Below are positions 1-64,000 of a stretch of DNA of 64,000 nt, in pieces. The notes below the pieces were generated by a model. It was given only the letters and a program-made list of their open reading frames with translations. It made no database searches and was not told the origin of the DNA. Position 1 is the first letter of the stretch; every line of letters starts with the position of its first letter. Source of the DNA: Demequina zhanjiangensis. GTDB taxonomy: Bacteria; Actinomycetota; Actinomycetes; Actinomycetales; Demequinaceae. A program made the position numbers and the translations under genes. The stretch covers positions 62,001 to 126,000 of the forward strand of contig NZ_JAUHPV010000003.1 in assembly GCF_030418315.1 (NCBI RefSeq), read 5' to 3'.

Positions 1-531
1 AAGGGTCACGCGGCGGAACACCAGCCACGGCCCGGCGCCGAGCGTCCCTGCGGTTGCCTCATGCCGGCCCGACCGCGAGGCGAGCGCCGTCTCGACCGCG
101 AGCACCATGAACGGCAGCGCGACGAACGTCTGCGCGATCACGACGGCCGCGGTCGTGAAGGCGACCTCGATCCCGAGCACCTCGAGCGTGCCGCCCAGCA
201 GGCCGCGTCGTCCGAAGGCGTAGACGAGAGCGAGGCCGCCGACCACCGGTGGCAGCACGAGCGGGGCGAGCACGAACGCCCGCACCACGGAGATGCCGTG
301 GAAGCGCGCGCGGTGCAGTGCCAGTCCCAACGGCACGCCCAGCACCAGGCACAGCGCCGCGGCGACGCCTGCGGTGCGAAGCGACAGCCCGAACGCCGCC
401 ACCGCCGACGGCGAGGTCACCAGCGGGACGAAGTTCGCCCAGTCGACGCGCGACGCCAGCGCCACGAGCGGCACTGCCACGAGCAGCGCGCCGAGCACGG
501 CGAGCGGCAGGAGGCGCCGGGGGTACGTCAC
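1..531 (-). CDS. modB: Molybdate ABC transporter permease ModB (partial, 3' end outside the window)
   Basis: This is the inner-membrane channel subunit that passes molybdate delivered by ModA. Only the first 177 codons lie in the window. Reading the minus strand from a GTG at 531 gives hydrophobic segments and the permease stretch LPPVVGGLALVYAFGRRGLL, followed by a region with EATAGTLGAGPW, which matches the EAA loop that contacts the ATPase. The start GTG overlaps the modA stop in a GTGA tetranucleotide, so translation is probably coupled. The ATPase ModC would be expected next, past the left edge. Family assignment is firm; the exact start is inferred from the overlap. Confidence 0.88.
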   Translation of the reverse strand, partial: MTYPRRLLPLAVLGALLVAVPLVALASRVDWANFVPLVTSPSAVAAFGLSLRTAGVAAALCLVLGVPLGLALHRARFHGISVVRAFVLAPLVLPPVVGGLALVYAFGRRGLLGGTLEVLGIEVAFTTAAVVIAQTFVALPFMVLAVETALASRSGRHEATAGTLGAGPWLVFRRVTL

Positions 532-1298
532 GGCGTCGTGAACCCTGCCGACTCGAGCACCTCTCGGCCCGCGTCCGAGAGCACGGCGGCGACGAACTCG
601 TCGGCCAGCATGGAGGGGCTCTGGCCCACCCGAGGGAGTGCGGCGATGGGGTAGAGGTTCACCGCAAGGTCGGCGCCCTCGAGCGGCACCTGCTGCACGC
701 CGTCGGCGCGGGCGATGTCGGTGACGTAGACGATGCCGGCGTCGGCCTGCCCGGAGGCGACCTTGCCGAGCACGTCGGTGACGTTCGACTCCTCGGAGAC
801 GGGCGAGAAGGACGTGCGGGTGGCCTCCTCGACGAGCTGCGTCGCCGCGCCGCACGGCACCTGAGGCGCGCACACCACGAGCCGCACGTCGGGACGCGTG
901 AGATCGGTGATGCCGGTGATCCCGGCAGGATTGCCCTCCGGCACCGCGATGGTCAGCGTGTTGGACGCGAAGATCAGAGGCTCGATCCCGATCTCCTCCG
1001 ACACCTGCGCCATCGTCGCCTCGTTCGCGGTGGCGAGCACGTCCGCAGGGGCACCCTCGAGAACCTGCTGCGCAAGCGTCGAGGACCCGGCGAACGACAG
1101 CGAGACGGTGACCCCTGGATGTGAGGCCTCGAACTCGTCGGCGATCTCGGTGAAGACGTCGGTGAGCGAGGCCGCCGCCAGCACCGTCACGGTCCTGTCC
1201 TCAGGCTCCCCGTCGGGCACCGCCGCGCACGCCGCCAGGCTCACGGCGACAGCGGCCGCCAGAGCGGTCAGCGACGCGCGGAACCGGGGTCGGGGCAT
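528..1298 (-). CDS. modA: Molybdate ABC transporter substrate-binding lipoprotein ModA
   Basis: Extracytoplasmic binding protein for molybdate (possibly also tungstate), 256 aa. A short basic N-terminus and a hydrophobic stretch end in the lipobox LAAC, so the mature protein should be lipid-anchored at the cysteine. The mature part reads TVLAAASLTDVFTEIADEFE, the classic start of the ModA fold, with FAGSSTLAQQVLEGAPADV and VRLVVCAPQVPCGAA further on, as in the family. It is the first gene of modAB. A TAGCAT box ends 7 nt before the ATG, so the message is probably leaderless. No molybdate-type operator was recognised. Confidence 0.95.
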   Translation of the reverse strand: MPRPRFRASLTALAAAVAVSLAACAAVPDGEPEDRTVTVLAAASLTDVFTEIADEFEASHPGVTVSLSFAGSSTLAQQVLEGAPADVLATANEATMAQVSEEIGIEPLIFASNTLTIAVPEGNPAGITGITDLTRPDVRLVVCAPQVPCGAATQLVEEATRTSFSPVSEESNVTDVLGKVASGQADAGIVYVTDIARADGVQQVPLEGADLAVNLYPIAALPRVGQSPSMLADEFVAAVLSDAGREVLESAGFTTP

Positions 1299-1305
1299 GA
1301 GGGCG

Positions 1306-1311
1306 ATGCTA
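1306..1311 (-). promoter_or_regulatory. -10 box of modA (TAGCAT), leaderless spacing
   Basis: TAGCAT on the minus strand lies 7 nt upstream of the modA ATG. This fits the actinobacterial TANNNT -10 consensus and places the transcription start at or next to the start codon. No clear -35 is visible. Confidence 0.55.
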
Positions 1312-1327
1312 TTGCCCTCGGACGGGG

Positions 1328-1843
1328 TCAGCGTTCGTCGTCGCCCTCGAGGGCATCGTTGAGCAGCTCGTACAGCCGCGCATGCACCCTCTCGACGTTC
1401 GGGATGTCATCGAACGACAGCGGATCGTCGGAGGCGGACTCGATGATGAGCGTGCCCGTCTTGAACATCTGATCGATCAGCCCATGCCGGAACTGGACCG
1501 TGTTGATCCGCGCGAGCGGGATGTCGATGCCGCTCTTCGTGAGGATCCCCGTGCGGTAGATCACGCGCCGATCCGTGATGACGAAGTGCGTGGTCGCCCA
1601 GCGGATGTACGGGGTCACGGCGAGCCACACGACGAGGATCACGAGCACGACCGCCACGGCGATCCCGATCCCGTTCTCGACCCCGGCGCTCCACTCGACC
1701 GAGTCCATCCACCACCATGCGAGCACGCCCAGCGCGATCGCGAGCACGCTGCTCAGCACGGCGCCGACGAGCGCCTTCCAATGCGGATGCGCGTCGATGA
1801 CGATCTCCTCGTCAGGCGCCAGAAGATCCCGTGGGTATGCCAT
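1328..1843 (-). CDS. PH-domain (bPH2-like) membrane protein
   Basis: 171-aa membrane protein. The reading frame is open further upstream, but the protein most likely starts at the ATG at 1843 with MAYPRDLLAPDEEIVIDAHP, which is how this actinobacterial family begins. Two transmembrane segments follow (residues about 25-45 and 55-75). The C-terminal half, VITDRRVIYRTGILTKSGID and NTVQFRHGLIDQMFKTGTL, is a bacterial pleckstrin-homology domain. Its role is unknown; such proteins are thought to act at the membrane. A TACGCT box sits 6 nt before the ATG, suggesting a leaderless message and supporting the shorter start. It is transcribed away from the ATP-grasp operon. Confidence 0.82.
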   Translation of the reverse strand: MAYPRDLLAPDEEIVIDAHPHWKALVGAVLSSVLAIALGVLAWWWMDSVEWSAGVENGIGIAVAVVLVILVVWLAVTPYIRWATTHFVITDRRVIYRTGILTKSGIDIPLARINTVQFRHGLIDQMFKTGTLIIESASDDPLSFDDIPNVERVHARLYELLNDALEGDDER

Positions 1844-1849
1844 GGCTCG

Positions 1850-1855
1850 AGCGTA
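1850..1855 (-). promoter_or_regulatory. -10 box of the PH-domain gene (TACGCT)
   Basis: TACGCT on the minus strand ends 6 nt before the ATG at 1843, matching TANNNT and the leaderless spacing seen elsewhere in the window. Confidence 0.45.
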
Positions 1856-1954
1856 TCGGCGTCGTCCCCGTCGCGGTAGGGCGGACCAGGGGAGACGCGT
1901 GCACGAGGACCGCCGCGGAGACGCGATCGACACGCATGCGAAACACGTCATGAC

Positions 1955-1960
1955 TATGTT
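1955..1960 (+). promoter_or_regulatory. -10 box of the ATP-grasp operon (TATGTT)
   Basis: TATGTT is followed 7 nt later by the ATG at 1968. The GGAGGG in between is only 1 nt from the ATG, too close to act as a ribosome-binding site. A leaderless message starting near 1967 explains the arrangement better. Confidence 0.5.
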
Positions 1961-1967
1961 GGAGGGC

Positions 1968-3569
1968 ATGAGCGACGACAGGTCGACCCCGTGGACCGGG
2001 TATGCACCGGTCCAGGCCTGGGACGAGGCGATGGACGTGCACGGCGAGGTGCGCGAGCCCTACCAGCGCGTGTACGCCGAGATCGATCGGATGTCCGGTG
2101 ACGATCTCTACTCACGAGCGGAGGCCCTCGCGTCCAGCTATCTGGCGCAGGGCGTCACGTTCGACCACGCGGGCGAGGAGCGGCCGTTCCCGCTCGACAT
2201 CGTGCCCCGCGTGGTCGGCGCCGACGAGTGGGATGTCATCGCGCCCGGCATCGCCCAGCGCGTCCGCACGCTGGAGGCGTTCCTGGCCGACGTGTACGGC
2301 TCGCAGCACTGCGTGACCGACGGCGTGATCCCGCGCGCGCTGATCGCGTCCTCCAAGTACTTCTACCGGGCCGTCCACGGCGTCGACCCCGCCAACGGCG
2401 TGCGCGTCCACGTGTCGGGAATCGACCTGGTGCGGGACCAGCACAACATCTGGCGCGTGCTCGAGGACAACGTGCGCGTCCCGTCAGGCGTCAGCTACGT
2501 GCTGTCCAACCGCCGCGCGATGAGCCAGATGTACCCCGACATGTTCGGCGCGATGGGCGTGCGGCCCGTGCTCGAGTACTCGCAGCGGCTGCGCGCCGCG
2601 CTCGCGAAGGCCGCCCCCGACGGCGTCGACGACCCGACGATCGTGGTCCTCACGCCCGGTGTGTTCAACTCCGCGTACTACGAGCACTCGCTGCTCGCCC
2701 GCACCATGGGCGTCCAGCTGGTCGAGGGGCGCGACCTCGAGACGCTCAACGGACGCGTCTACATGCGCACCACCGCCGGCCGCCGCCGCGTGGATGTCAT
2801 CTACCGTCGCGTGGACGACGACTACCTGGACCCGGTGCAGTTCCGGCCCGACAGCGCGCTCGGTGCGCCGGGCATCGTCACCGCCGCGCGTCTGGGCAAC
2901 GTCACCATCGCCAACGCGATCGGCAACGGCGTGGCCGACGACAAGCTCATCTACACGTACATGCCCGACCTCACCCGCTACTACCTGGGCGAGGAGCCGA
3001 TCCTGCCGATCGTCGACACCTGGAGGCTCGAGGAGAAGGACGCACGCGAGGAGGTCATGGACCGCCTGCACGAGCTCGTCGTCAAGCCCGTCGATGGCTC
3101 CGGCGGCAAGGGCGTCGTGATCGGCAGCAAGGCCTCGCCCGAGGAGCTCGACGCGACTCGCCGGCAGATCCTCGAGGATCCGCGCGGCTGGATCGCGCAG
3201 CCGATCATCCAGCTCTCCACGGTGCCGACCCTCACCGACGGCGGCCTCGAGCCCCGTCACGTGGACCTGCGGCCCTTCGCCATCAACGACGGGGACGACG
3301 TCTGGGTCCTCCCAGGCGGTCTCACCCGCGTGGCGCTCCAGAAGGGCCAGCTGATCGTCAACTCGTCCCAGGGTGGAGGCTCCAAGGACACCTGGGTGCT
3401 CGGCGGAGTGCGGCATCGAGGCGCCGCCGCACCGCCCCCCGAGGCGAAGGTCGAGCTCGAAGGCGTCGACGCCGTCCCGCAGGACGCGCACCCCGAGGAC
3501 TGGTCGCACGGCCAGCAGCAGCAACAGCAGCAACAGCAGCACGACGGCGGGGAGGTGAGCGGCTCATGA
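1968..3569 (+). CDS. Circularly permuted ATP-grasp type 2 protein
   Basis: 533-aa enzyme of the circularly permuted ATP-grasp type 2 family (older names DUF404/DUF407). Members are predicted ATP-dependent carboxylate-amine ligases, but the substrate is unknown. Typical family stretches are RPFPLDIVPRVVGADEW, ASSKYFYRAVHGVDPANGVR, VVLTPGVFNSAYYEHSLLA and LHELVVKPVDGSGGKGVVIG (the ATP-binding loop). The tail carries nine consecutive glutamines encoded at 3513-3539, a slippage-prone run outside the catalytic region. It overlaps the alpha-E gene by ATGA, and a transglutaminase gene follows. This three-gene order recurs in many bacteria and suggests a peptide or amide modification pathway. The start at 1968 is chosen from the -10 spacing. 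Confidence 0.9.
   Translation: MSDDRSTPWTGYAPVQAWDEAMDVHGEVREPYQRVYAEIDRMSGDDLYSRAEALASSYLAQGVTFDHAGEERPFPLDIVPRVVGADEWDVIAPGIAQRVRTLEAFLADVYGSQHCVTDGVIPRALIASSKYFYRAVHGVDPANGVRVHVSGIDLVRDQHNIWRVLEDNVRVPSGVSYVLSNRRAMSQMYPDMFGAMGVRPVLEYSQRLRAALAKAAPDGVDDPTIVVLTPGVFNSAYYEHSLLARTMGVQLVEGRDLETLNGRVYMRTTAGRRRVDVIYRRVDDDYLDPVQFRPDSALGAPGIVTAARLGNVTIANAIGNGVADDKLIYTYMPDLTRYYLGEEPILPIVDTWRLEEKDAREEVMDRLHELVVKPVDGSGGKGVVIGSKASPEELDATRRQILEDPRGWIAQPIIQLSTVPTLTDGGLEPRHVDLRPFAINDGDDVWVLPGGLTRVALQKGQLIVNSSQGGGSKDTWVLGGVRHRGAAAPPPEAKVELEGVDAVPQDAHPEDWSHGQQQQQQQQQHDGGEVSGS
3513..3539 (+). repeat. CAG/CAA run encoding nine glutamines
   Basis: Nine CAG or CAA codons in a row in the C-terminal tail of the ATP-grasp gene. 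It is a trinucleotide microsatellite; length variation would stay in frame and change only the tail. Confidence 0.8.
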
Positions 3570-4492
3570 TGCTCAGCCGGATCGCCGAGTCCCTGTTCTG
3601 GATCGGACGCTACGTGGAGCGCGCCGACAACACCGCCCGCGTGCTCGACGTGCACCTCAACGTGCTGCTCGAGGACCAGTGGGTGGACGAGCCGAGCGCC
3701 AACGCGTCGCTGCTCACCGTGATGAGCGTGCCGTGGGAGGCTCCCGTGACCCGCGGGGATGTGATCCACGCGCTCGCGTTCCAGCCGGACTCGCCGTCGT
3801 CCATCGCAGGCACCCTGGCCGCGGCCCGCGAGAACGCGCGCCGCGCTCGCGAGGTCATCTCGACCGAGGTGTGGGAGTCGCTCAACACCACGCACATGCA
3901 GCTCGGCCGCTGGTCCCGCGCCCCGAGGCCGCACGACTACTTCGTGTGGGTCAGAGAGCGCGCCGCTGTCGTCTGGGGGCTGATGTCCGCCACGACGACG
4001 CGCGATGACGCCTGGTACTTCATGGAGCTGGGCCGCTCGCTCGAGCGGGCCGACATGATCGCCCGCCTCCTCATGACGAGAAACCTCGAGGGAACGACCG
4101 GCCCCAACTGGACGACGCTGCTGCGCTCCTGCTCGGCACACGAGGCGTATCTGCGAACCGTGCGCGCGCTCGTCACCGAGGACAGGGCCGCCGAGTTCCT
4201 GCTCGTCGACCGACTCTTCCCGCGCTCGATCGCCTACAACCTGGAGCGCGCCGAGACGATCCTCCAGCAGATCGAGGGAAGCGAGCAGGGAAGGGCGCTG
4301 TCCCACAAGGCGCGCCTCGCGCTCGGACGCGCCCGCACCAACCTCGAGTATCGCGACGTCCGCGAGATCCTCACCGACCTCACAGGTCAGATGCAGGAGG
4401 TGCAGCGCGCCTGCGCCACCGCCTCCAACCTGATCCGTGACCGCTACTTCCTCCCAGCGTCCACGACGCTGTGGAGTCAGGAGGCGCTGTGA
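3566..4492 (+). CDS. Alpha-E domain protein
   Basis: 308-aa alpha-helical protein of the alpha-E (DUF403) family. It opens MMLSRIAESLFWIGRYVERA, the family signature, and shows WYFMELGRSLERADMIARLL and AYNLERAETILQQIEG later. The fold is all helices with conserved Arg/Glu/Asp residues. Its biochemical role is unknown, but it always travels with the circularly permuted ATP-grasp protein and a transglutaminase and is thought to work in the same modification step. It starts in an ATGA overlap with the previous gene and ends in a GTGA overlap with the next, so the three are translationally coupled. Confidence 0.92.
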   Translation: MMLSRIAESLFWIGRYVERADNTARVLDVHLNVLLEDQWVDEPSANASLLTVMSVPWEAPVTRGDVIHALAFQPDSPSSIAGTLAAARENARRAREVISTEVWESLNTTHMQLGRWSRAPRPHDYFVWVRERAAVVWGLMSATTTRDDAWYFMELGRSLERADMIARLLMTRNLEGTTGPNWTTLLRSCSAHEAYLRTVRALVTEDRAAEFLLVDRLFPRSIAYNLERAETILQQIEGSEQGRALSHKARLALGRARTNLEYRDVREILTDLTGQMQEVQRACATASNLIRDRYFLPASTTLWSQEAL

Positions 4493-5325
4493 GCACCCTG
4501 CGCATCGAGCACCGCACCCGCTTCACCTATGCGAGCGAGATCGTCAGCTCGTACAACGAGGCCCGACTCACCCCCGCCTGGCTCCCACGTCAGCGCGTGC
4601 TCGACTCCAAGGTGGAGATCGAGCCCGCCACGTGGCGCTCCACCTACCGCGACTACTGGGAGACGGACGTGGTCGCGTTCGAGGTGCTGCAGCCGCACAA
4701 GGCGCTCACCGTCGTCGGCACCTCGATCGTGGAGGTGTCGCCCCTGCGCCAGCGCGATGAGCGCGTCGGCTGGTCCGAGATCCAGGGGCCGCGCTTCCAG
4801 GATCTGCTGTGCGAGTACCTGGGCAACACCGAGACCACGGAGCCGACGGACGAGCTCAAGCAGATCGCGGAGGACGCCGCCGCCAGGCTCAGTCCCGACC
4901 TCACGGCCCGCGCCATCTGTGACGTGCTCCACGAGCGCATGGACTACGTGCCGGGATCGACCACGGTGCATACGCCCGCGATCGATGCGTGGGAGGCGAA
5001 CTCGGGCGTCTGCCAAGACTTCGCGCACCTCGCGATCGGCGCGCTGCGCCACGTCGGCATCCCCGCCCGCTACGTGTCCGGCTATCTGCACCCCAAGCGC
5101 GACGCTGAGATCGGTGAGTCCGTCGCAGGCGAGTCCCACGCGTGGATCGAGTGGTGGACCGGCGACTGGCACGGCTTCGACCCCACGAACGACCGCGAGG
5201 TGGCGGACCACCACGTCGTTGTGGGTCGCGGCCGCGAGTACCGCGATGTGCCGCCGCTCACCGGCGTCGTCGCGGGGGAGACGACGTCGCTGGACGTGCG
5301 TGTCACCGTCACGCAGACCGCCTGA
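4489..5325 (+). CDS. Transglutaminase-like cysteine protease family protein
   Basis: 278-aa cytoplasmic transglutaminase-fold protein. An N-terminal beta region (STLRIEHRTRFTYASEIVSS) typical of this subfamily precedes the catalytic core. The catalytic Cys is in ANSGVCQDFAHLAIGALRH, the His in GESHAWIEWW and the Asp in WHGFDPTND, so the triad is complete. Homologues may cleave or form amide bonds and are always coded with alpha-E and ATP-grasp partners, as here. The GTG start overlaps the preceding stop (GTGA). The gene ends 57 nt before leuS, which has its own promoter. Confidence 0.92.
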   Translation: MSTLRIEHRTRFTYASEIVSSYNEARLTPAWLPRQRVLDSKVEIEPATWRSTYRDYWETDVVAFEVLQPHKALTVVGTSIVEVSPLRQRDERVGWSEIQGPRFQDLLCEYLGNTETTEPTDELKQIAEDAAARLSPDLTARAICDVLHERMDYVPGSTTVHTPAIDAWEANSGVCQDFAHLAIGALRHVGIPARYVSGYLHPKRDAEIGESVAGESHAWIEWWTGDWHGFDPTNDREVADHHVVVGRGREYRDVPPLTGVVAGETTSLDVRVTVTQTA

Positions 5326-5370
5326 CCATCGCCCGGCGCGGGCTCGTGCCTCGTGCGGCGCGCGCCTCGG

Positions 5371-5376
5371 TAGAAT
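5371..5376 (+). promoter_or_regulatory. -10 box of leuS (TAGAAT), leaderless
   Basis: TAGAAT lies 6 nt before the leuS GTG. There is no Shine-Dalgarno sequence in between, so leuS should be translated from a leaderless message. Confidence 0.6.
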
Positions 5377-5382
5377 CCTCGG

Positions 5383-7887
5383 GTGACCACGCCTGCTGAG
5401 ACTTCCGACGAGAACCGCTACGACTTCCGCGCGCTCGAGGAGCGCTGGCAGCCGGTGTGGGAGGAGCGACAGCCCTTCCGCTCGGGCCGCGAGGGCGACG
5501 ACCGCCCCACGAAGTACGTGCTCGACATGTTCCCGTACCCCTCGGGCGACCTCCACATGGGTCACGCCGAGGCGTACGCGCTCGGAGACGTGATCGCCCG
5601 CCACTGGGTCCAGAAGGGCTTCAACGTCCTCCACCCGATCGGCTGGGACTCGTTCGGCCTGCCCGCGGAGAACGCCGCCATCAAGCGCGGCATCGACCCG
5701 TACGGCTGGACCGAGGACAACATCGCGCAGCAGAAGGCGTCGATGAAGCGCTACGCGTGCTCCTTCGACTGGGACCGCGTGCTGATGACGCACCGCCCCG
5801 ACTACTACCGCTGGAACCAGTGGCTGTTCACGCGCCTGTTCGAGCGCGGCCTCGCCTACCGCAAGCCCAGCCAGGTCAACTGGTGCCCCCACGACCAGAC
5901 CGTGCTCGCCAACGAGCAGGTGGTCGGAGGACTGTGCGAGCGGTGCGACACCCCCGTCACCAAGAAGAAGCTCACGCAGTGGTACTTCAAGGTCACCGAC
6001 TACGCCGATGAGCTGCTGGACGACCTGGAGAAGCTGCGCGACACGTGGCCGTCCAAGGTCATCGCGATGCAGCGCAACTGGATCGGCCGCTCCTACGGCG
6101 CCGACGTGACGTTCAAGATCGAGGGCCGCGACGAGCCCATCGACATCTACACGACGCGTCCCGACACCCTGTACGGCGCGACCTTCATGGTCGTCGCCGC
6201 GGACTCCGACCTGGCCACCGAGCTGGCCAACGGCGCCGACGGTGAGGTGCGCGAGGAGTTCGACCGCTACGTCGAGTCCGTCAAGAACGCGTCCGAGATC
6301 GACCGCCTGTCCACCGAGCGGCCCAAGACCGGCGTGTTCCTCAAGCGCTACGGCATCAACCCCGTCAACGGCGAGCGCCTGCCCATCTGGGCGTCCGACT
6401 ACGTCCTGGCCGACTACGGCCACGGCGCGATCATGGCCGTGCCCGCGCACGACCAGCGCGACCTCGACTTCGCGCGCGCCATGGAGCTGCCGGTGCGCGT
6501 GGTCGTCGATGTGCTCGACGAGGACGGTGTCTCGCTGCCCGACCCGAACGAGTCCGGCATCGCCACCACGGGCGAGGGCACCATGGTGAACTCCGGCTCG
6601 CTGAACGGTCTGGGCAAGACCGAGGCGATCGACAAGGTCATCGAGGAGCTCGCGGCTGACGACGCGGGCGCCAAGTCCGTGAACTACCGCCTGCGCGACT
6701 GGCTGATCTCGCGCCAGCGCTACTGGGGCACGCCCATCCCGATCGTCCACTGCGATGCCTGCGGCGAGGTCCCGGTCCCCGACGACCAGCTGCCCATCAC
6801 CCTGCCCCCGGCCGAGGGCCTCGACCTCAAGCCCAAGGGACAGTCGCCGCTGGCGGCCGCCACCGACTGGGTCAACACCACCTGCCCCCGGTGCGACGCG
6901 CCCGCCAAGCGGGACACCGACACCATGGACACCTTCGTCGACTCGTCCTGGTACTACCTGCGCTACCTGTCCGTCGGCAACACCGAGGCACCGTTCGAGA
7001 AGGCCGACGTGGCCAAGTGGGCGCCGATCGACCAGTACGTCGGCGGAGTCACCCACGCGATCCTCCACCTGCTGTACTCGCGCTTCTTCACCAAGGCGCT
7101 GCGCGACATGGGCATGCTGGACTTCGACGAGCCGTTCTCCGCGCTGCTCAACCAGGGCATGGTCCAGATGGACGGCTCCGCGATGTCCAAGTCGCGCGGC
7201 AACCTGGTGCGCCTGTCCGAGCAGCTCGACGAGTTCGGCGTGGACGCCGTCCGTCTCACCATGGCGTTCGCCGGCCCGCCCGAGGACGACATCGACTGGG
7301 CCGACGTCTCGCCCGCCGGCTCCGCGAAGTTCCTGGCACGCGCCTGGCGCCTCGCCCGCGACGTCACCAGCGAGCCCGGCGTGGACCCCGCGACCGGCGA
7401 CCAGGAGCTGCGTGCCCACACGCACCGCACGCTCAAGGAGTCGCAGGAGCTCGTCGAGGGCTTCCGCTTCAACGTGGTCGTCGCCAAGGTCATGGAGCTC
7501 GTCAACGTCACCCGCAAGGCCATCGACTCGGGCGCAGGCCCGGCCGACCCCGCCGTGCGCGAGGCAGCCGAGACGGTGTCCATCCTGCTGAGCCTCTTCG
7601 CCCCCTACGCGGCCGAGGACATGTGGGCCATGCTCGGGCACCAGGACGTGGCGCTCGCCACCTACCCGGCCGTCGACGAGTCGCTGCTCGTCGAGGAGAC
7701 CGTCACCTGCATCGTCCAGGTGAAGGGCAAGGTGCGCGACCGCCTCGAGGTGCCGCCGAGCATCGGCGAGGACGAGCTCAAGGAGCTCGCGCTCGCGTCC
7801 GACGGTGCCAAGCGCGCGATCGGCGACGCGGGCATCCGCACGGTCATCGTGCGCGCGCCCAAGCTCGTCAACATCGTCACCGCGTAG
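5383..7887 (+). CDS. leuS: Leucyl-tRNA synthetase
   Basis: Class I synthetase that charges tRNA-Leu, 834 aa, normal size for the bacterial type. The HIGH signature appears as HMGH at residues 58-61 ([15 protein letters not shown]). The KMSKS signature appears as AMSKSRGN around residues 600-606. The editing CP1 domain is present with [20 protein letters not shown] zinc-type cysteine cluster occurs in the CP1 region (CPHDQ...CERCDTP) and another in [18 protein letters not shown]. The C-terminal anticodon-binding domain ends ...[12 protein letters not shown]. The GTG start is supported by the -10 box 6 nt upstream. A strong 18-bp hairpin follows the stop. Confidence 0.98.
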
Positions 7888-7892
7888 TCGCT

Positions 7893-7940
7893 GAGCCCGC
7901 CACCGAGCCTGGGTTTCTCCACAGGCTCGGTGGCGGGCTC
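7893..7940 (+). terminator. Terminator hairpin after leuS
   Basis: A perfect 18-bp inverted repeat (arms 7893-7910 and 7923-7940, 12-nt loop) begins 6 nt after the leuS stop. It lacks a T tract, as is common in GC-rich actinobacteria. Confidence 0.8.
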
Positions 7941-8065
7941 ACGCGCGCCCTGGGTACCGTCGTCCGGTCGAGGTATCGCTGTGGCCGCCCGCGGCGACCG
8001 TCGACGCGGCTGACAGGTGCCCGCACGTCGCGGGTTCCGCGCCGCCTCGCACACCGGGGGAGTCC

Positions 8066-8974
8066 ATGGCAGAGCGGACCGTCGCCGTCGTCGCCGACTC
8101 GTCAGTGGGACTGGACCTGCTCGTGGCCGCGCACTTCGGCGTGTGCGTCGTCCCGCTCCGCATCGTGATCGGTGAGGAGACCTACGGCGACACCGCGCTC
8201 ACGCCCGCCGAGGTGCGCGGCGCTGTCGCCTCGAAGGACCCGGTGCGCGTCGAGGCGCCTCATCCTCTCGCCTTCCTCACGGCCTTCAAGGACGCCGACG
8301 AGGCCGGTGCGACCGAGATCGTCGCCGTCGTCTCGCGATCGCAGGTCTGCGACGTCGTCACCGCCGCCGAGGCAGCCGCCGACGGCTCGCCCATCCCCGT
8401 CACCGTGGTCGACGCGGGCGAGGCCTGGCTTGCGCTCGGACTTGCGGCGGTCGCGGCGGGTGCCGTCTCGCTTGAAGGGGGAGACGCCTCAGAGGTCGCC
8501 GACGCAGCTCGTGGCGTCGCGCTCTCCGCCCGGCTGTGGTGCACGGTCGACAGCCTCAAGCCCCTCCGACGCTCGAGATGCCTTCCCGAGCTGGTCGACT
8601 CGTTCGACGGGCTCAAGGGGGCGCGGCCGATCATCGAGGTGTCCCACGACTCCGCCGTCGACGCGGGCCGCGCCGACGGCACCAAGGCGGCCCGCGCCGC
8701 AGTGCTCTCTCACGTGGACAAGGCTGCGCGTCGACTGGAGGCGCCCGCGGTCGCGCTCGCCGCCGCGAAGGGCAGCCTTGAGCGGGTCAGGCTTCCCGCC
8801 GCGCCCGATCTGCCCGTGCTCCGCGCGCGGCCTCCTGCCTCGCACGTGCTCAGCCTCGGCCCCACGCTGTTCCACGCGGTCACCGCCGAGATGCCCCGCG
8901 AGTTCTTCGCCGTGCATGAGACTCTCGCTGAAGGTGTCCAAGAGATGGAGCGGTCGCTAGCCTTGGCGTCATGA
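8066..8974 (+). CDS. DegV family protein, divergent copy
   Basis: 302-aa protein with a DegV-like fold. DegV proteins bind a fatty acid and, in Firmicutes, act as FakB with the kinase FakA. The N-terminus (TVAVVADSSVGLDLLVAAHF) and the overall layout match DegV. The usual ligand-site motifs are altered: the TSQPS-type loop reads VEAPHP, and the SxxLSGT motif reads VSRSQVCDVV. It may therefore have lost or changed ligand. The ATG at 8066 follows a GGGGGA ribosome-binding site. It overlaps the second DegV gene by ATGA, so the pair is an operon of paralogues. No FakA-like DAK-domain gene is in view. Confidence 0.75.
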   Translation: MAERTVAVVADSSVGLDLLVAAHFGVCVVPLRIVIGEETYGDTALTPAEVRGAVASKDPVRVEAPHPLAFLTAFKDADEAGATEIVAVVSRSQVCDVVTAAEAAADGSPIPVTVVDAGEAWLALGLAAVAAGAVSLEGGDASEVADAARGVALSARLWCTVDSLKPLRRSRCLPELVDSFDGLKGARPIIEVSHDSAVDAGRADGTKAARAAVLSHVDKAARRLEAPAVALAAAKGSLERVRLPAAPDLPVLRARPPASHVLSLGPTLFHAVTAEMPREFFAVHETLAEGVQEMERSLALAS

Positions 8975-9870
8975 CGCAACGGGTGGCGGTGGTGACCGAC
9001 TCAGCCGCCTCCCTTCCCGCTTCCGTGCGCGGCCTTCGTGAGCTGACCGTCGTCCCTCTCACGATCGTCGTCGGCGACCTCGCCTCCTCCGAAGGTGAGG
9101 GCATCTCGCCCGACGACGTCGCCGCCGCCCTCGACTCGCGCGTGCGCGTGACCACCTCGCAGCCAGGCGTCGAGGCGTTCGCTGAGGCACTCGCCGACGC
9201 TGCGGTGCGGGGAGCTGATGCCGCTGTCATCGTGACGCTGTCACGCCATCTCTCCGGAACCTTCGAGTCGGCGAGGCTCGCTGCACGAGATGCTGAGATC
9301 CCTGTGGAGGTCGTGGACTCCGGCACCGTCGCGATGGCACAGGGCTTCGCCGCTCTCGCCGCTGCCGACCGGGCGGCGCACGGTGGCACTCTTGCTGAGT
9401 GCGCGCGGAGCGCGCGTCAGGTGGCCACCTCCTCGACCTGCGTGTTCACCGTCGACTCGCTCGAGCCGCTGCGACGCGGCGGACGGCTCTCCGCCGCTGC
9501 TGCCGCGGTCGGCACCGCGCTCGCAGTGCGCCCGCTCCTGGAGGTGCACGACGGCGAGATCGTCGTCGGCTCCAGGGAACGCACCACGCGTCGCGCCCGC
9601 GCGGCGCTCGTCGCGCAGGCGGTCCGCGCGAGCGGCGCCGCGCCGCGCCATGAGTGGGAGCGGGACGCGCTGCCGGTCGCCGCCGTGCTGGGCCTTCAGC
9701 GAGAGTCCGTGGAGCACGTGCGCACTCTCCTCACGGGCTCGGATCCGGACGTGGTCGTGGTCGACGGACCCATCTCCGCGGCCCTGGCCGCCCACGCAGG
9801 CAGCGGCGCCGTCGCGATCGCCACGGCGCGCGTGCCTCGTACGCTCGCTGACGCTCTGCGCACGTCGTAG
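8971..9870 (+). CDS. DegV family fatty-acid-binding protein
   Basis: 299-aa DegV protein with intact family motifs: VAVVTDSAASLP at the N-terminus, VRVTTSQPGVEAFAEAL (the TSQP loop), VIVTLSRHLSGTFESARLAA (the SGT fatty-acid headgroup site) and EVVDSGTVAMAQGFAALAA. The C-terminal lobe has VDSLEPLRRGGRLS and PLLEVHDGEI. The likely role is presenting a fatty acid for phosphorylation or other metabolism. It is coupled to the divergent paralogue upstream by an ATGA overlap. The next gene, comEA, has its own promoter. Confidence 0.9.
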   Translation: MTQRVAVVTDSAASLPASVRGLRELTVVPLTIVVGDLASSEGEGISPDDVAAALDSRVRVTTSQPGVEAFAEALADAAVRGADAAVIVTLSRHLSGTFESARLAARDAEIPVEVVDSGTVAMAQGFAALAAADRAAHGGTLAECARSARQVATSSTCVFTVDSLEPLRRGGRLSAAAAAVGTALAVRPLLEVHDGEIVVGSRERTTRRARAALVAQAVRASGAAPRHEWERDALPVAAVLGLQRESVEHVRTLLTGSDPDVVVVDGPISAALAAHAGSGAVAIATARVPRTLADALRTS

Positions 9871-10044
9871 CTCGTCGAGTTCGCCCGGCTCTCGAGCCGC
9901 GCCTCGCCCTTGGTGCCTGCCCCGCTTCACGGTCGCCATACGTCGCAGGAGGCGTCGTCCAGGCGCCGTCGTCCCCAGGACTCGGGCGGCCGGTGGGTCT
10001 CCCATGGTTCGCCCGGCTGGCCGTTGCGTGCTCGGAGACCTTCC

Positions 10045-10050
10045 TAGCCT
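10045..10050 (+). promoter_or_regulatory. -10 box of comEA (TAGCCT)
   Basis: TAGCCT ends 6 nt before the comEA ATG. A TTGCGT at 10024-10029 could be a -35 with a short 15-bp spacer. The message is probably leaderless. Confidence 0.5.
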
Positions 10051-10056
10051 CGGCCC

Positions 10057-10743
10057 ATGAGCACGCCTCCGACCGGAACCGAGAATGAGGACGTCCGCGC
10101 GCGTTGGAAGGACTCGCTCGCGCATGCGGCCGAGTCCGCGTACAGGCGCGCGAGCGCCGACGAGATCCCCACCGAAGCGCGCCGGATGCGCTGGCGGGTC
10201 GATCGTCGCACGGCCGTCTCCGCCGCCTTCATCCTCGGCGTCGTCGGGCTGATCGGGTGGGCGATGCTGACCGGCGATTCCGAAGCGACCGAGGAGCCGA
10301 CGACGCCGACGCCAAAGCCCTCGGTCGTCGCGGCGGCTCCCGTGCCCGTCGTGGTGCATGTCGCGGGAGCGGTCGCACATCCGGGACTCATCGAGCTGGC
10401 TTCCGGGCAGCGGGTGGGAGATGCGATCACGGCCGCGGGCGGCGCGCTGGAGGACGCGGATCTCTCCGCGGTGAACCTCGCGCGGGTGCCACAGGATGGT
10501 GAGCAGATCCGAGTGCCCGTGGTCGGGGAGCAGGCCGTTGACGGTGGGGCCGGGCTGATCAGTCTCTCGACGGCCGACTCCTCCGCGCTCGAGCAGCTGC
10601 CGGGCATCGGGCCAGCGCTCGCACAACGGATCATCGCGGACCGCGAGGAGAACGGTCCGTACGCGACGCTCGAGGACCTCGCGCGAGTCTCCGGCATCGG
10701 CGAGTCCCTGGTGGGTGGACTCGATGGCCTCGCGGTGCCGTGA
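10057..10743 (+). CDS. comEA: ComEA family helix-hairpin-helix DNA-binding protein
   Basis: 228-aa membrane-anchored DNA receptor of the competence type. One transmembrane segment (about residues 50-68, AVSAAFILGVVGLIGWAML) is followed by a Thr/Pro-rich linker. A SLBB domain comes next (VVVHVAGAVAHPGLIELASG), then a C-terminal helix-hairpin-helix pair (LEQLPGIGPALAQRIIADRE and LARVSGIGESLVGGLDGL). In competent bacteria ComEA binds double-stranded DNA and hands one strand to ComEC. It overlaps comEC by GTGA. Whether this organism is naturally transformable cannot be judged here. Confidence 0.92.
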   Translation: MSTPPTGTENEDVRARWKDSLAHAAESAYRRASADEIPTEARRMRWRVDRRTAVSAAFILGVVGLIGWAMLTGDSEATEEPTTPTPKPSVVAAAPVPVVVHVAGAVAHPGLIELASGQRVGDAITAAGGALEDADLSAVNLARVPQDGEQIRVPVVGEQAVDGGAGLISLSTADSSALEQLPGIGPALAQRIIADREENGPYATLEDLARVSGIGESLVGGLDGLAVP

Positions 10744-13061
10744 CACCTCGCCACGACCTCCGGCTGCTGCCCGCCGCACTCTGCGCGTGGCTGTGCGCCG
10801 CGGCGCTCGTCCTGGGGCTGGAGCGATTCGCGCTGCTCGCATGCGGCGTGCTCATGCTCGCCGTCGTCGCGGCATGGGGGAGCCGAAGCGGTGCGGCAGC
10901 AATGCTCCTGCTGCCGCTCGCGGCGAGCGCCTCGGTACTGCTGATCGGCCACGCGAGCCTTGAGTCGGAGGAGGGACTGGAGGAGCTCGCGCTGGCAGGA
11001 GGCGGCACCGTCACAGCCACCCTCGCGGCGGACCCACGCGAGCGGGAACCCGACGTGTTCACCGGCGAGCCGCAGGTCATGCTCACGCTCTCCGTCCACG
11101 AAGCCGCTGCCCCGGGTCAGCCGACCCGCAGCGTCGGCGGTGAGGCGATCGTGATCGCTCCCGCCTCGTGGGGCGGTGCGCTGTCACTCGGCGAGCGAGT
11201 GACGCTCGAGGCGACGTGGACGCCCGCTGGCAGCGGTCGCGCCGTCGTGCTCGGCTTCGACCCGACGCTGCTCGAGCGATCTCCGCCTTCCGGCGCGCTC
11301 GCCGTCGTCGCCCATACCCGTGCTGCCTTTCGCGATGCCACCGAAGGGCTCAGCGACCAGACGCGTGGGCTCGTGCGGGGCATGGTGATCGGCGACCGCT
11401 CCGAGATGCCCGAGGAGCAGGCAGACGATATGAAGACGGTCGGCCTCACTCATCTCACCGCGGTGTCCGGGACGCATCTATCGATCGTTGCGGGCCTGCT
11501 CGCGCTCGCACTTCGATCGCTCCGGTTGAGGCGAGGGGCCAGGGTGCTCGGCCTCGCCACAGGGATGATCGCGTTCGCCGCGCTCGTGCTCCCGCAGCCG
11601 TCCGTCTTGAGGGCGCTCGCCATGGCGCTCGTGGGCGGGCTCGGTGCGCTGTGGGGGCGCCCGGCTCAGGCGATGCCTGCCCTCTTCACGGCGATCATCG
11701 TCCTCGTGGCCATCGACCCGCATCTGGCTCTCGAACCAGGCATGATGCTCTCCGCGAGCGCGGTAGTCGGCATCGTGCTGCTCGCGCCGGCCATTCGACG
11801 TCGGCTCACGCCCATGCTCGGAGGCATGGCAGCCACCGGGATCAGCATCCCCTTGGCTGCGCAGGTGGCATGCGCTCCCATCCTCGTCATCCTCGCGCCC
11901 TCGGTGTCCTTGTGGACCGTGCCGGCCAACATCGCAGCGGTGCCCTTCGCTGCGCCCGTCGTCGGACTCGGCGCCGTGACGGTGCTCAGCACTGCGCTGG
12001 GACTCCCAGGGGCGTCTGCTCTCGTCGCCGTCCTCGGCCTGGCCGCAGCCCCGATCGCGAGGATCGCTCACGCTCTCGCCGGGCTCCCGGGCGCGACGCT
12101 GGCCTTGCCCGAGGGGGTGTGGGGCGTCCTCCTCGCGCTCGCGGTGCTGGCAGGAACGGCGGGAGCGGTGAGCGCCCTGCCCTCGGCTCTGAGGCTGGCG
12201 AGTGTCGGGCTCGCGCTCGTCGCGCTTGTCGTGGGCATCAGGGCCGGATCGCCCGCCTCGTCCACGCCGATCCCCGAGGGGTGGCGGATCGCGAGCTGCG
12301 ACGTCGGGCAGGGCGACATGACAGTGGTGCGCGCGAGCCTGCACTCCGCGGTCGTGATCGACACGGGCCCTGGCGGGGGCGCCGCCGAGTGTCTCGCCGC
12401 ACTCAGGGTCACGCACATCCCCCTGCTGATCCTCAGCCACCCGCACGCCGACCACGACGGCGCGATCGCTGAGCTCGCTCAGGTGGCGACCATCGACGAG
12501 GCGTGGTGGTCCGCAGCGAGCGAAGGCGAGGCGGGGAGCCGGGCCAGCGTGGCGCTCGTCCGACTCGGCATCAGTGCAGAGGTACCTGCAACGGGGGATC
12601 GGGCGAGCGTCGGCGACGCAGTGATCACGGTGCTCCCGACGCCAGGAACGCGAGGACATGGAGCCGCGACGGCCGGCGACGAGTCCGCGGTGAACGACCA
12701 GAGCCTCGCGCTCGTGGTCGAGTCCGGCGGTGTGTCGGCGCTGCTGCTCGGAGATCTCGAAGAGCGGGCGCAGGAGGCGCTCGCCTCGGCCATGGGAGAG
12801 CTCCGCGTCGACGCGGTCAAGGTCGCGCACCACGGCTCCTCAAGTCAGAGCGCCGACCTCGCCGCGCACATCGACGCGGCCGTCGCTCTCGTCTCCGTCG
12901 GAGCGGGCAACACGTACGGTCACCCGACCGCACGCGCCCTCGCGCTCTACTCTGACCCCGGCACCGCCATCGTCAGGACCGACGAATGCGGCACGATCGC
13001 GCTCTACCGAGACGGAGGGCTCGGCGTGGCCTCGCGCTGTCCCACGCCCATGGCAGGCTAG
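10740..13061 (+). CDS. comEC: ComEC/Rec2 DNA-uptake channel with metallo-beta-lactamase domain
   Basis: 773-aa polytopic membrane protein. The order is an N-terminal helical region with a soluble OB-like part (about residues 75-180), then the Competence domain (GLVRGMVIGDRSEMPEEQA, LTHLTAVSGTHLSIVAGLLA) with many transmembrane helices. A C-terminal metallo-beta-lactamase domain starts near residue 515 (WRIASCDVGQGDMTVVRA) and carries the metal motif LILSHPHADHDG and the later VKVAHHGSSSQSA. Full-length and intact. It would transport single-stranded DNA into the cytoplasm, with the nuclease-like domain degrading the other strand. It sits between comEA and holA, a common order. Confidence 0.95.
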   Translation: MTPRHDLRLLPAALCAWLCAAALVLGLERFALLACGVLMLAVVAAWGSRSGAAAMLLLPLAASASVLLIGHASLESEEGLEELALAGGGTVTATLAADPREREPDVFTGEPQVMLTLSVHEAAAPGQPTRSVGGEAIVIAPASWGGALSLGERVTLEATWTPAGSGRAVVLGFDPTLLERSPPSGALAVVAHTRAAFRDATEGLSDQTRGLVRGMVIGDRSEMPEEQADDMKTVGLTHLTAVSGTHLSIVAGLLALALRSLRLRRGARVLGLATGMIAFAALVLPQPSVLRALAMALVGGLGALWGRPAQAMPALFTAIIVLVAIDPHLALEPGMMLSASAVVGIVLLAPAIRRRLTPMLGGMAATGISIPLAAQVACAPILVILAPSVSLWTVPANIAAVPFAAPVVGLGAVTVLSTALGLPGASALVAVLGLAAAPIARIAHALAGLPGATLALPEGVWGVLLALAVLAGTAGAVSALPSALRLASVGLALVALVVGIRAGSPASSTPIPEGWRIASCDVGQGDMTVVRASLHSAVVIDTGPGGGAAECLAALRVTHIPLLILSHPHADHDGAIAELAQVATIDEAWWSAASEGEAGSRASVALVRLGISAEVPATGDRASVGDAVITVLPTPGTRGHGAATAGDESAVNDQSLALVVESGGVSALLLGDLEERAQEALASAMGELRVDAVKVAHHGSSSQSADLAAHIDAAVALVSVGAGNTYGHPTARALALYSDPGTAIVRTDECGTIALYRDGGLGVASRCPTPMAG

Positions 13062-13065
13062 GCAC

Positions 13066-14058
13066 ATGCCTCCCGCCCGCTCCTCCTCGGACCGTCCCTG
13101 GCACGCCGCGGCGCCCGCTCCGATCGTGCTGATCTCCGGGCCCGAGCAACTGCTCGCGGGACGTGCCGTCGAGCGCATCGGAGCGGCCCTGCGCCGCGCA
13201 GGAGCCACCGTTGCGACCACCACTCTCGATGCCGGTACGTACACCAAGGGGGCGCTCATCGCGGCGGCCAGCCCATCGCTCTTCGACGACCCGGGTCTGG
13301 TGGTCGTCGAAGGTGCGGAGCGGATGAACGACGAGTTCCTCGCGGACGCTCTCGCCTACGCGCAGTCGCCCGACCCGGACGTGACCGTCGTCATCCGGCA
13401 CGGGGGAGGGGTGCGAGGGAAGAAGCTGCTCGACACCCTCAAGAAGGCCGACGTGCCCATCTACTCATGCCCGGCCATCAAGAAGGACTCCGAGGTCGTC
13501 GAGTTCGCGATGGGCGAGTTCGCGCGCGCCTCGCGGCCGATCGCCGCGCGCGCAGTGCGCGCGCTCGTCGACGCTGTCGGCACCGACGTCGCCGAGGTCG
13601 CCGCCGCATGCAGGCAGCTCATGAACGACGTGGACGGCTCGCTCACCGAGGAGCACGTCACCCGCTACTACGGCAGCCGCGTGAACGCGACCGGGTTCGC
13701 TGTTGCCGACGCGGCGATCGCCGGGAAGACGGGCGACGCGCTTGCGCTCGTGCGTCATGCCGTCTCCACCGGCACCGACCCGGTCCCGCTCGTGGCAGCC
13801 ATGGCGATGAAGCTGCGGACCCTCGCCAAGGTCGGCGCGGCACGCGGCCGTCGGCTTGACCCCGTGAAGGACCTGTCCATGGCTCCGTGGCAGGTGGACC
13901 GCGCCAAGAAGGACCTGCGCATGTGGGACGCAGACCGCCTTGCCTCCGCGATCGAGGCCGTCGCGGCCGCCGACGCCGAGATCAAGGGCGCGTCACGCGC
14001 CCCGCACTTCGCGCTCGAGCGAGCGGTCCGCATCGTCTCCGAGCTCGCCCGCGGCTGA
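13066..14058 (+). CDS. holA: DNA polymerase III delta subunit (HolA)
   Basis: 330-aa clamp-loader subunit that opens the sliding clamp. After a short variable N-terminus it reads PIVLISGPEQLLAGRAVERI, then FDDPGLVVVEGAERMNDEFL and NDVDGSLTEEHVTRYYGSRV, all in the order expected of HolA. The start chosen is the ATG at 13066, 4 nt after the comEC stop; an upstream extension would overlap comEC heavily. It closes the comEA-comEC-holA operon. rpsT is convergent beyond a 196-nt gap. Confidence 0.93.
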   Translation: MPPARSSSDRPWHAAAPAPIVLISGPEQLLAGRAVERIGAALRRAGATVATTTLDAGTYTKGALIAAASPSLFDDPGLVVVEGAERMNDEFLADALAYAQSPDPDVTVVIRHGGGVRGKKLLDTLKKADVPIYSCPAIKKDSEVVEFAMGEFARASRPIAARAVRALVDAVGTDVAEVAAACRQLMNDVDGSLTEEHVTRYYGSRVNATGFAVADAAIAGKTGDALALVRHAVSTGTDPVPLVAAMAMKLRTLAKVGAARGRRLDPVKDLSMAPWQVDRAKKDLRMWDADRLASAIEAVAAADAEIKGASRAPHFALERAVRIVSELARG

Positions 14059-14207
14059 CGCGACGAGAGGCCAAGCAGGCGCGTCATCAGCGCTCGCTGC
14101 ATCCGTCGGACCGAGTCGCGACACCACGCAGCACTGTTCCACCTCGCACAGCGAAGCCCCAGCGCGCAGCCAGACCCGGCGGACAGTCAACTCCCCGTGC
14201 ACAGCAA

Positions 14208-14237
14208 AGCGCCCCGTGCCAGAAGGCACGGGGCGCT
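14208..14237 (-). terminator. Terminator hairpin of rpsT
   Basis: 13-bp perfect stem (14208-14220 with 14225-14237) and a 4-nt loop, located 17 nt past the rpsT stop on the minus strand. It could also stop the convergent holA transcript. The rest of 14059-14207 holds nothing I can recognise. Confidence 0.8.
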
Positions 14238-14254
14238 GAAGTCTGCTGGAACGC

Positions 14255-14515
14255 TTAGAGCGCCGCGACCTGCTTCGCGAGAGCCGACTTGCGGTTCGCG
14301 GCCTGGTTCTTGTGGATGACGCCCTTGGAGACGGCCTTGTCGAGCTTCACCGACGCGGTCGACAGAGCGGCCTCGGCCTTCTCCTTGTCACCGGCGGCGA
14401 TGGCCTCGCGGACCTTGCGCACGTTGGTCTTGAGCTCCGACTTCACGGCGACGTTGCGCAGGCGGGCCTTCTCGTTGGTGCCAATGCGCTTGATCTTCGA
14501 CTTGATGTTAGCCAC
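14255..14515 (-). CDS. rpsT: 30S ribosomal protein S20
   Basis: 86-aa 16S rRNA-binding protein. [20 protein letters not shown] at the start and [20 protein letters not shown] at the end are unmistakable S20 sequence. The GTG start has a GAGGA ribosome-binding site just upstream. Its promoter has a TAGAGT -10 about 70 nt upstream. It faces holA, the usual arrangement in actinobacteria. Confidence 0.98.
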
Positions 14516-14584
14516 GGGTATCCTCGGGTAGTTGGACTAGAAGTTCAGGGGCGGCGCGTACGACTCGCGCGCGCACGGCCTCCC

Positions 14585-14590
14585 ACTCTA
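14585..14590 (-). promoter_or_regulatory. -10 box of rpsT (TAGAGT)
   Basis: TAGAGT on the minus strand about 70 nt upstream of the rpsT GTG, overlapping the 3' end of the PemK-like gene. It implies a leader of about 63 nt, which could carry S20 autoregulation. Confidence 0.45.
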
Positions 14591-15112
14591 CCACCGATGC
14601 CGCTCGGATAGCGAACGTGAGACCTCGTCGAACTGACGCCTGTTGAGCGTGGCGCCCTCACGGCGCACCGCGCCGGGATCGACCCTCACGATTCTATCCA
14701 GCCGTACCTGGCTCGGACGACCACGGCGGTCCCAGGGGCCTGAGCCGATGTCGAGCCAGCGTCGGCCCCTCTGCGCCACATGACGCGGGTCCTCGACGTG
14801 CTCCTGCGAGCTCAGCTGAAGTCCGAGCAGCCACCGGCCGTCGCGTCCGATGAGCAGCACCGGCCGGTCCTTGCCTCGGGAGTGATCCTCCTCGAACGGC
14901 ACCCACGTCCACACGACCTCGCCAGGGTCGGGCGCACCGTCGGGGCGGGGCGCGTAGTGGATGTCGACCTTGCCTCGGTAGTCGCCCGGGTAGCGTGCCG
15001 GGCGTGTGGTGGGGCGAGGGGCCGTGCGAGACGACGTGCGGCGCTGCAGCCCCAGCGCCACGGCGATCTCATGCCAGAGGCGGGAGAGCAGGCTTCTGCG
15101 GGGTCGCGACAT
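14588..15112 (-). CDS. PemK/MazF-family toxin-like protein without visible antitoxin
   Basis: 174 aa, longer than a minimal MazF (about 110 aa). An N-terminal Arg-rich helix (about residues 1-45) precedes the fold: YPGDYRGKVDIHYAPRPDG, then GEVVWTWVPFEEDHSRGKDR and PVLLIGRDGRWLLGLQLSS, matching the PemK-like SH3 barrel with its RPV-like strand. The C-terminus is EVSRSLSERHRW. Actinobacterial relatives are annotated as PemK/MazF-type toxins, but many are solitary and may not be ribonucleases. No small antitoxin gene is adjacent. A TGCCAC-AC-GTGGCA palindrome lies 12 nt before its start. Its stop is only 72 nt from the rpsT start. Confidence 0.75.
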   Translation of the reverse strand: MSRPRRSLLSRLWHEIAVALGLQRRTSSRTAPRPTTRPARYPGDYRGKVDIHYAPRPDGAPDPGEVVWTWVPFEEDHSRGKDRPVLLIGRDGRWLLGLQLSSQEHVEDPRHVAQRGRRWLDIGSGPWDRRGRPSQVRLDRIVRVDPGAVRREGATLNRRQFDEVSRSLSERHRW

Positions 15113-15123
15113 GGACGTGAGCC

Positions 15124-15137
15124 TGCCACACGTGGCA
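15124..15137. promoter_or_regulatory. 14-bp palindrome upstream of the PemK-like gene
   Basis: TGCCAC-AC-GTGGCA lies in the 57-nt gap between the GGDEF-EAL stop and the PemK-like start. Perfect 6-bp arms at this position could be an operator, though a chance palindrome is possible. Confidence 0.35.
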
Positions 15138-15169
15138 TCGCGATCCGATGGGACTCGCGCAGGGCCTCG

Positions 15170-17143
15170 TCAGCGGTGGAGGTCGAACCCGCTCGGGTCG
15201 ATCCCGTTGCGGTGCATCCAGGCGAAGGGGTCGCGATCGTGCTCGATCGACATGAAGGCGCCCCCGGCGCCGTGCCGTGCCGAGCCCGGCCCGGAGGCCG
15301 CGCCCGCATCCGTGCGGGGGACAGGGCCGAGTCCCGCGTCGTTCCGCGGCTCGACGGCGCGCTCCCGGGGAGGGGTGGGCGTCGGGTCGGTCAGCGGGCG
15401 CGGGGTGGGGGTCTCGGGGCGCATCGTCGGCGGGTGGCCGGCGGCAAGGGCGGCGCTCCGCTCGCCGCTCGGCACCTGCGCGGATCCGTCGGGCGAGAAG
15501 ATGATCTCGTGAGCGGGCGTCGGGTGCCCGAAGAGGTAGCCCTGGCCGTACGTCCAGCCGTGGCGACGCGCGACGGAGTACTGCGCCTCCGTCTCGATGC
15601 CCTCGATCACGCCGTACATGTCGAGCGAGAGCGTCAACGTCGCCATCGCGAGGGAGATGCGGTCGCCGGTCGAGCGGTCGCCGAGCCGCAGAGTGAACTC
15701 GCGTGCCAGCTTGAGGCCGGACACGGGGTTCAAGAGGATCGAGGACAGCGCGGAGTAGCCGGTCCCGAAGTCGTCGACCACCAGGTCGATGCCGAGTGCG
15801 GTCAGCGCCTCCAGGTCCGACTTCGCGGCGTGGGACGCCATGAGCATGCCCGTCTCCGTGATCTCGAGGCCGAGCCGCGACGGATCGATGCCGGACTCCG
15901 AAAGGGCGGAGCGCACCACTCGCGTGAGGTCGGCCGCGCCGATCTGCTTCGTGGAGACGTTCACGAGCACGCGGCCATTGAACTCGGGGTGCTCTGCGAT
16001 GAACGCGCACGCCTGGTGGATCACGTGCGCGCCGAGCGGCACGATCAGGTTCGAGTCCTCGGCCACGCCGATGAACTCGTCGGGCTGCAGCAGCCCGCGA
16101 GACGGGTGGTGCCAGCGGACGAGCGCCTCGAACGCGATGATGCGGCGCGTAGGGAGGTCCACGATCGGCTGGTAGTAGACGTCCAGCTGGTCGTCGCGGA
16201 TCGCGGTGCGCAGCTCCGCCTCGACGGAGAGCTTCGACATCGCGTCGCGTCGCATGCGGGGGTGGTACGCGGCGACGCGCGCGCGGCCCTCCTCCTTGGC
16301 GGCGGACATCGCGGTGTCGGCGGCGCGCACCAGGCCCTCCGCGGACGAGTCCTCGTCGGCCATCGCAAGGCCGATCGAGACGGTCGGCACCAGCTCGTGC
16401 GTCTCCAGCAGGATCGGCGACTGCACCGCCTCGGTGATCGCGGTGATGACGCCCTCCGCGACGGCGCGGCTGCGGATGTTCTCGAGCACGACGACGAACT
16501 CGTCGCCGCCGAGCCGAGCGACCGTGTCTCCCGGACGCACCGAGTCCTGGATGCGTCGTGCGATCTCCACGAGCATGATGTCGCCGGCCTCGTGGCCGAG
16601 CGAGTCGTTGACCACCTTGAAATGGTCCACGTCCAGGAACAGGCACGCGACGGTCGAGATGCGGTCGCGATGCGAGTCGATCGACAGTGCGAGGCGATCA
16701 AGCAGGAGGGTGCGGTTCGCGAGCCCCGTGAGGTGGTCGTAGTGAGTGCGCTGGGTCAGCAGGTCCTTCGCGCGGCGCTCCTCGGTCACGTCCTCCACCT
16801 GGACGACGAGCCGGTGGCGCGGGTCCGCGTGCGATCCCGGGGCGTCGGACACCGTGATGCGCGCCCAGATGGTGTCGCCGGAAGCGCTGCGGTAGCGCTT
16901 GAGCAGCTTCGCAGAAGGAGCGGCGCCCGAGCGGATGCGGGCGAGCGCCTCATGCGACTGCGCCAGGTCATCGGGGTGGGTGAAGTCGGTGAACGAGCGG
17001 CCCAGCACGTCCTTCAGGCTCAGCCCGAGCGTGGACGCGAAGGCGGCGTTCACCTCTTCGTAGCGACCGGCGTCGTCCAGGATCGCCATGCCGATCGGCG
17101 ATTCCTGGAAGGCCTGCCGGAACAGATTCTCGGTGCGAGACAC
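15170..17143 (-). CDS. PAS-GGDEF-EAL cyclic-di-GMP turnover protein
   Basis: 657-aa signalling protein without transmembrane segments. A PAS domain (about residues 1-120: LFRQAFQESPIGMAILDDAG ... FTDFTHPDDLAQS) leads into a GGDEF domain. The catalytic GGDEF is intact at residues 212-216 (VARLGGDEFVVV). An EAL domain follows with EAL at 339-341 (FEALVRWHHPSRGLLQP), then LEITETGML, VVDDFGTGYSALSS, LKLAREF and GQGYLFGHP. The usual LKID is LKLA here, with the catalytic-type lysine kept. Both synthesis and hydrolysis look possible. A Pro-rich tail of about 100 residues ends the protein. The GTG start has GGAGGG 4 nt upstream. It is divergent from lepA. Confidence 0.93.
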   Translation of the reverse strand: MSRTENLFRQAFQESPIGMAILDDAGRYEEVNAAFASTLGLSLKDVLGRSFTDFTHPDDLAQSHEALARIRSGAAPSAKLLKRYRSASGDTIWARITVSDAPGSHADPRHRLVVQVEDVTEERRAKDLLTQRTHYDHLTGLANRTLLLDRLALSIDSHRDRISTVACLFLDVDHFKVVNDSLGHEAGDIMLVEIARRIQDSVRPGDTVARLGGDEFVVVLENIRSRAVAEGVITAITEAVQSPILLETHELVPTVSIGLAMADEDSSAEGLVRAADTAMSAAKEEGRARVAAYHPRMRRDAMSKLSVEAELRTAIRDDQLDVYYQPIVDLPTRRIIAFEALVRWHHPSRGLLQPDEFIGVAEDSNLIVPLGAHVIHQACAFIAEHPEFNGRVLVNVSTKQIGAADLTRVVRSALSESGIDPSRLGLEITETGMLMASHAAKSDLEALTALGIDLVVDDFGTGYSALSSILLNPVSGLKLAREFTLRLGDRSTGDRISLAMATLTLSLDMYGVIEGIETEAQYSVARRHGWTYGQGYLFGHPTPAHEIIFSPDGSAQVPSGERSAALAAGHPPTMRPETPTPRPLTDPTPTPPRERAVEPRNDAGLGPVPRTDAGAASGPGSARHGAGGAFMSIEHDRDPFAWMHRNGIDPSGFDLHR

Positions 17144-17215
17144 GTTTCCCTCCAGCTTGCGAACCTCGGGGGTGTGAGGTTTGCCACACTGGATATCGGC
17201 AGGATCGCCCAGTGC

Positions 17216-17286
17216 ATGAGCACCGAAAAACGTGGGAACATTGAGAACCTGCCCCTGGATATCTCCGACGAGGACGCCTTCACACT

Positions 17287-17290
<4 letters not shown>
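17216..17290 (+). CDS. Candidate 24-aa ORF overlapping the lepA start
   Basis: An ATG at 17216 opens 24 codons, beginning [12 protein letters not shown] and ending DEDAFTL, with the stop overlapping the lepA GTG as GTGA. The peptide is acidic at its C-terminus and looks like ordinary protein rather than frame noise. Codons avoid the GC3 extremes of the neighbours (GAA, AAA, AAC, ATT). The overlap would couple its translation to lepA. No ribosome-binding site is obvious. It could be a leader peptide or a short real gene; I do not recognise it. Confidence 0.4.
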
Positions 17291-19137
<1,847 letters not shown>

Positions 19138-19139
19138 CG

Positions 19140-20369
19140 GTGCCCGCGCCCGCGTCGTCCCCGACCGCCGCGTCCTCCGACGCCGGAACCCGGCCCGCGA
19201 GCCCGCGCGACCTGGGCGTCTACATCCACGTGCCGTTCTGCCGCGTCCGCTGCGGCTACTGCGACTTCAACACGTACGCGCCCTCCGAGGTGGGCGGCGC
19301 GACCCGCGAGGGGTACGTCGAGTCCGCGCTCAAGGAGATGGCGCTCGCGGGGCAGGTGATGGCCGGCGACGGGCGGGAGGTCTCCACCGTCTTCCTGGGG
19401 GGCGGCACCCCCACCATGCTCGACGCCGACGCGCTCGCGGCCCTGCTTGACGGCGTGCGGACCACCTGGGGTCTCGCTGCCGACGCAGAGGTCACTACCG
19501 AGGCGAACCCGGACTCGGTCTCGCGCGCCTCTCTGAGCCGACTTGCCGACGCTGGCTTCACGCGGGTCTCCTTCGGGATGCAGTCGGCGGTGCCGCACGT
19601 GCTCGCGACCCTCGAGCGCACGCACGACCCGGAGAATGTGGCCCGCGCCGTCGCGTGGGCGCGCGAGGCGGGGCTCGACGTGAGCCTCGACCTCATCTAC
19701 GGCACGCCTGGCGAGTCCCTCGAGGACTGGCAGGCGAGCCTCGACGCGGCGATCTCGCTCGAGCCCGACCACGTGTCGGCGTACGCGCTCGTGATCGAGC
19801 CGGGCACGCGGATGGGCGCTCAGCTGAAGCGCGGCCAGATCGAGGCCGTCGACCTGGACACTCAGGCCGAGATGTACGAGCTGGCCGACGCTCGGCTCTC
19901 CGCCGCAGGGTACGGCTGGTACGAGGTGTCGAACTGGGCGCGCGGCCGCGAGCACGCCTGCCGCCACAACATCGCCTACTGGCGCAGCCAGGACTGGTGG
20001 GGTGTCGGGCCGGGCGCGCACTCGTACCTGGGGCCGCGCATCGGGGCCTCGGGGGAGGCGGTCGGGGCCGAGCGCTGGTGGAACGTCAAGCACCCGCGCG
20101 CCTACGCTGACCGGCTCGCGTCAGGCGAGGACCCGGCGGCCGAGCGCGAGCCGCTGACCGAGGACGACCTCGCGCTCGAAGCCGTGATGCTGCGGCTGCG
20201 GCTCGCTGACGGCATGCCGGTGGGGGATCTGCCGGAGCGTCGGGCGCCGCAGATCGCGCGCCTCGTGGCCGACGGCATCCTCGACGGCCGAGCCGCGATC
20301 GGCGGGACGCTCCTTCTCACCCTCAAGGGTCGGCTGCTGGCCGACGCGGCGGTGCGCGACCTCACCTGA
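19140..20369 (+). CDS. hemW: Radical SAM protein HemW (heme chaperone, formerly annotated as HemN-like)
   Basis: 409-aa radical S-adenosylmethionine protein. The iron-sulfur cysteines are C34, C38 and C41 in VPFCRVRCGYCDFNTYAP. The family's GGGTPT motif is present (VFLGGGTPTMLDADALAALL), followed by ANPDSVSRASLSRLADAGF and SLDLIYGTPGESLEDWQASL. HemW lacks the extra cysteine of true HemN and is thought to insert heme into proteins rather than oxidise coproporphyrinogen. The C-terminal winged-helix domain ends LLADAAVRDLT. GTG start, 2 nt after lepA. Confidence 0.95.
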   Translation: MPAPASSPTAASSDAGTRPASPRDLGVYIHVPFCRVRCGYCDFNTYAPSEVGGATREGYVESALKEMALAGQVMAGDGREVSTVFLGGGTPTMLDADALAALLDGVRTTWGLAADAEVTTEANPDSVSRASLSRLADAGFTRVSFGMQSAVPHVLATLERTHDPENVARAVAWAREAGLDVSLDLIYGTPGESLEDWQASLDAAISLEPDHVSAYALVIEPGTRMGAQLKRGQIEAVDLDTQAEMYELADARLSAAGYGWYEVSNWARGREHACRHNIAYWRSQDWWGVGPGAHSYLGPRIGASGEAVGAERWWNVKHPRAYADRLASGEDPAAEREPLTEDDLALEAVMLRLRLADGMPVGDLPERRAPQIARLVADGILDGRAAIGGTLLLTLKGRLLADAAVRDLT

Positions 20370-20473
20370 GGCGCACGCGTCGTCGGCTGCGCCCACCCGC
20401 TGGGAGGCCCGAACCGATCGCGAACCCGCTCGCTTGAGCCGACCCCGTTGGCTCGAACCGACCCCGCCGCCGC

Positions 20474-20690
20474 GAGCCGCTCCGTCGACCCGAGCTGCTC
20501 CGTCGGCCCGAACCGACCCCGCCTGCCCGCCGGCCGACCCCGCCGACCCCGCCGCCGCGAGCCGCTCCGTCGACCCGAGCTGCTCCGTCGGCCCGAACCG
20601 ACCCCGCCTGCCCGCCGGCCGACCCCGCCGACCCCGCCGCCGCGAGCCGACCCCGCCTGCCCGCCCGCCGACCCCGCCGCGGCCGGTTGC
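20474..20690. repeat. 85-bp direct tandem repeat, two full copies and a partial third
   Basis: Two identical 85-bp units begin at 20474 and 20559. A third, shortened one begins at 20644 and appears to lack the unit's central part. The sequence is C-rich (runs such as CGACCCCGCC) and open in several frames, but it resembles no protein. It fills most of the 478-nt gap between hemW and the DUF559 gene. Slippage or recombination between units is the likely origin. Confidence 0.85.
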
Positions 20691-20692
20691 CT

Positions 20693-20750
20693 CCTGGCAT
20701 CGCATGAGTGCCGATTTCGTGCCCTCTTTCGGCACTCATGCGATGCCAGG
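20693..20750. repeat. Dispersed palindromic element, copy A
   Basis: Perfect 22-bp inverted repeat (20693-20714 and 20729-20750, 14-nt loop). The left arm begins CCTGGCATCGCATGAGTGCC. Three further copies are in the window (21766-21822, 22566-22623, 42633-42690), always in or at the edge of intergenic DNA. Confidence 0.85.
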
Positions 20751-20847
20751 GCGCGTCGGGTCTCCACAGCGTCGGTCCAGGCTCCGGGCCCTCCACACAT
20801 CCGTCGGGTGCTCGGCCCGGACTCAACGGTGGTGGTCGAATCCCACC

Positions 20848-21780
20848 ATGCGAATCCTGCTGGGGCTCACCGGGCTTGACCTTCCTCTCGCGGAGTTCCT
20901 CGACGTCAACCGGCGCGCATTCAGCCGCAGGGAGATGCTCGAGCGGGGGAGCCGCTATGCGCTTGACTCGGCACTCGCAGGCGGCTCGGCGATCAGGCTG
21001 CTTCCCGGCGTCTACTGCGGGGCGGCTCACTCGACCGTTCCGGCCGTGCTCGGGGAGGCCCTCAACTTGTGGGCGCCGCGGACCCTCGTCACGGGCCGGC
21101 TCGCCCTGCACCTCAGCACGAGCATGCTGCCAGCGCCGACGGTCGCGGACCTGGTGGCGGGCAACGGTCGCGCGCTGCGCCCGCCGCCGTGGGTCCGTGT
21201 GCACCAGAATGCGGTGCCGCGCACTGCGACGAAGCTTGACGGCGTGAACTGTGTCACCGCGCCACGCGCGCTGCTCGACGCCTGGCGCTTCGCGCCCTCG
21301 AACGAACGCCGCGACATCCTGTGGGAGTCCCTCTGGGCGCGCGTGTGCACCTGGCGGCAGCTGAAGATCGAACTCGACCGGGCCCCTCGGGTGGCGGGTC
21401 GGCGCGACCTGGAACGGATGCTCGGATGGTTCGCGGAGGGTGCGACGACGCCACTGGAAGTGCGCGCGAAGCACGAGGTCTTCACGGGGGCTCGGTTCAC
21501 GGAGTTCGAGTGGCAGGTGGAGCTCGTCCTTCCGGCGCGCAGGTCCACGGTGGACATCTTGCATCGACGAGCGAAGGTGGTCGTCGAGCTGGACGGCGAC
21601 ACCTATCACTCGACCCGGATGGCCCGCGATGAGGACCGCAACCGCCAGACGGATCTGACCGCGGCGGGCTTCGCCGTGATCCGATTCGGTTGGCGCGACA
21701 TCGTGGACCGACCCGCGTGGTGCCGCGAGCGAGTGCTCACCACGGTCGCTGGCCGTCTGAGGCGTCCTGTCATCGCCTGA
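20848..21780 (+). CDS. DUF559 (Vsr-like fold) domain protein, AbiEi-like N-terminus
   Basis: 310 aa, cytoplasmic. The N-terminal part (VNRRAFSRREMLERGSRYAL ... LLPGVYCG) resembles the winged-helix AbiEi-type antitoxin domain common in actinobacteria. The C-terminal part is a DUF559 domain, related to Vsr/restriction endonuclease folds: EFEWQVELVLPARRSTVDIL, VVELDGDTYHSTRMARDEDR and AGFAVIRFGWRDIVDRPAWC. D/E residues of a PD-(D/E)xK-like site (E in VVELDGD) are visible. The substrate is unknown. No AbiEii toxin partner is adjacent. Its stop codon lies within the left arm of a palindromic repeat. The start ATG at 20848 is chosen because the upstream frame is repeat sequence. Confidence 0.78.
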   Translation: MRILLGLTGLDLPLAEFLDVNRRAFSRREMLERGSRYALDSALAGGSAIRLLPGVYCGAAHSTVPAVLGEALNLWAPRTLVTGRLALHLSTSMLPAPTVADLVAGNGRALRPPPWVRVHQNAVPRTATKLDGVNCVTAPRALLDAWRFAPSNERRDILWESLWARVCTWRQLKIELDRAPRVAGRRDLERMLGWFAEGATTPLEVRAKHEVFTGARFTEFEWQVELVLPARRSTVDILHRRAKVVVELDGDTYHSTRMARDEDRNRQTDLTAAGFAVIRFGWRDIVDRPAWCRERVLTTVAGRLRRPVIA

Positions 21781-21822
21781 GTGCTGGAATCGCGGCGCTC
21801 TTCGGCACTCATGCGATGCCAG
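21766..21822. repeat. Dispersed palindromic element, copy B (degenerate left arm)
   Basis: The right arm (21802-21822) matches the other copies exactly. The left arm (21766-21788) is degenerate and contains the last codons and the stop (21778-21780) of the DUF559 gene. The element seems to have supplied or replaced the end of that reading frame. Confidence 0.65.
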
Positions 21823-21879
21823 CGCGCACTCGTCGGCTGCTGCCGGGTCGGCGCGCACGTGCATGACCGAAGTCGGCGG

Positions 21880-22458
21880 TCAGGAGTCGTCTGCGCGCAC
21901 CGAGGCCACGAGCGGGCCCGCGACCCAACGCTCCACCTCGCGCTGGGAGCGCAGGCGCACGATCGCGAGGTCCGGATGCTCGGGCGGCAGCGTGGGGATG
22001 AGCGTTCGGTAGTAGCCGCGTCGCGACCACGCCCAGCGGACGATGTGCTCGCGGTCGGTGAGGATCGTAGGGAACGGGCGCTCGATGTTGCCGCTCCACA
22101 GCTCCTCGCGTCGGAGTCTGCGCCTCACGGTCCGCCTGATCACACGTGGCAGCGTCACGGTGAGGAACGGCAGGTCGAGCCAGATGAGGAGGTCCGCCCG
22201 CTCGGCCAGCAGCGGCCTCGCTTCGCGGTACTGCCACTCGGTGATCCACGCGTCGGCGGAGGCGAGTGCCCGCACGTCGTCCATGAACTCGTCCCGCCTG
22301 GTCCACTCGGGTCCGTGGAACAGGGCGTCGATCTCGGTATGCGGAAGCCCGACGATCGGGGAGAGCCTCCCGGCGAGCGTCGTCTTGCCGGTCCCCGAGA
22401 CTCCGGCGATGAGCACCCGCTGAGGGCGCCGGGGCAGGGGGTCGGCGAAGGTCAGCAC
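21880..22458 (-). CDS. P-loop NTPase, adenylate-kinase/topology-modulation-like
   Basis: 192-aa cytoplasmic protein. Walker A is VLIAGVSGTGKTTLAGRLS near residue 20. The sequence then runs GLPHTEIDALFHGPEWTRRD and ADLLIWLDLPFLTVTLPRVI, with a lid-like RRTVRRRLRREELWSGNIER. This layout matches the small kinases annotated as adenylate kinase-like or DNA topology modulation (FlaR-like) proteins. The substrate is unknown. It lies between two palindromic repeats on the strand opposite the DUF559 gene, in the accessory stretch between hemW and hrcA. Confidence 0.8.
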   Translation of the reverse strand: MLTFADPLPRRPQRVLIAGVSGTGKTTLAGRLSPIVGLPHTEIDALFHGPEWTRRDEFMDDVRALASADAWITEWQYREARPLLAERADLLIWLDLPFLTVTLPRVIRRTVRRRLRREELWSGNIERPFPTILTDREHIVRWAWSRRGYYRTLIPTLPPEHPDLAIVRLRSQREVERWVAGPLVASVRADDS

Positions 22459-22565
22459 GCAAGCGATCGTATCGACCGCGGACTATCGCGACGCCGGGCT
22501 TCCTGTGAGGTGCGGAGAGCTCGTGAAGTGACTCTCGCGTCGTCCCTGCGTGGGGTCTGAGGCGT

Positions 22566-22623
22566 CCTGGCATCACATGAGTGCCGAAAGAGGGCACGAG
22601 ATCGGCACTCAAGTGATGCCAGG
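22566..22623. repeat. Dispersed palindromic element, copy C
   Basis: 22-bp arms 22566-22587 and 22602-22623 with one mismatch and a 14-nt loop. It carries CATCACATGAG where copies A and D have CATCGCATGAG, and the opposite arm has changed partly in step. Confidence 0.8.
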
Positions 22624-22700
22624 GCGCGATCAACGTGGATGACGGCGAGCGTCCACCGGCGCTCGCGCCCAGGCGAGCGGACGCCTCCGCCCGGACACGC

Positions 22701-22741
22701 CGATGCCCCACGACCGGGTACGGAGCGGTCGCGGGGCATCG
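22701..22741 (-). terminator. Second hairpin downstream of the DUF4870 gene
   Basis: Stem 22701-22715 with 22727-22741 (one mismatch), 11-nt loop, 57 nt beyond the DUF4870 stop. It probably backs up the nearer hairpin at 22760-22790. The remaining part of 22459-22700 holds only palindrome copy C. Confidence 0.5.
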
Positions 22742-22759
22742 GGTGAGGTGCGCTGGGCT

Positions 22760-22790
22760 GCGGGTGCGGCGAGAGGGGTGTCGCACCCGC
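22760..22790 (-). terminator. Terminator hairpin of the DUF4870 gene
   Basis: 9-bp perfect GC stem (22760-22768 with 22782-22790) starting 7 nt after the stop of the gene at 22798-23433. Confidence 0.6.
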
Positions 22791-22797
22791 GAGCGGG

Positions 22798-23433
22798 TCA
22801 GCGCAGGAACGGGATGATCAGGGGGATCCTGTAGTACTCGCCGTTGCTTGCCTTCACTCCGGCGACGAACGAGATCACGATCGCGTAGAGCACGTACACG
22901 CCCCACAGCGGCAGGGTGACGGCGAGGCCGACGACGAACAGCATCAGGCCGAGCACGACTGCGGCGACGCCGCTGACGAGGATCGTGAGCTGCAGGTTGA
23001 GGTTCTGCTTGCCGTGGTGGTCGATCAGCGCCGAGCGCTCACGGAAGACGAGCCACACGACGAGCGGCACGAGCCACGAGATGGTGCCGGCCGAGAGGAG
23101 CACGGCGACCGCGGCGATCATGTGGATCGCCATGGACCAGTTGCGGGCCTCGGATTCGAGCATGCGGGTGGGCCCGGCGTAGGGCGGGACCTGGCCCGTC
23201 GGCGCGGTGCCCGCGGGGGGAACTGTGCCTCCGGGAGGGATGGTGCCCTCGGCGGGTGGCACGTAGCCACCGGGCTCGGGCTGGGGGATGGACTCCGGTG
23301 CAGGAGAGGTGGCGGACGGCCCGGCCTCGAGGGCGGGGGCCTGGCCGGCGTCGCCGACGGTCGGCGCGGCGGCGTCCTGAGTGGCGTCATCGGGCGTCGT
23401 GTCGACGCCCTCGGTGCGGTCGGTGTCGTTCAT
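22798..23433 (-). CDS. DUF4870 domain membrane protein with Pro-rich N-terminus
   Basis: 211 aa. A disordered N-terminal half rich in Pro, Thr, Glu and Asp (about residues 1-95) precedes a DUF4870 domain. That domain starts around RNWSMAIHMIAAVAVLLSAG, has the family's LIDHHGKQNLNLQLTIL (usual form DxxGKEALNFQ), and ends ASNGEYYRIPLIIPFLR. About four membrane segments. The function of DUF4870 is unknown. The start at 23433 is preferred because the more upstream in-frame ATG lies inside a terminator hairpin. A smaller DUF4870 paralogue is just upstream on the same strand. Confidence 0.8.
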   Translation of the reverse strand: MNDTDRTEGVDTTPDDATQDAAAPTVGDAGQAPALEAGPSATSPAPESIPQPEPGGYVPPAEGTIPPGGTVPPAGTAPTGQVPPYAGPTRMLESEARNWSMAIHMIAAVAVLLSAGTISWLVPLVVWLVFRERSALIDHHGKQNLNLQLTILVSGVAAVVLGLMLFVVGLAVTLPLWGVYVLYAIVISFVAGVKASNGEYYRIPLIIPFLR

Positions 23434-23456
23434 GGCTTCACCGTCCCATGACGCGT

Positions 23457-23495
23457 CAGGGCCCCGCATCCCTCTACGGAAGGAGCGGGGCCCTG
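23457..23495 (-). terminator. Hairpin between the two DUF4870 genes
   Basis: 11-bp perfect stem (23457-23467 with 23485-23495) and 17-nt loop, 28 nt after the stop of the upstream DUF4870 gene. It would end or attenuate that transcript before the second gene. Confidence 0.6.
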
Positions 23496-23523
23496 ATTGT
23501 GCGGTCGGGGTTGACCCTGACTG

Positions 23524-23910
23524 CTACTTGATGATGCGCCAGTTGAACGGGTACTGGTAGTCCAGCCCCTTGTTCACGGCCATCGCGGCCTGGATGCAGA
23601 ACACGAGCGAGATCACAAGCACCGCGAACCAGGTCACGAAGCCGATGAGCACGACCATCAGCAGCGACGAGACGACGTAGCCGATCGTGATCAGGATCGA
23701 GAAGTTCAGCGCCTCCTTGCCCTGGCGGTCCACGTAGGCCGACTTGTCCTTGCCGATGAGCCAGATGATCAGCGGCGGCAGGAAGCCGAAGAGGATGATG
23801 CCGGCGTGCGCGAGCGTCGCGTAGAGGCGCTCATCGCTCTGCGACATGGAGCCGGAGGGCTGAGGCGCCGGCGATGCGGGCGGCGGCGGGGGAGGAGGGG
23901 TCTGGGACAT
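23524..23910 (-). CDS. Small DUF4870 domain membrane protein
   Basis: 128 aa. A proline run near the N-terminus (MSQTPPPPPPPASPAPQPSG) is followed by DERLYATLAHAGIILFGFLP, DKSAYVDRQGKEALNFSILI and CIQAAMAVNKGLDYQYPFNW, a canonical DUF4870 protein with about three to four membrane helices. The start at the ATG at 23910 is preferred over a GTG four codons upstream because the family begins MSQTPPP-like. It is divergent from hrcA across a 252-nt region. Confidence 0.85.
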   Translation of the reverse strand: MSQTPPPPPPPASPAPQPSGSMSQSDERLYATLAHAGIILFGFLPPLIIWLIGKDKSAYVDRQGKEALNFSILITIGYVVSSLLMVVLIGFVTWFAVLVISLVFCIQAAMAVNKGLDYQYPFNWRIIK

Positions 23911-24107
23911 TCGAATCACCACTTCGTGTGTTGGGACATAGCGTGGTGTCGCGGCTCCGCGGACACGCGCCGAGGGCGTGCCCCCCGGCCGTCGATGCGT
24001 TGCACGACGTACCCAATGTAGTCACTTGGTGCGCCCTTTTGTCAGATTCTGTGGACTTCCGCGTGGTTGGTCCTGTCGCGCCTGAGGGGAGAGGTTGCCA
24101 CCGACGC

Positions 24108-24113
24108 TAGAAT
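24108..24113 (+). promoter_or_regulatory. -10 box of hrcA-dnaJ (TAGAAT)
   Basis: TAGAAT directly abuts the CIRCE operator, sharing its last T. The transcription start would fall inside the operator, so bound HrcA would block RNA polymerase. Confidence 0.65.
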
Positions 24114-24139
24114 TGGCACTCACGAGTGCCGAGTGCCAA
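24113..24139. promoter_or_regulatory. CIRCE operator for HrcA
   Basis: TTGGCACTC, 9-nt spacer, GAGTGCCAA: a perfect 9-bp inverted repeat with the CIRCE spacing (consensus TTAGCACTC-N9-GAGTGCTAA). It lies 24 nt before the hrcA start, giving heat-inducible autoregulation of hrcA-dnaJ. Confidence 0.92.
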
Positions 24140-24162
24140 TGTCGATCGGGAGGTGGAACGGC

Positions 24163-25170
24163 ATGACCGAGGAGCGCAGGCGGGCCGTGCTGCGCGCGAT
24201 CGTGGAGGGCTACGTCGAGACGTCGGAGCCGATCGGGTCCAAGGCCCTGGCGGCCAGGACCGGCCTGGGCGTCTCGCCCGCGACGATCCGCAACGACATG
24301 GCGATCCTCGAGGAGGAGGGGCTTATCACCCAGCCCCACACGTCGGCCGGGCGCATCCCCACGGACAAGGGCTACCGCTCGTTCGTGGACTACCTCGCGC
24401 GAGCCGCACTCCCTGACAGCCACAAGCGCGCCATCACGACGTTCCTGTCGGACGCCGTGGACCTCAACGACGTGATCGAGCGTTCGGTGCGCATGCTCAG
24501 CCAGCTCACGCGTCAGGTGGCGGTAGTGCAGTACCCGTCGTTGCGCGAGAGTGCGGTGCAGCGTGTGGAGCTCGTCGCGCTCGGCATGGATCGCATCCTC
24601 GTGGTCGTGATCAGCGCCGACGCGCGGGTCGAGCAGACCACCGTCGTCCTCACCAGCCCGGTCTCCCAGGAGGAGCTCGCGCGGGCGGTGCGTGAGGTCA
24701 ACGAGATCACCGTGAACCGCACCCCGACCGTGCTCGAGCCGCCCTTGCGCGCGTGGGCCGAGCGTGCCAACCAGCCGGTGTGGGTGGGTGCTGTCGCCGA
24801 AGCCGTCATCCAGGCGGCGAGGGGCGGCACCGTGCAGCGCGTCGTCTTCGCCGGAGCGTCGAACCTGGCCCGTGGCAGCGACCTTGAGGCCGACGCGATC
24901 GGTCCCGTCCTCGACGCGCTCGAGGAACAAGTCGTGCTCCTCCGACTGTTGCATGAGATGACCGCGGGCGACTCGGACGTGGCGGTCCGCATCGGACATG
25001 AGACTCAGAACGAGGCGCTCGCTCGCACCTCGATCGTGGCCGCCGGCTACGGCAGCGGCCCTTCCGTATCCCTGCTGGGGGCCCTCGGCCCCACCCGCAT
25101 GGACTATCCCTCGACGATGGCCGCCGTTCGCGCGGTGGCCCGATACCTCTCCAAGGTGGTTGATTCTTGA
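24163..25170 (+). CDS. hrcA: Heat-shock repressor HrcA
   Basis: 335-aa transcriptional repressor of the CIRCE regulon. The winged-helix N-terminus reads [20 protein letters not shown] and VSPATIRNDMAILEEEGLIT, followed by HTSAGRIPTDKGYRSFVDYL. The GAF-like dimerisation region follows. The ATG at 24163 has GGGAGG at 24148-24153. It ends in a TTGA overlap with dnaJ. Its own operator is just upstream, so it autoregulates. Confidence 0.97.
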   Translation: MTEERRRAVLRAIVEGYVETSEPIGSKALAARTGLGVSPATIRNDMAILEEEGLITQPHTSAGRIPTDKGYRSFVDYLARAALPDSHKRAITTFLSDAVDLNDVIERSVRMLSQLTRQVAVVQYPSLRESAVQRVELVALGMDRILVVVISADARVEQTTVVLTSPVSQEELARAVREVNEITVNRTPTVLEPPLRAWAERANQPVWVGAVAEAVIQAARGGTVQRVVFAGASNLARGSDLEADAIGPVLDALEEQVVLLRLLHEMTAGDSDVAVRIGHETQNEALARTSIVAAGYGSGPSVSLLGALGPTRMDYPSTMAAVRAVARYLSKVVDS

Positions 25171-26297
25171 AGGACTATTACGACGTGCTCGGCGTCTCCC
25201 GGAACGCCAGCGAGGCCGAGATCAAGAAGGCCTATCGCAAGCTTGCACGTGAACTTCACCCTGACGTCGCCGGACCGGAAGGCGAGGAGCGCTTCAAGGA
25301 GGTCGGCGCGGCCTACGAGGTGCTGTCCAATCCTGACAAGAAGGCGATGTACGACCGCGGCGTGGACCCGCGCGCGGCCTCTGGCTCCCAGGGCGGTGCG
25401 CAGGGCTTCGGCTTCGAGGACATCTTCGAGTCCTTCTTCGGTGGCGGCAGCCCGTTCGGCGGCCAGCAGCGCGGGCCCGCGTCCAGGACCCAGCGCGGAG
25501 GCGACCAGCTCGTCGCGGCCGAGGTGAGCCTCGAGGAGGCGGTCTTCGGCGTGAACCGGGAGGTCGTGGTCGACCTGGCCGACGTGTGCGCCACCTGCTC
25601 CGGTTCGTGCTGCGCGCCGGGCACGCAGCCGGTCACGTGCGGTAACTGTCGCGGCTCCGGCTCGGTCCAGCGCGTCGCACGCTCGCTGCTGGGCAACGTG
25701 ATGACGACGTCGCCGTGCCCCGAGTGCGGAGGCTTCGGCACGATCATCCAGTCGCCCTGCACCGATTGCGCCGGTCGTGGGCGCACGCACTCGCGCCACA
25801 CGATCAAGGTGGACATCCCCGCGGGTGTCGAGACCGGCACGCGCATCCGCCTGCCCCACATGGGCGACGCGGGTGTCGGCGGCGGCCCCAAGGGCGACCT
25901 GTACGTCGAGATCCGGGAGAAGGCCCACAAGACGTTCGAGCGCCGCGGCGACGACCTTCACTGCACGCTTGAGGTGCCCATGACGGCGGCCGCGCTCGGC
26001 ACCGTGCTCGGGGTCGAGACCTTCGACGGCGAGCAGGAGGTGGACGTCCCCCGCGGCACCCACGCGGGCCACACGATCCGCCTCAAGGGGCTCGGCGTCG
26101 GCAAGCTGCAGCGTGCCGGGCGTGGCGACCTGTACGTCCACCTGGACGTCCAGACGCCCACGGAGCTCACGGACGAGCAGCAGGAGCTGCTCGAGAAGCT
26201 CGCCTCGCTGCGTGGCGAGGAGATGCCGCAGGCGCGCCTCGCGCCGATCGGCGGGGGCGTGTTCTCGCGCCTCAGGGATGCGTTCAAGGGTCGCTAG
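25167..26297 (+). CDS. dnaJ: Molecular chaperone DnaJ
   Basis: 376-aa Hsp40. The J domain carries HPD (ARELHPDVAGPEGEERFKEV). A Gly/Phe region (GFGFEDIFESFFGGG) and a four-repeat zinc finger follow: CATCSGSC, CGNCRGSG, CPECGGFG and CTDCAGRG. The C-terminal peptide-binding domains end GGGVFSRLRDAFKGR. The first zinc repeat reads GSCC instead of the usual GxGA, with two extra cysteines. The TTG start overlaps the hrcA stop. No dnaK or grpE is nearby, so this is the HrcA-linked DnaJ2-type copy. Confidence 0.96.
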   Translation: MKDYYDVLGVSRNASEAEIKKAYRKLARELHPDVAGPEGEERFKEVGAAYEVLSNPDKKAMYDRGVDPRAASGSQGGAQGFGFEDIFESFFGGGSPFGGQQRGPASRTQRGGDQLVAAEVSLEEAVFGVNREVVVDLADVCATCSGSCCAPGTQPVTCGNCRGSGSVQRVARSLLGNVMTTSPCPECGGFGTIIQSPCTDCAGRGRTHSRHTIKVDIPAGVETGTRIRLPHMGDAGVGGGPKGDLYVEIREKAHKTFERRGDDLHCTLEVPMTAAALGTVLGVETFDGEQEVDVPRGTHAGHTIRLKGLGVGKLQRAGRGDLYVHLDVQTPTELTDEQQELLEKLASLRGEEMPQARLAPIGGGVFSRLRDAFKGR

Positions 26298-26303
26298 GCG
26301 CGG

Positions 26304-27083
26304 ATGACGTCCGTGCGTGCTCTTGGTGGTCAGGCGAGGGAGGCCGGCAGGCTGGTCCTCGCGAGCTTCCGGACGTGGCTCACGGACCCGAAGGCGATGC
26401 TGATCGGCGCGCTTCCCGCCGTCGTGGCGGGCGCCATCATCGCCGCCCTGATCGCTGTGCTGCTGGTCGCCTCGCCGAGCGTGGAGGACGCGATCCTGGA
26501 GGCCACCGGCCTCGAGGGATCGCTGGGCCGCACAGTGTCCGTGCTCCTCACCGTGCTCGTGGTCGTCGCCGGCTCCGTTGCGGCGGTGCTGATGTTCACC
26601 ACCCTCGCGCTGATGATCGGACAGCCCTTCTTCGAGCACCTGTCACGGCACCTGGACGAGCGCGACGGGATCGAGACGGTGGGCGCCGACGAGGCGTGGA
26701 CCAGGTCTGTCCGCAGGGGAGTGACGGAGGGGCTCGTCACGCTCGCCACGTCGGTCGGGATCCTTCTGCTCGCCGCGCTCCTTGGACTCATCCCTGTGGC
26801 CGGGACCGTCGCGGCATTCCTCGCCTCGGCGATCCTGGGAGGGCGCATGCTGGCGATCGAGCTCACCGCGTACCCCATGGCGTGCAGGGGAGTGATCGCG
26901 CGTCGGGACCGCATCGCATCGCTGCGCCCCGTGCGAGCCACCGCGTACCTGTTCGGCACCTTCGTGTTCCTGATCTTCATGATCCCGTTGGGCACGCTCC
27001 TCGCCATGCCCGTGGCGGTCGTGGGTGCGAACATGCTCACGCGCCGCGCGATCGAGCCTCAGCTGGAGGGTGCGTCGTCCTAG
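26304..27083 (+). CDS. EI24 domain membrane protein
   Basis: 259-aa integral membrane protein of the EI24/CysZ-like family. It begins VRALGGQAREAGRLVLASFR, with four strong hydrophobic segments, e.g. AMLIGALPAVVAGAIIAALI and ATAYLFGTFVFLIFMIPLGT. FFEHLSRHLDERDG in the cytoplasmic loop is family-typical. CysZ proteins carry sulfate in some bacteria, but actinobacterial members here are uncharacterised. It starts 6 nt after dnaJ and is therefore likely co-transcribed with hrcA-dnaJ. Confidence 0.85.
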   Translation: MTSVRALGGQAREAGRLVLASFRTWLTDPKAMLIGALPAVVAGAIIAALIAVLLVASPSVEDAILEATGLEGSLGRTVSVLLTVLVVVAGSVAAVLMFTTLALMIGQPFFEHLSRHLDERDGIETVGADEAWTRSVRRGVTEGLVTLATSVGILLLAALLGLIPVAGTVAAFLASAILGGRMLAIELTAYPMACRGVIARRDRIASLRPVRATAYLFGTFVFLIFMIPLGTLLAMPVAVVGANMLTRRAIEPQLEGASS

Positions 27084-27112
27084 CGTCGGCACGGCTGCAC
27101 GCGCTCGGACTG

Positions 27113-27118
27113 TAGATT
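27113..27118 (+). promoter_or_regulatory. -10 box of rsmE (TAGATT)
   Basis: TAGATT ends 8 nt before the rsmE GTG, with no ribosome-binding site between them; a leaderless message is likely. Confidence 0.5.
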
Positions 27119-27126
27119 CGTGTGAT

Positions 27127-27873
27127 GTGACAGCACCCGTCTTCCTGTGCCCGGCGGCCGCCGACGCGGCGGTCGGCGATCTCGTCCCCCTTGACGGTCC
27201 CGAGGCGCGCCACGCGCTCACCGTCCAACGTCGCGGTGTGGGTGAGGTCATCGACCTGGCGGACGGTCACGGTCGACGCGCGGGCGGCCCCATCCACGAG
27301 ATCGGCGATGGCTGGCTCAAGGTCCAGGTCCAGCAGGTGTCCGACGATGCCGACCCGTCGGTGACGCTCGTGCAGGCGCTCGCGAAGGGTGGGCGCGACG
27401 AGCAGGCGGTCGAGTCCTGCGTGGAGCTGGGCGTCACGGGCGTGGTGCCCTGGCAGGCGGATCGTTCGATCGTGCAGTGGCGCGGCCCCAAGGCGGAGAA
27501 GGCGCGCGCCAAGTGGGAGTCCCTCGTGCTGGCGGCGATGAAGCAGAGCCGGCGGGCCTTCCTTCCCGAGGTCGACTCAGTCGTGACGACGGGCGAGCTC
27601 GTCTCGCTCGTGAAGGCGTCCGTCGCCGCAGGAGAACGGGTGCTTGTGCTGCACGAGGTCGCCGCTCAGCCTCTCACCCGTCTCGCCTGGGAAGGGCCGA
27701 CGCAGCCGATCACCATCATCGTCGGGCCCGAGGGCGGAGTCTCCGACGCGGAGATCTCGCGCCTCACGGAGGTCGGTGCCGAGCCCGTGCTGCTCGGCCC
27801 ACACGTGCTGCGCGCAGCCAACGCCGGTCCCGCCGCCGTCGCCGCGCTCGCGGCGCTGCGTTCCACCTGGTGA
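27127..27873 (+). CDS. rsmE: 16S rRNA (uracil-1498-N3)-methyltransferase
   Basis: 248-aa SPOUT-class methyltransferase acting on helix 44 of 16S rRNA. N-terminal PUA-like domain (TAPVFLCPAAADAAVGDLVP, EARHALTVQRRGVGEVIDL). The knotted SAM-binding C-terminus has TIIVGPEGGVSDAEISRLTE and VLLGPHVLRAANAGPAAVAA, the RsmE hallmark. VELGVTGVVPWQADRSIVQW is also typical. The GTG start is set by the alignment of the N-terminus and the -10 box upstream. It begins the rsmE-HIT-phoH-ybeY-CBS-era run. Confidence 0.95.
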   Translation: MTAPVFLCPAAADAAVGDLVPLDGPEARHALTVQRRGVGEVIDLADGHGRRAGGPIHEIGDGWLKVQVQQVSDDADPSVTLVQALAKGGRDEQAVESCVELGVTGVVPWQADRSIVQWRGPKAEKARAKWESLVLAAMKQSRRAFLPEVDSVVTTGELVSLVKASVAAGERVLVLHEVAAQPLTRLAWEGPTQPITIIVGPEGGVSDAEISRLTEVGAEPVLLGPHVLRAANAGPAAVAALAALRSTW

Positions 27874-27903
27874 CGCGGTGAAGCGATCAGTCCTCGTACG
27901 CAA

Positions 27904-27909
27904 TACCCT
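27904..27909 (+). promoter_or_regulatory. -10 box of the HIT gene (TACCCT)
   Basis: TACCCT ends 6 nt before the ATG at 27916. The GGAG between them is too close to serve as a good ribosome-binding site. Confidence 0.4.
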
Positions 27910-27915
27910 GGAGTC

Positions 27916-28250
27916 ATGACCGACTGCCTGTTCTGCCGCATCGTCGCAGGCGAGATCCCTGCGGACATCGTCGCCGAGACCGATACCGTGATCGCCTTCA
28001 GGGACATCGCCCCGAAGGCGCCTCTGCACGTGCTTGTCGTGCCGCGCAGCCACCTGGAGAACGTCGCCGAGGTGGCTGCTGCCGACCCGAAGCTGCTCGC
28101 CGACATGGCTGCGCTTGCGCAGGGCATCGCCGATACCGAATGCGGCGGCCAGTACCGGTGGATCTTCAACACCGGCGCGGAGGCGGGCCAGAGCGTCTTC
28201 CACGCGCACGGACACGTCCTGGGCGGCGCGCCGCTCGGCTGGGAGCCTGC

Positions 28251-28254
<4 letters not shown>
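27916..28254 (+). CDS. HIT family (HinT-like) nucleotide-binding protein
   Basis: 112-aa protein, the size of bacterial HinT. DCLFCRIVAGEIPADIVAET at the start and the histidine triad SVFHAHGHVLGG near the end are diagnostic. HinT proteins hydrolyse nucleoside phosphoramidates and acyl-adenylates. Complete, cytoplasmic. It overlaps phoH by GTGA. Confidence 0.94.
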
Positions 28255-29362
<1,108 letters not shown>

Positions 29363-29366
<4 letters not shown>

Positions 29367-29818
29367 TCGAGGTCAACAACGAGACCGACGCGACGATCGA
29401 CGAGGTCGAGTTCGCCGAGCTCGCCAAGTTCGTGCTGCGCGAGATGCACGTGGCGGAGGAGGCCGAGCTCGCGATCCTGTTCGTGGACGAGCCGGCGATG
29501 GAGCAGCTCCACATCCAGTGGATGGACGAGCCGGGACCGACCGACGTGCTGAGCTTCCCCATGGATGAGCTGCGTCCGGGAACCGCCGACGAGCCGACTC
29601 CCGCCGGGCTGCTCGGTGACATCGTCGTGTGCCCCACGGTCGCGGCGGCCCAGGCGGTGAAGGCCGGCCACACGGCTGAGGAGGAGATGCTCCTGCTCAC
29701 GACTCACGGCATCCTGCACCTGCTCGGCTACGACCACGTGGAGCCTGAGGAGGAGAAGGTCATGTTCGCGCTGCAGCGCAAGCTCCTCCTCACCTTCCTG
29801 GCGAACCGCGGCGAATGA
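29363..29818 (+). CDS. ybeY: Endoribonuclease YbeY (rRNA maturation factor)
   Basis: 151-aa metalloprotein for 16S rRNA 3' processing and quality control. The zinc-binding motif [11 protein letters not shown] is complete. [15 protein letters not shown] and [16 protein letters not shown] match the family. GTG start overlapping phoH, 20 nt before the CBS protein gene. Confidence 0.95.
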
Positions 29819-29838
29819 CCGCGCGACCGGCCTGACGT

Positions 29839-31155
29839 ATGGAGTCATTCCCCTGGGCGACGCTGATCCTGCTTGCAGGCGTCTCCGCTGTCGGCGCGGG
29901 CGTGATGCACGCTGTCGTCGCCGCTTTCGAGCAGGTGCCGTACGCGCGTGAGCGGGAGATCGAGGCGGCACGTCGTCCCGACGGTCGTCCCACGTCGGCC
30001 GCGAGGCTGGCGGCGCTTCCCGACCATGCCGACGCCGCGTCGTCCGTCGTCTACTCGCTGCTGGAGGCACTGGCTCTGGTGAGCTGGGCCTTCATCGCGT
30101 GGGAGCTCGCGGACGGCCTGGGGTGGAGCTGGGGCTGGATGGTCGCCGGGGCCGCAGGCATCGGCGCAGCGCTGTCGCTGCTGGTGGTGAGGGCGCTGCC
30201 GCGCGGCGTCGCGCGTGCCCACCCGGAGAACACGCTGAGGGCGCTCGCACCGGTCGCCTGGTCCCTGATCTGGCTGACGACGCCGATCCGTGCCGTCATC
30301 CCCGCGCTCAGCTATCCCGAGCTCACCGAGGCCGAGGACCTCGTGGAGCAGGCCGAGGACGCACTCGAGGCCGACGAGGCCGAGCTGCTGCGCTCGATCG
30401 TGAACCTGGGCGACACGCTCGTGCGCGAGGTCATGGTGCCCCGCACCGACATGATCACCATCCAAGCCGGAGTGCCGGTACGCAAGGCGATGGTGCTGTT
30501 CCTGCGGTCCGGCTACTCGCGCATCCCGGTGGTGGGCGACGGGACCGACGACGTGCGCGGCGTGATCTACCTCAAGGACTGCGTGCGCGACACATGGGAC
30601 CGCTCGGAGCGTCTCGAGGAGCCCGTCGACGCGCTGATGCGCGAGCCCGAGTTCGTGCCCGAGTCCGTGCCCGCCGACGACCTGCTGCGCCGCATGCAGG
30701 ACGAGGTGTTCCACATGGGGATCGTGGTCGACGAGTTCGGCGGCGTCGCCGGGCTCGTGACCATCGAGGACGCGCTCGAGGAGATCGTGGGCGAGGTGGT
30801 CGACGAGCATGACCGCACCGCACCCGAGGCCGAGGAGCTGTCCGGGGGCGCCTATCGGGTGCCCGCCCGCATGGGCTTGGACGAGCTCGCCGAGCTGTTC
30901 GACGTGGAGATCGACGACGAGGACGTCGAGACCGTCGCGGGCCTGCTCGCCAAGGCGCTCGGGAAGGTGCCGATCCCCGGCGCCCACGCGAAGGTGCACG
31001 GACTCGAGCTGCTCGCAGACCGAGCCGAGGGCCGACGCCGACGCCTCACCTCCGTCGTCGTGCGGCGCGAGGACCCGCCGGAGGACACTGATACGGGAGA
31101 GCGCCGCACGGTGCGCGCGGGCCGGTCCCGCAGGAAGGACCATGACGATGACTGA
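29839..31155 (+). CDS. CBS-pair/CorC domain membrane protein (hemolysin C family)
   Basis: 438 aa. The N-terminus has about four membrane helices (TLILLAGVSAVGAGVMHAVV, LGWSWGWMVAGAAGIGAALS), a reduced DUF21/CNNM region. A CBS pair follows (VREVMVPRTDMITIQAGVPV, SGYSRIPVVGDGTDDVRGVI, FHMGIVVDEFGGVAGLVTIE) and then a CorC/HlyC domain (GGAYRVPARMGLDELAELFD). Family members are linked to divalent-cation efflux or tolerance. The Arg/Asp-rich tail runs 8 nt into the era start. Its place between ybeY and era is a standard actinobacterial order. Confidence 0.92.
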   Translation: MESFPWATLILLAGVSAVGAGVMHAVVAAFEQVPYAREREIEAARRPDGRPTSAARLAALPDHADAASSVVYSLLEALALVSWAFIAWELADGLGWSWGWMVAGAAGIGAALSLLVVRALPRGVARAHPENTLRALAPVAWSLIWLTTPIRAVIPALSYPELTEAEDLVEQAEDALEADEAELLRSIVNLGDTLVREVMVPRTDMITIQAGVPVRKAMVLFLRSGYSRIPVVGDGTDDVRGVIYLKDCVRDTWDRSERLEEPVDALMREPEFVPESVPADDLLRRMQDEVFHMGIVVDEFGGVAGLVTIEDALEEIVGEVVDEHDRTAPEAEELSGGAYRVPARMGLDELAELFDVEIDDEDVETVAGLLAKALGKVPIPGAHAKVHGLELLADRAEGRRRRLTSVVVRREDPPEDTDTGERRTVRAGRSRRKDHDDD

Positions 31156-32059
31156 CACCACCGAGGGCCACCGTTCAGGCTTCGCCTGCTTCGTCGGCCG
31201 CCCGAACGCGGGCAAGTCGACGCTGATGAACGCCCTAGTAGGGGAGAAGGTCGCGATCATGTCGTCGCGTCCGCAGACCACCCGCCGCGCGATCCGCGGC
31301 ATCGTGAACCGGGACGACGCGCAGCTCGTCGTGGTCGACACCCCCGGGCTTCACCGGCCGCGCACGCTGCTGGGAGAGCGGCTCAACGACCTTGTGCGCG
31401 AGACCTTCGCCGAGGTCGACGTGATCGGTTTCTGCCTGCCTGCCGATGAGAAGATCGGCCCCGGCGACAAGTGGATCGCCCGCGAGCTGTCCGAGGCGCG
31501 CGCGCCCGTGATCGCGATCGTCACCAAGGTCGACAAGGTCCCGCGTGACAAGGTCGCCGAGCACCTCCTCGCCGTCTCGCAGCTGGGTGACTGGGCCGAC
31601 GTCGTGCCCGTCTCGTCGGTCAAGGACATCCAGGTGGATGTGCTCACCGACGTGCTTGTGGGCCACCTGCCGCAGGGACCGGCGCTGTACCCGTCCGGCG
31701 AGGTCACCGACGAGCCCGAGGACGTGATGGTCGCCGAGCTCATCCGTGAGGCCGCTCTCGAGGGCGTCCGCGACGAGCTGCCCCACTCGCTGGCCGTGGT
31801 CGTCGAGGAGATGATCGAGCCCGGCGACGAGACCTCCACGAAGGACGTGCTCGAGATCCGCGCCCACGTGTTCGTCGAGCGCGACTCCCAGAAGGGCATC
31901 GTGATCGGCAAGGCCGGGTCACGTCTCAAGGAGGTCGGCGCCACGGCCCGCCAGGGCATCGAGCGGCTACTCGGACGCAAGGTCTACCTGGACCTTCACG
32001 TCAAGGTCGCCAAGGAGTGGCAGCGCGACCCGAAGCAGCTGGGACGCCTGGGGTTCTGA
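31148..32059 (+). CDS. era: GTPase Era
   Basis: 303-aa ribosome-assembly GTPase. G1 CFVGRPNAGKSTLMNALVGE, G2 SSRPQTTRRAIRGI, G3 VVDTPGLHRP, G4 VTKVDKVP. The C-terminal KH domain carries GIVIGKAGSRLKEVGATARQ. It binds 16S rRNA and helps 30S assembly. The ATG at 31148 sits 9 nt after AGGAAGG; an ATG two codons upstream (31142) is the alternative. The conserved gene run breaks immediately after this gene, where the recombinase/RHS island begins. Confidence 0.96.
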   Translation: MTDTTEGHRSGFACFVGRPNAGKSTLMNALVGEKVAIMSSRPQTTRRAIRGIVNRDDAQLVVVDTPGLHRPRTLLGERLNDLVRETFAEVDVIGFCLPADEKIGPGDKWIARELSEARAPVIAIVTKVDKVPRDKVAEHLLAVSQLGDWADVVPVSSVKDIQVDVLTDVLVGHLPQGPALYPSGEVTDEPEDVMVAELIREAALEGVRDELPHSLAVVVEEMIEPGDETSTKDVLEIRAHVFVERDSQKGIVIGKAGSRLKEVGATARQGIERLLGRKVYLDLHVKVAKEWQRDPKQLGRLGF

Positions 32060-32305
32060 CGGTCTGACCAGCGCCCGGCCGCGGAACTGCTCGGTCCCGC
32101 GTCGCTCCGTCTGCTCCGACCGTGCCCGCAGGTTCGAGAATGGATCGGTTTCGGGATGGCTCCGGTGGGTCCCGGGCTTGATCGCTCGCGTGCGTGAGGT
32201 TTCGTCCCGAAAGTCTGGTCCGAAATGCTGGTGGCCCGTTACTGTGGAGTGACCGTTTCTGGTCCCGATGTGGCGGGTATGCGGGGGAGTGGGGGGAGTG
32301 GCGTG
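32060..32305. other. Island boundary region after era
   Basis: 246 nt without a gene. An 8-bp inverted pair, TTTCGGGA (32149-32156) and TCCCGAAA (32205-32212), lies upstream of the recombinase and could be part of a recombination site, though this is weak. No tRNA or clear att repeat was found. Confidence 0.3.
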
Positions 32306-32878
32306 ATGGGCAATGTGATCGGGTATGCGCGGGTGTCGACGCGTGAGCAGAATCCGCAGTCGCAGGAGGCGGAGCTTGAGGCTGCGGGTGCGGTGCGGGT
32401 GTTTGTCGATCATGGTGAGTCGAGTCGGATGGCGTCGCGTCCGCAGTGGGATGCGTGCCTTGACTATCTGCGCGGGGGTGACACGTTGCTGGTGCGGGCC
32501 TTGGATCGTGTGGCGGGCTCGGAGAGGCTGGCGATCGAGATCATCCGGGACCTTGGTGCGCGTGGGATCCGTCTGCGCAGCTTGACGGAGCCGTTCCTGG
32601 ATGTCGACACGTCGACGCCGATGGGTGAGGCGATCGTGGGGATCATGGCGGTGCTTGCTCAGTTGCGGGTGGCGACGATTCGGGAGAACACGATGCGTGG
32701 TCTGGCTCATGCCCGTTCCCAGGGTCGTGTCGGGGGGCGTCCCACGGTGATGACTCCCGAACGTGTCGCTGCCGCGAAGAAGATGCGTAGTGGCGGGCAG
32801 TCGCTGGCGCACATCGCGGCGGTGTTGGGGGTGGGAAAGTCGTCGGTGTCCCGCGCGCTGTCACGCGATCCCGAGTGA
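32306..32878 (+). CDS. Serine recombinase (resolvase/invertase family)
   Basis: 190-aa small serine recombinase. The catalytic serine is in VIGYARVSTREQNPQSQEAE. The nucleophile region is followed by DTLLVRALDRVAGSERLAIE and LDVDTSTPMGEAIVGIMAVL, then a helix-turn-helix (ERVAAAKKMRSGGQSLAHIA, LGVGKSSVSRALSRDPE). Size and order fit Tn3-type resolvases and DNA invertases. The ATG at 32306 is preceded by GGGGGGAG 7 nt away. Third codon positions are less GC-biased than in flanking genes, a sign of transfer. It is adjacent to the RHS gene and may once have moved or rearranged it. Confidence 0.9.
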   Translation: MGNVIGYARVSTREQNPQSQEAELEAAGAVRVFVDHGESSRMASRPQWDACLDYLRGGDTLLVRALDRVAGSERLAIEIIRDLGARGIRLRSLTEPFLDVDTSTPMGEAIVGIMAVLAQLRVATIRENTMRGLAHARSQGRVGGRPTVMTPERVAAAKKMRSGGQSLAHIAAVLGVGKSSVSRALSRDPE

Positions 32879-32988
32879 GGTCGCCTGCTCCAAGCCGGGC
32901 TGTCGGCGAAAGGGCAGCAGCAGCCGGCTTGGTGTCGGCGATGGGCGCTCGGTCGCGCCGATACGCGGTGGGGTGTGTCGCATCTGGC

Positions 32989-33018
32989 TTGCGTTTTCGG
33001 TTCTGGTTCTGCTAAATA
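32989..33018 (+). promoter_or_regulatory. Candidate promoter of the RHS gene
   Basis: TTGCGT (32989-32994), 18-bp spacer, TAAATA (33013-33018) in an AT-rich pocket unlike the surroundings. It would start transcription near 33025 and rules against translation from the more upstream GTG at 32975. Confidence 0.4.
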
Positions 33019-33094
33019 TCTGCCAGCCCACGAGCGGGAGTGTTGCCGATGTTGGCGGCTACGGGGCGGCGGTTGGCGGGGTGCCAGTTCCGCT

Positions 33095-36000
33095 GTGTCG
33101 GACGCGCATGCGCGTTCCTGGGGGCTGTGGGGCTGGATCGCTGTGGCGTTCTCTCTTTCTTCCGCATACATCAACGGCGGCTGGACGCGCGGGGTGCGCA
33201 CGGCCGCGATCACTGTGGTGGCCGCGTTCGCCGCGCTTGGCGTGAGCGAGGGTGGCGCTTTCGCCGCGGAGGGCGCAGACGAGGTCGACTGGACCGAGCA
33301 GGGCGCTTGGAACGGCTTGACGGCTCCCGATGCGATCTCCGCATCCATGCTCGCGGTGCTGAAGGACGAGGCTGTCGAGGATCTGTCGCAGCGCACCGAG
33401 ACGTCGCAGACGTTCGCGCTACCCGACGGGCTGTGGCGCAGTGAGATGTTCGCCGGTCCCGAGTGGGTCGCCACCGGTGAGGACCCCACCACGGAAGAGG
33501 GTTGGGAGGCTCTCGATACCGAGCTGGTGTCGTGGTCGGACGGTTCGTACAGGCCTGGCGCGCATCCGGCAAACCTGATCTTCTCCGGTGCAAGCAAGGG
33601 CCACACCGCACTGGTGACCGGCACCGATGCCGAAGGCGGCGAGTTCACCCTGTGGTGGGACGGCACGCTTCCCGACCCGATCGCCGCGGACGACGCGATC
33701 CGCTATGTCGACGTGGAGCCGGGAATCGACCTCGTGTTCTACGTCACCGCCACCGGCTATGAGCAGTTCTTCGTCGCCAAGACCGCAGCGGCCCTGGACC
33801 GCGCCGAGACGCTGTCGCTGCAGTTCGACTCCGAGGATGTCGATCTGACGACTGACGGTGAGACGTTGACGGGCACCAGTGAGGACGGCGAGGAACTCGT
33901 CCAGGTGTCCGAGGTGCTTGCCTGGGACGCTGACAACGACGCGCTTCGCACCGTGCCGGTGGCGCAGATGGCTCCCGAGCCCGAGGTCGGCGCTTCGGCG
34001 TCTGCCCCACCATCACCGTCAGCATCGCCATCGGGTTCGCCGTCGCTGGCGGACGTGAACGCGCTGCCTGTCGAGGTGGAGGTGCCCGCCCAGTTCGATG
34101 TGGCCGGCGATGCCGGCACGGTCTCGATTGACGCCGACGATGTGCCATTCGATTCTGGTGACGTGTTCCCCGTCGTGATCGACCCGTCGGTGAACCTCTC
34201 TTTGTCGTTCGACACGTATCTGTCCACCGCGTGGGACACGGACCGTTCAACGCAGACGGATCTGCTGATCGGCACGTGGGATTCGGGAACGTCGAAGTAC
34301 CGGTCCTACATCAACGCGAACGTGATGCCGATCCTGGGCACTGAGGTGATCTCCGCAGAGTTGAAGCTGTGGAACTTCCACTCGTGGTCGTGCACGGCAA
34401 GGTCGTGGGAGGTGTGGTCGACGTCGTTGACGTCCTCGTCGACGCGGTGGGACACCAAGCCGAGCTTCTACGACAGGTACGCGACCGTGTCGACCACGAA
34501 GGGCTACTCGTCGTCGTGTGCCGACGGCTGGGTCAGCGCGGACGTGACGACGTTGGCCGCGAACTGGGCCAAGGGCACCACCACGGGCAAGGGCATCGGC
34601 ATCAAGGCGAGCTCGGAGACCGACAACACGTATTGGAAGAAGTTCAACTCCGGCAACGCGGCAACTAACAAGCCGGTGCTGAAGGTGGTGTACAACCGCT
34701 ATCCCAGCAAGCCGTCGACGCTCCAGGTCAACGGTGTCACGCCCGCGTCGGGCACGACGTACTACATCAACGACACCACGCCGATCCTGTCTGCGAAGGT
34801 GTCGGACCCTGACGGCGGCCTGGTGAAGGCCCGCTTCACGATCATGCAGGGATCCACGACCTTCAAGTCGCTGGCGTCGGGCTCGTCGGTCAAGTCTGGT
34901 CTGCGGTCGGAATACGAGTCGCCGGCATTGACGAACGACAAGACGTACTCGGTCTCAGCGGTCGCCAACGACGGCTCCGTGGACTCCAAGTCCGCCAACG
35001 AACCCACCTGGACCATCGTGGTCGATACCGATCCGCCCGGCGTGACGGCGATCGACACGACAGGTGTCACCGAGGACCAGTGGATCGAGACGCCACCAGC
35101 CAACGCGTCCGCGACGCTGACCGCAACCGATGCTGTCAGCTTCGAGTACACGATCGATGGGGGAGCGACGCAGACGGTGACCGCAGTGGCGGGCACCGCG
35201 TCGATCGCGCTACCTGTGACCAAGGGCGGCCACCAGGTGTGGGCCCGCGCGATCGACCGCGCCGGCAACCCCGGTTCCGAGGACGAGGCCGAGTACGGCG
35301 TGGGATCAGTGGGGATCTCCGCACCGAACGCGAACTACACCACGACAGGCAACGCACCGGTCGTAGCCACCGCCCCCAAGGGCACCGAGGGCTCGGTCGA
35401 GCGCACCGTGTATGCGCGCGTGGCAGGAACCGACGTCGATGTGGACTACACCGACGGCACTGGCGTGAACACCGACTGGATCGAGGTCGAGCAGCTCGAC
35501 CCCGTAGCGGCTGGCGTCGACCCGAAGGTCGAGTACACGTGGGCGGCCTCGGCGTCAGTACCGGCCGGCAAGGAACGCGTCCCCAACCGCATCGACGTGC
35601 AGGTGTGCTTCACCTACCTCGACGGCGATGACAACCCGTTGACGACGCGATGCACCTGGCAGGACGACGACACGCACACCTCCGTAATCGTGATCCCGCA
35701 CGCCTTCGGCGGCGGCTTCCCCACCGCGACGGCAGGGCCTGGCCAGGTGGCGTTGTGGACTGGCGAGTTCAACACCGCCGTCACCGACCTCGAGGTGCCG
35801 GCCTACACCGGCACGATGTCCCTGTCGCGCAGCTACAACTCCTTCGCAGGCGGCACCGAGACCTCCGTGTTCGGTCCGGGCTGGACGGCATCGTTCGAGG
35901 GCTCGGATCTGGGACAGGCGGGCTTGACGGTGGTGGACTCCACCGGCGACGACGGCGTGCTCGCCTTCCAAGACGTCGACGGCTCCTACCTGCTGTACGT

Positions 36001-39000
36001 CCAGCCAGGCGGCGGCAACACCGCACAGATGAACGGGACCTATGAGCCGTTCGACGACGACACCGCCGCATTGGGCTTCACAGTGTCGATCACCGGTCAG
36101 GGCACTGATGCGGTGCTGACGATGGTCGACGACCTGGGCGTGACCACCACCTGGGAACACCTCGAGGCAGGGAAGTGGGTCGCCAAGTCGATCACCGAGC
36201 CTGCCGCGTCAGGCAAGACGACGTTCTCCCACGACGAACAGGGCCGCATCACGCAGATCCTCGCCCCCGTACCCGAGGGCGTCACCTGCTCGGCCACACC
36301 GGTCGAGGCAGGATGCCGGTACCTCACCATCGACTACTACACCGCCACGAATGCTGCCACCAACGCATACGCAGGTCGTGTCAGCGAAGCGACGTTCCAC
36401 ACCTGGGACACCGCCGCGGAGGCGATGGATGACACCGTCGTCGCCCGCTACGGCTACAACAGCGACGGCTACCTCACCTCCGTCACCGACCCCCGCTCAG
36501 GGCTGAACGTCGTCTACGGCTACGGCGACCTCACCGATGCCGGCGTTCCGACGCTCACGTCGGTCACTCCAGCCGGGCTTGCCGCATGGGGCATCTCCTA
36601 CGGCACGTCGAGCCAAGGCAACGACTCGGTGCTGGCCGTCACCCGTGAAGGCGCGACCGACAATGCCGCCACCACGGTCGTGTCACGCTTCGTGTACGGC
36701 CTGGATGCGACCGCCATGCCGTCGGGAAGCCCCGACGTGGCAGCCGCACAGCACGCGTGGGGCCAGTCCCGCACCCCGACACGAGGGTTTGCGGTCTTCG
36801 CCCAAGGCGACGACCCCGGCAGCTCCGACCCGGCCACGGTCAATGCCGCCCAGTGGCTGGACGGAGACTTCCAGTTCACCGACGACGAGGGCTACACCGT
36901 CAACACCGCCAGCTACGGCGCCGGCGCATGGCAGTACACCGCCGACGAGTACGACGACGGCGGACGGATCGTGCGCAGCCTCGATCCGGCAGCGACCGCC
37001 TACCTCATCGACCAGTCCGCCCTCATCGACGGACAGACGGTGCCAGCCGCAGAGGTCAACGCTGTCGCGACCCTCACCAACTACAACGCCACCGACATCA
37101 CCGCCACCACGGACCTGACGTGGGATGACGGCTCCGAGAGCGGCGCTACCATCACCGCGGGCACCGTGCTGGTGCCGGCAGGCACCCTCGTGACGGACAC
37201 GTGGGCGCCGGCCGAGGACGGTGAGGACGGGCAGCGCACCCGTATCCACACCCAGTACACGTACGACGAGGACGCCCCCAACGGCGGCATCAACCCCCGC
37301 ACCGGACAGAAGTTCAACCTCGTCACCACCGTGACCGAAACCGAAGCGGCCGCCACAGACGGCGGCTGGGGCATCGTCTCGCCCGACATCGCCGGCGAGA
37401 CGCTGCTGTCGCGTACCGAGACCGGCTACGACCCGATCGACGCCGCCACGGCGACGTCGGACACGTCGGGCTGGATCCTGTCCGCAGCCACCACCACCAC
37501 GACCGTGATGGACTCGCCGGCAGACAACATCACCACCCTCACCCGCTACGACAGCCTGGGCCGCATCGTCGAGACCCGCCAACCCGGATCCGACGGCACT
37601 GACGCGGGCACCGAGCTGACCGTGTACTACACGGCAGGGGCCAACACCGACGACGCCGCCTGCGGCAACACGCCGCAGTGGGCTGGACTGACCTGTGTCA
37701 TCAAGACCGCAGAGGCGGACCCGGCGGTCCCAGAGGCGCGCACCACCGCGTACTCGATGCTGCTGGCAGCCAAGACAACCGTCGAGACCCTCGACGCGGT
37801 CACCCGCACCACCGACACGACCTACACCGCCGACGGACGGATCCTCACGTCCTCGACCGCCACGACGGGCCTTGCTGACTCGCAGCCGCTCGAGACGACC
37901 ACGTACGTCTACGACGAGACGACGGGGCTGCTGACCGACACCCACGCCGTGGACGCGACCGACACCATCACCTCGACCGTGTCGACCGGCTACGACCTGT
38001 GGGGTCGCACCGTGACCTACACCGACACCGACGGCGCCGTCACCACCACCACCTACGACTCGCACGGCCGTACCGGCACCGTCGACGACGGCGTGCAACG
38101 CACCGAGTACACGTACGACGGCACCGACGCGGCAGGAAACGACGAACATCGCGGCCTTCCCACCGCGATGACGATCACGTCGGACACGTTCGACGAGACC
38201 ACCGGCACCTACCCGACCTACACGTTCACCGCAGCGTTCGACGCGGGCGGGAACATGACCGTGCAGACCATGCCCGGCAACCTGACCCAGACCACCACGT
38301 ACACCCGCACCGGACACACGATCGGGCTGGCGTACTCCGGTGTCGACACCGCTGGCGAGACCGTCCCGCTGATCGCGTGGAGTCAGCAGCTGGACCTGTA
38401 TGGGCGCGTGGTCGCCGAATCCACTCCCAGCGCGGGCGTGAGTCCCGAGGCCGTGTCGGAGTACAACCGCACCTACAGTTACGACATGGCAGGACGGCTC
38501 GTCGAGGTCACGGACCGCACCGCCGGCATCGGCGCCAGCGTCAACACCGACCCCGAGGCCGGCGACGTCACCGCCTGCGCCACCCGCGCCTACACGTTCG
38601 ATAAGCGCGGCAACCGTCTTGCCCGCACCACCGGGATCTCCGGCACCGACGGCGCGTGTGTCAGCGCCGGCACCGGCGAGACAGACGCGTGGGTGTACGA
38701 CGACGCGGACCGCATCCAGTACGCCGCGAACACGACCGACGCATACGTGTACGACGCACTCGGCCGGCAGACGCTCATCCCCGCCGCCGACACCCCCGCA
38801 GGAGCCGCGGCAGGCGACCTGCAGATCGGCTACTACGACAACGACCTCGCCGCATCCCTGACCCAAAACGGTGTCACCACCAGCTACAGCCTGGACGCCC
38901 TGCAACGGCGTGCGACCGCGACGACCACGTCGAGCTCGGGCACGACCACCCTGGTGCGCCACTACACCGACAGCTCAGACAACCCAGCCTGGGCCATCTC

Positions 39001-39844
39001 CACCGACACCACCGGCGAGCAGACCACCTCCTGGTACGGATCGTCGCTCGGAGGCGACCTCGGAATCACCATCACCAACGGCATCGCGCAGATCCAACTG
39101 TCCGACATCCACGGCGACATCGCACTACCCCTCACAGTCGCTTCGGACGACACGATCGAGGCCATCGGCGGCTACTCCGACTTCGACGAATACGGCAACC
39201 CACTCACCGGGATGACCGACCCCGACACCGGAGCCATCACCTACGGATGGATCGGCGCCAAGGAACGCGCCACCGACACCACCGGACTCATGCTCATGGG
39301 AGTCCGCCTGTACAACCCCGTCACCGGACAATTCACCTCCGTCGACCCCGTCCCCGGCGGCAACACCACCGCCTACACCTACCCCCAAGACCCCATCAAC
39401 AAATACGACACCTCAGGCAAATCCTGGTGGTCCAAGATCAAGAAGGGCGCAAAGGCGGTCTGGAAGGCCACCGGAACTGCCTCGAAATGGTTGACCGATA
39501 GCAAATGGGGCAAGCGAATTGGGGCGGCGTGTTCACTCGCGTGGGGCATCGTCGGCAACGTGTGCAACGGCGTATATGCGGCCGCTTACGCGCGTCAGGG
39601 GAGGTGGAAGGAAGCGGCCGTCACGGCGGTCGCAGCAGTTGCCGGGGGTGTTGCAGGAAAGCTGGCCAAGACTGCCGTTCTGCGGGGCGCTGCAGGCTTT
39701 CGAGGATCGTTCTCGCGTGCAATCGTGCGGAATGGGATCGGCAGCCGAAGGTACATGACGCGCTACGATCGAACGTTTAGGAGCGTTGCGTGGAAGGCTG
39801 ACTTAGTTGTCGGCTACAGCGTCAGCGAGAGGGTCAACTGGTAG
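33095..39844 (+). CDS. Secreted RHS/YD-repeat protein with variable C-terminal tip
   Basis: About 2249 aa from the GTG chosen at 33095; the start is uncertain and could lie anywhere from 32975 to about 33200. The N-terminus has hydrophobic stretches (AVRTAAITVV-like region, VRTAAITVVAAFAALGV) that end before AEGADEVDW, fitting a Sec signal. A DNRLRE domain follows (about residues 365-530). An RHS-type N-terminal module starts near 865 (VALWTGEFNTAVTDLEVPAY, SLSRSYNSFAGG). Many YD repeats follow (YDSLGRIVE, YDLWGRTVTYTDT, YDMAGRLVEVTDR). The RHS-associated core ends RLYNPVTGQFTSVDP (about 2071) and DPINKYDTSGK (about 2099-2109). The last 140 residues are a distinct tip with Lys/Trp-rich and Ala/Gly-rich hydrophobic parts that I do not recognise. 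Such proteins encapsulate a C-terminal toxin. Confidence 0.88.
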   Translation: MSDAHARSWGLWGWIAVAFSLSSAYINGGWTRGVRTAAITVVAAFAALGVSEGGAFAAEGADEVDWTEQGAWNGLTAPDAISASMLAVLKDEAVEDLSQRTETSQTFALPDGLWRSEMFAGPEWVATGEDPTTEEGWEALDTELVSWSDGSYRPGAHPANLIFSGASKGHTALVTGTDAEGGEFTLWWDGTLPDPIAADDAIRYVDVEPGIDLVFYVTATGYEQFFVAKTAAALDRAETLSLQFDSEDVDLTTDGETLTGTSEDGEELVQVSEVLAWDADNDALRTVPVAQMAPEPEVGASASAPPSPSASPSGSPSLADVNALPVEVEVPAQFDVAGDAGTVSIDADDVPFDSGDVFPVVIDPSVNLSLSFDTYLSTAWDTDRSTQTDLLIGTWDSGTSKYRSYINANVMPILGTEVISAELKLWNFHSWSCTARSWEVWSTSLTSSSTRWDTKPSFYDRYATVSTTKGYSSSCADGWVSADVTTLAANWAKGTTTGKGIGIKASSETDNTYWKKFNSGNAATNKPVLKVVYNRYPSKPSTLQVNGVTPASGTTYYINDTTPILSAKVSDPDGGLVKARFTIMQGSTTFKSLASGSSVKSGLRSEYESPALTNDKTYSVSAVANDGSVDSKSANEPTWTIVVDTDPPGVTAIDTTGVTEDQWIETPPANASATLTATDAVSFEYTIDGGATQTVTAVAGTASIALPVTKGGHQVWARAIDRAGNPGSEDEAEYGVGSVGISAPNANYTTTGNAPVVATAPKGTEGSVERTVYARVAGTDVDVDYTDGTGVNTDWIEVEQLDPVAAGVDPKVEYTWAASASVPAGKERVPNRIDVQVCFTYLDGDDNPLTTRCTWQDDDTHTSVIVIPHAFGGGFPTATAGPGQVALWTGEFNTAVTDLEVPAYTGTMSLSRSYNSFAGGTETSVFGPGWTASFEGSDLGQAGLTVVDSTGDDGVLAFQDVDGSYLLYVQPGGGNTAQMNGTYEPFDDDTAALGFTVSITGQGTDAVLTMVDDLGVTTTWEHLEAGKWVAKSITEPAASGKTTFSHDEQGRITQILAPVPEGVTCSATPVEAGCRYLTIDYYTATNAATNAYAGRVSEATFHTWDTAAEAMDDTVVARYGYNSDGYLTSVTDPRSGLNVVYGYGDLTDAGVPTLTSVTPAGLAAWGISYGTSSQGNDSVLAVTREGATDNAATTVVSRFVYGLDATAMPSGSPDVAAAQHAWGQSRTPTRGFAVFAQGDDPGSSDPATVNAAQWLDGDFQFTDDEGYTVNTASYGAGAWQYTADEYDDGGRIVRSLDPAATAYLIDQSALIDGQTVPAAEVNAVATLTNYNATDITATTDLTWDDGSESGATITAGTVLVPAGTLVTDTWAPAEDGEDGQRTRIHTQYTYDEDAPNGGINPRTGQKFNLVTTVTETEAAATDGGWGIVSPDIAGETLLSRTETGYDPIDAATATSDTSGWILSAATTTTTVMDSPADNITTLTRYDSLGRIVETRQPGSDGTDAGTELTVYYTAGANTDDAACGNTPQWAGLTCVIKTAEADPAVPEARTTAYSMLLAAKTTVETLDAVTRTTDTTYTADGRILTSSTATTGLADSQPLETTTYVYDETTGLLTDTHAVDATDTITSTVSTGYDLWGRTVTYTDTDGAVTTTTYDSHGRTGTVDDGVQRTEYTYDGTDAAGNDEHRGLPTAMTITSDTFDETTGTYPTYTFTAAFDAGGNMTVQTMPGNLTQTTTYTRTGHTIGLAYSGVDTAGETVPLIAWSQQLDLYGRVVAESTPSAGVSPEAVSEYNRTYSYDMAGRLVEVTDRTAGIGASVNTDPEAGDVTACATRAYTFDKRGNRLARTTGISGTDGACVSAGTGETDAWVYDDADRIQYAANTTDAYVYDALGRQTLIPAADTPAGAAAGDLQIGYYDNDLAASLTQNGVTTSYSLDALQRRATATTTSSSGTTTLVRHYTDSSDNPAWAISTDTTGEQTTSWYGSSLGGDLGITITNGIAQIQLSDIHGDIALPLTVASDDTIEAIGGYSDFDEYGNPLTGMTDPDTGAITYGWIGAKERATDTTGLMLMGVRLYNPVTGQFTSVDPVPGGNTTAYTYPQDPINKYDTSGKSWWSKIKKGAKAVWKATGTASKWLTDSKWGKRIGAACSLAWGIVGNVCNGVYAAAYARQGRWKEAAVTAVAAVAGGVAGKLAKTAVLRGAAGFRGSFSRAIVRNGIGSRRYMTRYDRTFRSVAWKADLVVGYSVSERVNW

Positions 39845-39851
39845 GACTAGG

Positions 39852-40319
39852 GTGATTTCAATTCTACGAAGTGCTCACCTCGTGCGCACCGGCCCAATCG
39901 GTTGGGCGTTTGTGGCGATGCTCGCAATGATCGGGCTCGCCTGCGCGGGCGGAGTGATCGAAACCGATGCCTGGCCCGGCTGGTTCGTCGTTGCGATTGG
40001 ATGCTCGGCTGCGGTGATCGGACGTGGCGCGGTCGGGGGTGTTTGGCGTGACCGCAGCGGTCAACTTGTCGTCCGTGACTGGCTTCGTACGCGGAAGTAT
40101 GACGTGGAATCTGATCTAAGCATCGCGTACATTCCCTACGACGGATTCGTGAACACATACCAGGACTCACGGGTGTGGGCGACATTGACGTTCGCAAGCT
40201 CAGGCCGGCGCGGCCGTCCCTGCAGGTTGACAGTGGCTTCATACGCAACGACCAAGCGTCGCGTCCGCATGCTCAGAAGCCTCCTCGAGCTCCCCTCGGG
40301 ACCCGGGCGCCTGGACTGA
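39852..40319 (+). CDS. Two-helix membrane protein, candidate immunity to the RHS tip
   Basis: 155 aa. It begins at a GTG 7 nt after the RHS stop with AGGACTAGGG as ribosome-binding sequence, so the two are co-transcribed. Two membrane helices lie at about residues 16-38 (WAFVAMLAMIGLACAGGVI) and 42-62 (WFVVAIGCSAAVIG). The cytoplasmic part (SGQLVVRDWLRTRKYDVESD ... LTFASSGRRG) looks like a small PH-like beta domain. Position directly behind a polymorphic-toxin-like gene is where immunity genes sit, but no known immunity family was recognised. Base composition is lower in GC than the housekeeping genes around it. Confidence 0.6.
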   Translation: MISILRSAHLVRTGPIGWAFVAMLAMIGLACAGGVIETDAWPGWFVVAIGCSAAVIGRGAVGGVWRDRSGQLVVRDWLRTRKYDVESDLSIAYIPYDGFVNTYQDSRVWATLTFASSGRRGRPCRLTVASYATTKRRVRMLRSLLELPSGPGRLD

Positions 40320-40566
40320 GGCGAGGAGTTTCCTTCGACGTGAACTGGCCCGAGTCTCGTTCCGCCTGGTCGACAAGGGTGGAACCCATGACTCGTTGCA
40401 CCCCGGAGATGCGTGAGCGCGCGCATCGACGAAACGCCGATAATTGAGAATATGTCCGCCTCGCAGCGCTTGCGGGCACGGGGCAGCGAGCCCCCCCAGC
40501 CGCCCGAAGCACTGAGGTCCGGGAGCGCACCCATCGATGACGGGGTAGCGCTCCGCATCCAGTGCG
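40320..40566. other. Non-coding stretch upstream of the leuA leader
   Basis: About 250 nt between the island and the leuA regulatory leader. It contains an AT-rich patch near 40438-40460 (GATAATTGAGAATATG). I see no gene; frames open here are short and lack coding character. Confidence 0.4.
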
Positions 40567-40572
40567 CTATGG
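40567..40572 (+). promoter_or_regulatory. -10 box of the leuA leader (TATGGT)
   Basis: TATGGT ends 7 nt before the ATG of the Leu-rich leader peptide, so the leader peptide itself would be translated from a leaderless message. Confidence 0.5.
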
Positions 40573-40579
40573 TGGCCGT

Positions 40580-40605
40580 ATGCGTGCACGCTCGCTGCTT
40601 CTTAG

Positions 40606-40624
<19 letters not shown>
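40580..40624 (+). CDS. leuA leader peptide (leucine attenuation)
   Basis: 14-codon ORF, MRARSLLLSCRDEA, with three consecutive Leu codons (CTG CTT CTT, 40595-40603). It lies 72 nt upstream of leuA. Its last six codons overlap the left arm of a 14-bp hairpin. Leu-rich leader peptides before leuA are a known actinobacterial attenuation device: ribosome stalling at the Leu codons under leucine shortage should keep the hairpin open. CTT is a rare codon in this GC-rich genome, which should sharpen the response. Confidence 0.75.
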
Positions 40625-42457
<1,833 letters not shown>

Positions 42458-42520
42458 CGCTGCGGCGTCCCGGCCGAGCCACGCCAGCCTGTCGACCACA
42501 GGGGACGCGGGGTCGGGACC

Positions 42521-42567
42521 GGACGCGCCGGGGGTGACCATCGACCATGGTGGAACCCGGCGCGTCC
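42521..42567 (+). terminator. Terminator-like hairpin of leuA
   Basis: 12-bp perfect stem (42521-42532 with 42556-42567), 64 nt after the leuA stop, followed by a T-containing pyrimidine stretch. Confidence 0.65.
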
Positions 42568-42632
42568 TCATTCCTCTTCTCCGCTCGTCGCGCTGCGCGC
42601 CACCTCCCGCGGCGCCCGCCGGCCTGAAGCGC

Positions 42633-42690
42633 CCTGGCATCGCATGAGTGCCGATATCGGCATCAAGACCGGCACCCATGCGATGCCAGG
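42633..42690. repeat. Dispersed palindromic element, copy D
   Basis: 22-bp arms 42633-42654 and 42669-42690 with two mismatches and a 14-nt loop, same sequence family as the copies near 20.7, 21.8 and 22.6 kb. The flanks GCG and CGC extend the pairing. Confidence 0.8.
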
Positions 42691-42710
42691 GCGCACGGCG
42701 CGCAGCAGAA

Positions 42711-42747
42711 CGCCCCGTCGACCCTCAAGAAGAGGGCCGACGGGGCG
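42711..42747 (-). terminator. Terminator hairpin of the DUF4386 gene
   Basis: 16-bp stem with one mismatch (42711-42726 with 42732-42747) and a 5-nt loop, 14 nt past the DUF4386 stop on the minus strand. Confidence 0.7.
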
Positions 42748-42761
42748 CTGTCGTCTCCGCG

Positions 42762-43505
42762 TCAGGCGGCGACGAGCTCCGGCTCCTTGCCGGGGAGGGT
42801 GGCCACCGTCCGCGGTGCGCGGACCAGGAGCCAGATCGTGAACCACACCTCGGTGACGATGGATGCCGTGGCGACGATCGCGAGGAACGCGCCGCCGAAG
42901 TCGGCGTAGTTGGCCATCAGGAGGTGGGCGAAGGTGTCGGCGATGTAGGCGCCGCCCGCGATCCACAGGCCGATGCCGAGCGGGCGCGGTCCGATGCGCG
43001 AGGCGACAAGGATGCGGCCCAGGACGATCAGGTGCAGGCCGAACGCCACGAGCGCGAGCAGCCACGTGATGTCGAAGGCCTCCATGGCGAGCCCGGTCCA
43101 CGCCTCCCTCTGGCCTGCGTCGAGCCCGGCCACGGCGTCGCCGCCGACCGAGAGCTGAAGCGCGAGGACCATGAAGGTGATCGCCGGGATGAACGCCACC
43201 GTGTAGGCGACGCGCAGCCACGCGGCGAGGAGCGAGCGGCGCTCACCGGTGCCCCGCAGCAGGACGTGGAGCGCCCAGGCGATGCCGATGTCGATCATGG
43301 CGATCGCCGCGAAGCCTGCGATCCCGAAGCGGAAGGTGGTCGCGTTCTCCGCGATGTTGCTCATGGTCATGGCCGGGTCGTCGGGGATGACGAGCTGGTT
43401 GCGGACCAGGAAGTTGGCGCTCATCGCGAGCAGCACGATGGCGATGTAGCCGACGCCGGCGAGGCGCGCGGCCGTGGCGGGGGCGAGTTCGTTGCGAGTG
43501 GTCAT
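42762..43505 (-). CDS. DUF4386 family membrane protein
   Basis: 247 aa with about six membrane segments. RLAGVGYIAIVLLAMSANFL at the N-terminus, FRFGIAGFAAIAMIDIGIAW and FDITWLLALVAFGLHLIVLG match the DUF4386 family, whose function is unknown. It lies 61 nt downstream of the dehydrogenase gene on the same strand and so should be under the same TetR-controlled promoter. It is closed by a hairpin. Confidence 0.85.
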   Translation of the reverse strand: MTTRNELAPATAARLAGVGYIAIVLLAMSANFLVRNQLVIPDDPAMTMSNIAENATTFRFGIAGFAAIAMIDIGIAWALHVLLRGTGERRSLLAAWLRVAYTVAFIPAITFMVLALQLSVGGDAVAGLDAGQREAWTGLAMEAFDITWLLALVAFGLHLIVLGRILVASRIGPRPLGIGLWIAGGAYIADTFAHLLMANYADFGGAFLAIVATASIVTEVWFTIWLLVRAPRTVATLPGKEPELVAA

Positions 43506-43566
43506 GAGAGGTTCTCCAGTGTGGGGACGATGCTGTGGTCTGTAGGTCTTGTGCCTGCTGTGGCGG

Positions 43567-44652
43567 TCAGTGGGCGTCGCGGACGGTGACGACGGCCTTG
43601 CCGGCGACGCGGCCGTCGGCCAGGTCGGAGACGGCGTCCGACGCGCGGTCGAGCGGGTAGGTGCGGTGGATGGCGGCGCGCACGTCTCCCTGCTCGACGA
43701 GCGCGGCGAGACGGTTGAGGCGCACCGCGGTGGTGGCGGACATGAGGCCCATGAGGCGCTGCTTGCTGAACAGCGAGACGAGCGGCGCGACGAGCGAGCG
43801 GCCGGAGCCGCCGATCAGGGAGTCGCCGCCCTCGCCGCCGACGATCACGAGCGCGCCGGTGGGGGAGAGGATGCGGCGCAGCCGACGCAGCGGGGTGAGG
43901 CCGCCGGTGTCGATGATGACGTCGAACTCCTCCTGAAGCGTGGTGACGTCCGTGGTGCGGTAGTCGAGGACGCGCTCGGCGCCGAGCTCCGTCACCAGGT
44001 CGGCCTTCGCTGCTGACGCGACACCGGTGACGTGGGCGCCTGCCGCGACGGCGATCTGCACGGCGTACGAGCCGACGCCGCCTGAGGCACCGAGGACGAG
44101 CACGCGCTGGCCGGCCTCGACCTGCGCAGAGTCCACGACCGCCTGCATGGCGGTGACGCCGGAGACGGGCAGCGCGCTCGCCTCGACCATCGAGGTGCGT
44201 GTGGGCTTCGCCGCGAGGCGCTCCTCCTTGGCGACTGCGAACTCGGCGAACGTGCCGTCGGCGCTGCCGAAGACCCCGTCGCCGACGGCGAAGCGCGTGA
44301 CGCCCGCACCGATGGCCTTGACGACGCCCGCGACGTCCGAGCCCTGGACGGGCTGCTTGGGCCGACGGAGGCCGAAGCCGATCATGCGGATGACGAACGG
44401 ACGGCCGGTGGCCAGGTGCCACACGCCGCGGTCGACGCCGGCGGCGTGGACCTCGAGCAGGACCTCGCCCTCACCGGGCTGGGGCATCGGGACGGTGTCG
44501 AGGTGGATCTGCTCGGGACCGGTGTAGGCGCGCTGGACTGCGGCGCGCATGGTCGCGGTCGGAGTGCGGTCGGTGGAGCCGTGCGAGGCGGATGCCGCGG
44601 CGGCGATCGATGCGGCCGAGGTGGCTGCGGTGGCGGTGGTGCTGGCGTTCAT
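43567..44652 (-). CDS. NAD(P)-dependent alcohol dehydrogenase / quinone-oxidoreductase-like MDR enzyme
   Basis: 361-aa medium-chain dehydrogenase. An Ala/Ser/Thr-rich N-terminal stretch (about 30 residues) precedes the GroES-like domain (TMRAAVQRAYTGPEQIHLDT, GSDVAGVVKAIGAGVTRFAV) and the Rossmann fold (VLVLGASGGVGSYAVQIAVA). The zinc-ligand cysteines of classical alcohol dehydrogenases are not seen (AGVDRGVWHLATG instead), so a zinc-independent reductase is more likely. The ATG at 44652 follows a strong GGGGAGGGAAC site. It is transcribed from a promoter with a TetR operator between -35 and -10. Confidence 0.87.
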   Translation of the reverse strand: MNASTTATAATSAASIAAAASASHGSTDRTPTATMRAAVQRAYTGPEQIHLDTVPMPQPGEGEVLLEVHAAGVDRGVWHLATGRPFVIRMIGFGLRRPKQPVQGSDVAGVVKAIGAGVTRFAVGDGVFGSADGTFAEFAVAKEERLAAKPTRTSMVEASALPVSGVTAMQAVVDSAQVEAGQRVLVLGASGGVGSYAVQIAVAAGAHVTGVASAAKADLVTELGAERVLDYRTTDVTTLQEEFDVIIDTGGLTPLRRLRRILSPTGALVIVGGEGGDSLIGGSGRSLVAPLVSLFSKQRLMGLMSATTAVRLNRLAALVEQGDVRAAIHRTYPLDRASDAVSDLADGRVAGKAVVTVRDAH

Positions 44653-44679
44653 GGTTCCCTCCCCGGGATCTGGTGTTGT

Positions 44680-44692
44680 CGTACTTAGTACG
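44680..44692. promoter_or_regulatory. TetR operator copy 1
   Basis: CGTACTTAGTACG, just downstream of the predicted start of the dehydrogenase transcript. Confidence 0.75.
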
Positions 44693-44705
44693 TCTGCCAC
44701 GATGA

Positions 44706-44734
44706 ACGCTAGGCGTACTTAGTACGATAGTCAA
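44706..44734 (-). promoter_or_regulatory. Promoter of the dehydrogenase-DUF4386 operon
   Basis: On the minus strand TTGACT (44729-44734), 17-bp spacer, TAGCGT (44706-44711). Near-consensus and overlapped by operator copy 2. Confidence 0.75.
44714..44726. promoter_or_regulatory. TetR operator copy 2
   Basis: CGTACTTAGTACG, lying exactly between the -35 and -10 of the minus-strand promoter. Confidence 0.8.
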
Positions 44735-44769
44735 GCCGAATCGCAGAAATAGACATTCTGCCAGGGGTG

Positions 44770-44798
44770 TTGACAGTCGTACTTAGTACGTCTAGCCT
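44770..44798 (+). promoter_or_regulatory. Promoter of the small membrane protein-tetR side
   Basis: TTGACA (44770-44775), 17-bp spacer, TAGCCT (44793-44798). Consensus -35; overlapped by operator copy 3. Confidence 0.78.
44778..44790. promoter_or_regulatory. TetR operator copy 3
   Basis: CGTACTTAGTACG between the -35 and -10 of the plus-strand promoter, mirroring copy 2. Confidence 0.8.
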
Positions 44799-44804
44799 CG
44801 ATGT

Positions 44805-44817
44805 CGTACTAAGTACC
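44805..44817. promoter_or_regulatory. TetR operator copy 4
   Basis: CGTACTAAGTACC, at the predicted start point of the plus-strand transcript, mirroring copy 1. Confidence 0.75.
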
Positions 44818-44838
44818 ACTCACTGAAGGAGAACGCAC

Positions 44839-45003
44839 ATGTCCAGCACCGCCACCCAGTCCATCGCCGCCGCTCCCGCGCAGAAGAAGGAGTACCCCTG
44901 GTACGCGATCCCCGCGATCCTCTCCATGCTGATGCTCAGCTCGGGCGGGATGGTCGCTCTCCTCGGATACGGCATCGCCGCGATGTCCTCCGCCACGTAC
45001 TGA
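44839..45003 (+). CDS. 54-aa single-pass membrane protein under TetR control
   Basis: Short gene with GAAGGAG 7 nt before its ATG and a strong repressible promoter. The peptide starts MSSTATQSIAAAPAQKKEYP, followed by a hydrophobic segment (WYAIPAILSMLMLSSGGMVA, continuing LLGYGIAAM) and ends SSATY. It is the first gene after the plus-strand promoter and precedes the TetR gene by 106 nt. No known family is recognised. A toxin-like, transporter-associated or stress small protein are all possible. The regulation argues that it is a real gene. Confidence 0.75.
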   Translation: MSSTATQSIAAAPAQKKEYPWYAIPAILSMLMLSSGGMVALLGYGIAAMSSATY

Positions 45004-45109
45004 GCGGGCCGGCTGCCGTCCGACACGCACTCGACCGACGGCAGCCGCCGCCCCTCCATCTGTGAGACTTGATCAGATCCACCGCCCGCGACCGACCGAA
45101 GGAGCCGTC

Positions 45110-45781
45110 ATGGCCGCCGACCCAGCGCCCCGCGCGAAGCTGTCCAAGGAGCGCATCATCGATGCGGCCATGGAGCTCGCAGATCGGGACGGCGTCGAGG
45201 CGCTCACCATGCGCGCGCTCGCGTCGGAGCTCGGCAGCAAGCCCATGACGCTCTACCACCACGTCGACGGCAAGGAGACGCTGCTCGATCTCATGGTCGA
45301 GCGAGTGTTCTCCGAGATGGCGCTCCCGCCCGAGGACCTCGAGTGGCGTGAGGCGATCCGCACGCGCTGCCGCTCCGCGCGCACCGTCCTGGTGAAGCAT
45401 CCCTGGGCCGTGCCACTGCTTGAATCGAGGAGGTCGCCGGGGCCAGAGCTGCTCCGGCATCATGAGGCGATGCTCGCCACGCTCGACCGCGGCGGGCTGC
45501 CGCTCCCGTTCATGGCCCACGGCTACGCGATCCTCGACAGCTACGTCTACGGATTCGCCATCGAGGAGGCCAGCCTGCCCGGCCAGGGGGAGCAGGAGGG
45601 GCTCGCGGAGGTGGCCGAGGAGATCGCGCACGTCTTCGCGTCCGGCGAGTACCCGCAGATGACGAGGCTTGCGATGGAGCACGTCGCGCAACCCGACTAC
45701 TCGTTCGGGGCGTCGTTCGACGTGGGGCTCGACATGATCCTCGACGGGCTCGAGGATGCCGTCGCCTCACCTTCAGAGTAG
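45110..45781 (+). CDS. TetR/AcrR family repressor
   Basis: 223 aa. The N-terminal helix-turn-helix reads LSKERIIDAAMELADRDGVE and LTMRALASELGSKPMTLYHH, the TetR signature. The ligand-binding part (about residues 75-220) resembles the TetR_C domains of antibiotic or xenobiotic sensors. GAAGGAG lies 6 nt before the ATG at 45110. It most probably binds the four 13-bp palindromes in the divergent promoter region upstream and so controls itself, the 54-aa protein, the dehydrogenase and the DUF4386 protein. The inducer is unknown. Confidence 0.9.
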   Translation: MAADPAPRAKLSKERIIDAAMELADRDGVEALTMRALASELGSKPMTLYHHVDGKETLLDLMVERVFSEMALPPEDLEWREAIRTRCRSARTVLVKHPWAVPLLESRRSPGPELLRHHEAMLATLDRGGLPLPFMAHGYAILDSYVYGFAIEEASLPGQGEQEGLAEVAEEIAHVFASGEYPQMTRLAMEHVAQPDYSFGASFDVGLDMILDGLEDAVASPSE

Positions 45782-45789
45782 CCGCCGTA

Positions 45790-45812
45790 GGGGGACTTGC
45801 CGCAAGGCCCCC
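45790..45812. promoter_or_regulatory. Rifamycin-associated element (RAE) upstream of helR
   Basis: 23-bp palindrome with 11-bp arms (one mismatch). Its central 19-mer, GGGACTTGCCGCAAGGCCC at 45792-45810, differs at two positions from the RAE I recall as GGGGCTTGCGGCAAGGCCC. RAEs sit upstream of actinobacterial rifamycin-resistance genes, including helR. Here it is 66 nt before the helR start. Confidence 0.8.
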
Positions 45813-45877
45813 GTCCGGAGGGACAATCGCATGCTCCCGCCGCCCGACGGGATGCCGCCAAGACCCCCGGAGCGTAC

Positions 45878-48052
45878 GTGTCAGCACCGATCTTCGACCT
45901 CGAGTCCCATCCTGCTCACAAGGCCGACCCCGCTGCCGTCGAGGCTGACGAAGCCCACCTTGTGAAGGTGCGCGACGCGCTCGACTGGCATGTCGCGGAC
46001 TTGCGGTCGCGTCTCGCCGCCGAGTTCGAGCAGGGTGGAGGCGCATGGCAGGGCGCCGTCGAGCGCGAGCAGACGGTGCAGTACCTGGGGCGTCGTCTCC
46101 GCGCGCTCGAGCGGTACGGCGCCGAGCTGTGCCTCGGGCGCTTCACGACCGACGACGGTGGCGCCGTCTACATCGGCCGCCTGGGCCTGACCGATGCCCA
46201 GGGTGCCCGCCTTCTCTACGACTGGCGGTCGGGCGCGGCCGAACCGTTCTTCGGCGCGACGGCCGCGCACCCCATGGGGGTGGTGACCCGGCGTCGCTTC
46301 CGGTGGAGGGGCGGCCGCATCGTCGACCACTGGGACGAGGCCGTCAACGGCACTGCCGTCGCGGACGACGCGGCTCTCGACGACGATTCGGCGCTCCTCG
46401 CCTCACTGGGCGAGAGCCGCACGACGCGGATGCGCGACGTCCTTGCGACCATCCAGTCGGATCAGGACGCCATCGTCAGGGCAGACTCCAGCGGAGTCCT
46501 CGTCGTCGACGGCGGGCCCGGCACGGGCAAGACCGTGGTCGCTCTGCACCGCGCCGCCTTCCTCAACTACTCCGACGCGCGCCTCAGGGCGCAGGGCGGC
46601 AAGGTGCTGGTGGTCGGCCCGCATCGGCCGTACCTCGAGTTCATCGCCGACGTGCTGCCCAGCCTCGGCGAGGAGTCGGTCCAGACGTGCACCTACAGGG
46701 ACCTGGTGGTCGAGGGTGCCGACGCGGTGCCGGAGGAGCAGGAGGCCGTGCGGCTCAAGGCGGACCTGGACCTCGCGATCGACGCTGCAGTGCGCCTCTA
46801 CGAGGAGCCGCCGACGGATTCGCTCGTGGTCGACGCAGGGGAGACGGAGGTGCGGATCGTCGCCCCCGACTGGGCCGAGGCCTTCGAGGCCCCCACGGGG
46901 GAGCTGCCCCACAACGCTGCGCGCGAGGAGGTGTGGACCGCCCTGCTCGACATCGTCGCGCGCGCGGTGCTCGGAGAGGACCTCGACGATCACGAGGACG
47001 CCGACGAGTTCGACGCCTACGGGCTCTCGGTCACGAGCCGTGCCGCGGAGATCAGGCGGGCTGCGGGTCGCGATCAGGGTCTGCGGGACGCGCTCGGGAA
47101 AGCGTGGCCGATCCTCGACCCGCAGGAGGTCGTCGGTGACCTCCTCTCGGTGCCCGCCTATCTGCGCATGTGCGCGCCCTGGCTCACTCCGGACCAGGTC
47201 GCGTCCCTCCAGCGTGACGAACCGGCGCGGTGGACCGACGGAGACCTGCCCGTGCTCGATGCGGCACGTGCGCGCATCGGCGACCCCCACGAGCCCGCGC
47301 GCAAGGCACGTCAGCGCGCCGCGCGCGCCGCCGAGCGTGCCCGCATGGACGACGTCGTGGCGGACCTCGTCGATCAGGACGACTCCGAGATGGGCGTGAT
47401 GTCGATGCTTCGCGGCCAGGACCTGATGAGCGTGCTCGACACTGACGAGGGTGGGCCAGGCCTCGGCGACCTCTCCGGACCTTTCGCGCACGTCATCGTG
47501 GACGAGGCGCAGGAGCTCACCGACGGTCAGTGGCGCAGCCTCATGCGGCGATGCCCGTCGGGAAGCTTCACCGTGGTCGGCGATCGTGCCCAGGCGCGTG
47601 CCGGCTTCCCCGAGGCCTGGGAGGACAGGCTTTCCCGCGTCGGCCTCACGAAGGTGCGGCGTGTGCCGCTCACCGTGAACTACCGCACGCCCGAGGAGGT
47701 GATGGCGGAGGCTGCCCCCGTGATCCAAGCGGTGCTGCCCGACGCGAACGTCCCCGTCTCGGTGCGTGCCGGTGGGCATCCGGTCGTGCACGGCTCCCGC
47801 GCTGACCTCGACGGAATCGTCGACGGCTGGCTGCAGGAGAACTCGAGGGGGGTGGCGTGCGTCATCGGCGACCCCGCCTACGCGCCCAGGCCCCGGGTCA
47901 GCTCGCTGAGCCCCGCGCTCGCGAAGGGCCTGGAGTTCGACCTGGTGGTGCTCGTGGATCCCGCCGCCTTCGGGGACGACGTCGCGGGTGCTGTCGACAG
48001 GTACGTCGCGATGACCCGCAGCACCAGCCGGCTCGTCGTGCTCGACGCCTGA
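45878..48052 (+). CDS. helR: HelR-like RNA polymerase recycling ATPase (HelD family)
   Basis: 724-aa UvrD/Rep-related ATPase that binds RNA polymerase. The N-terminus [20 protein letters not shown] leads into a coiled-coil arm (about residues 20-80) expected to enter the polymerase channels. Walker A is DGGPGTGKT (residues 211-219). [20 protein letters not shown] (Walker B), [12 protein letters not shown] and [17 protein letters not shown] mark the helicase core. HelR displaces rifamycin from RNA polymerase in Streptomyces. The RAE upstream strongly supports the HelR subtype over general HelD. The GTG start has GGAG 5 nt upstream. Confidence 0.85.
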
Positions 48053-48105
48053 CACGACGCGACGCGCCTGCGACTTCGTGTCGGACGGAGGAGGAGAATA
48101 GGCGG

Positions 48106-48837
48106 GTGCCCCTCTATCGTGACGATGCCATCGTCCTCCGCACCCACAAGCTGGGTGAGGCGGACCGCATCGTCACGCTGCTGACCCGTCACCACGGGAA
48201 GGTGCGCGCCGTCGCGAAGGGCGTCCGGCGCACGTCGTCCCGGCTGGGCGCTCGCGTGGAGCCGTTCATGCTCGCGGACATCCAGTTCTACGAGGGCCGG
48301 AACCTGGACATCATCAGCCAGGTGGAGACCAAGGAGCCGTACGCGCGGCGCATCGCCGAGGACTACGCGCTGTACACCGCGGCGACGGCCATGGTCGAGA
48401 CGGCGGACAAGCTCGTCGACCACGAGAAGGAGCCGGCGTACCCGCAGTACCGGCTGCTGCATGGTGCTCTCGGGTCGCTGAGCCGGCGGGAGCATGAGGC
48501 GGGCATGGTGCTCGACTCGTTCCTGCTCCGCTCGCTCGCGATCGCGGGCTATGCGCCGAGCTTCGATGACTGCGCGTCCTGCGGCCGGCCCGGACCTCAC
48601 CGCGCGTTCGCCGTCGCTGAAGGTGGCGCGACGTGCGAGGAGTGCAGGCCGTCCGGCGCTGCCGCGCCGTCCGAGGAAGCGTTCGTCCTGCTCTCGTCGC
48701 TGCTCTCTGGCGACTGGGCGGTGGCCGACGCCTCCGAGCAGCGCGCGCGGCGCGAGTCCGCCGGGCTGATCGCCGCGTACGCGCAGTTCCACCTGGAGCG
48801 CAAGGTCCGCTCGCTGGGCCTCGTCGACCGCGCCTGA
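48106..48837 (+). CDS. recO: DNA repair protein RecO
   Basis: 243-aa recombination mediator that helps load RecA in the RecFOR pathway. The OB-fold N-terminus reads [20 protein letters not shown] and [17 protein letters not shown]. The C-terminal zinc motif is complete (CASCGRPGP ... CEECRP). The GTG at 48106 gives the canonical N-terminus. In related genomes recO follows leuA directly; here the TetR and helR block lies between. Confidence 0.95.
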
Positions 48838-48863
48838 GCGCCAGCCGGGGGCGCGTGACGCCT

Positions 48864-48951
48864 CTTCACGCACCTGTGACTCGCGTGACTGCAGCGCGCC
48901 ATGTGGTTCCGCTCCAGGCGCACGCGCCTCATGGGTCACAGGTGCGTGAAG
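48864..48951. repeat. 17-bp inverted repeat with 54-nt spacer
   Basis: CTTCACGCACCTGTGAC (48864-48880) and its perfect reverse complement (48935-48951), just after recO. Too widely spaced for a simple terminator; it looks like the ends of a small element. Confidence 0.7.
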
Positions 48952-49070
48952 CTCTGCACGCGGGTCGACCCCGTGGCGCGCCGTCCTGTGCCCGGCGCCG
49001 CGCGCCGCGCTGACTCCGACACTTCGCACCACTCCGGTTCGCGACACCCCGGCGACACTCCGTGAGGGGC

Positions 49071-49092
49071 GGCGACACGCTGGCGTGTCGCC
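49071..49092 (+). terminator. Hairpin in the recO-HAD gap
   Basis: 9-bp perfect stem (49071-49079 with 49084-49092) and 4-nt loop. It could end the recO transcript, although it lies more than 200 nt past the stop. Confidence 0.45.
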
Positions 49093-49204
49093 GTCGGGAT
49101 TGGTTCGGACTGTCGGGAGCCGCGCGGTGGAGCGCCCTCCGTCCCGAGTCGCGGCCGTCGGCGTCGGGATTGGTTCGGACTGTCCGATGCCGCGCGGTGG
49201 AGCG
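49092..49204. repeat. 43-bp direct repeat, 70-bp period
   Basis: Copies at 49092-49134 and 49162-49204, both starting CGTCGGGATTGGTTCGGACT and differing at a few positions in the second half. With the inverted repeat upstream they fill the 489-nt gap between recO and the HAD gene, where no gene is visible. Confidence 0.75.
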
Positions 49205-49232
49205 GCACTCAGGGGCGCCCATGAAACACAGT

Positions 49233-49254
49233 GTTCTTCTGATGTTCACCTGTT
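49233..49254 (+). promoter_or_regulatory. Candidate PHO box before the phn-type operon
   Basis: Two 11-bp direct-repeat units, GTTCTTCTGAT then GTTCACCTGTT, the unit length and GTTCACC core of actinobacterial PhoP boxes. It lies 28 nt upstream of a TAGTCT -10 (49283-49288). Confidence 0.45.
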
Positions 49255-49282
49255 CGTGGCCCATCCGTCCATATCGCTCGCA

Positions 49283-49288
49283 TAGTCT
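49283..49288 (+). promoter_or_regulatory. -10 box of the HAD-phn operon (TAGTCT)
   Basis: TAGTCT 38 nt before the HAD ATG; no standard -35 is visible, consistent with an activator-dependent promoter. Confidence 0.45.
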
Positions 49289-49326
49289 GGACGCGTCGTC
49301 CACGAGGGGCGGCGGGAAAGGACCAG

Positions 49327-50034
49327 ATGCGCCCCACCGTGATCTTCGACTTCGACGGCACTCTCGCCTTGGGTGACGGTCCTCTATGGGCCTACGCACG
49401 CGGCGTCGCCGAGGCCGCAGGGATCCCCGAGATCGTCGCCGCCTCAGAGGAGGCTGTCGCGAGGTTCGAGGCGGGGGATGAGGAGCGCATCGACGGGTAC
49501 GACGCCGTCCGTGCCGCGGCAGTCGAGCTCGGCGCCGACGACGAGGCGCTCTCGGCCGGCTACATGGCCAGCCGCGCTGAGCTCGCGACCGACTCCGCTC
49601 CGATCGCGGCGCCCGAGGGCCTCGAGGACTTCCTGACGAGGCTCGCCGAGTACGCGGATCTGCTGCTCGTCACCAACTCGCCCGACGTGCGCATCACCGA
49701 GGCTCTCGAGGCGCTCGGCGCCTCAGCGATCACCAGCCGCGTGTGCTCCGCGCGCAAGCCTGCCGGCCTCGGCCCCGTGATCGATGAGATGCTCACGCGC
49801 GGCCCAGTCATGAGCGTCGGCGACGTGTACGTCAACGACCTCGAGCCGGCCATCGCCCGGGGAGCCGCGACGGCCCTCGTCGGCGCCACCTGGGAGGCAC
49901 ACGCGAGCCAGGTCACCATGGCCGCCGCGACCCTCCCCGAGCTCTACCCCTCACTCGAAGCGTGGGCGGCCGCTGAGGCGACCGCTCCTCAGATGCCAAC
50001 CGGCACCGGAACCACTCAGGAAAGGCAGCAGTAG
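49327..50034 (+). CDS. HAD superfamily hydrolase (phosphatase)
   Basis: 235 aa. HAD motif I is VIFDFDGTLALGDG, motif II is LLVTNSP, the motif III region is ARKPAG and motif IV is MSVGDVYVNDLEPA. A helical cap lies between motifs I and II. It is probably a phosphatase for a small phosphorylated compound. It is the first gene of the operon, 1 nt before the binding protein gene, so its substrate is likely released from, or related to, the imported compound. The last 20 residues are a flexible Thr/Gln-rich tail. Confidence 0.85.
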   Translation: MRPTVIFDFDGTLALGDGPLWAYARGVAEAAGIPEIVAASEEAVARFEAGDEERIDGYDAVRAAAVELGADDEALSAGYMASRAELATDSAPIAAPEGLEDFLTRLAEYADLLLVTNSPDVRITEALEALGASAITSRVCSARKPAGLGPVIDEMLTRGPVMSVGDVYVNDLEPAIARGAATALVGATWEAHASQVTMAAATLPELYPSLEAWAAAEATAPQMPTGTGTTQERQQ

Positions 50035-50035
50035 C

Positions 50036-51064
50036 ATGCGCAAGACCCTTACGACGACCGGACTGGTCGGCGTCGCGCTCCTCGCCCTGGTCGGCTGCAG
50101 CACCGCCGACGGCGACACCACCGCCACCACCGACGGCTCGGCCCCGGCCGACGCTCAGGCCGACTGGCCCTCCGAGATCACCCTCGCGCTGATCCCCAAC
50201 GAGCAGGTCAACGACCTGGTCACCTCCGTGTCGCCGCTCACCGACTACCTCACCGAGGAGCTCGGCATCGAGGTCACCGGCGTCGTCACCAAGGACTACC
50301 AGGCCGCCGTCGAGGCGATCGGCTCGGGTCAGGCGCAGATCGCCATCGCCGACGCCGGCTCGCTCGCCGCGGCCGAGGACCTGTACGGCGCGCACGCCGT
50401 GCTGCAGGACGTTCGCTTCGGAGCCTCGTCCTACGCGTCGCAGTTCTTCACGAACATCGACAACGCCGACAAGTACTGCGCCGACGAGCCCGTCGAGGCC
50501 ACCTACGCCGCGAGCGGTCAGACGTTCCTGTACTGCAACGGCGTCGCCTCCGGCGAGGAGAACACCGGCGTCGGACCCGTCTCTGTCGATGCGCTCGGTG
50601 CCATCGAGCCCGGCACGAAGGTCGCGTTCGGCAACACCACGTCGCCGGCCGGCTATCAGCTGCCCGTCCTCATGCTCGAGGAGCTCGGCACCAGCATCGA
50701 CGACCTGGAGCAGGTGCCCGTCACCGGCAACGACACCCTGATCATGGCCGTCTACAACGGCGACGCCGAGGTCGGCTTCTCCTACTGGGATGCCCGCAGC
50801 TCGATCGACGAGTCCGAGGTGCCCGACCTCGCCGAGAAGATCGTCGTCTTCGGCCTGTCGGAGATGTACCCCAACGGCGGCGTCGTCCTCTCCGACGACC
50901 TTCCCGAGGACCTGCGTGCCGAGATCACCGACCTGATGGACGGCTACGCGGACGTGGACCCCGACACGCTCAGCAACATCTTCGGCCAGACCGACTGGGT
51001 GCCCGCCGACGCGGCCGCGATCGACCTGGCCCGCCAGGTCAACGCCCGCTTCAGCGGACAGTAA
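50036..51064 (+). CDS. phnD: Phosphonate/phosphite-type ABC transporter substrate-binding lipoprotein (PhnD family)
   Basis: 342 aa. Signal peptide with lipobox LVGC followed by a Thr/Asp-rich linker. The PhnD fold reads [40 protein letters not shown] and [20 protein letters not shown]. Family members bind phosphonates, phosphite, hypophosphite or phosphate esters; the exact ligand cannot be told. The HAD gene before and RpiR gene after suggest an organophosphate or phosphosugar-like ligand. It is followed by the ATPase and two permeases. Confidence 0.9.
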
Positions 51065-51077
51065 GGACACTCCTCAC

Positions 51078-51905
51078 ATGCGTCAGCACACGACGCAGCC
51101 GGAGGCCGAGGGCGCCACGCCCTCGGCCTCCGTGCCGTGGCCCATCGCGCTCGACCAGGTGACCGTCCGCTATCCGAACGGCGTGGTCGCGCTCAAGGAC
51201 GTCTCCCTGCGCGTCGAGCCGGGCGAGATGATCTCCGTCGTCGGACTCTCGGGCTCCGGCAAGTCGACGATGATCCGGACGATCAACGGCCTGGTGCCCG
51301 CCACGAGCGGCACGGTGACGGTCGGCCCGCACACGGTGACGGGCCTGTCGGGTCGTCAGCTGCGCCAGCTTCGCGGCCACGTCGGCATGATCTTCCAGCA
51401 CTTCAACCTGGCCGATCGCGCGAGCGTCTACCAGAACGTGCTCGTCGGCCGCTTCTCCCACACGCCCACGTGGCGCACCCTCCTGGGCTCGGCACGCCCC
51501 GCGGACCGTGACATCGCGATGCGTGCGCTCGACTCGGTCGGGATGCTGGAGAAGGTGTGGCAGCGGGGCGGCGCCCTGTCCGGTGGTCAGAAGCAGCGCG
51601 TCGCGATCGCCCGCGCGCTCAGCCAGGAGCCGGCAGTGATGCTCGCCGACGAACCCGTCGCGAGCCTCGACCCGCCCACCGCGCACTCCGTCATGGCGGA
51701 CCTGCAGCGCATCAACCAGGAGCGCGGCCTCACGGTGCTGGTCAACCTGCACCTCATGGACCTCGCGCGCCAGTACACGACGCGCATGATCGGCCTGCGC
51801 GAAGGACGGCTCGTCTACGACGGCCCCGCCGCCGACGCGACCGACGCCGACTTCGAGGAGATCTACGGGCGTCCGATCCAGGTGAAGGACCGGCTGGACC
51901 GATGA
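51078..51905 (+). CDS. phnC: Phosphonate-type ABC transporter ATP-binding protein
   Basis: 275 aa. Walker [22 protein letters not shown]-loop [20 protein letters not shown], signature [20 protein letters not shown] and Walker [21 protein letters not shown] are intact. The sequence pattern ([20 protein letters not shown]) is the PhnC type. It overlaps the first permease gene by ATGA. Confidence 0.94.
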
Positions 51906-52708
51906 CGACCGCGCCGCAGCTCGACATCCCGCCACGGCCGCGCACCTGGCCGCGCCGCGCGCTGATCGCCGGCGCCGTGCTCGTCGTGACGGTGCTGACC
52001 ACCACGCCCGCACTCGGCGGCGTCGAGATCGACCTCGACTCGATCGCCCGCAACTGGGGCAACGGTGCGTCGCGGATCGCGATGCTGTTCCAGCCTGACT
52101 GGTCGATCCTGCCGCGCACGTGGGAGCCGATGCTCGAGACGCTCGAGATGGCCCTGATCGGTACGGCGGTCTCCGCGGCGCTCGCGATCCCGCTGTCGCT
52201 CTGGGCGGCGCGCCCCACGAACCCCGGCAATCCGCTGCGCATGGCGGTGCGCTTCGTCCTCAACGTGGTGCGCGCGGTGCCCGACCTGGTCTACGCCACG
52301 ATCCTCGTCGCCATGGTCGGAGTCGGGGCGCTGCCCGGCATCATCACGCTCGTGCTCTTCGACCTGGGCATCGTCGTCAAGCTCGTGTCCGAGGCGATCG
52401 ACTCCTCCGACTCCTCCTACATGGAAGCGGGACGCGCAGCCGGCGGCACGCAGACCCAGATCAACCGCGTGACGGCACTGCCGCAGGCGTGGCCCGCCTT
52501 CGCGAGCCAGGTGCTCTACTCGCTCGAGCTGAACGTGCGCGTCTCCGCGATCCTCGGCCTCGTGGGCGCGGGAGGCATCGGCCGACTGATCGACGAGGTG
52601 CGTGGCTTCTACCGCTACGACGCGCTGTCGACGATCATCCTGCTGCTGCTCGTGGTGGTGATCCTCATCGAGGTCGCCTCGAACTACCTCAGGAAGAGGC
52701 TGCGATGA
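51902..52708 (+). CDS. phnE: Phosphonate-type ABC transporter permease (PhnE, first copy)
   Basis: 268 aa, six predicted membrane helices. [20 protein letters not shown] and [20 protein letters not shown] are PhnE-like. The EAA-type loop is [20 protein letters not shown]. It starts in an ATGA overlap with phnC and ends in an ATGA overlap with the second permease, so the two probably form a heterodimer. Confidence 0.92.
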
Positions 52709-53553
52709 CGGCGACCACCACCACCCGTGCCGCGACCGGCGCGCTGCAGATCCCGGTCCGGCCGCGCTCCTGGCCAGTACGGCTCGCGTGGGCCGCCGTC
52801 GCGGTCGCGATCGTCGCGGCGTTCTGGGATCTCGGCATCGAATGGTCCAAGCTCGCCTCCCTCCCGTCGGACCTGGCGCACTACACGCGCCTCATGTTCT
52901 CGGACCCCGACTGGTCCAAGCTGCCCGAGGCGCTCTATCAGACGTGGCGCTCGGTCGCGATGGCGTGGACGGGCGCGCTGCTGGGCGTCGTCCTGTCGAC
53001 TCTGCTCGGCATCCCCGCCGCTCAGGGGGTAGGTCCGCTGTGGGTCCGCCTGCCGCTCAGGTGGGTCTTCGCCGTGATCCGCGCCGTGCCTGAGGTGGTG
53101 ATCGCGATCATCATCCTGACCGTCACCGGCCTCACGCCGTTCACGGGGGCGCTCGCGCTCGCGATCGGCGGCATCGGCACCCACGCCAAGTGGACCTACG
53201 AGACCATCGAGTCCGTCCCGCAGGGAACCTCTGAGGCGGTGCGCGCGAGTGGAGGCAACGTGCTCGAGGTCGCGCGCTGGGGCCTGTGGCCTGCAGCCTC
53301 TCCCGAGCTCATGTCGCTCGGGCTCTACAGGTTCGAGATCAACGTGCGCACGTCGGCCATCCTGGGGCTCATCGGAGTGGGCGGAATCGGTGACATGCTC
53401 ACCGGCTACACCCAGTATCGGGAGTGGGATACCGTGGGCGTCCTCATCATCGTGGTGATCGTCGTCACGATGAGCATCGACGCAGTGTCCGGCCGGATCC
53501 GCCGTCGGATCATGGAGGGGGCGAAGGCTCGTGACCTGGACAGGAGCGCCTGA
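52705..53553 (+). CDS. phnE: Phosphonate-type ABC transporter permease (PhnE, second copy)
   Basis: 282 aa. QTWRSVAMAWTGALLGVVLS, AVIRAVPEVVIAIIILTVTG and the coupling loop EAVRASGGNVLEVARWGLWP mark the PhnE family; SAILGLIGVGGIGDMLTGYT is the conserved end of the core. Partner of the preceding permease. Its 3' end overlaps the regulator gene by 23 nt. Confidence 0.92.
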   Translation: MTATTTTRAATGALQIPVRPRSWPVRLAWAAVAVAIVAAFWDLGIEWSKLASLPSDLAHYTRLMFSDPDWSKLPEALYQTWRSVAMAWTGALLGVVLSTLLGIPAAQGVGPLWVRLPLRWVFAVIRAVPEVVIAIIILTVTGLTPFTGALALAIGGIGTHAKWTYETIESVPQGTSEAVRASGGNVLEVARWGLWPAASPELMSLGLYRFEINVRTSAILGLIGVGGIGDMLTGYTQYREWDTVGVLIIVVIVVTMSIDAVSGRIRRRIMEGAKARDLDRSA

Positions 53554-54388
53554 CGCGCCTCCCACCGCACGGATCGCGGCGCTCGCCCCGTCGCTCCAGC
53601 CGAGCGAGCGGAGGGTCGCCGAGGCCATCGCGGCCGACGTGGCGCGCGCCGTCGACATGACCGCGCAGGAGCTCGCCGAGGCGGCGGGCGTCGGCCGGGC
53701 CTCGGTGGTGCGCACCGCCCAGTCGCTCGGGTACGACGGGTATCCCCAGCTCCGCGTGGCCCTCGCCAGGGAAGGCGCGTCCGACGCGGTGGCGGCAGAG
53801 AGCGTCGGCGGCAGCCTGGGCGTGGTCCAGTCCGCGCTCGACCGCTTCGGGCGGGCGCTGCCCGCGACGGCGTCGGGCCTCACGCATGAGTCCGTCGACG
53901 CGTTCGTGGCCGCGCTCGACGAGGGAGGTCGCGTGGTCGTCACCGCGAACGGGCTCTCCGCGCCGCTGGGGTACGACGTCGCGCTACGCCTCGCCAGCGC
54001 CGGCCGGCCCGTGGAGTACATGCCCGACGCGTTGGCGCAGCAGATCGCGGCCGGCCAGCTGCGCGAGGGCGACGTGCTCCTCGCGATCTCCGGATCGGGT
54101 GCCAGCCGCGCGACGCTCGCCGCCGTCGAGGCCGCGCTCGCGGGCGGGGCGACCGTGTTGGGCCTCACGGCCTTCTCTCGCTCCGCGCTCGTGGAGCGCT
54201 CCACTCTCTCGCTGGTGGTGCCTTCCGCGGGCCAGTCCTTCCAGAACGAGCTGCTCCAGACCTCTCGGGCGGGCATGGCCCTCGTGATCGAAGGCCTCGT
54301 GGAGGCGCTCGTGACACATCGGGGTCCGCGCGCCCGCGACGCTCGCGCGGCTACCCTTGGGGCGGTCTCCGACAGCCTCCGCGAGTAG
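53531..54388 (+). CDS. MurR/RpiR family transcriptional regulator
   Basis: 285 aa. N-terminal HTH_6 (LQPSERRVAEAIAADVARAV, AQELAEAAGVGRASVVRTAQ) and a C-terminal SIS phosphosugar-binding domain (VVVTANGLSAPLGYDVALRL, EGDVLLAISGSGASRATLAA). RpiR regulators usually sense phosphosugars. It is the last gene of the transport operon, so it probably controls uptake in response to a phosphorylated intermediate. GTG start within the end of phnE. Confidence 0.9.
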   Translation: MTWTGAPDAPPTARIAALAPSLQPSERRVAEAIAADVARAVDMTAQELAEAAGVGRASVVRTAQSLGYDGYPQLRVALAREGASDAVAAESVGGSLGVVQSALDRFGRALPATASGLTHESVDAFVAALDEGGRVVVTANGLSAPLGYDVALRLASAGRPVEYMPDALAQQIAAGQLREGDVLLAISGSGASRATLAAVEAALAGGATVLGLTAFSRSALVERSTLSLVVPSAGQSFQNELLQTSRAGMALVIEGLVEALVTHRGPRARDARAATLGAVSDSLRE

Positions 54389-54402
54389 CGGCGCCGCGCC
54401 AG

Positions 54403-54408
54403 TAGGCT
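54403..54408 (+). promoter_or_regulatory. -10 box of uppS (TAGGCT)
   Basis: TAGGCT ends 7 nt before the uppS GTG; no ribosome-binding site between, so a leaderless message is likely. Confidence 0.55.
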
Positions 54409-54415
54409 TGCCTGC

Positions 54416-55174
54416 GTGAGTCCGACGAAGCCCTTCCCGCACGCCGGCGGTGCGACCGCGCCCGACCTTCCGAAGGGCGCGGTTCCCAAGCACGTGGCCG
54501 TCGTCATGGACGGCAACGGACGCTGGGCCAAGGAGCGCGGCCTTCCGCGTACGGAGGGTCACACCAGGGGAGAGGCCTCCCTTCTGGACGTCGTGGCCGG
54601 TGCGATCGAGGTGGGCGTCGAGCACATCAGCGCCTACGCGTTCAGCACCGAGAACTGGAAGCGCAGTCCCGAGGAGGTGCGCTTCCTCATGGGCTTCAAC
54701 CGCGATGTCATCCGCCGCAGGCGCGACGAGATGCACTCGTGGGGCGTGAGGGTCCGCTGGGCCGGGCGCAGGCCCAAGCTGTGGAAGTCGGTCATCACCG
54801 AGCTGGAGAAGGCCGAGGAGATGACGCAGGACAACAAGGTCCTCACCCTCACCATGTGCGTGAACTACGGGGGGCGTGCGGAGATCGCCGACGCCGCGCG
54901 AGAGATCGCGCGCAAGGTCGCGGCGGGACAGCTCGACCCGGAGAAGGTCACGGAGAAGACCCTCGCCGCGCACCTCGACGAGCCCGACATGCCGGACGTG
55001 GACCTCTTCTGGCGGTCAAGCGGCGAGCAGCGCTCCAGCAACTTCCTTCCGTGGCAGGCCGCCTACGCCGAGTACGTGTTCAGCGACGTGCTGTGGCCCG
55101 ATGTGGACCGCACCCACCTGTGGGCGGCTATCGAGGAGTACGCGCGTCGGAACCGACGCTTCGGCGCAGCCTAG
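54416..55174 (+). CDS. uppS: Isoprenyl transferase (undecaprenyl diphosphate synthase family)
   Basis: 252-aa cis-prenyltransferase that makes the lipid carrier for cell-wall synthesis. [20 protein letters not shown] carries the catalytic Asp and Arg. [19 protein letters not shown] and [20 protein letters not shown] are the other conserved blocks; the metal-binding Glu lies near [17 protein letters not shown] start. The last 47 nt overlap the convergent dedA gene. Confidence 0.97.
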
Positions 55175-55640
55175 TCAGACCCCACGCGAGGGCGACCACG
55201 CCCACGAGGATGCCCGCGCCGAGCCACGGCGAGCGCGCGAACGCATCGAGCAGGCTGAGGCCCAGCAGCGAGTAGATGATCGCCCAGGCGATGCAGCCGG
55301 GGATCATCGCGACCGTGTAGAGGTCCCATCGCATCCGCGTATACCCCGCGGCCGCGTTGACCATCGTCTGGAAGCCGATGGTCAGGAAGGACAGGGGCAC
55401 TCCGACGAAGCCCCACCGATCGAGGAAGCCTTGCGCGCGTTCCCACGACGGGCCGGACAGGTGCTGCGCGAACCGCGCGCGTCGGCCGTGCACCTCGTCG
55501 TGGGCGGTTGCCTCGGCTCCGCGGCGCACCCAGCGACCGGCCCAGTAGGTGCCCTGCGCGCGCAGCAGGACCACGCAGAACAGGAACGCGAACAGGCCCA
55601 GCCACGGCCCGTCCGAGATGAAGGACGGCACACCTGCCAT
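55128..55640 (-). CDS. DedA/VTT family membrane protein
   Basis: 170 aa with about four membrane segments. [32 protein letters not shown] and [20 protein letters not shown] match the VTT (DedA) domain, linked to phospholipid scrambling and lipid-carrier recycling in some family members. The ATG at 55640 overlaps the zur stop in TGATG, so it is the last gene of the znu-zur operon. It converges with uppS with a 47-nt overlap. Confidence 0.88.
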
Positions 55641-56056
55641 CAGTGCTGCGCCTTCGCCGCGCAGCTGCTGCACACGCCGGTCAGCTCCACCACGTGCTCA
55701 AGCTCGATGAAGCCGTGCTCGGCGCCGATGCGCGCGGAGACCTCCTCGAGGTCGGGGATGTCGATGTCCTCGGCGGCACCGCAGACTCGGCAGCGCAGGT
55801 GGTGGTGGTGCACCTCGGGCGTCTCGCAGCGCCGGTAGAGCGTCTCCCCGCCCTCGGTCACCACGGAGTCGACGTCCCCCGACTCGGACAGCGCCTGCAG
55901 CGTGCGGTAGACGGTCGCGAGGCCGATGTTGGAGCCGTCGTGGCGCAGCAGGTCGTGCCACGACTGGGCGGAGCGGAACCCTCCCTGGTCGAGCGCGTCA
56001 AGCACGGCGGCGCGCTGCTTCGTCATCCGGGGTCGGGGAGCGGTGGCGTCGTTCAT
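55640..56056 (-). CDS. zur: Fur family zinc-uptake regulator (Zur)
   Basis: 138 aa. The winged helix reads RMTKQRAAVLDALDQGGFRS and IGLATVYRTLQALSESGDVD. The metal region is VHHHHLRCRVCGAAEDIDIP with a second CxxC (CSSC) at the C-terminus, giving the four-cysteine structural site. Placement directly behind znuABC and the Zur-type box before znuA indicate the zinc branch rather than Fur. The start at 56056 overlaps the znuB stop by ATGA. Confidence 0.92.
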   Translation of the reverse strand: MNDATAPRPRMTKQRAAVLDALDQGGFRSAQSWHDLLRHDGSNIGLATVYRTLQALSESGDVDSVVTEGGETLYRRCETPEVHHHHLRCRVCGAAEDIDIPDLEEVSARIGAEHGFIELEHVVELTGVCSSCAAKAQH

Positions 56057-56892
56057 GAGCGGGGCCTCCTGGTGAACGAGGTGGCGGCGGCGACGATCAC
56101 GTAGAGGATCACGCCGAGCACGACGATGAGCGATCCCGGCTGCAGGTCCTGGAACACGGTGATCCAGATGCCGGTCAGGGTGAGCGCGGCGCCAAGGCCC
56201 ATCGCCAGGTACATCGTCCGCGAGAAGGACCGGGTGAGCAGCTGCGCGATCGCGACGGGCACGATCATGAGCGCGCTGACGAGCAGGACGCCGACCACCC
56301 GCATCGCGACGGTGATCGTGATGGCGGCGAGCACGGCGACGACCATGTTGAGCAGCTCGACCGGCAGACCCGTCGACCGCGCGAACTCCTGGTCGTGCGT
56401 GACGGCGAAGAGCGCCGACCGCAGTCCGAGACCGACGATCAGGATCAGCGCCGCGAGCCCCACGCTCATCCAGACGTCCATCCAGGTGACCGTGGAGATC
56501 GACCCGAACAGGTAGCCGAGCAGGTTCGCGTTGGAGCCGCCGGCGAAGCCGATCAGCAGCACACCTGACGCGATTCCGCCGTAGAAGAGGATCGCCATGA
56601 CGACGTCGGCACCCGTGCCTCGCGCACGCATGCGCTCGATGATCACGGCGCCCGCGATCGCGAAGACCACGGCGCCTGGGATGGCAAGGGCGTCCTGCTG
56701 CGCGAATCCGGCGGCGGATCCTGCGAGCCAGCCGGCAGCGACACCGGCGAGGGCCACGTGACCGATGCCGTCGCCCAGCAGCGCCATCCTGCGCTGGACC
56801 AGGTAGGTGCCCATCACGGGAGCGGCGAGTCCGACGAGCAGGCCGACGAGCAGCATCCGCTGGATGAGCGGTTCGGAGAGCAGGCTGATCAT
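56053..56892 (-). CDS. znuB: Zinc ABC transporter permease ZnuB
   Basis: 279 aa, ABC-3 family, about eight membrane segments. LLVGLLVGLAAPVMGTYLVQ, LLGDGIGHVALAGVAAGWLA and FAVTHDQEFARSTGLPVELL are the conserved blocks. Forms the channel with ZnuC. ATGA overlaps with both neighbours show tight translational coupling. Confidence 0.95.
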   Translation of the reverse strand: MISLLSEPLIQRMLLVGLLVGLAAPVMGTYLVQRRMALLGDGIGHVALAGVAAGWLAGSAAGFAQQDALAIPGAVVFAIAGAVIIERMRARGTGADVVMAILFYGGIASGVLLIGFAGGSNANLLGYLFGSISTVTWMDVWMSVGLAALILIVGLGLRSALFAVTHDQEFARSTGLPVELLNMVVAVLAAITITVAMRVVGVLLVSALMIVPVAIAQLLTRSFSRTMYLAMGLGAALTLTGIWITVFQDLQPGSLIVVLGVILYVIVAAATSFTRRPRS

Positions 56893-57716
56893 GGCCCCTC
56901 CAATCCGAGCGCGCCACCATCCGGAGGCGGCGGGTCCTCGTGCGGGTGTTCGTGGTCGTGGCCGGGGAGCGCGTGCACGCCCAGGTCCTTGGGCGGCGGG
57001 CCGTCGTACGTGACGCAGCCCTGCTCGAGCACGACGGCGCGGTCGATCAGGCGGGCAAGCGGTCCGATCTCGTGGAGCACGATGACGACGCCGACGCCGT
57101 GCTCCTTGAGGTGGCCGATCGTGTGCGCGAACTGCACCTGCGATTCGAGGTCCACTCCTGCCATCGGCTCGTCGAGGAACAGCAGCTCGGGATCGCGCAC
57201 GAGCGCGCGGGCGATGAGCACGCGCTGCTGCTGGCCACCCGACATGCGTGCGCAGTCGCGCGTGGCGAGGTCGGGGATGCCGACGGACTCGAGGGCCTTG
57301 AGCGCGCGTTCCTTGCGGTCGCGCGGCGGGACGAGGCCGCGGATCCTGCCCGCGACTCCGGCACTGTCGCCCCGGCTGCCGAGCAGTCCGGACATCACGA
57401 CCTCGAGCGCGGTGGCGGCGACGCCTCCAGAGGCGGTGAGCCTCTGAGGCACGTAGCCGAGCCGGGCGCGCGCCTGCGCGGTGGCGGGAGCGCCGAAGAG
57501 CTCGATGGCGCCGGCCGATGCGGGGATCGCTCCGACGAGCGTGCGCACGAAGGTGGACTTTCCGGAGCCGTTGCCGCCCATGAGCGCGACGACCTCTCCA
57601 TGCGCCGCGCTGAGCGAGACGCCGTGGAGGATCTCGGTGCCTTGCAGGGAGACGCGGACGTCCCGCGCCTCGACGAGCGAGGGCGGGACGTCGCGTGGGG
57701 CTGTCGGCTCAGGCAC
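56889..57716 (-). CDS. znuC: Zinc ABC transporter ATP-binding protein ZnuC
   Basis: 275 aa. Walker A LMGGNGSGKSTFVRTLVGAI, signature MSGGQQQRVLIARALVRDPE, Walker B LLFLDEPMAGVDLE and the H-loop VVIVLHEIGPL are complete. A His/Glu/Asp-rich C-terminal tail (HDHEHPHEDPPPPDG) may bind zinc. GTG start, overlapping the znuA stop by 8 nt. Confidence 0.95.
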   Translation of the reverse strand: MPEPTAPRDVPPSLVEARDVRVSLQGTEILHGVSLSAAHGEVVALMGGNGSGKSTFVRTLVGAIPASAGAIELFGAPATAQARARLGYVPQRLTASGGVAATALEVVMSGLLGSRGDSAGVAGRIRGLVPPRDRKERALKALESVGIPDLATRDCARMSGGQQQRVLIARALVRDPELLFLDEPMAGVDLESQVQFAHTIGHLKEHGVGVVIVLHEIGPLARLIDRAVVLEQGCVTYDGPPPKDLGVHALPGHDHEHPHEDPPPPDGGALGLEGP

Positions 57717-58674
57717 AGCCGAGCGCAGCCTGAAGGGCTGAGAGGTTTCGGGTCATGACAGCAATGTAGTCGTCTCCGTCGGCCACGTTCTCGACCGGGT
57801 CGAGCACTGCGGTGTCGACGCCGGTGTCGGAGGCGAGCGCCTCGGCGACGGAGCTGCTCACCGCGGACTCCGTGAAGATGGTGGTGGCGCCCGTCTCGGC
57901 GATGATGTCCTGGATCTCGAGGATTCGCGCGGGCGACGGCTCGCTCTCGGGGTCGAGCCCGGCGATGCCTTCCTGGTGGAGGCCGTAGGCGTCAGCGAGG
58001 TAGCCGAAGGCTTCGTGGCTGGTGACGATCGTGTCGCGCTCGCACTGGGCGAGGCCGTCGTTGAACGAGGTGTCGAGCGCCTCGAGCTCGCTGCGAAGGG
58101 TCGCGGCGTTGGCGGTGTAGGTGTCGGCGTTGGCCGGGTCGGCGGTCGCGAAGGCCTCGCCGACGGCGTCGCCGAAGTCAGCGAGGAGCGTGGGGTCGAG
58201 CCAGAAGTGCGGGTCGGAGGAGCCGTGGTCATGCTCGTCCTCCGAGTGCTCGTCCTCGTCGGCGTGCTCGGCGTGCTCCTCCTCGGTCTCGCCCTCCGAG
58301 CGCTCATCGGCCTCGTGGAGCGCGACGGTGCTCGCTGCGTCGAGCGAGTCGACACCCGTCGTGTCGATCGCGTCGTCGACCGCGGGCTGGAAGTCCGACA
58401 GGTAGAGGGCGAGATCGGCGTTGCCAAGCTCGCGGACGGTCGAGGGGGACAGTTCGACGTCGTGCGCCTCGACGCCCGGCGGGGTGAGAGAGACGATCGA
58501 GATGAGGTCGCCGCCGACCGCGCTCGCGACGAACTCCAGGGGGTAGAAGGACGCCGCCACGCTCAGTGCGGCGTCGTCGGAGGAGGTGCCGTCGGCGGCG
58601 TCGGTCGAGCATGCCGCGAGGGTCAGCGCGCCGGCACCGGCAAGCGCGGCGAGGGTGAAGGTCTTCGTTCGCAT
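57709..58674 (-). CDS. znuA: Zinc ABC transporter substrate-binding lipoprotein ZnuA
   Basis: 321 aa. Lipobox LAAC after MRTKTFTLAALAGAG. The mature protein begins the ZnuA fold (ASFYPLEFVASAVGGDLISI, PPGVEAHDVELSPSTVRELG). A long acidic His-rich loop (about residues 125-160, many H, E and D, ending DEHDHGSSDPHFWLDP) is the zinc-specific feature. YLADAYGLHQEGIAGLDPES follows. The ATG at 58674 is preferred over upstream ATGs, which fall inside the promoter and Zur box. Confidence 0.95.
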   Translation of the reverse strand: MRTKTFTLAALAGAGALTLAACSTDAADGTSSDDAALSVAASFYPLEFVASAVGGDLISIVSLTPPGVEAHDVELSPSTVRELGNADLALYLSDFQPAVDDAIDTTGVDSLDAASTVALHEADERSEGETEEEHAEHADEDEHSEDEHDHGSSDPHFWLDPTLLADFGDAVGEAFATADPANADTYTANAATLRSELEALDTSFNDGLAQCERDTIVTSHEAFGYLADAYGLHQEGIAGLDPESEPSPARILEIQDIIAETGATTIFTESAVSSSVAEALASDTGVDTAVLDPVENVADGDDYIAVMTRNLSALQAALGCA

Positions 58675-58681
58675 GCCGACA

Positions 58682-58710
58682 AAGTTAGTCATAATGAGAA
58701 TCATTGTCAA
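58682..58710 (-). promoter_or_regulatory. Promoter of znuA-znuC-znuB-zur-dedA
   Basis: On the minus strand TTGACA (58705-58710), 17-bp spacer, TAACTT (58682-58687), 7 nt before the ATG. Consensus -35 and a leaderless spacing. Confidence 0.75.
58695..58709. promoter_or_regulatory. Zur box
   Basis: TGAGAATCATTGTCA, a palindrome of the form TGANAATNATTNTCA typical of Zur sites, overlapping the -35 and spacer of the znuA promoter. Confidence 0.85.
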
Positions 58711-58809
58711 TTGCGGTGAGTGACGGCTCGCCGCCGCTGGACCGCGAGAAGCACGATCGCAGTGCCGAGCGCGAGCCTTCGCCGGGCACGGGCAAGGTGC
58801 GCGCGCTTA

Positions 58810-58815
58810 TAGACT
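58810..58815 (+). promoter_or_regulatory. -10 box of glyS (TAGACT)
   Basis: TAGACT within TTATAGACT, about 36 nt before the glyS GTG, which has a GAGGAG ribosome-binding site of its own. Confidence 0.5.
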
Positions 58816-58851
58816 GACTCGAGCACTTCCCGACCCTCTGAGGAGCCTCAC

Positions 58852-60237
58852 GTGGCCGCACCAAGCCGTCTCGACAACGTCATCTCGCTCGCGAAGCGTC
58901 GCGGGTTCGTCTTCCCCTGCAGCGAGATCTACGGCGGTACCCGCTCGGCGTGGGACTACGGACCCCTGGGAGTCGAGCTCAAGGAGAACATCAAGCGCCA
59001 GTGGTGGCGTGCGATGGTTACCAGCCGCGACGACATCGTCGGCCTCGACTCCTCCGTGATCCTGGCCCCGCAGGTGTGGGAGGCATCGGGTCACATCAAG
59101 GCGTTCGTCGACCCGCTGGTCGAGTGCCTCAGCTGCCACAAGCGCTACCGCGAGGACCACCTCCTCGAGGAGTTCGAGGAGAAGAAGGGCCGCGCTCCCG
59201 AGGGCGGACTCGCCGAGATCGCGTGCGCCAACTGCGGCACGCGCGGCCAGTTCACCGAGCCCAAGATGTTCAACGGACTGCTCCGCACCTACCTGGGCGC
59301 CGCGTCCGACGACTCGGGCCTCCACTACCTGCGCCCCGAGACCGCGCAGGGCATCTTCGTGAACTTCGAGAACGTCATGCGCGCCTCGCGCGTGAAGCCC
59401 CCGTTCGGCATCGCCCAGGTCGGCAAGTCGTTCCGCAACGAGATCACGCCGGGAAACTTCATCTTCCGCACCCGCGAGTTCGAGCAGATGGAGATGGAGT
59501 TCTTCGTGGTGCCCGGCACCGACGAGGAGTGGCACCAGACCTGGATCGACACGCGTCACGCCTGGTACACCGACCTCGGCATCGCTGCCGACAACCTGCG
59601 CCTGTTCGAGCACCCGCAGGAGAAGCTCTCGCACTACTCCAAGCGCACCGTGGACATCGAGTACCGCTTCGGCTTCCAGGGCTCCGAGTGGGGCGAGCTC
59701 GAGGGCATCGCGAACCGTACGGACTTCGACCTCAAGACGCACTCCGAGCACTCCGGCAAGGACCTCAGCTACCTGGATCCCGCCACGAACGAGCGCTTCA
59801 CCCCGTACGTCATCGAGCCCGCCGCCGGACTCTCCCGCAGCCTCATGGCGTTCCTCGTCGAGGCCTACGAGGAGGAGGAGGTCCCGACCGCCAAGGGCGG
59901 CACCGAGACCCGCACCGTCCTGCGCCTGGACCGTCGCCTCGCGCCCGTCAAGGCCGCGGTGCTCCCGCTGTCCAAGTCCGAGGAGCTCGTGCCCACCGCC
60001 AAGAAGCTGGCGGACGAGCTGCGTGCCCACTGGAACGTCGAGCTCGACGTCACCCAGTCCATCGGCAAGCGCTACCGCCGCCAGGACGAGGTCGGCACGC
60101 CGTTCTGCATCACCGTCGACTTCGACACGAAGGACGACCAGGCGGTGACCATCCGCGACCGCGACACCATGCAGCAGGAGCGCGTCTCCCTCGACAAGGT
60201 CGCGGAGTACCTCGCACCCAAGCTGCTCGGCGCCTGA
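58852..60237 (+). CDS. glyS: Glycyl-tRNA synthetase, alpha-dimer type
   Basis: 461-aa class II synthetase of the single-chain dimeric type found in actinobacteria. It begins [20 protein letters not shown], with [20 protein letters not shown], motif 2 [20 protein letters not shown] and [20 protein letters not shown]. The zinc-type cysteine set (CLSCHKRY ... CANCGTRG) is in the expected insertion. The C-terminal anticodon-binding domain is complete. GTG start with GAGGAG upstream. Confidence 0.97.
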
Positions 60238-60241
60238 GCCT

Positions 60242-61498
60242 ATGGGCGCCGGCCACACCCACGTCGAGCTCGACGGGCCGGCGCCCCGCGCGAGCGAGCG
60301 CGCGTCGATCGTGCTCGGCTCGTGCGTCGCCGCGGTCCTGTTCCTCACCATCGTCGGCGCGATGGTCGTCTGGCCCTCGAGCTGGGACATGCTCGGATCC
60401 GAGCCGACCGTCGATCCGAGCTCGCGCTGGGTGACCGCCGAGGTGACCTCCGAGCGCGCCGATGGCACCTACGGCGCCGTCATCCAGGGCGAGGAGGACG
60501 CGGGCGAGGTGACCCTCCTCGAGACCGGCGACCCGACCCTCGTGGTCGAGGTGGGCGATGTCGTGCGCGCGCTCGAGCTTCCCGAGGGCGAGCTCGTCTT
60601 CTCCGACTTCGAGCGCGGTTCGCCCGTGCTGCTGCTCTTCGTCGTCTACGCGCTGCTCGTGGTCGCGATCGCGCGCTGGCGCGGTCTCGGCGCGCTTCTG
60701 GGGCTCGTCGCCGCATTCGGGATCATCATCTTCTTCACGACGCCGGCGCTGCTGTCCGGCGGCGACCCGTTGATCATCGGCCTCGTGACCGGGTCGGGGG
60801 CGCTGTTCGTGCTGCTCTACCTGGCGCACGGGGTGAATGCGCGCACCACGACCGCCTATCTGGGCACCCTGGCCGGTCTCTCGATCACCGCGCTGCTCGC
60901 CTGGTGGGCCGTCGACGCCTCGAAGCTCACGGGCATCTGGAGCGAGGAGGGCGTGCACCTCGAGTTCTGGACGCGAGGGGTCTCTCTGTCGGGGCTGGTG
61001 CTGTGCGGCATCATCCTTGCCGGACTGGGGGTGCTGAACGATGTGACGATCACCCAGGCCTCCGCGCTGTGGGAGCTGCGCCGGGCCCGCCCGGACATGA
61101 GCCGGCTCGAGCTGTTCCGCCGCACCATGCGGATCGGCCGCGACCACATCGCGTCGACCGTCTACACGATCGCCTTCGCCTATGTGGGGGCCGCGCTACC
61201 GACGATCCTGTTCGTGAGCCTGTACGACCAGAGCGTCGGCAGGACGCTGACGAGCGCGGACATCGCGGAGGAGGTCGTGCGCACGCTCGTCAGCTCGATC
61301 GGCCTGGTGCTCGCGGTCCCGCTCACCACCGCGATCGGTGCGGCAGTGGTCGGCAAGGACGCGGTCGTGGAGCCGATGGTGGAGAAGGCGGACGAGGACG
61401 CAGACGGGTCCGAGTCGGTTGATCTCGATGGCGCCCCGGACGCCGAGGAGGGGGACGCGCGCAGGCACGGTGGGACGTCAGGGACAATGGAGACATGA
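60242..61498 (+). CDS. YibE/F family membrane protein
   Basis: 418 aa with about eight membrane helices. An N-terminal helix, an extracytoplasmic beta region (WVTAEVTSERADGTYGAVIQ) and then the YibE/F core: HGVNARTTTAYLGTLAGLSI, GLGVLNDVTITQASALWELR and DHIASTVYTIAFAYVGAALP. Role unknown; members are proposed transporters or membrane-stress proteins. It sits 4 nt after glyS and overlaps dusB by ATGA, so it is co-transcribed with both. Confidence 0.9.
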   Translation: MGAGHTHVELDGPAPRASERASIVLGSCVAAVLFLTIVGAMVVWPSSWDMLGSEPTVDPSSRWVTAEVTSERADGTYGAVIQGEEDAGEVTLLETGDPTLVVEVGDVVRALELPEGELVFSDFERGSPVLLLFVVYALLVVAIARWRGLGALLGLVAAFGIIIFFTTPALLSGGDPLIIGLVTGSGALFVLLYLAHGVNARTTTAYLGTLAGLSITALLAWWAVDASKLTGIWSEEGVHLEFWTRGVSLSGLVLCGIILAGLGVLNDVTITQASALWELRRARPDMSRLELFRRTMRIGRDHIASTVYTIAFAYVGAALPTILFVSLYDQSVGRTLTSADIAEEVVRTLVSSIGLVLAVPLTTAIGAAVVGKDAVVEPMVEKADEDADGSESVDLDGAPDAEEGDARRHGGTSGTMET

Positions 61499-62670
61499 CG
61501 TCCAGCCCCACCACCGCACAGCGCCTGCTGCCTCCGCTGCGCCTCGGGCCGCTCGAGGTCGACACCCCCGTGATCCTCGCGCCCATGGCGGGTGTGACCA
61601 ACGCGGCCTTCCGACGCCTGTGCCGAGAGCACGGCGGCGGCCTCTACGTGGCCGAGATGGTGACCTCGCGTGCCCTCGTCGAGCGAACCCCTGAGAGCCT
61701 CAGGATCATCCACCACGAGCCTGACGAGACTCCGCGCTCAGTGCAGGTCTACGGCGTGGATCCCGCGACCATCGGAGCGGCGGTCAAGATGATCGTGGAC
61801 GAGGACCGTGCCGACCACATCGACATGAACTTCGGCTGCCCGGTGCCCAAGGTGACTCGCAAGGGCGGGGGAGCGGTGCTCCCCTGGAAGCGGGACCTGT
61901 TCAGGGACATCGTTCGCGCAGCGGTCCGCGAGGCCTCGCGCAAGGACATCCCTGTGACCGTGAAGATGCGCAAGGGTGTCGACGAGGACCACCTCACCTA
62001 TCTTGAAGCCGCCCGCACCGCCGAGAAGGAGGGCGTCGCCGCCGTGGGGCTTCACGCCCGCACCGCTGCCGACTACTACTCGGGCACCGCCGACTGGAGC
62101 GCCATCTCGCGCCTCAAGGACGCGATCAAGACGATCCCGGTGCTTGGCAACGGCGACATCTGGGCCGCCGAGGACGCCGTGCGCATGGTCGAGGAGACGG
62201 GCTGCGACGGCGTGGTCGTCGGTCGCGGCTGCATGGGCCGCCCGTGGCTGTTCGCAGACCTGCAGGCGGCCTTCGAGGGCCGCGAGGATCGGGTGCGCCC
62301 CGGTCTCCGGGTCGTGGCCGACACGATCTACCGTCACGGTGAGCTCATGGTCGACACCTTCGGTGGTGACGAGGGAAAGGCGATGCGTGAGATCCGCAAG
62401 CACATGGCCTGGTACCTCAAGGGATATCCGGTAGGCGGCGACGTCCGACGCTCTCTCGGGCTCGTCGAGACGCTTGGCGAGCTCCGGTCCCACCTGGACT
62501 CGATGGATCTTGATCTGCCGTACCCGGGGGCTGACGCCGAGGGCGCGCGGGGTCGACAGGGAAGCCCCCGGCAGCCCGCGTGCCCCGAGGGATGGCTCGA
62601 CACCCAGGACATCACCCCGGACCTGGAGCTCAAGCTGCGCGAGGCCGAGCTCTCGGTATCGGGCGGCTGA
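61495..62670 (+). CDS. dusB: tRNA dihydrouridine synthase (DusB-like)
   Basis: 391-aa flavoenzyme that reduces uridine in the tRNA D-loop. VILAPMAGVTNAAFRRLCRE, MNFGCPVPKVTRKGGGAVLP (catalytic Cys in NFGCP) and VTVKMRKGVDEDHLTYLEAA are family hallmarks; GCDGVVVGRGCMGRPWLFAD closes the FMN site. The last part (about residues 330-391) is the helical recognition domain. Overlaps the YibE/F gene by ATGA. Confidence 0.95.
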   Translation: MTSSPTTAQRLLPPLRLGPLEVDTPVILAPMAGVTNAAFRRLCREHGGGLYVAEMVTSRALVERTPESLRIIHHEPDETPRSVQVYGVDPATIGAAVKMIVDEDRADHIDMNFGCPVPKVTRKGGGAVLPWKRDLFRDIVRAAVREASRKDIPVTVKMRKGVDEDHLTYLEAARTAEKEGVAAVGLHARTAADYYSGTADWSAISRLKDAIKTIPVLGNGDIWAAEDAVRMVEETGCDGVVVGRGCMGRPWLFADLQAAFEGREDRVRPGLRVVADTIYRHGELMVDTFGGDEGKAMREIRKHMAWYLKGYPVGGDVRRSLGLVETLGELRSHLDSMDLDLPYPGADAEGARGRQGSPRQPACPEGWLDTQDITPDLELKLREAELSVSGG

Positions 62671-62715
62671 TCCACACCGGCACGTCACGTTCGCCGTCGC
62701 GCGCCCGAGTGCCGC

Positions 62716-62721
62716 TAGGTT
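62716..62721 (+). promoter_or_regulatory. -10 box of the hypothetical gene before dgt (TAGGTT)
   Basis: TAGGTT ends 8 nt before the ATG at 62730, another leaderless spacing. Confidence 0.5.
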
Positions 62722-62729
62722 GGGGTCCC

Positions 62730-63203
62730 ATGGACCACCCCGACGGCGCCAAGCGCTTCCCTGTGGACGGCGAGCTCGGCCAGCATGAGCCCGAGGCGCT
62801 GCCCGAGTACGCGGAGATCGTGGCGTTCTTCGGCCACATCGCGTACGTGATGCCGCCGCTGCGCGAGGTGCTCGCGGAGCACCTGCGCGTGGCGGAGGGC
62901 GAGATGCTGCCGATCCTGCTCATGGAGGACGTCACCGCGTGGCTTCTGGAGACGTTCCGCACGACGGGTCCCGACGGCAGGACGCTTCAGCTCCTGTCGA
63001 TCCTGGACGCCGGCTATCACGAGGCGTCGGATCAGCTGCGCTCGGTGATCCTGCTCGGATTCCTCGAGCGGATCCCAGGCTTCGCGGGCCAGACGACCGA
63101 CGCCGACGGGGCGGGCATGCTCGTCCGCTCCGGGCTCGGGCCCACCCTCTCAGCGGTGCTCGCGGAGGTCGAGAGCTGGCGCGACGATAGCATCGGTACG
63201 TGA
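62730..63203 (+). CDS. Hypothetical protein preceding dgt
   Basis: 157 aa, soluble, acidic and mostly helical. It reads [40 protein letters not shown] and [20 protein letters not shown], with the tail [12 protein letters not shown] do not recognise a characterised family; the helical layout resembles small uncharacterised proteins found next to other genes as stand-alone units. Its stop overlaps the dgt GTG (GTGA), so it is coupled to dgt. The start ATG is supported by a -10 box 8 nt upstream. Confidence 0.7.
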
Positions 63204-64000
63204 GCGATGTGAGCGCGGGCTATACCGAGTCCGACAAGGAACGGCTGGTACCTGAGCCCGCGAAGACGGCGAACCGCACGTCGTTCGCCCGCGACCGCGC
63301 CAGGATCGTCCACTCGAGCGCCCTCCGCAGGCTCGGCGCGAAGACGCAGATCCTCGGCGCAGGCAGCGGCGATTTCGTCCGCACCAGGCTGACCCATTCG
63401 CTCGAGGTGGCCCAGGTGGGTCGCGAGCTGGGCAAGGCGCTCGGATGCGATCCCGATGTGGTCGACGCGGCCTGCCTGGCCCACGACCTGGGCCACCCGC
63501 CGTTCGGACACAATGGCGAGCGCGCGCTCGACGAGGCCGTGCGGCACGTCGGGGGCTTCGAGGGCAACGCGCAGACCCTGCGGGTCCTCACCAGGCTCGA
63601 GCCCAAGACGGTCCACCCGGAGACGGGGGAGAGCATCGGACTCAACCTCACGCGCGCCGTGCTGGACGCGACCGTGAAGTACCCGTGGGGCGAGCAGGAG
63701 CTCAAGCTGGACGCCCACGGGCGCCCGATCCGCAAGTTCAACGTCTACGAGGACGATCGGGCGGTCTACGACTGGCTGCGCGCCGACGCGCCGGAGCGTC
63801 AGCCCAGCTTCGAGGCGCAGGTCATGGACCTCGCCGACGACATCTCCTACTCGGTGCACGACGTCGAGGACTCCGTGGTGCACAAGGGCGTCTCGCTGTC
63901 GGTGCTGCAGGACCCGGGGACTGCGCGCGACGTCGCCGCGCGCGCACGTGACTGGTACGGCTGGGAGGACGAGGAGGGGCTGCTGCAGGCTCTCGAGCGG
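63200..64000 (+). CDS. dgt: Deoxyguanosinetriphosphate triphosphohydrolase-like protein (partial, runs off the right edge)
   Basis: 267 codons are in view. The HD-domain metal site is intact: [20 protein letters not shown] and [20 protein letters not shown], then [15 protein letters not shown] and a later metal-ligand region [20 protein letters not shown]. It hydrolyses dNTPs or related nucleotides and helps control nucleotide pools. GTG start in overlap with the upstream gene. dnaG commonly follows in actinobacteria, beyond the window. Confidence 0.93.

Follow-up and report, generated by a model that had tools for sequence, protein, structure and literature searches.

The window analysed here is a stretch of 64,000 nucleotides of the Demequina zhanjiangensis genome, in which a gene for a TetR-family regulator is divergent from a gene for an MDR-superfamily oxidoreductase and a downstream gene for a DUF4386 membrane protein. 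Four operator-like 13-bp palindromes and two back-to-back promoter-like sequences occupy the region between them, and on the right-hand side a small open reading frame and an RNA hairpin precede the regulator gene (Table 1).

Table 1. Positions in the window of the genes, promoter-like sequences and candidate operators of the locus
Feature	Positions	Strand	Remarks
DUF4386 membrane protein, 247 aa	42762..43505	-	Same direction as the MDR gene and downstream of it
MDR-superfamily oxidoreductase, 361 aa	43567..44652	-	Matches general MDR domains
Operator O2-left	44680..44692	+	Exact CGTACTTAGTACG; 3' of the -10 of the left (minus-strand) promoter
Left promoter, MDR/DUF4386 genes	44706..44734	-	TTGACT-N17-TAGCGT; -35 at 44734-44729, -10 at 44711-44706; by consensus only
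Operator O1-left	44714..44726	+	Exact CGTACTTAGTACG; within the 17-bp spacer of the left promoter
Right promoter, small ORF and probably tetR	44770..44798	+	TTGACA-N17-TAGCCT; -35 at 44770-44775, -10 at 44793-44798; by consensus only
Operator O1-right	44778..44790	+	Exact CGTACTTAGTACG; within the 17-bp spacer of the right promoter
Operator O2-right	44805..44817	-	CGTACTAAGTACC, which is GGTACTTAGTACG on the minus strand; 1 mismatch, reversed orientation
Small protein, 54 aa, one hydrophobic stretch	44839..45003	+	Conserved ORF by codon differences
RNA hairpin between small ORF and tetR	45006..45053	+	-31.1 kcal/mol, z -4.2; may act as terminator or attenuator
TetR-family regulator, 223 aa	45110..45781	+	ATG 45110 best start, GTG 45062 alternative; TetR_N + TetR_C_1

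The oxidoreductase contains no cysteine and thus lacks the cysteines that are the usual zinc ligands in MDR oxidoreductases; its best NCBIfam model, the PIG3-type quinone oxidoreductase TIGR02824, scored 152.3 bits, below the cut-off of 296.8. A structural model of the DUF4386 protein (pLDDT 77.9, 7 close sequences) gave no Foldseek match at E values up to 0.001, and PADLOC returned no match for the three target proteins tested. Directly after tetR, at 45797-48052, lies a gene for a UvrD/AAA-like helicase with weak GajB-type PADLOC matches (best 29 bits); among the 30 clustered loci a similar gene was seen only in L060.

An earlier note on this DNA had described the intergenic region as a mirror-symmetric TetR divergon with four identical operators. 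Both promoter-like sequences are present as claimed, and in both an operator occupies the 17-bp spacer and another follows the -10. Only three of the operators are identical, however, the fourth being reversed and changed at one base. The symmetry is inexact: the spacings from left to right are 34, 64 and 27 bp, so that outer and inner operators are 34 bp apart on the left but 27 bp apart on the other side, and the right-hand promoter is followed first not by tetR but by the 54-codon ORF, which the earlier note had missed. The region has the organization of a divergon, in which palindromic operators overlap divergent promoters (assigned by consensus) that adjoin the regulator gene. In addition, a short stretch like TTTACCAG (in the window TTCTGCCAG, 44735-44769) was seen by eye to recur a few bases before the right -35 in the clade that has four operators.

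The sites stand out from their surroundings. The window holds 12 matches to the operator pattern at up to 3 mismatches, 8 of which are the four operators counted on both strands, compared to 4.1 expected, and none of 100 shuffles reached 12. Across the 3.13-Mb genome no site with 0 or 1 mismatch was found outside the 138-bp region, and three further places have 2 mismatches. At this looser threshold the pattern occurs at 7 places per strand and its backwards control at 33, and matches of this kind are therefore uninformative; the CGTACNNNGTACG pattern gave 5 against 6 for its control. The two other CGTACNNNGTACG sites of the genome were rejected as members of the set: their centres differ, one lies within an ORF, and neither was tied to a TetR. 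A genome full of unrelated sites had been named beforehand as the result that would speak against the operator assignment, and such sites were not found in the organism's own genome.

The placement of the operators within the promoters recurs well beyond the window. From 36 loci examined, one of which (L088) is without any pair, 49 operator pairs were drawn, with the second operator 25-35 bp beyond the first. In 47 of the 49, a TTG element and a TAnnnT element separated by 16, 17 or 18 bp flank the first operator, O1, and the spacer measures exactly 17 bp in 37 of these 47; a random control of 10,800 places gave this geometry 5 times, with the best of 32 placements chosen for pairs and control alike.

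The regulator itself belongs to the TetR_C_1 branch of the TetR family. Its N-terminal helix-turn-helix matches PF00440 (E 3.2e-10, 40.1 bits, cut-off 24) and its C-terminal ligand domain PF02909, or TetR_C_1 (E 5.8e-23, 81.8 bits, cut-off 21). The AlphaFold model, based on a shallow alignment, has a mean pLDDT of 83.7 and the all-helical TetR fold, and its structural neighbours include ActR (Z 19.9), SimR (Z 18.4) and the tetracycline repressors (about 16-17). SimR is the closest solved structure by sequence (E 1e-24). Assignment as the tetracycline repressor TetR itself (NF010319) was rejected at 71.2 bits against a cut-off of 265. An efflux system of the TetR/TetA or SimR/SimX type was likewise rejected, since the genes opposite the regulator encode the oxidoreductase and the DUF4386 protein and no efflux pump.

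The position of O1 between -35 and -10, together with the model of the regulator, supports repression by steric hindrance, and from the sequence data we infer binding, repression, autoregulation and an inducer as follows. Judging from TetR and SimR, one dimer would be expected on each site. A dimer on O1 would exclude RNA polymerase, and another at O2, close to where transcription is expected to begin, would reinforce this exclusion. The left pair would shut off the oxidoreductase and DUF4386 genes, and the right pair the 54-residue membrane peptide and, by read-through, tetR, resulting in negative autoregulation. Hence the probable targets of the switch are the enzyme, both membrane proteins and tetR. 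That both sides would be very tightly repressed, as the earlier note proposed, is a prediction. A small molecule bound at the C-terminal domain would release the sites. As a guess by analogy, the inducer may be hydrophobic and resemble a quinone or a polyketide, given that ActR, SimR and PamR2 are among the closest structures and that the enzyme is similar to quinone oxidoreductases. Actinorhodin is a quinone, and ActR, according to the title of its structure entry, was solved with this compound. The mechanism is an ordinary one, an on/off switch that is well conserved.

Autoregulation within the clade of the window is less certain than repression of the promoter-proximal genes because the hairpin may separate tetR from the right promoter. 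The ORF in between behaves as a protein gene: it has a ribosome-site-like AAGGAG, and over its last 39 codons in 15 pairwise comparisons among 6 clade members there are 151 synonymous and 45 non-synonymous codon differences, with 173 differences at third positions and 32 and 30 at the others. The right pair might then control the peptide only, with tetR expressed mostly from a promoter of its own behind the hairpin and with little autoregulation in this clade. In all six loci with four operators, the 80 nt after the small ORF fold at -23 to -46 kcal/mol (the shuffle test that gave the z value in Table 1 was made for the window only), followed by a conserved stretch like ATCTGTGACACTTGATCAG. 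This stretch, at about 45058-45080 between hairpin and tetR and also present in L060-L065, is perhaps a tetR promoter. However, the window hairpin is followed by no T-run and no clear promoter was seen behind it, the O1-right promoter faces tetR directly in L060, where the small ORF is missing, and a single pair stands directly before tetR in most loci outside the clade. Separate expression of tetR is judged less likely than not.

The four-operator layout is a local variant of a simpler one. It occurs at 6 loci, all in one Demequina clade, and for this clade the nearly symmetric design put forward earlier stands; as a general description it does not, the usual layout being a single operator pair between divergent genes. 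In most loci outside the clade, one pair separates tetR from the opposite genes, usually MDR. The target set of the pair varies among loci: L082 and L084 have a gene of some 145 codons between the pair and the MDR or DUF4386 gene, and in L060 the pair faces the DUF4386 gene directly, no MDR relative being found there at E 1e-60, and the fourth operator is missing along with the small ORF. A midpoint-rooted tree of the regulators (36 rows, one per locus) joins the six four-operator loci and L060 in one clade with 100/100 support. Two second matches were left out of the tree, one in G074 (L187, with no operator in its 3.6-kb stretch) and one in G355 (L188, 33% identity). Support for the six alone is weak (79/52), consistent with a loss in L060. 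Because the one-pair layout is present in outlying families of this midpoint-rooted tree, it is taken as the older.

A possible source of the second pair is seen in relatives. At eight loci (L069-L072, L075-L077 and L079), tetR and the small ORF are separated by about 3 to 4.6 kb; here the ORF is divergent from leuA and has an operator pair of its own, whose sites are 33-35 bp apart compared to 27-28 bp in the four-operator clade. Most simply, the mirror arose by late addition of the small-ORF unit with its own pair beside tetR; a joint move of ORF and operators is putative.

The spacing between the two pairs raises the question of their independence. The inner distance is 63 bp in five and 64 bp in one of the six four-operator loci, about six helical turns, and dimers on the sites might touch or form a loop, coupling the two promoters. 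The six loci belong to one close clade, however, in which a constant spacing may reflect descent, the two-operator relatives manage without this arrangement, and TetR and SimR each bind DNA as one dimer (PMC4150764, excerpt). Cooperation across the region is considered improbable.

The small ORF also occurs under what appears to be a different regulator. It is encoded in 18 of 47 genomes of the family, 14 of which have a TetR-type pair upstream of it, at two different chromosomal places (in G009 with a 2-mismatch site). In the other four (G034, G035, G040 and G042; loci L130-L133), an inverted repeat GGTTAGTT-N8-AACTAACC is found at the corresponding place, and G035 and G040 yielded no TetR at E 1e-40. 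At up to 3 mismatches this repeat is present in 23 of 44 genomes of the genus, at 25 places, 20 of which were examined as loci: 17 (L164-L180) have a GntR gene with an ABC transporter gene behind it, and the other 3 are those of the small ORF. By its position, the repeat is probably the operator of that GntR regulator. The membrane peptide may thus be a stress effector captured by two unrelated repressors, a tentative reading that we put at somewhat less than even odds. If true, the four-operator divergon would derive from a regulon member that settled beside its own repressor. The operator-like sites before the ORF place a conserved small membrane protein in two candidate regulons.

A separate feature was noticed at leuA in the window. 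Before this gene (40697), a probable leu leader peptide ORF at 40580-40624 reads ATG CGT GCA CGC TCG CTG CTT CTT AGC TGC CGC GAC GAG GCC TAG, with three consecutive Leu codons, and is overlapped by a possible hairpin CCGCGACGAGG/CCTCGTCGCGG at 40609-40647. From their sequence, ORF and hairpin are a probable attenuator. The element is also seen before leuA in several relatives; a search of 39500-46000, which covers this element, against Rfam gave no match at the gathering score.

Genome comparisons bear on whether the motif belongs to this TetR at all. Orthologs of the regulator are found in 28 of the 47 family genomes, in 30 copies, and an operator-like pair (at most 2 mismatches per site, 25-35 bp apart) lies at 29 of these 30 loci; the sole locus without a pair, L088 in G023, was kept in the count, and a third site in L076, 42 bp off, was not taken as a pair. 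In the order (Demequina is placed in Micrococcales, Actinomycetes), the exact pair pattern was found in 24 of 396 genomes. For the 34 Demequina genomes in that draw, the exact pair is present in 21 of 22 genomes with this TetR and in 0 of 12 without it (Fisher p 2.4e-8, a guide only, since the genomes are related and the value overstates their independence); in the remaining genome with the TetR, G018, one site is perfect and the other has 2 mismatches. Each of the 35 exact pairs in the 396 genomes has a TetR ortholog no more than 4.7 kb away, and for 27 of them the distance is at most 0.4 kb.

The association extends beyond the genus. Three genomes of the order outside Demequina have the pair, and all encode a 50-56% identical TetR; the regulator gene adjoins the operator in G074 and G355 and is about 2 kb off in G057. 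In 394 genomes of the class, four matches were obtained: the window's own and three outside its order. Each of these three is flanked by a 55-58% identical TetR and, on the opposite side, by a DUF4386 gene, with an MDR gene between in two of the three. All six matches outside the genus thus carry a 50-58% identical TetR, accompanied by an MDR gene in 5 of 6 cases or by a DUF4386 gene, and backwards-pattern pair controls gave 0 in both searches. This TetR subgroup occurs in at least five families of Actinomycetes. As a side observation, in G057 the operator pair and tetR are separated by a 652-codon ORF, FAD amine oxidase-like by eye (L113:3248-5206), which occupies the position of the small ORF in the window, and a further single CGTACTAAGTACG is seen at 5208 before tetR.

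A contig scan with a single TetR query gave 22 loci, 7 of them full-length orthologs, all from Demequina; the other 15 were partial matches with 31-44% identity and were left out. Thirteen viral contig stretches carry the operator-pair pattern and were set aside as chance matches because none encodes a TetR, MDR or DUF4386 relative and their G+C content is 0.34-0.50.

These comparisons leave little room for the motif being owned by a regulator encoded elsewhere, with the neighbouring TetR as a bystander. The one locus in 30 that lacks a pair would fit this idea; absence of the exact pair from every genus genome without this TetR, its restriction to a single locus in the organism's own genome and its presence beside such a TetR in further families and orders make it highly improbable. 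Also highly improbable is that the TetR is an activator or a dual regulator at one of the promoters: a few family members, such as AtrA, do activate (PMC3511530, excerpt), but the operators lie between -35 and -10 and after -10, where they would block polymerase. Co-occurrence and gene order across several families strongly support the earlier claim of a TetR divergon in which the regulator's own operator is present in several copies. We predict that the TetR_C_1-type repressor encoded at 45110-45781 has the 13-bp palindrome as its operator, and assign the explanation by TetR repression as a whole a probability of about 0.87; it draws on the sites, their spacing, the promoter-like hexamers, gene order, conservation and co-occurrence.

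In the open literature searched, the matches listed contain just the 9-base TACTTAGTA and neither CGTACTTAGTACG, its complement nor either of two 11-base cores; they are probably chance matches. The same literature gave no report on DUF4386, alone or with TetR, nothing relevant on a Demequina TetR regulon (the sole match concerned LuxR in Archaea), and no match about SimR for GTACGAA/TTCGTAC with TetR. This TetR subgroup with its candidate operator is apparently undescribed, though of a known kind, and the precise candidate operator predicts control of MDR-DUF4386 gene pairs.

Among known systems, SimR-simX of Streptomyces antibioticus resembles the present locus in its divergent intergenic region, and SimR is the nearest relative of the regulator by sequence and the second by structure. 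A half-site of SimR reportedly also contains CGTAC. The simR-simX intergenic region is 138 bp long (PMC3511530, excerpt) and contains two operators (PMC5812520, excerpt); TetR binds 15 bp and SimR 17 bp, each as a single dimer (PMC4150764, excerpt). SimR, however, controls an MFS efflux pump from these two operators, whereas here an oxidoreductase, a DUF4386 protein and a small peptide face two pairs. ActR of Streptomyces coelicolor, the best structural neighbour (Z 19.9, rmsd 3.0, 188 aligned residues, 29% identity), differs in its operators, such as GAACGGGCCACCGTTT, and in its efflux targets (PMC3511530, excerpt).

In SCO7222-SCO7223 of S. coelicolor, a TetR-family regulator is divergent from a monooxygenase (EC 1) gene, footprints three perfect repeats TGGAACGNCGTTCCA before this oxidoreductase gene and acts as its repressor (PMC3511530, excerpt); the system differs from the present locus in having three sites, another sequence and one target. 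TetR-tetA shares the TetR_C_1 domain and has two 15-bp palindromes between divergent genes (PMC3511530, excerpt), but includes an efflux gene, of which the present locus has none. More generally, 67% of the TetR-family genes in three streptomycetes are divergent, and short intergenic regions predict repression by such regulators (PMC3511530, excerpt). Compared with these systems, the locus fits the regular type of TetR_C_1 divergon, except that its operators are more numerous and that no efflux pump is present.
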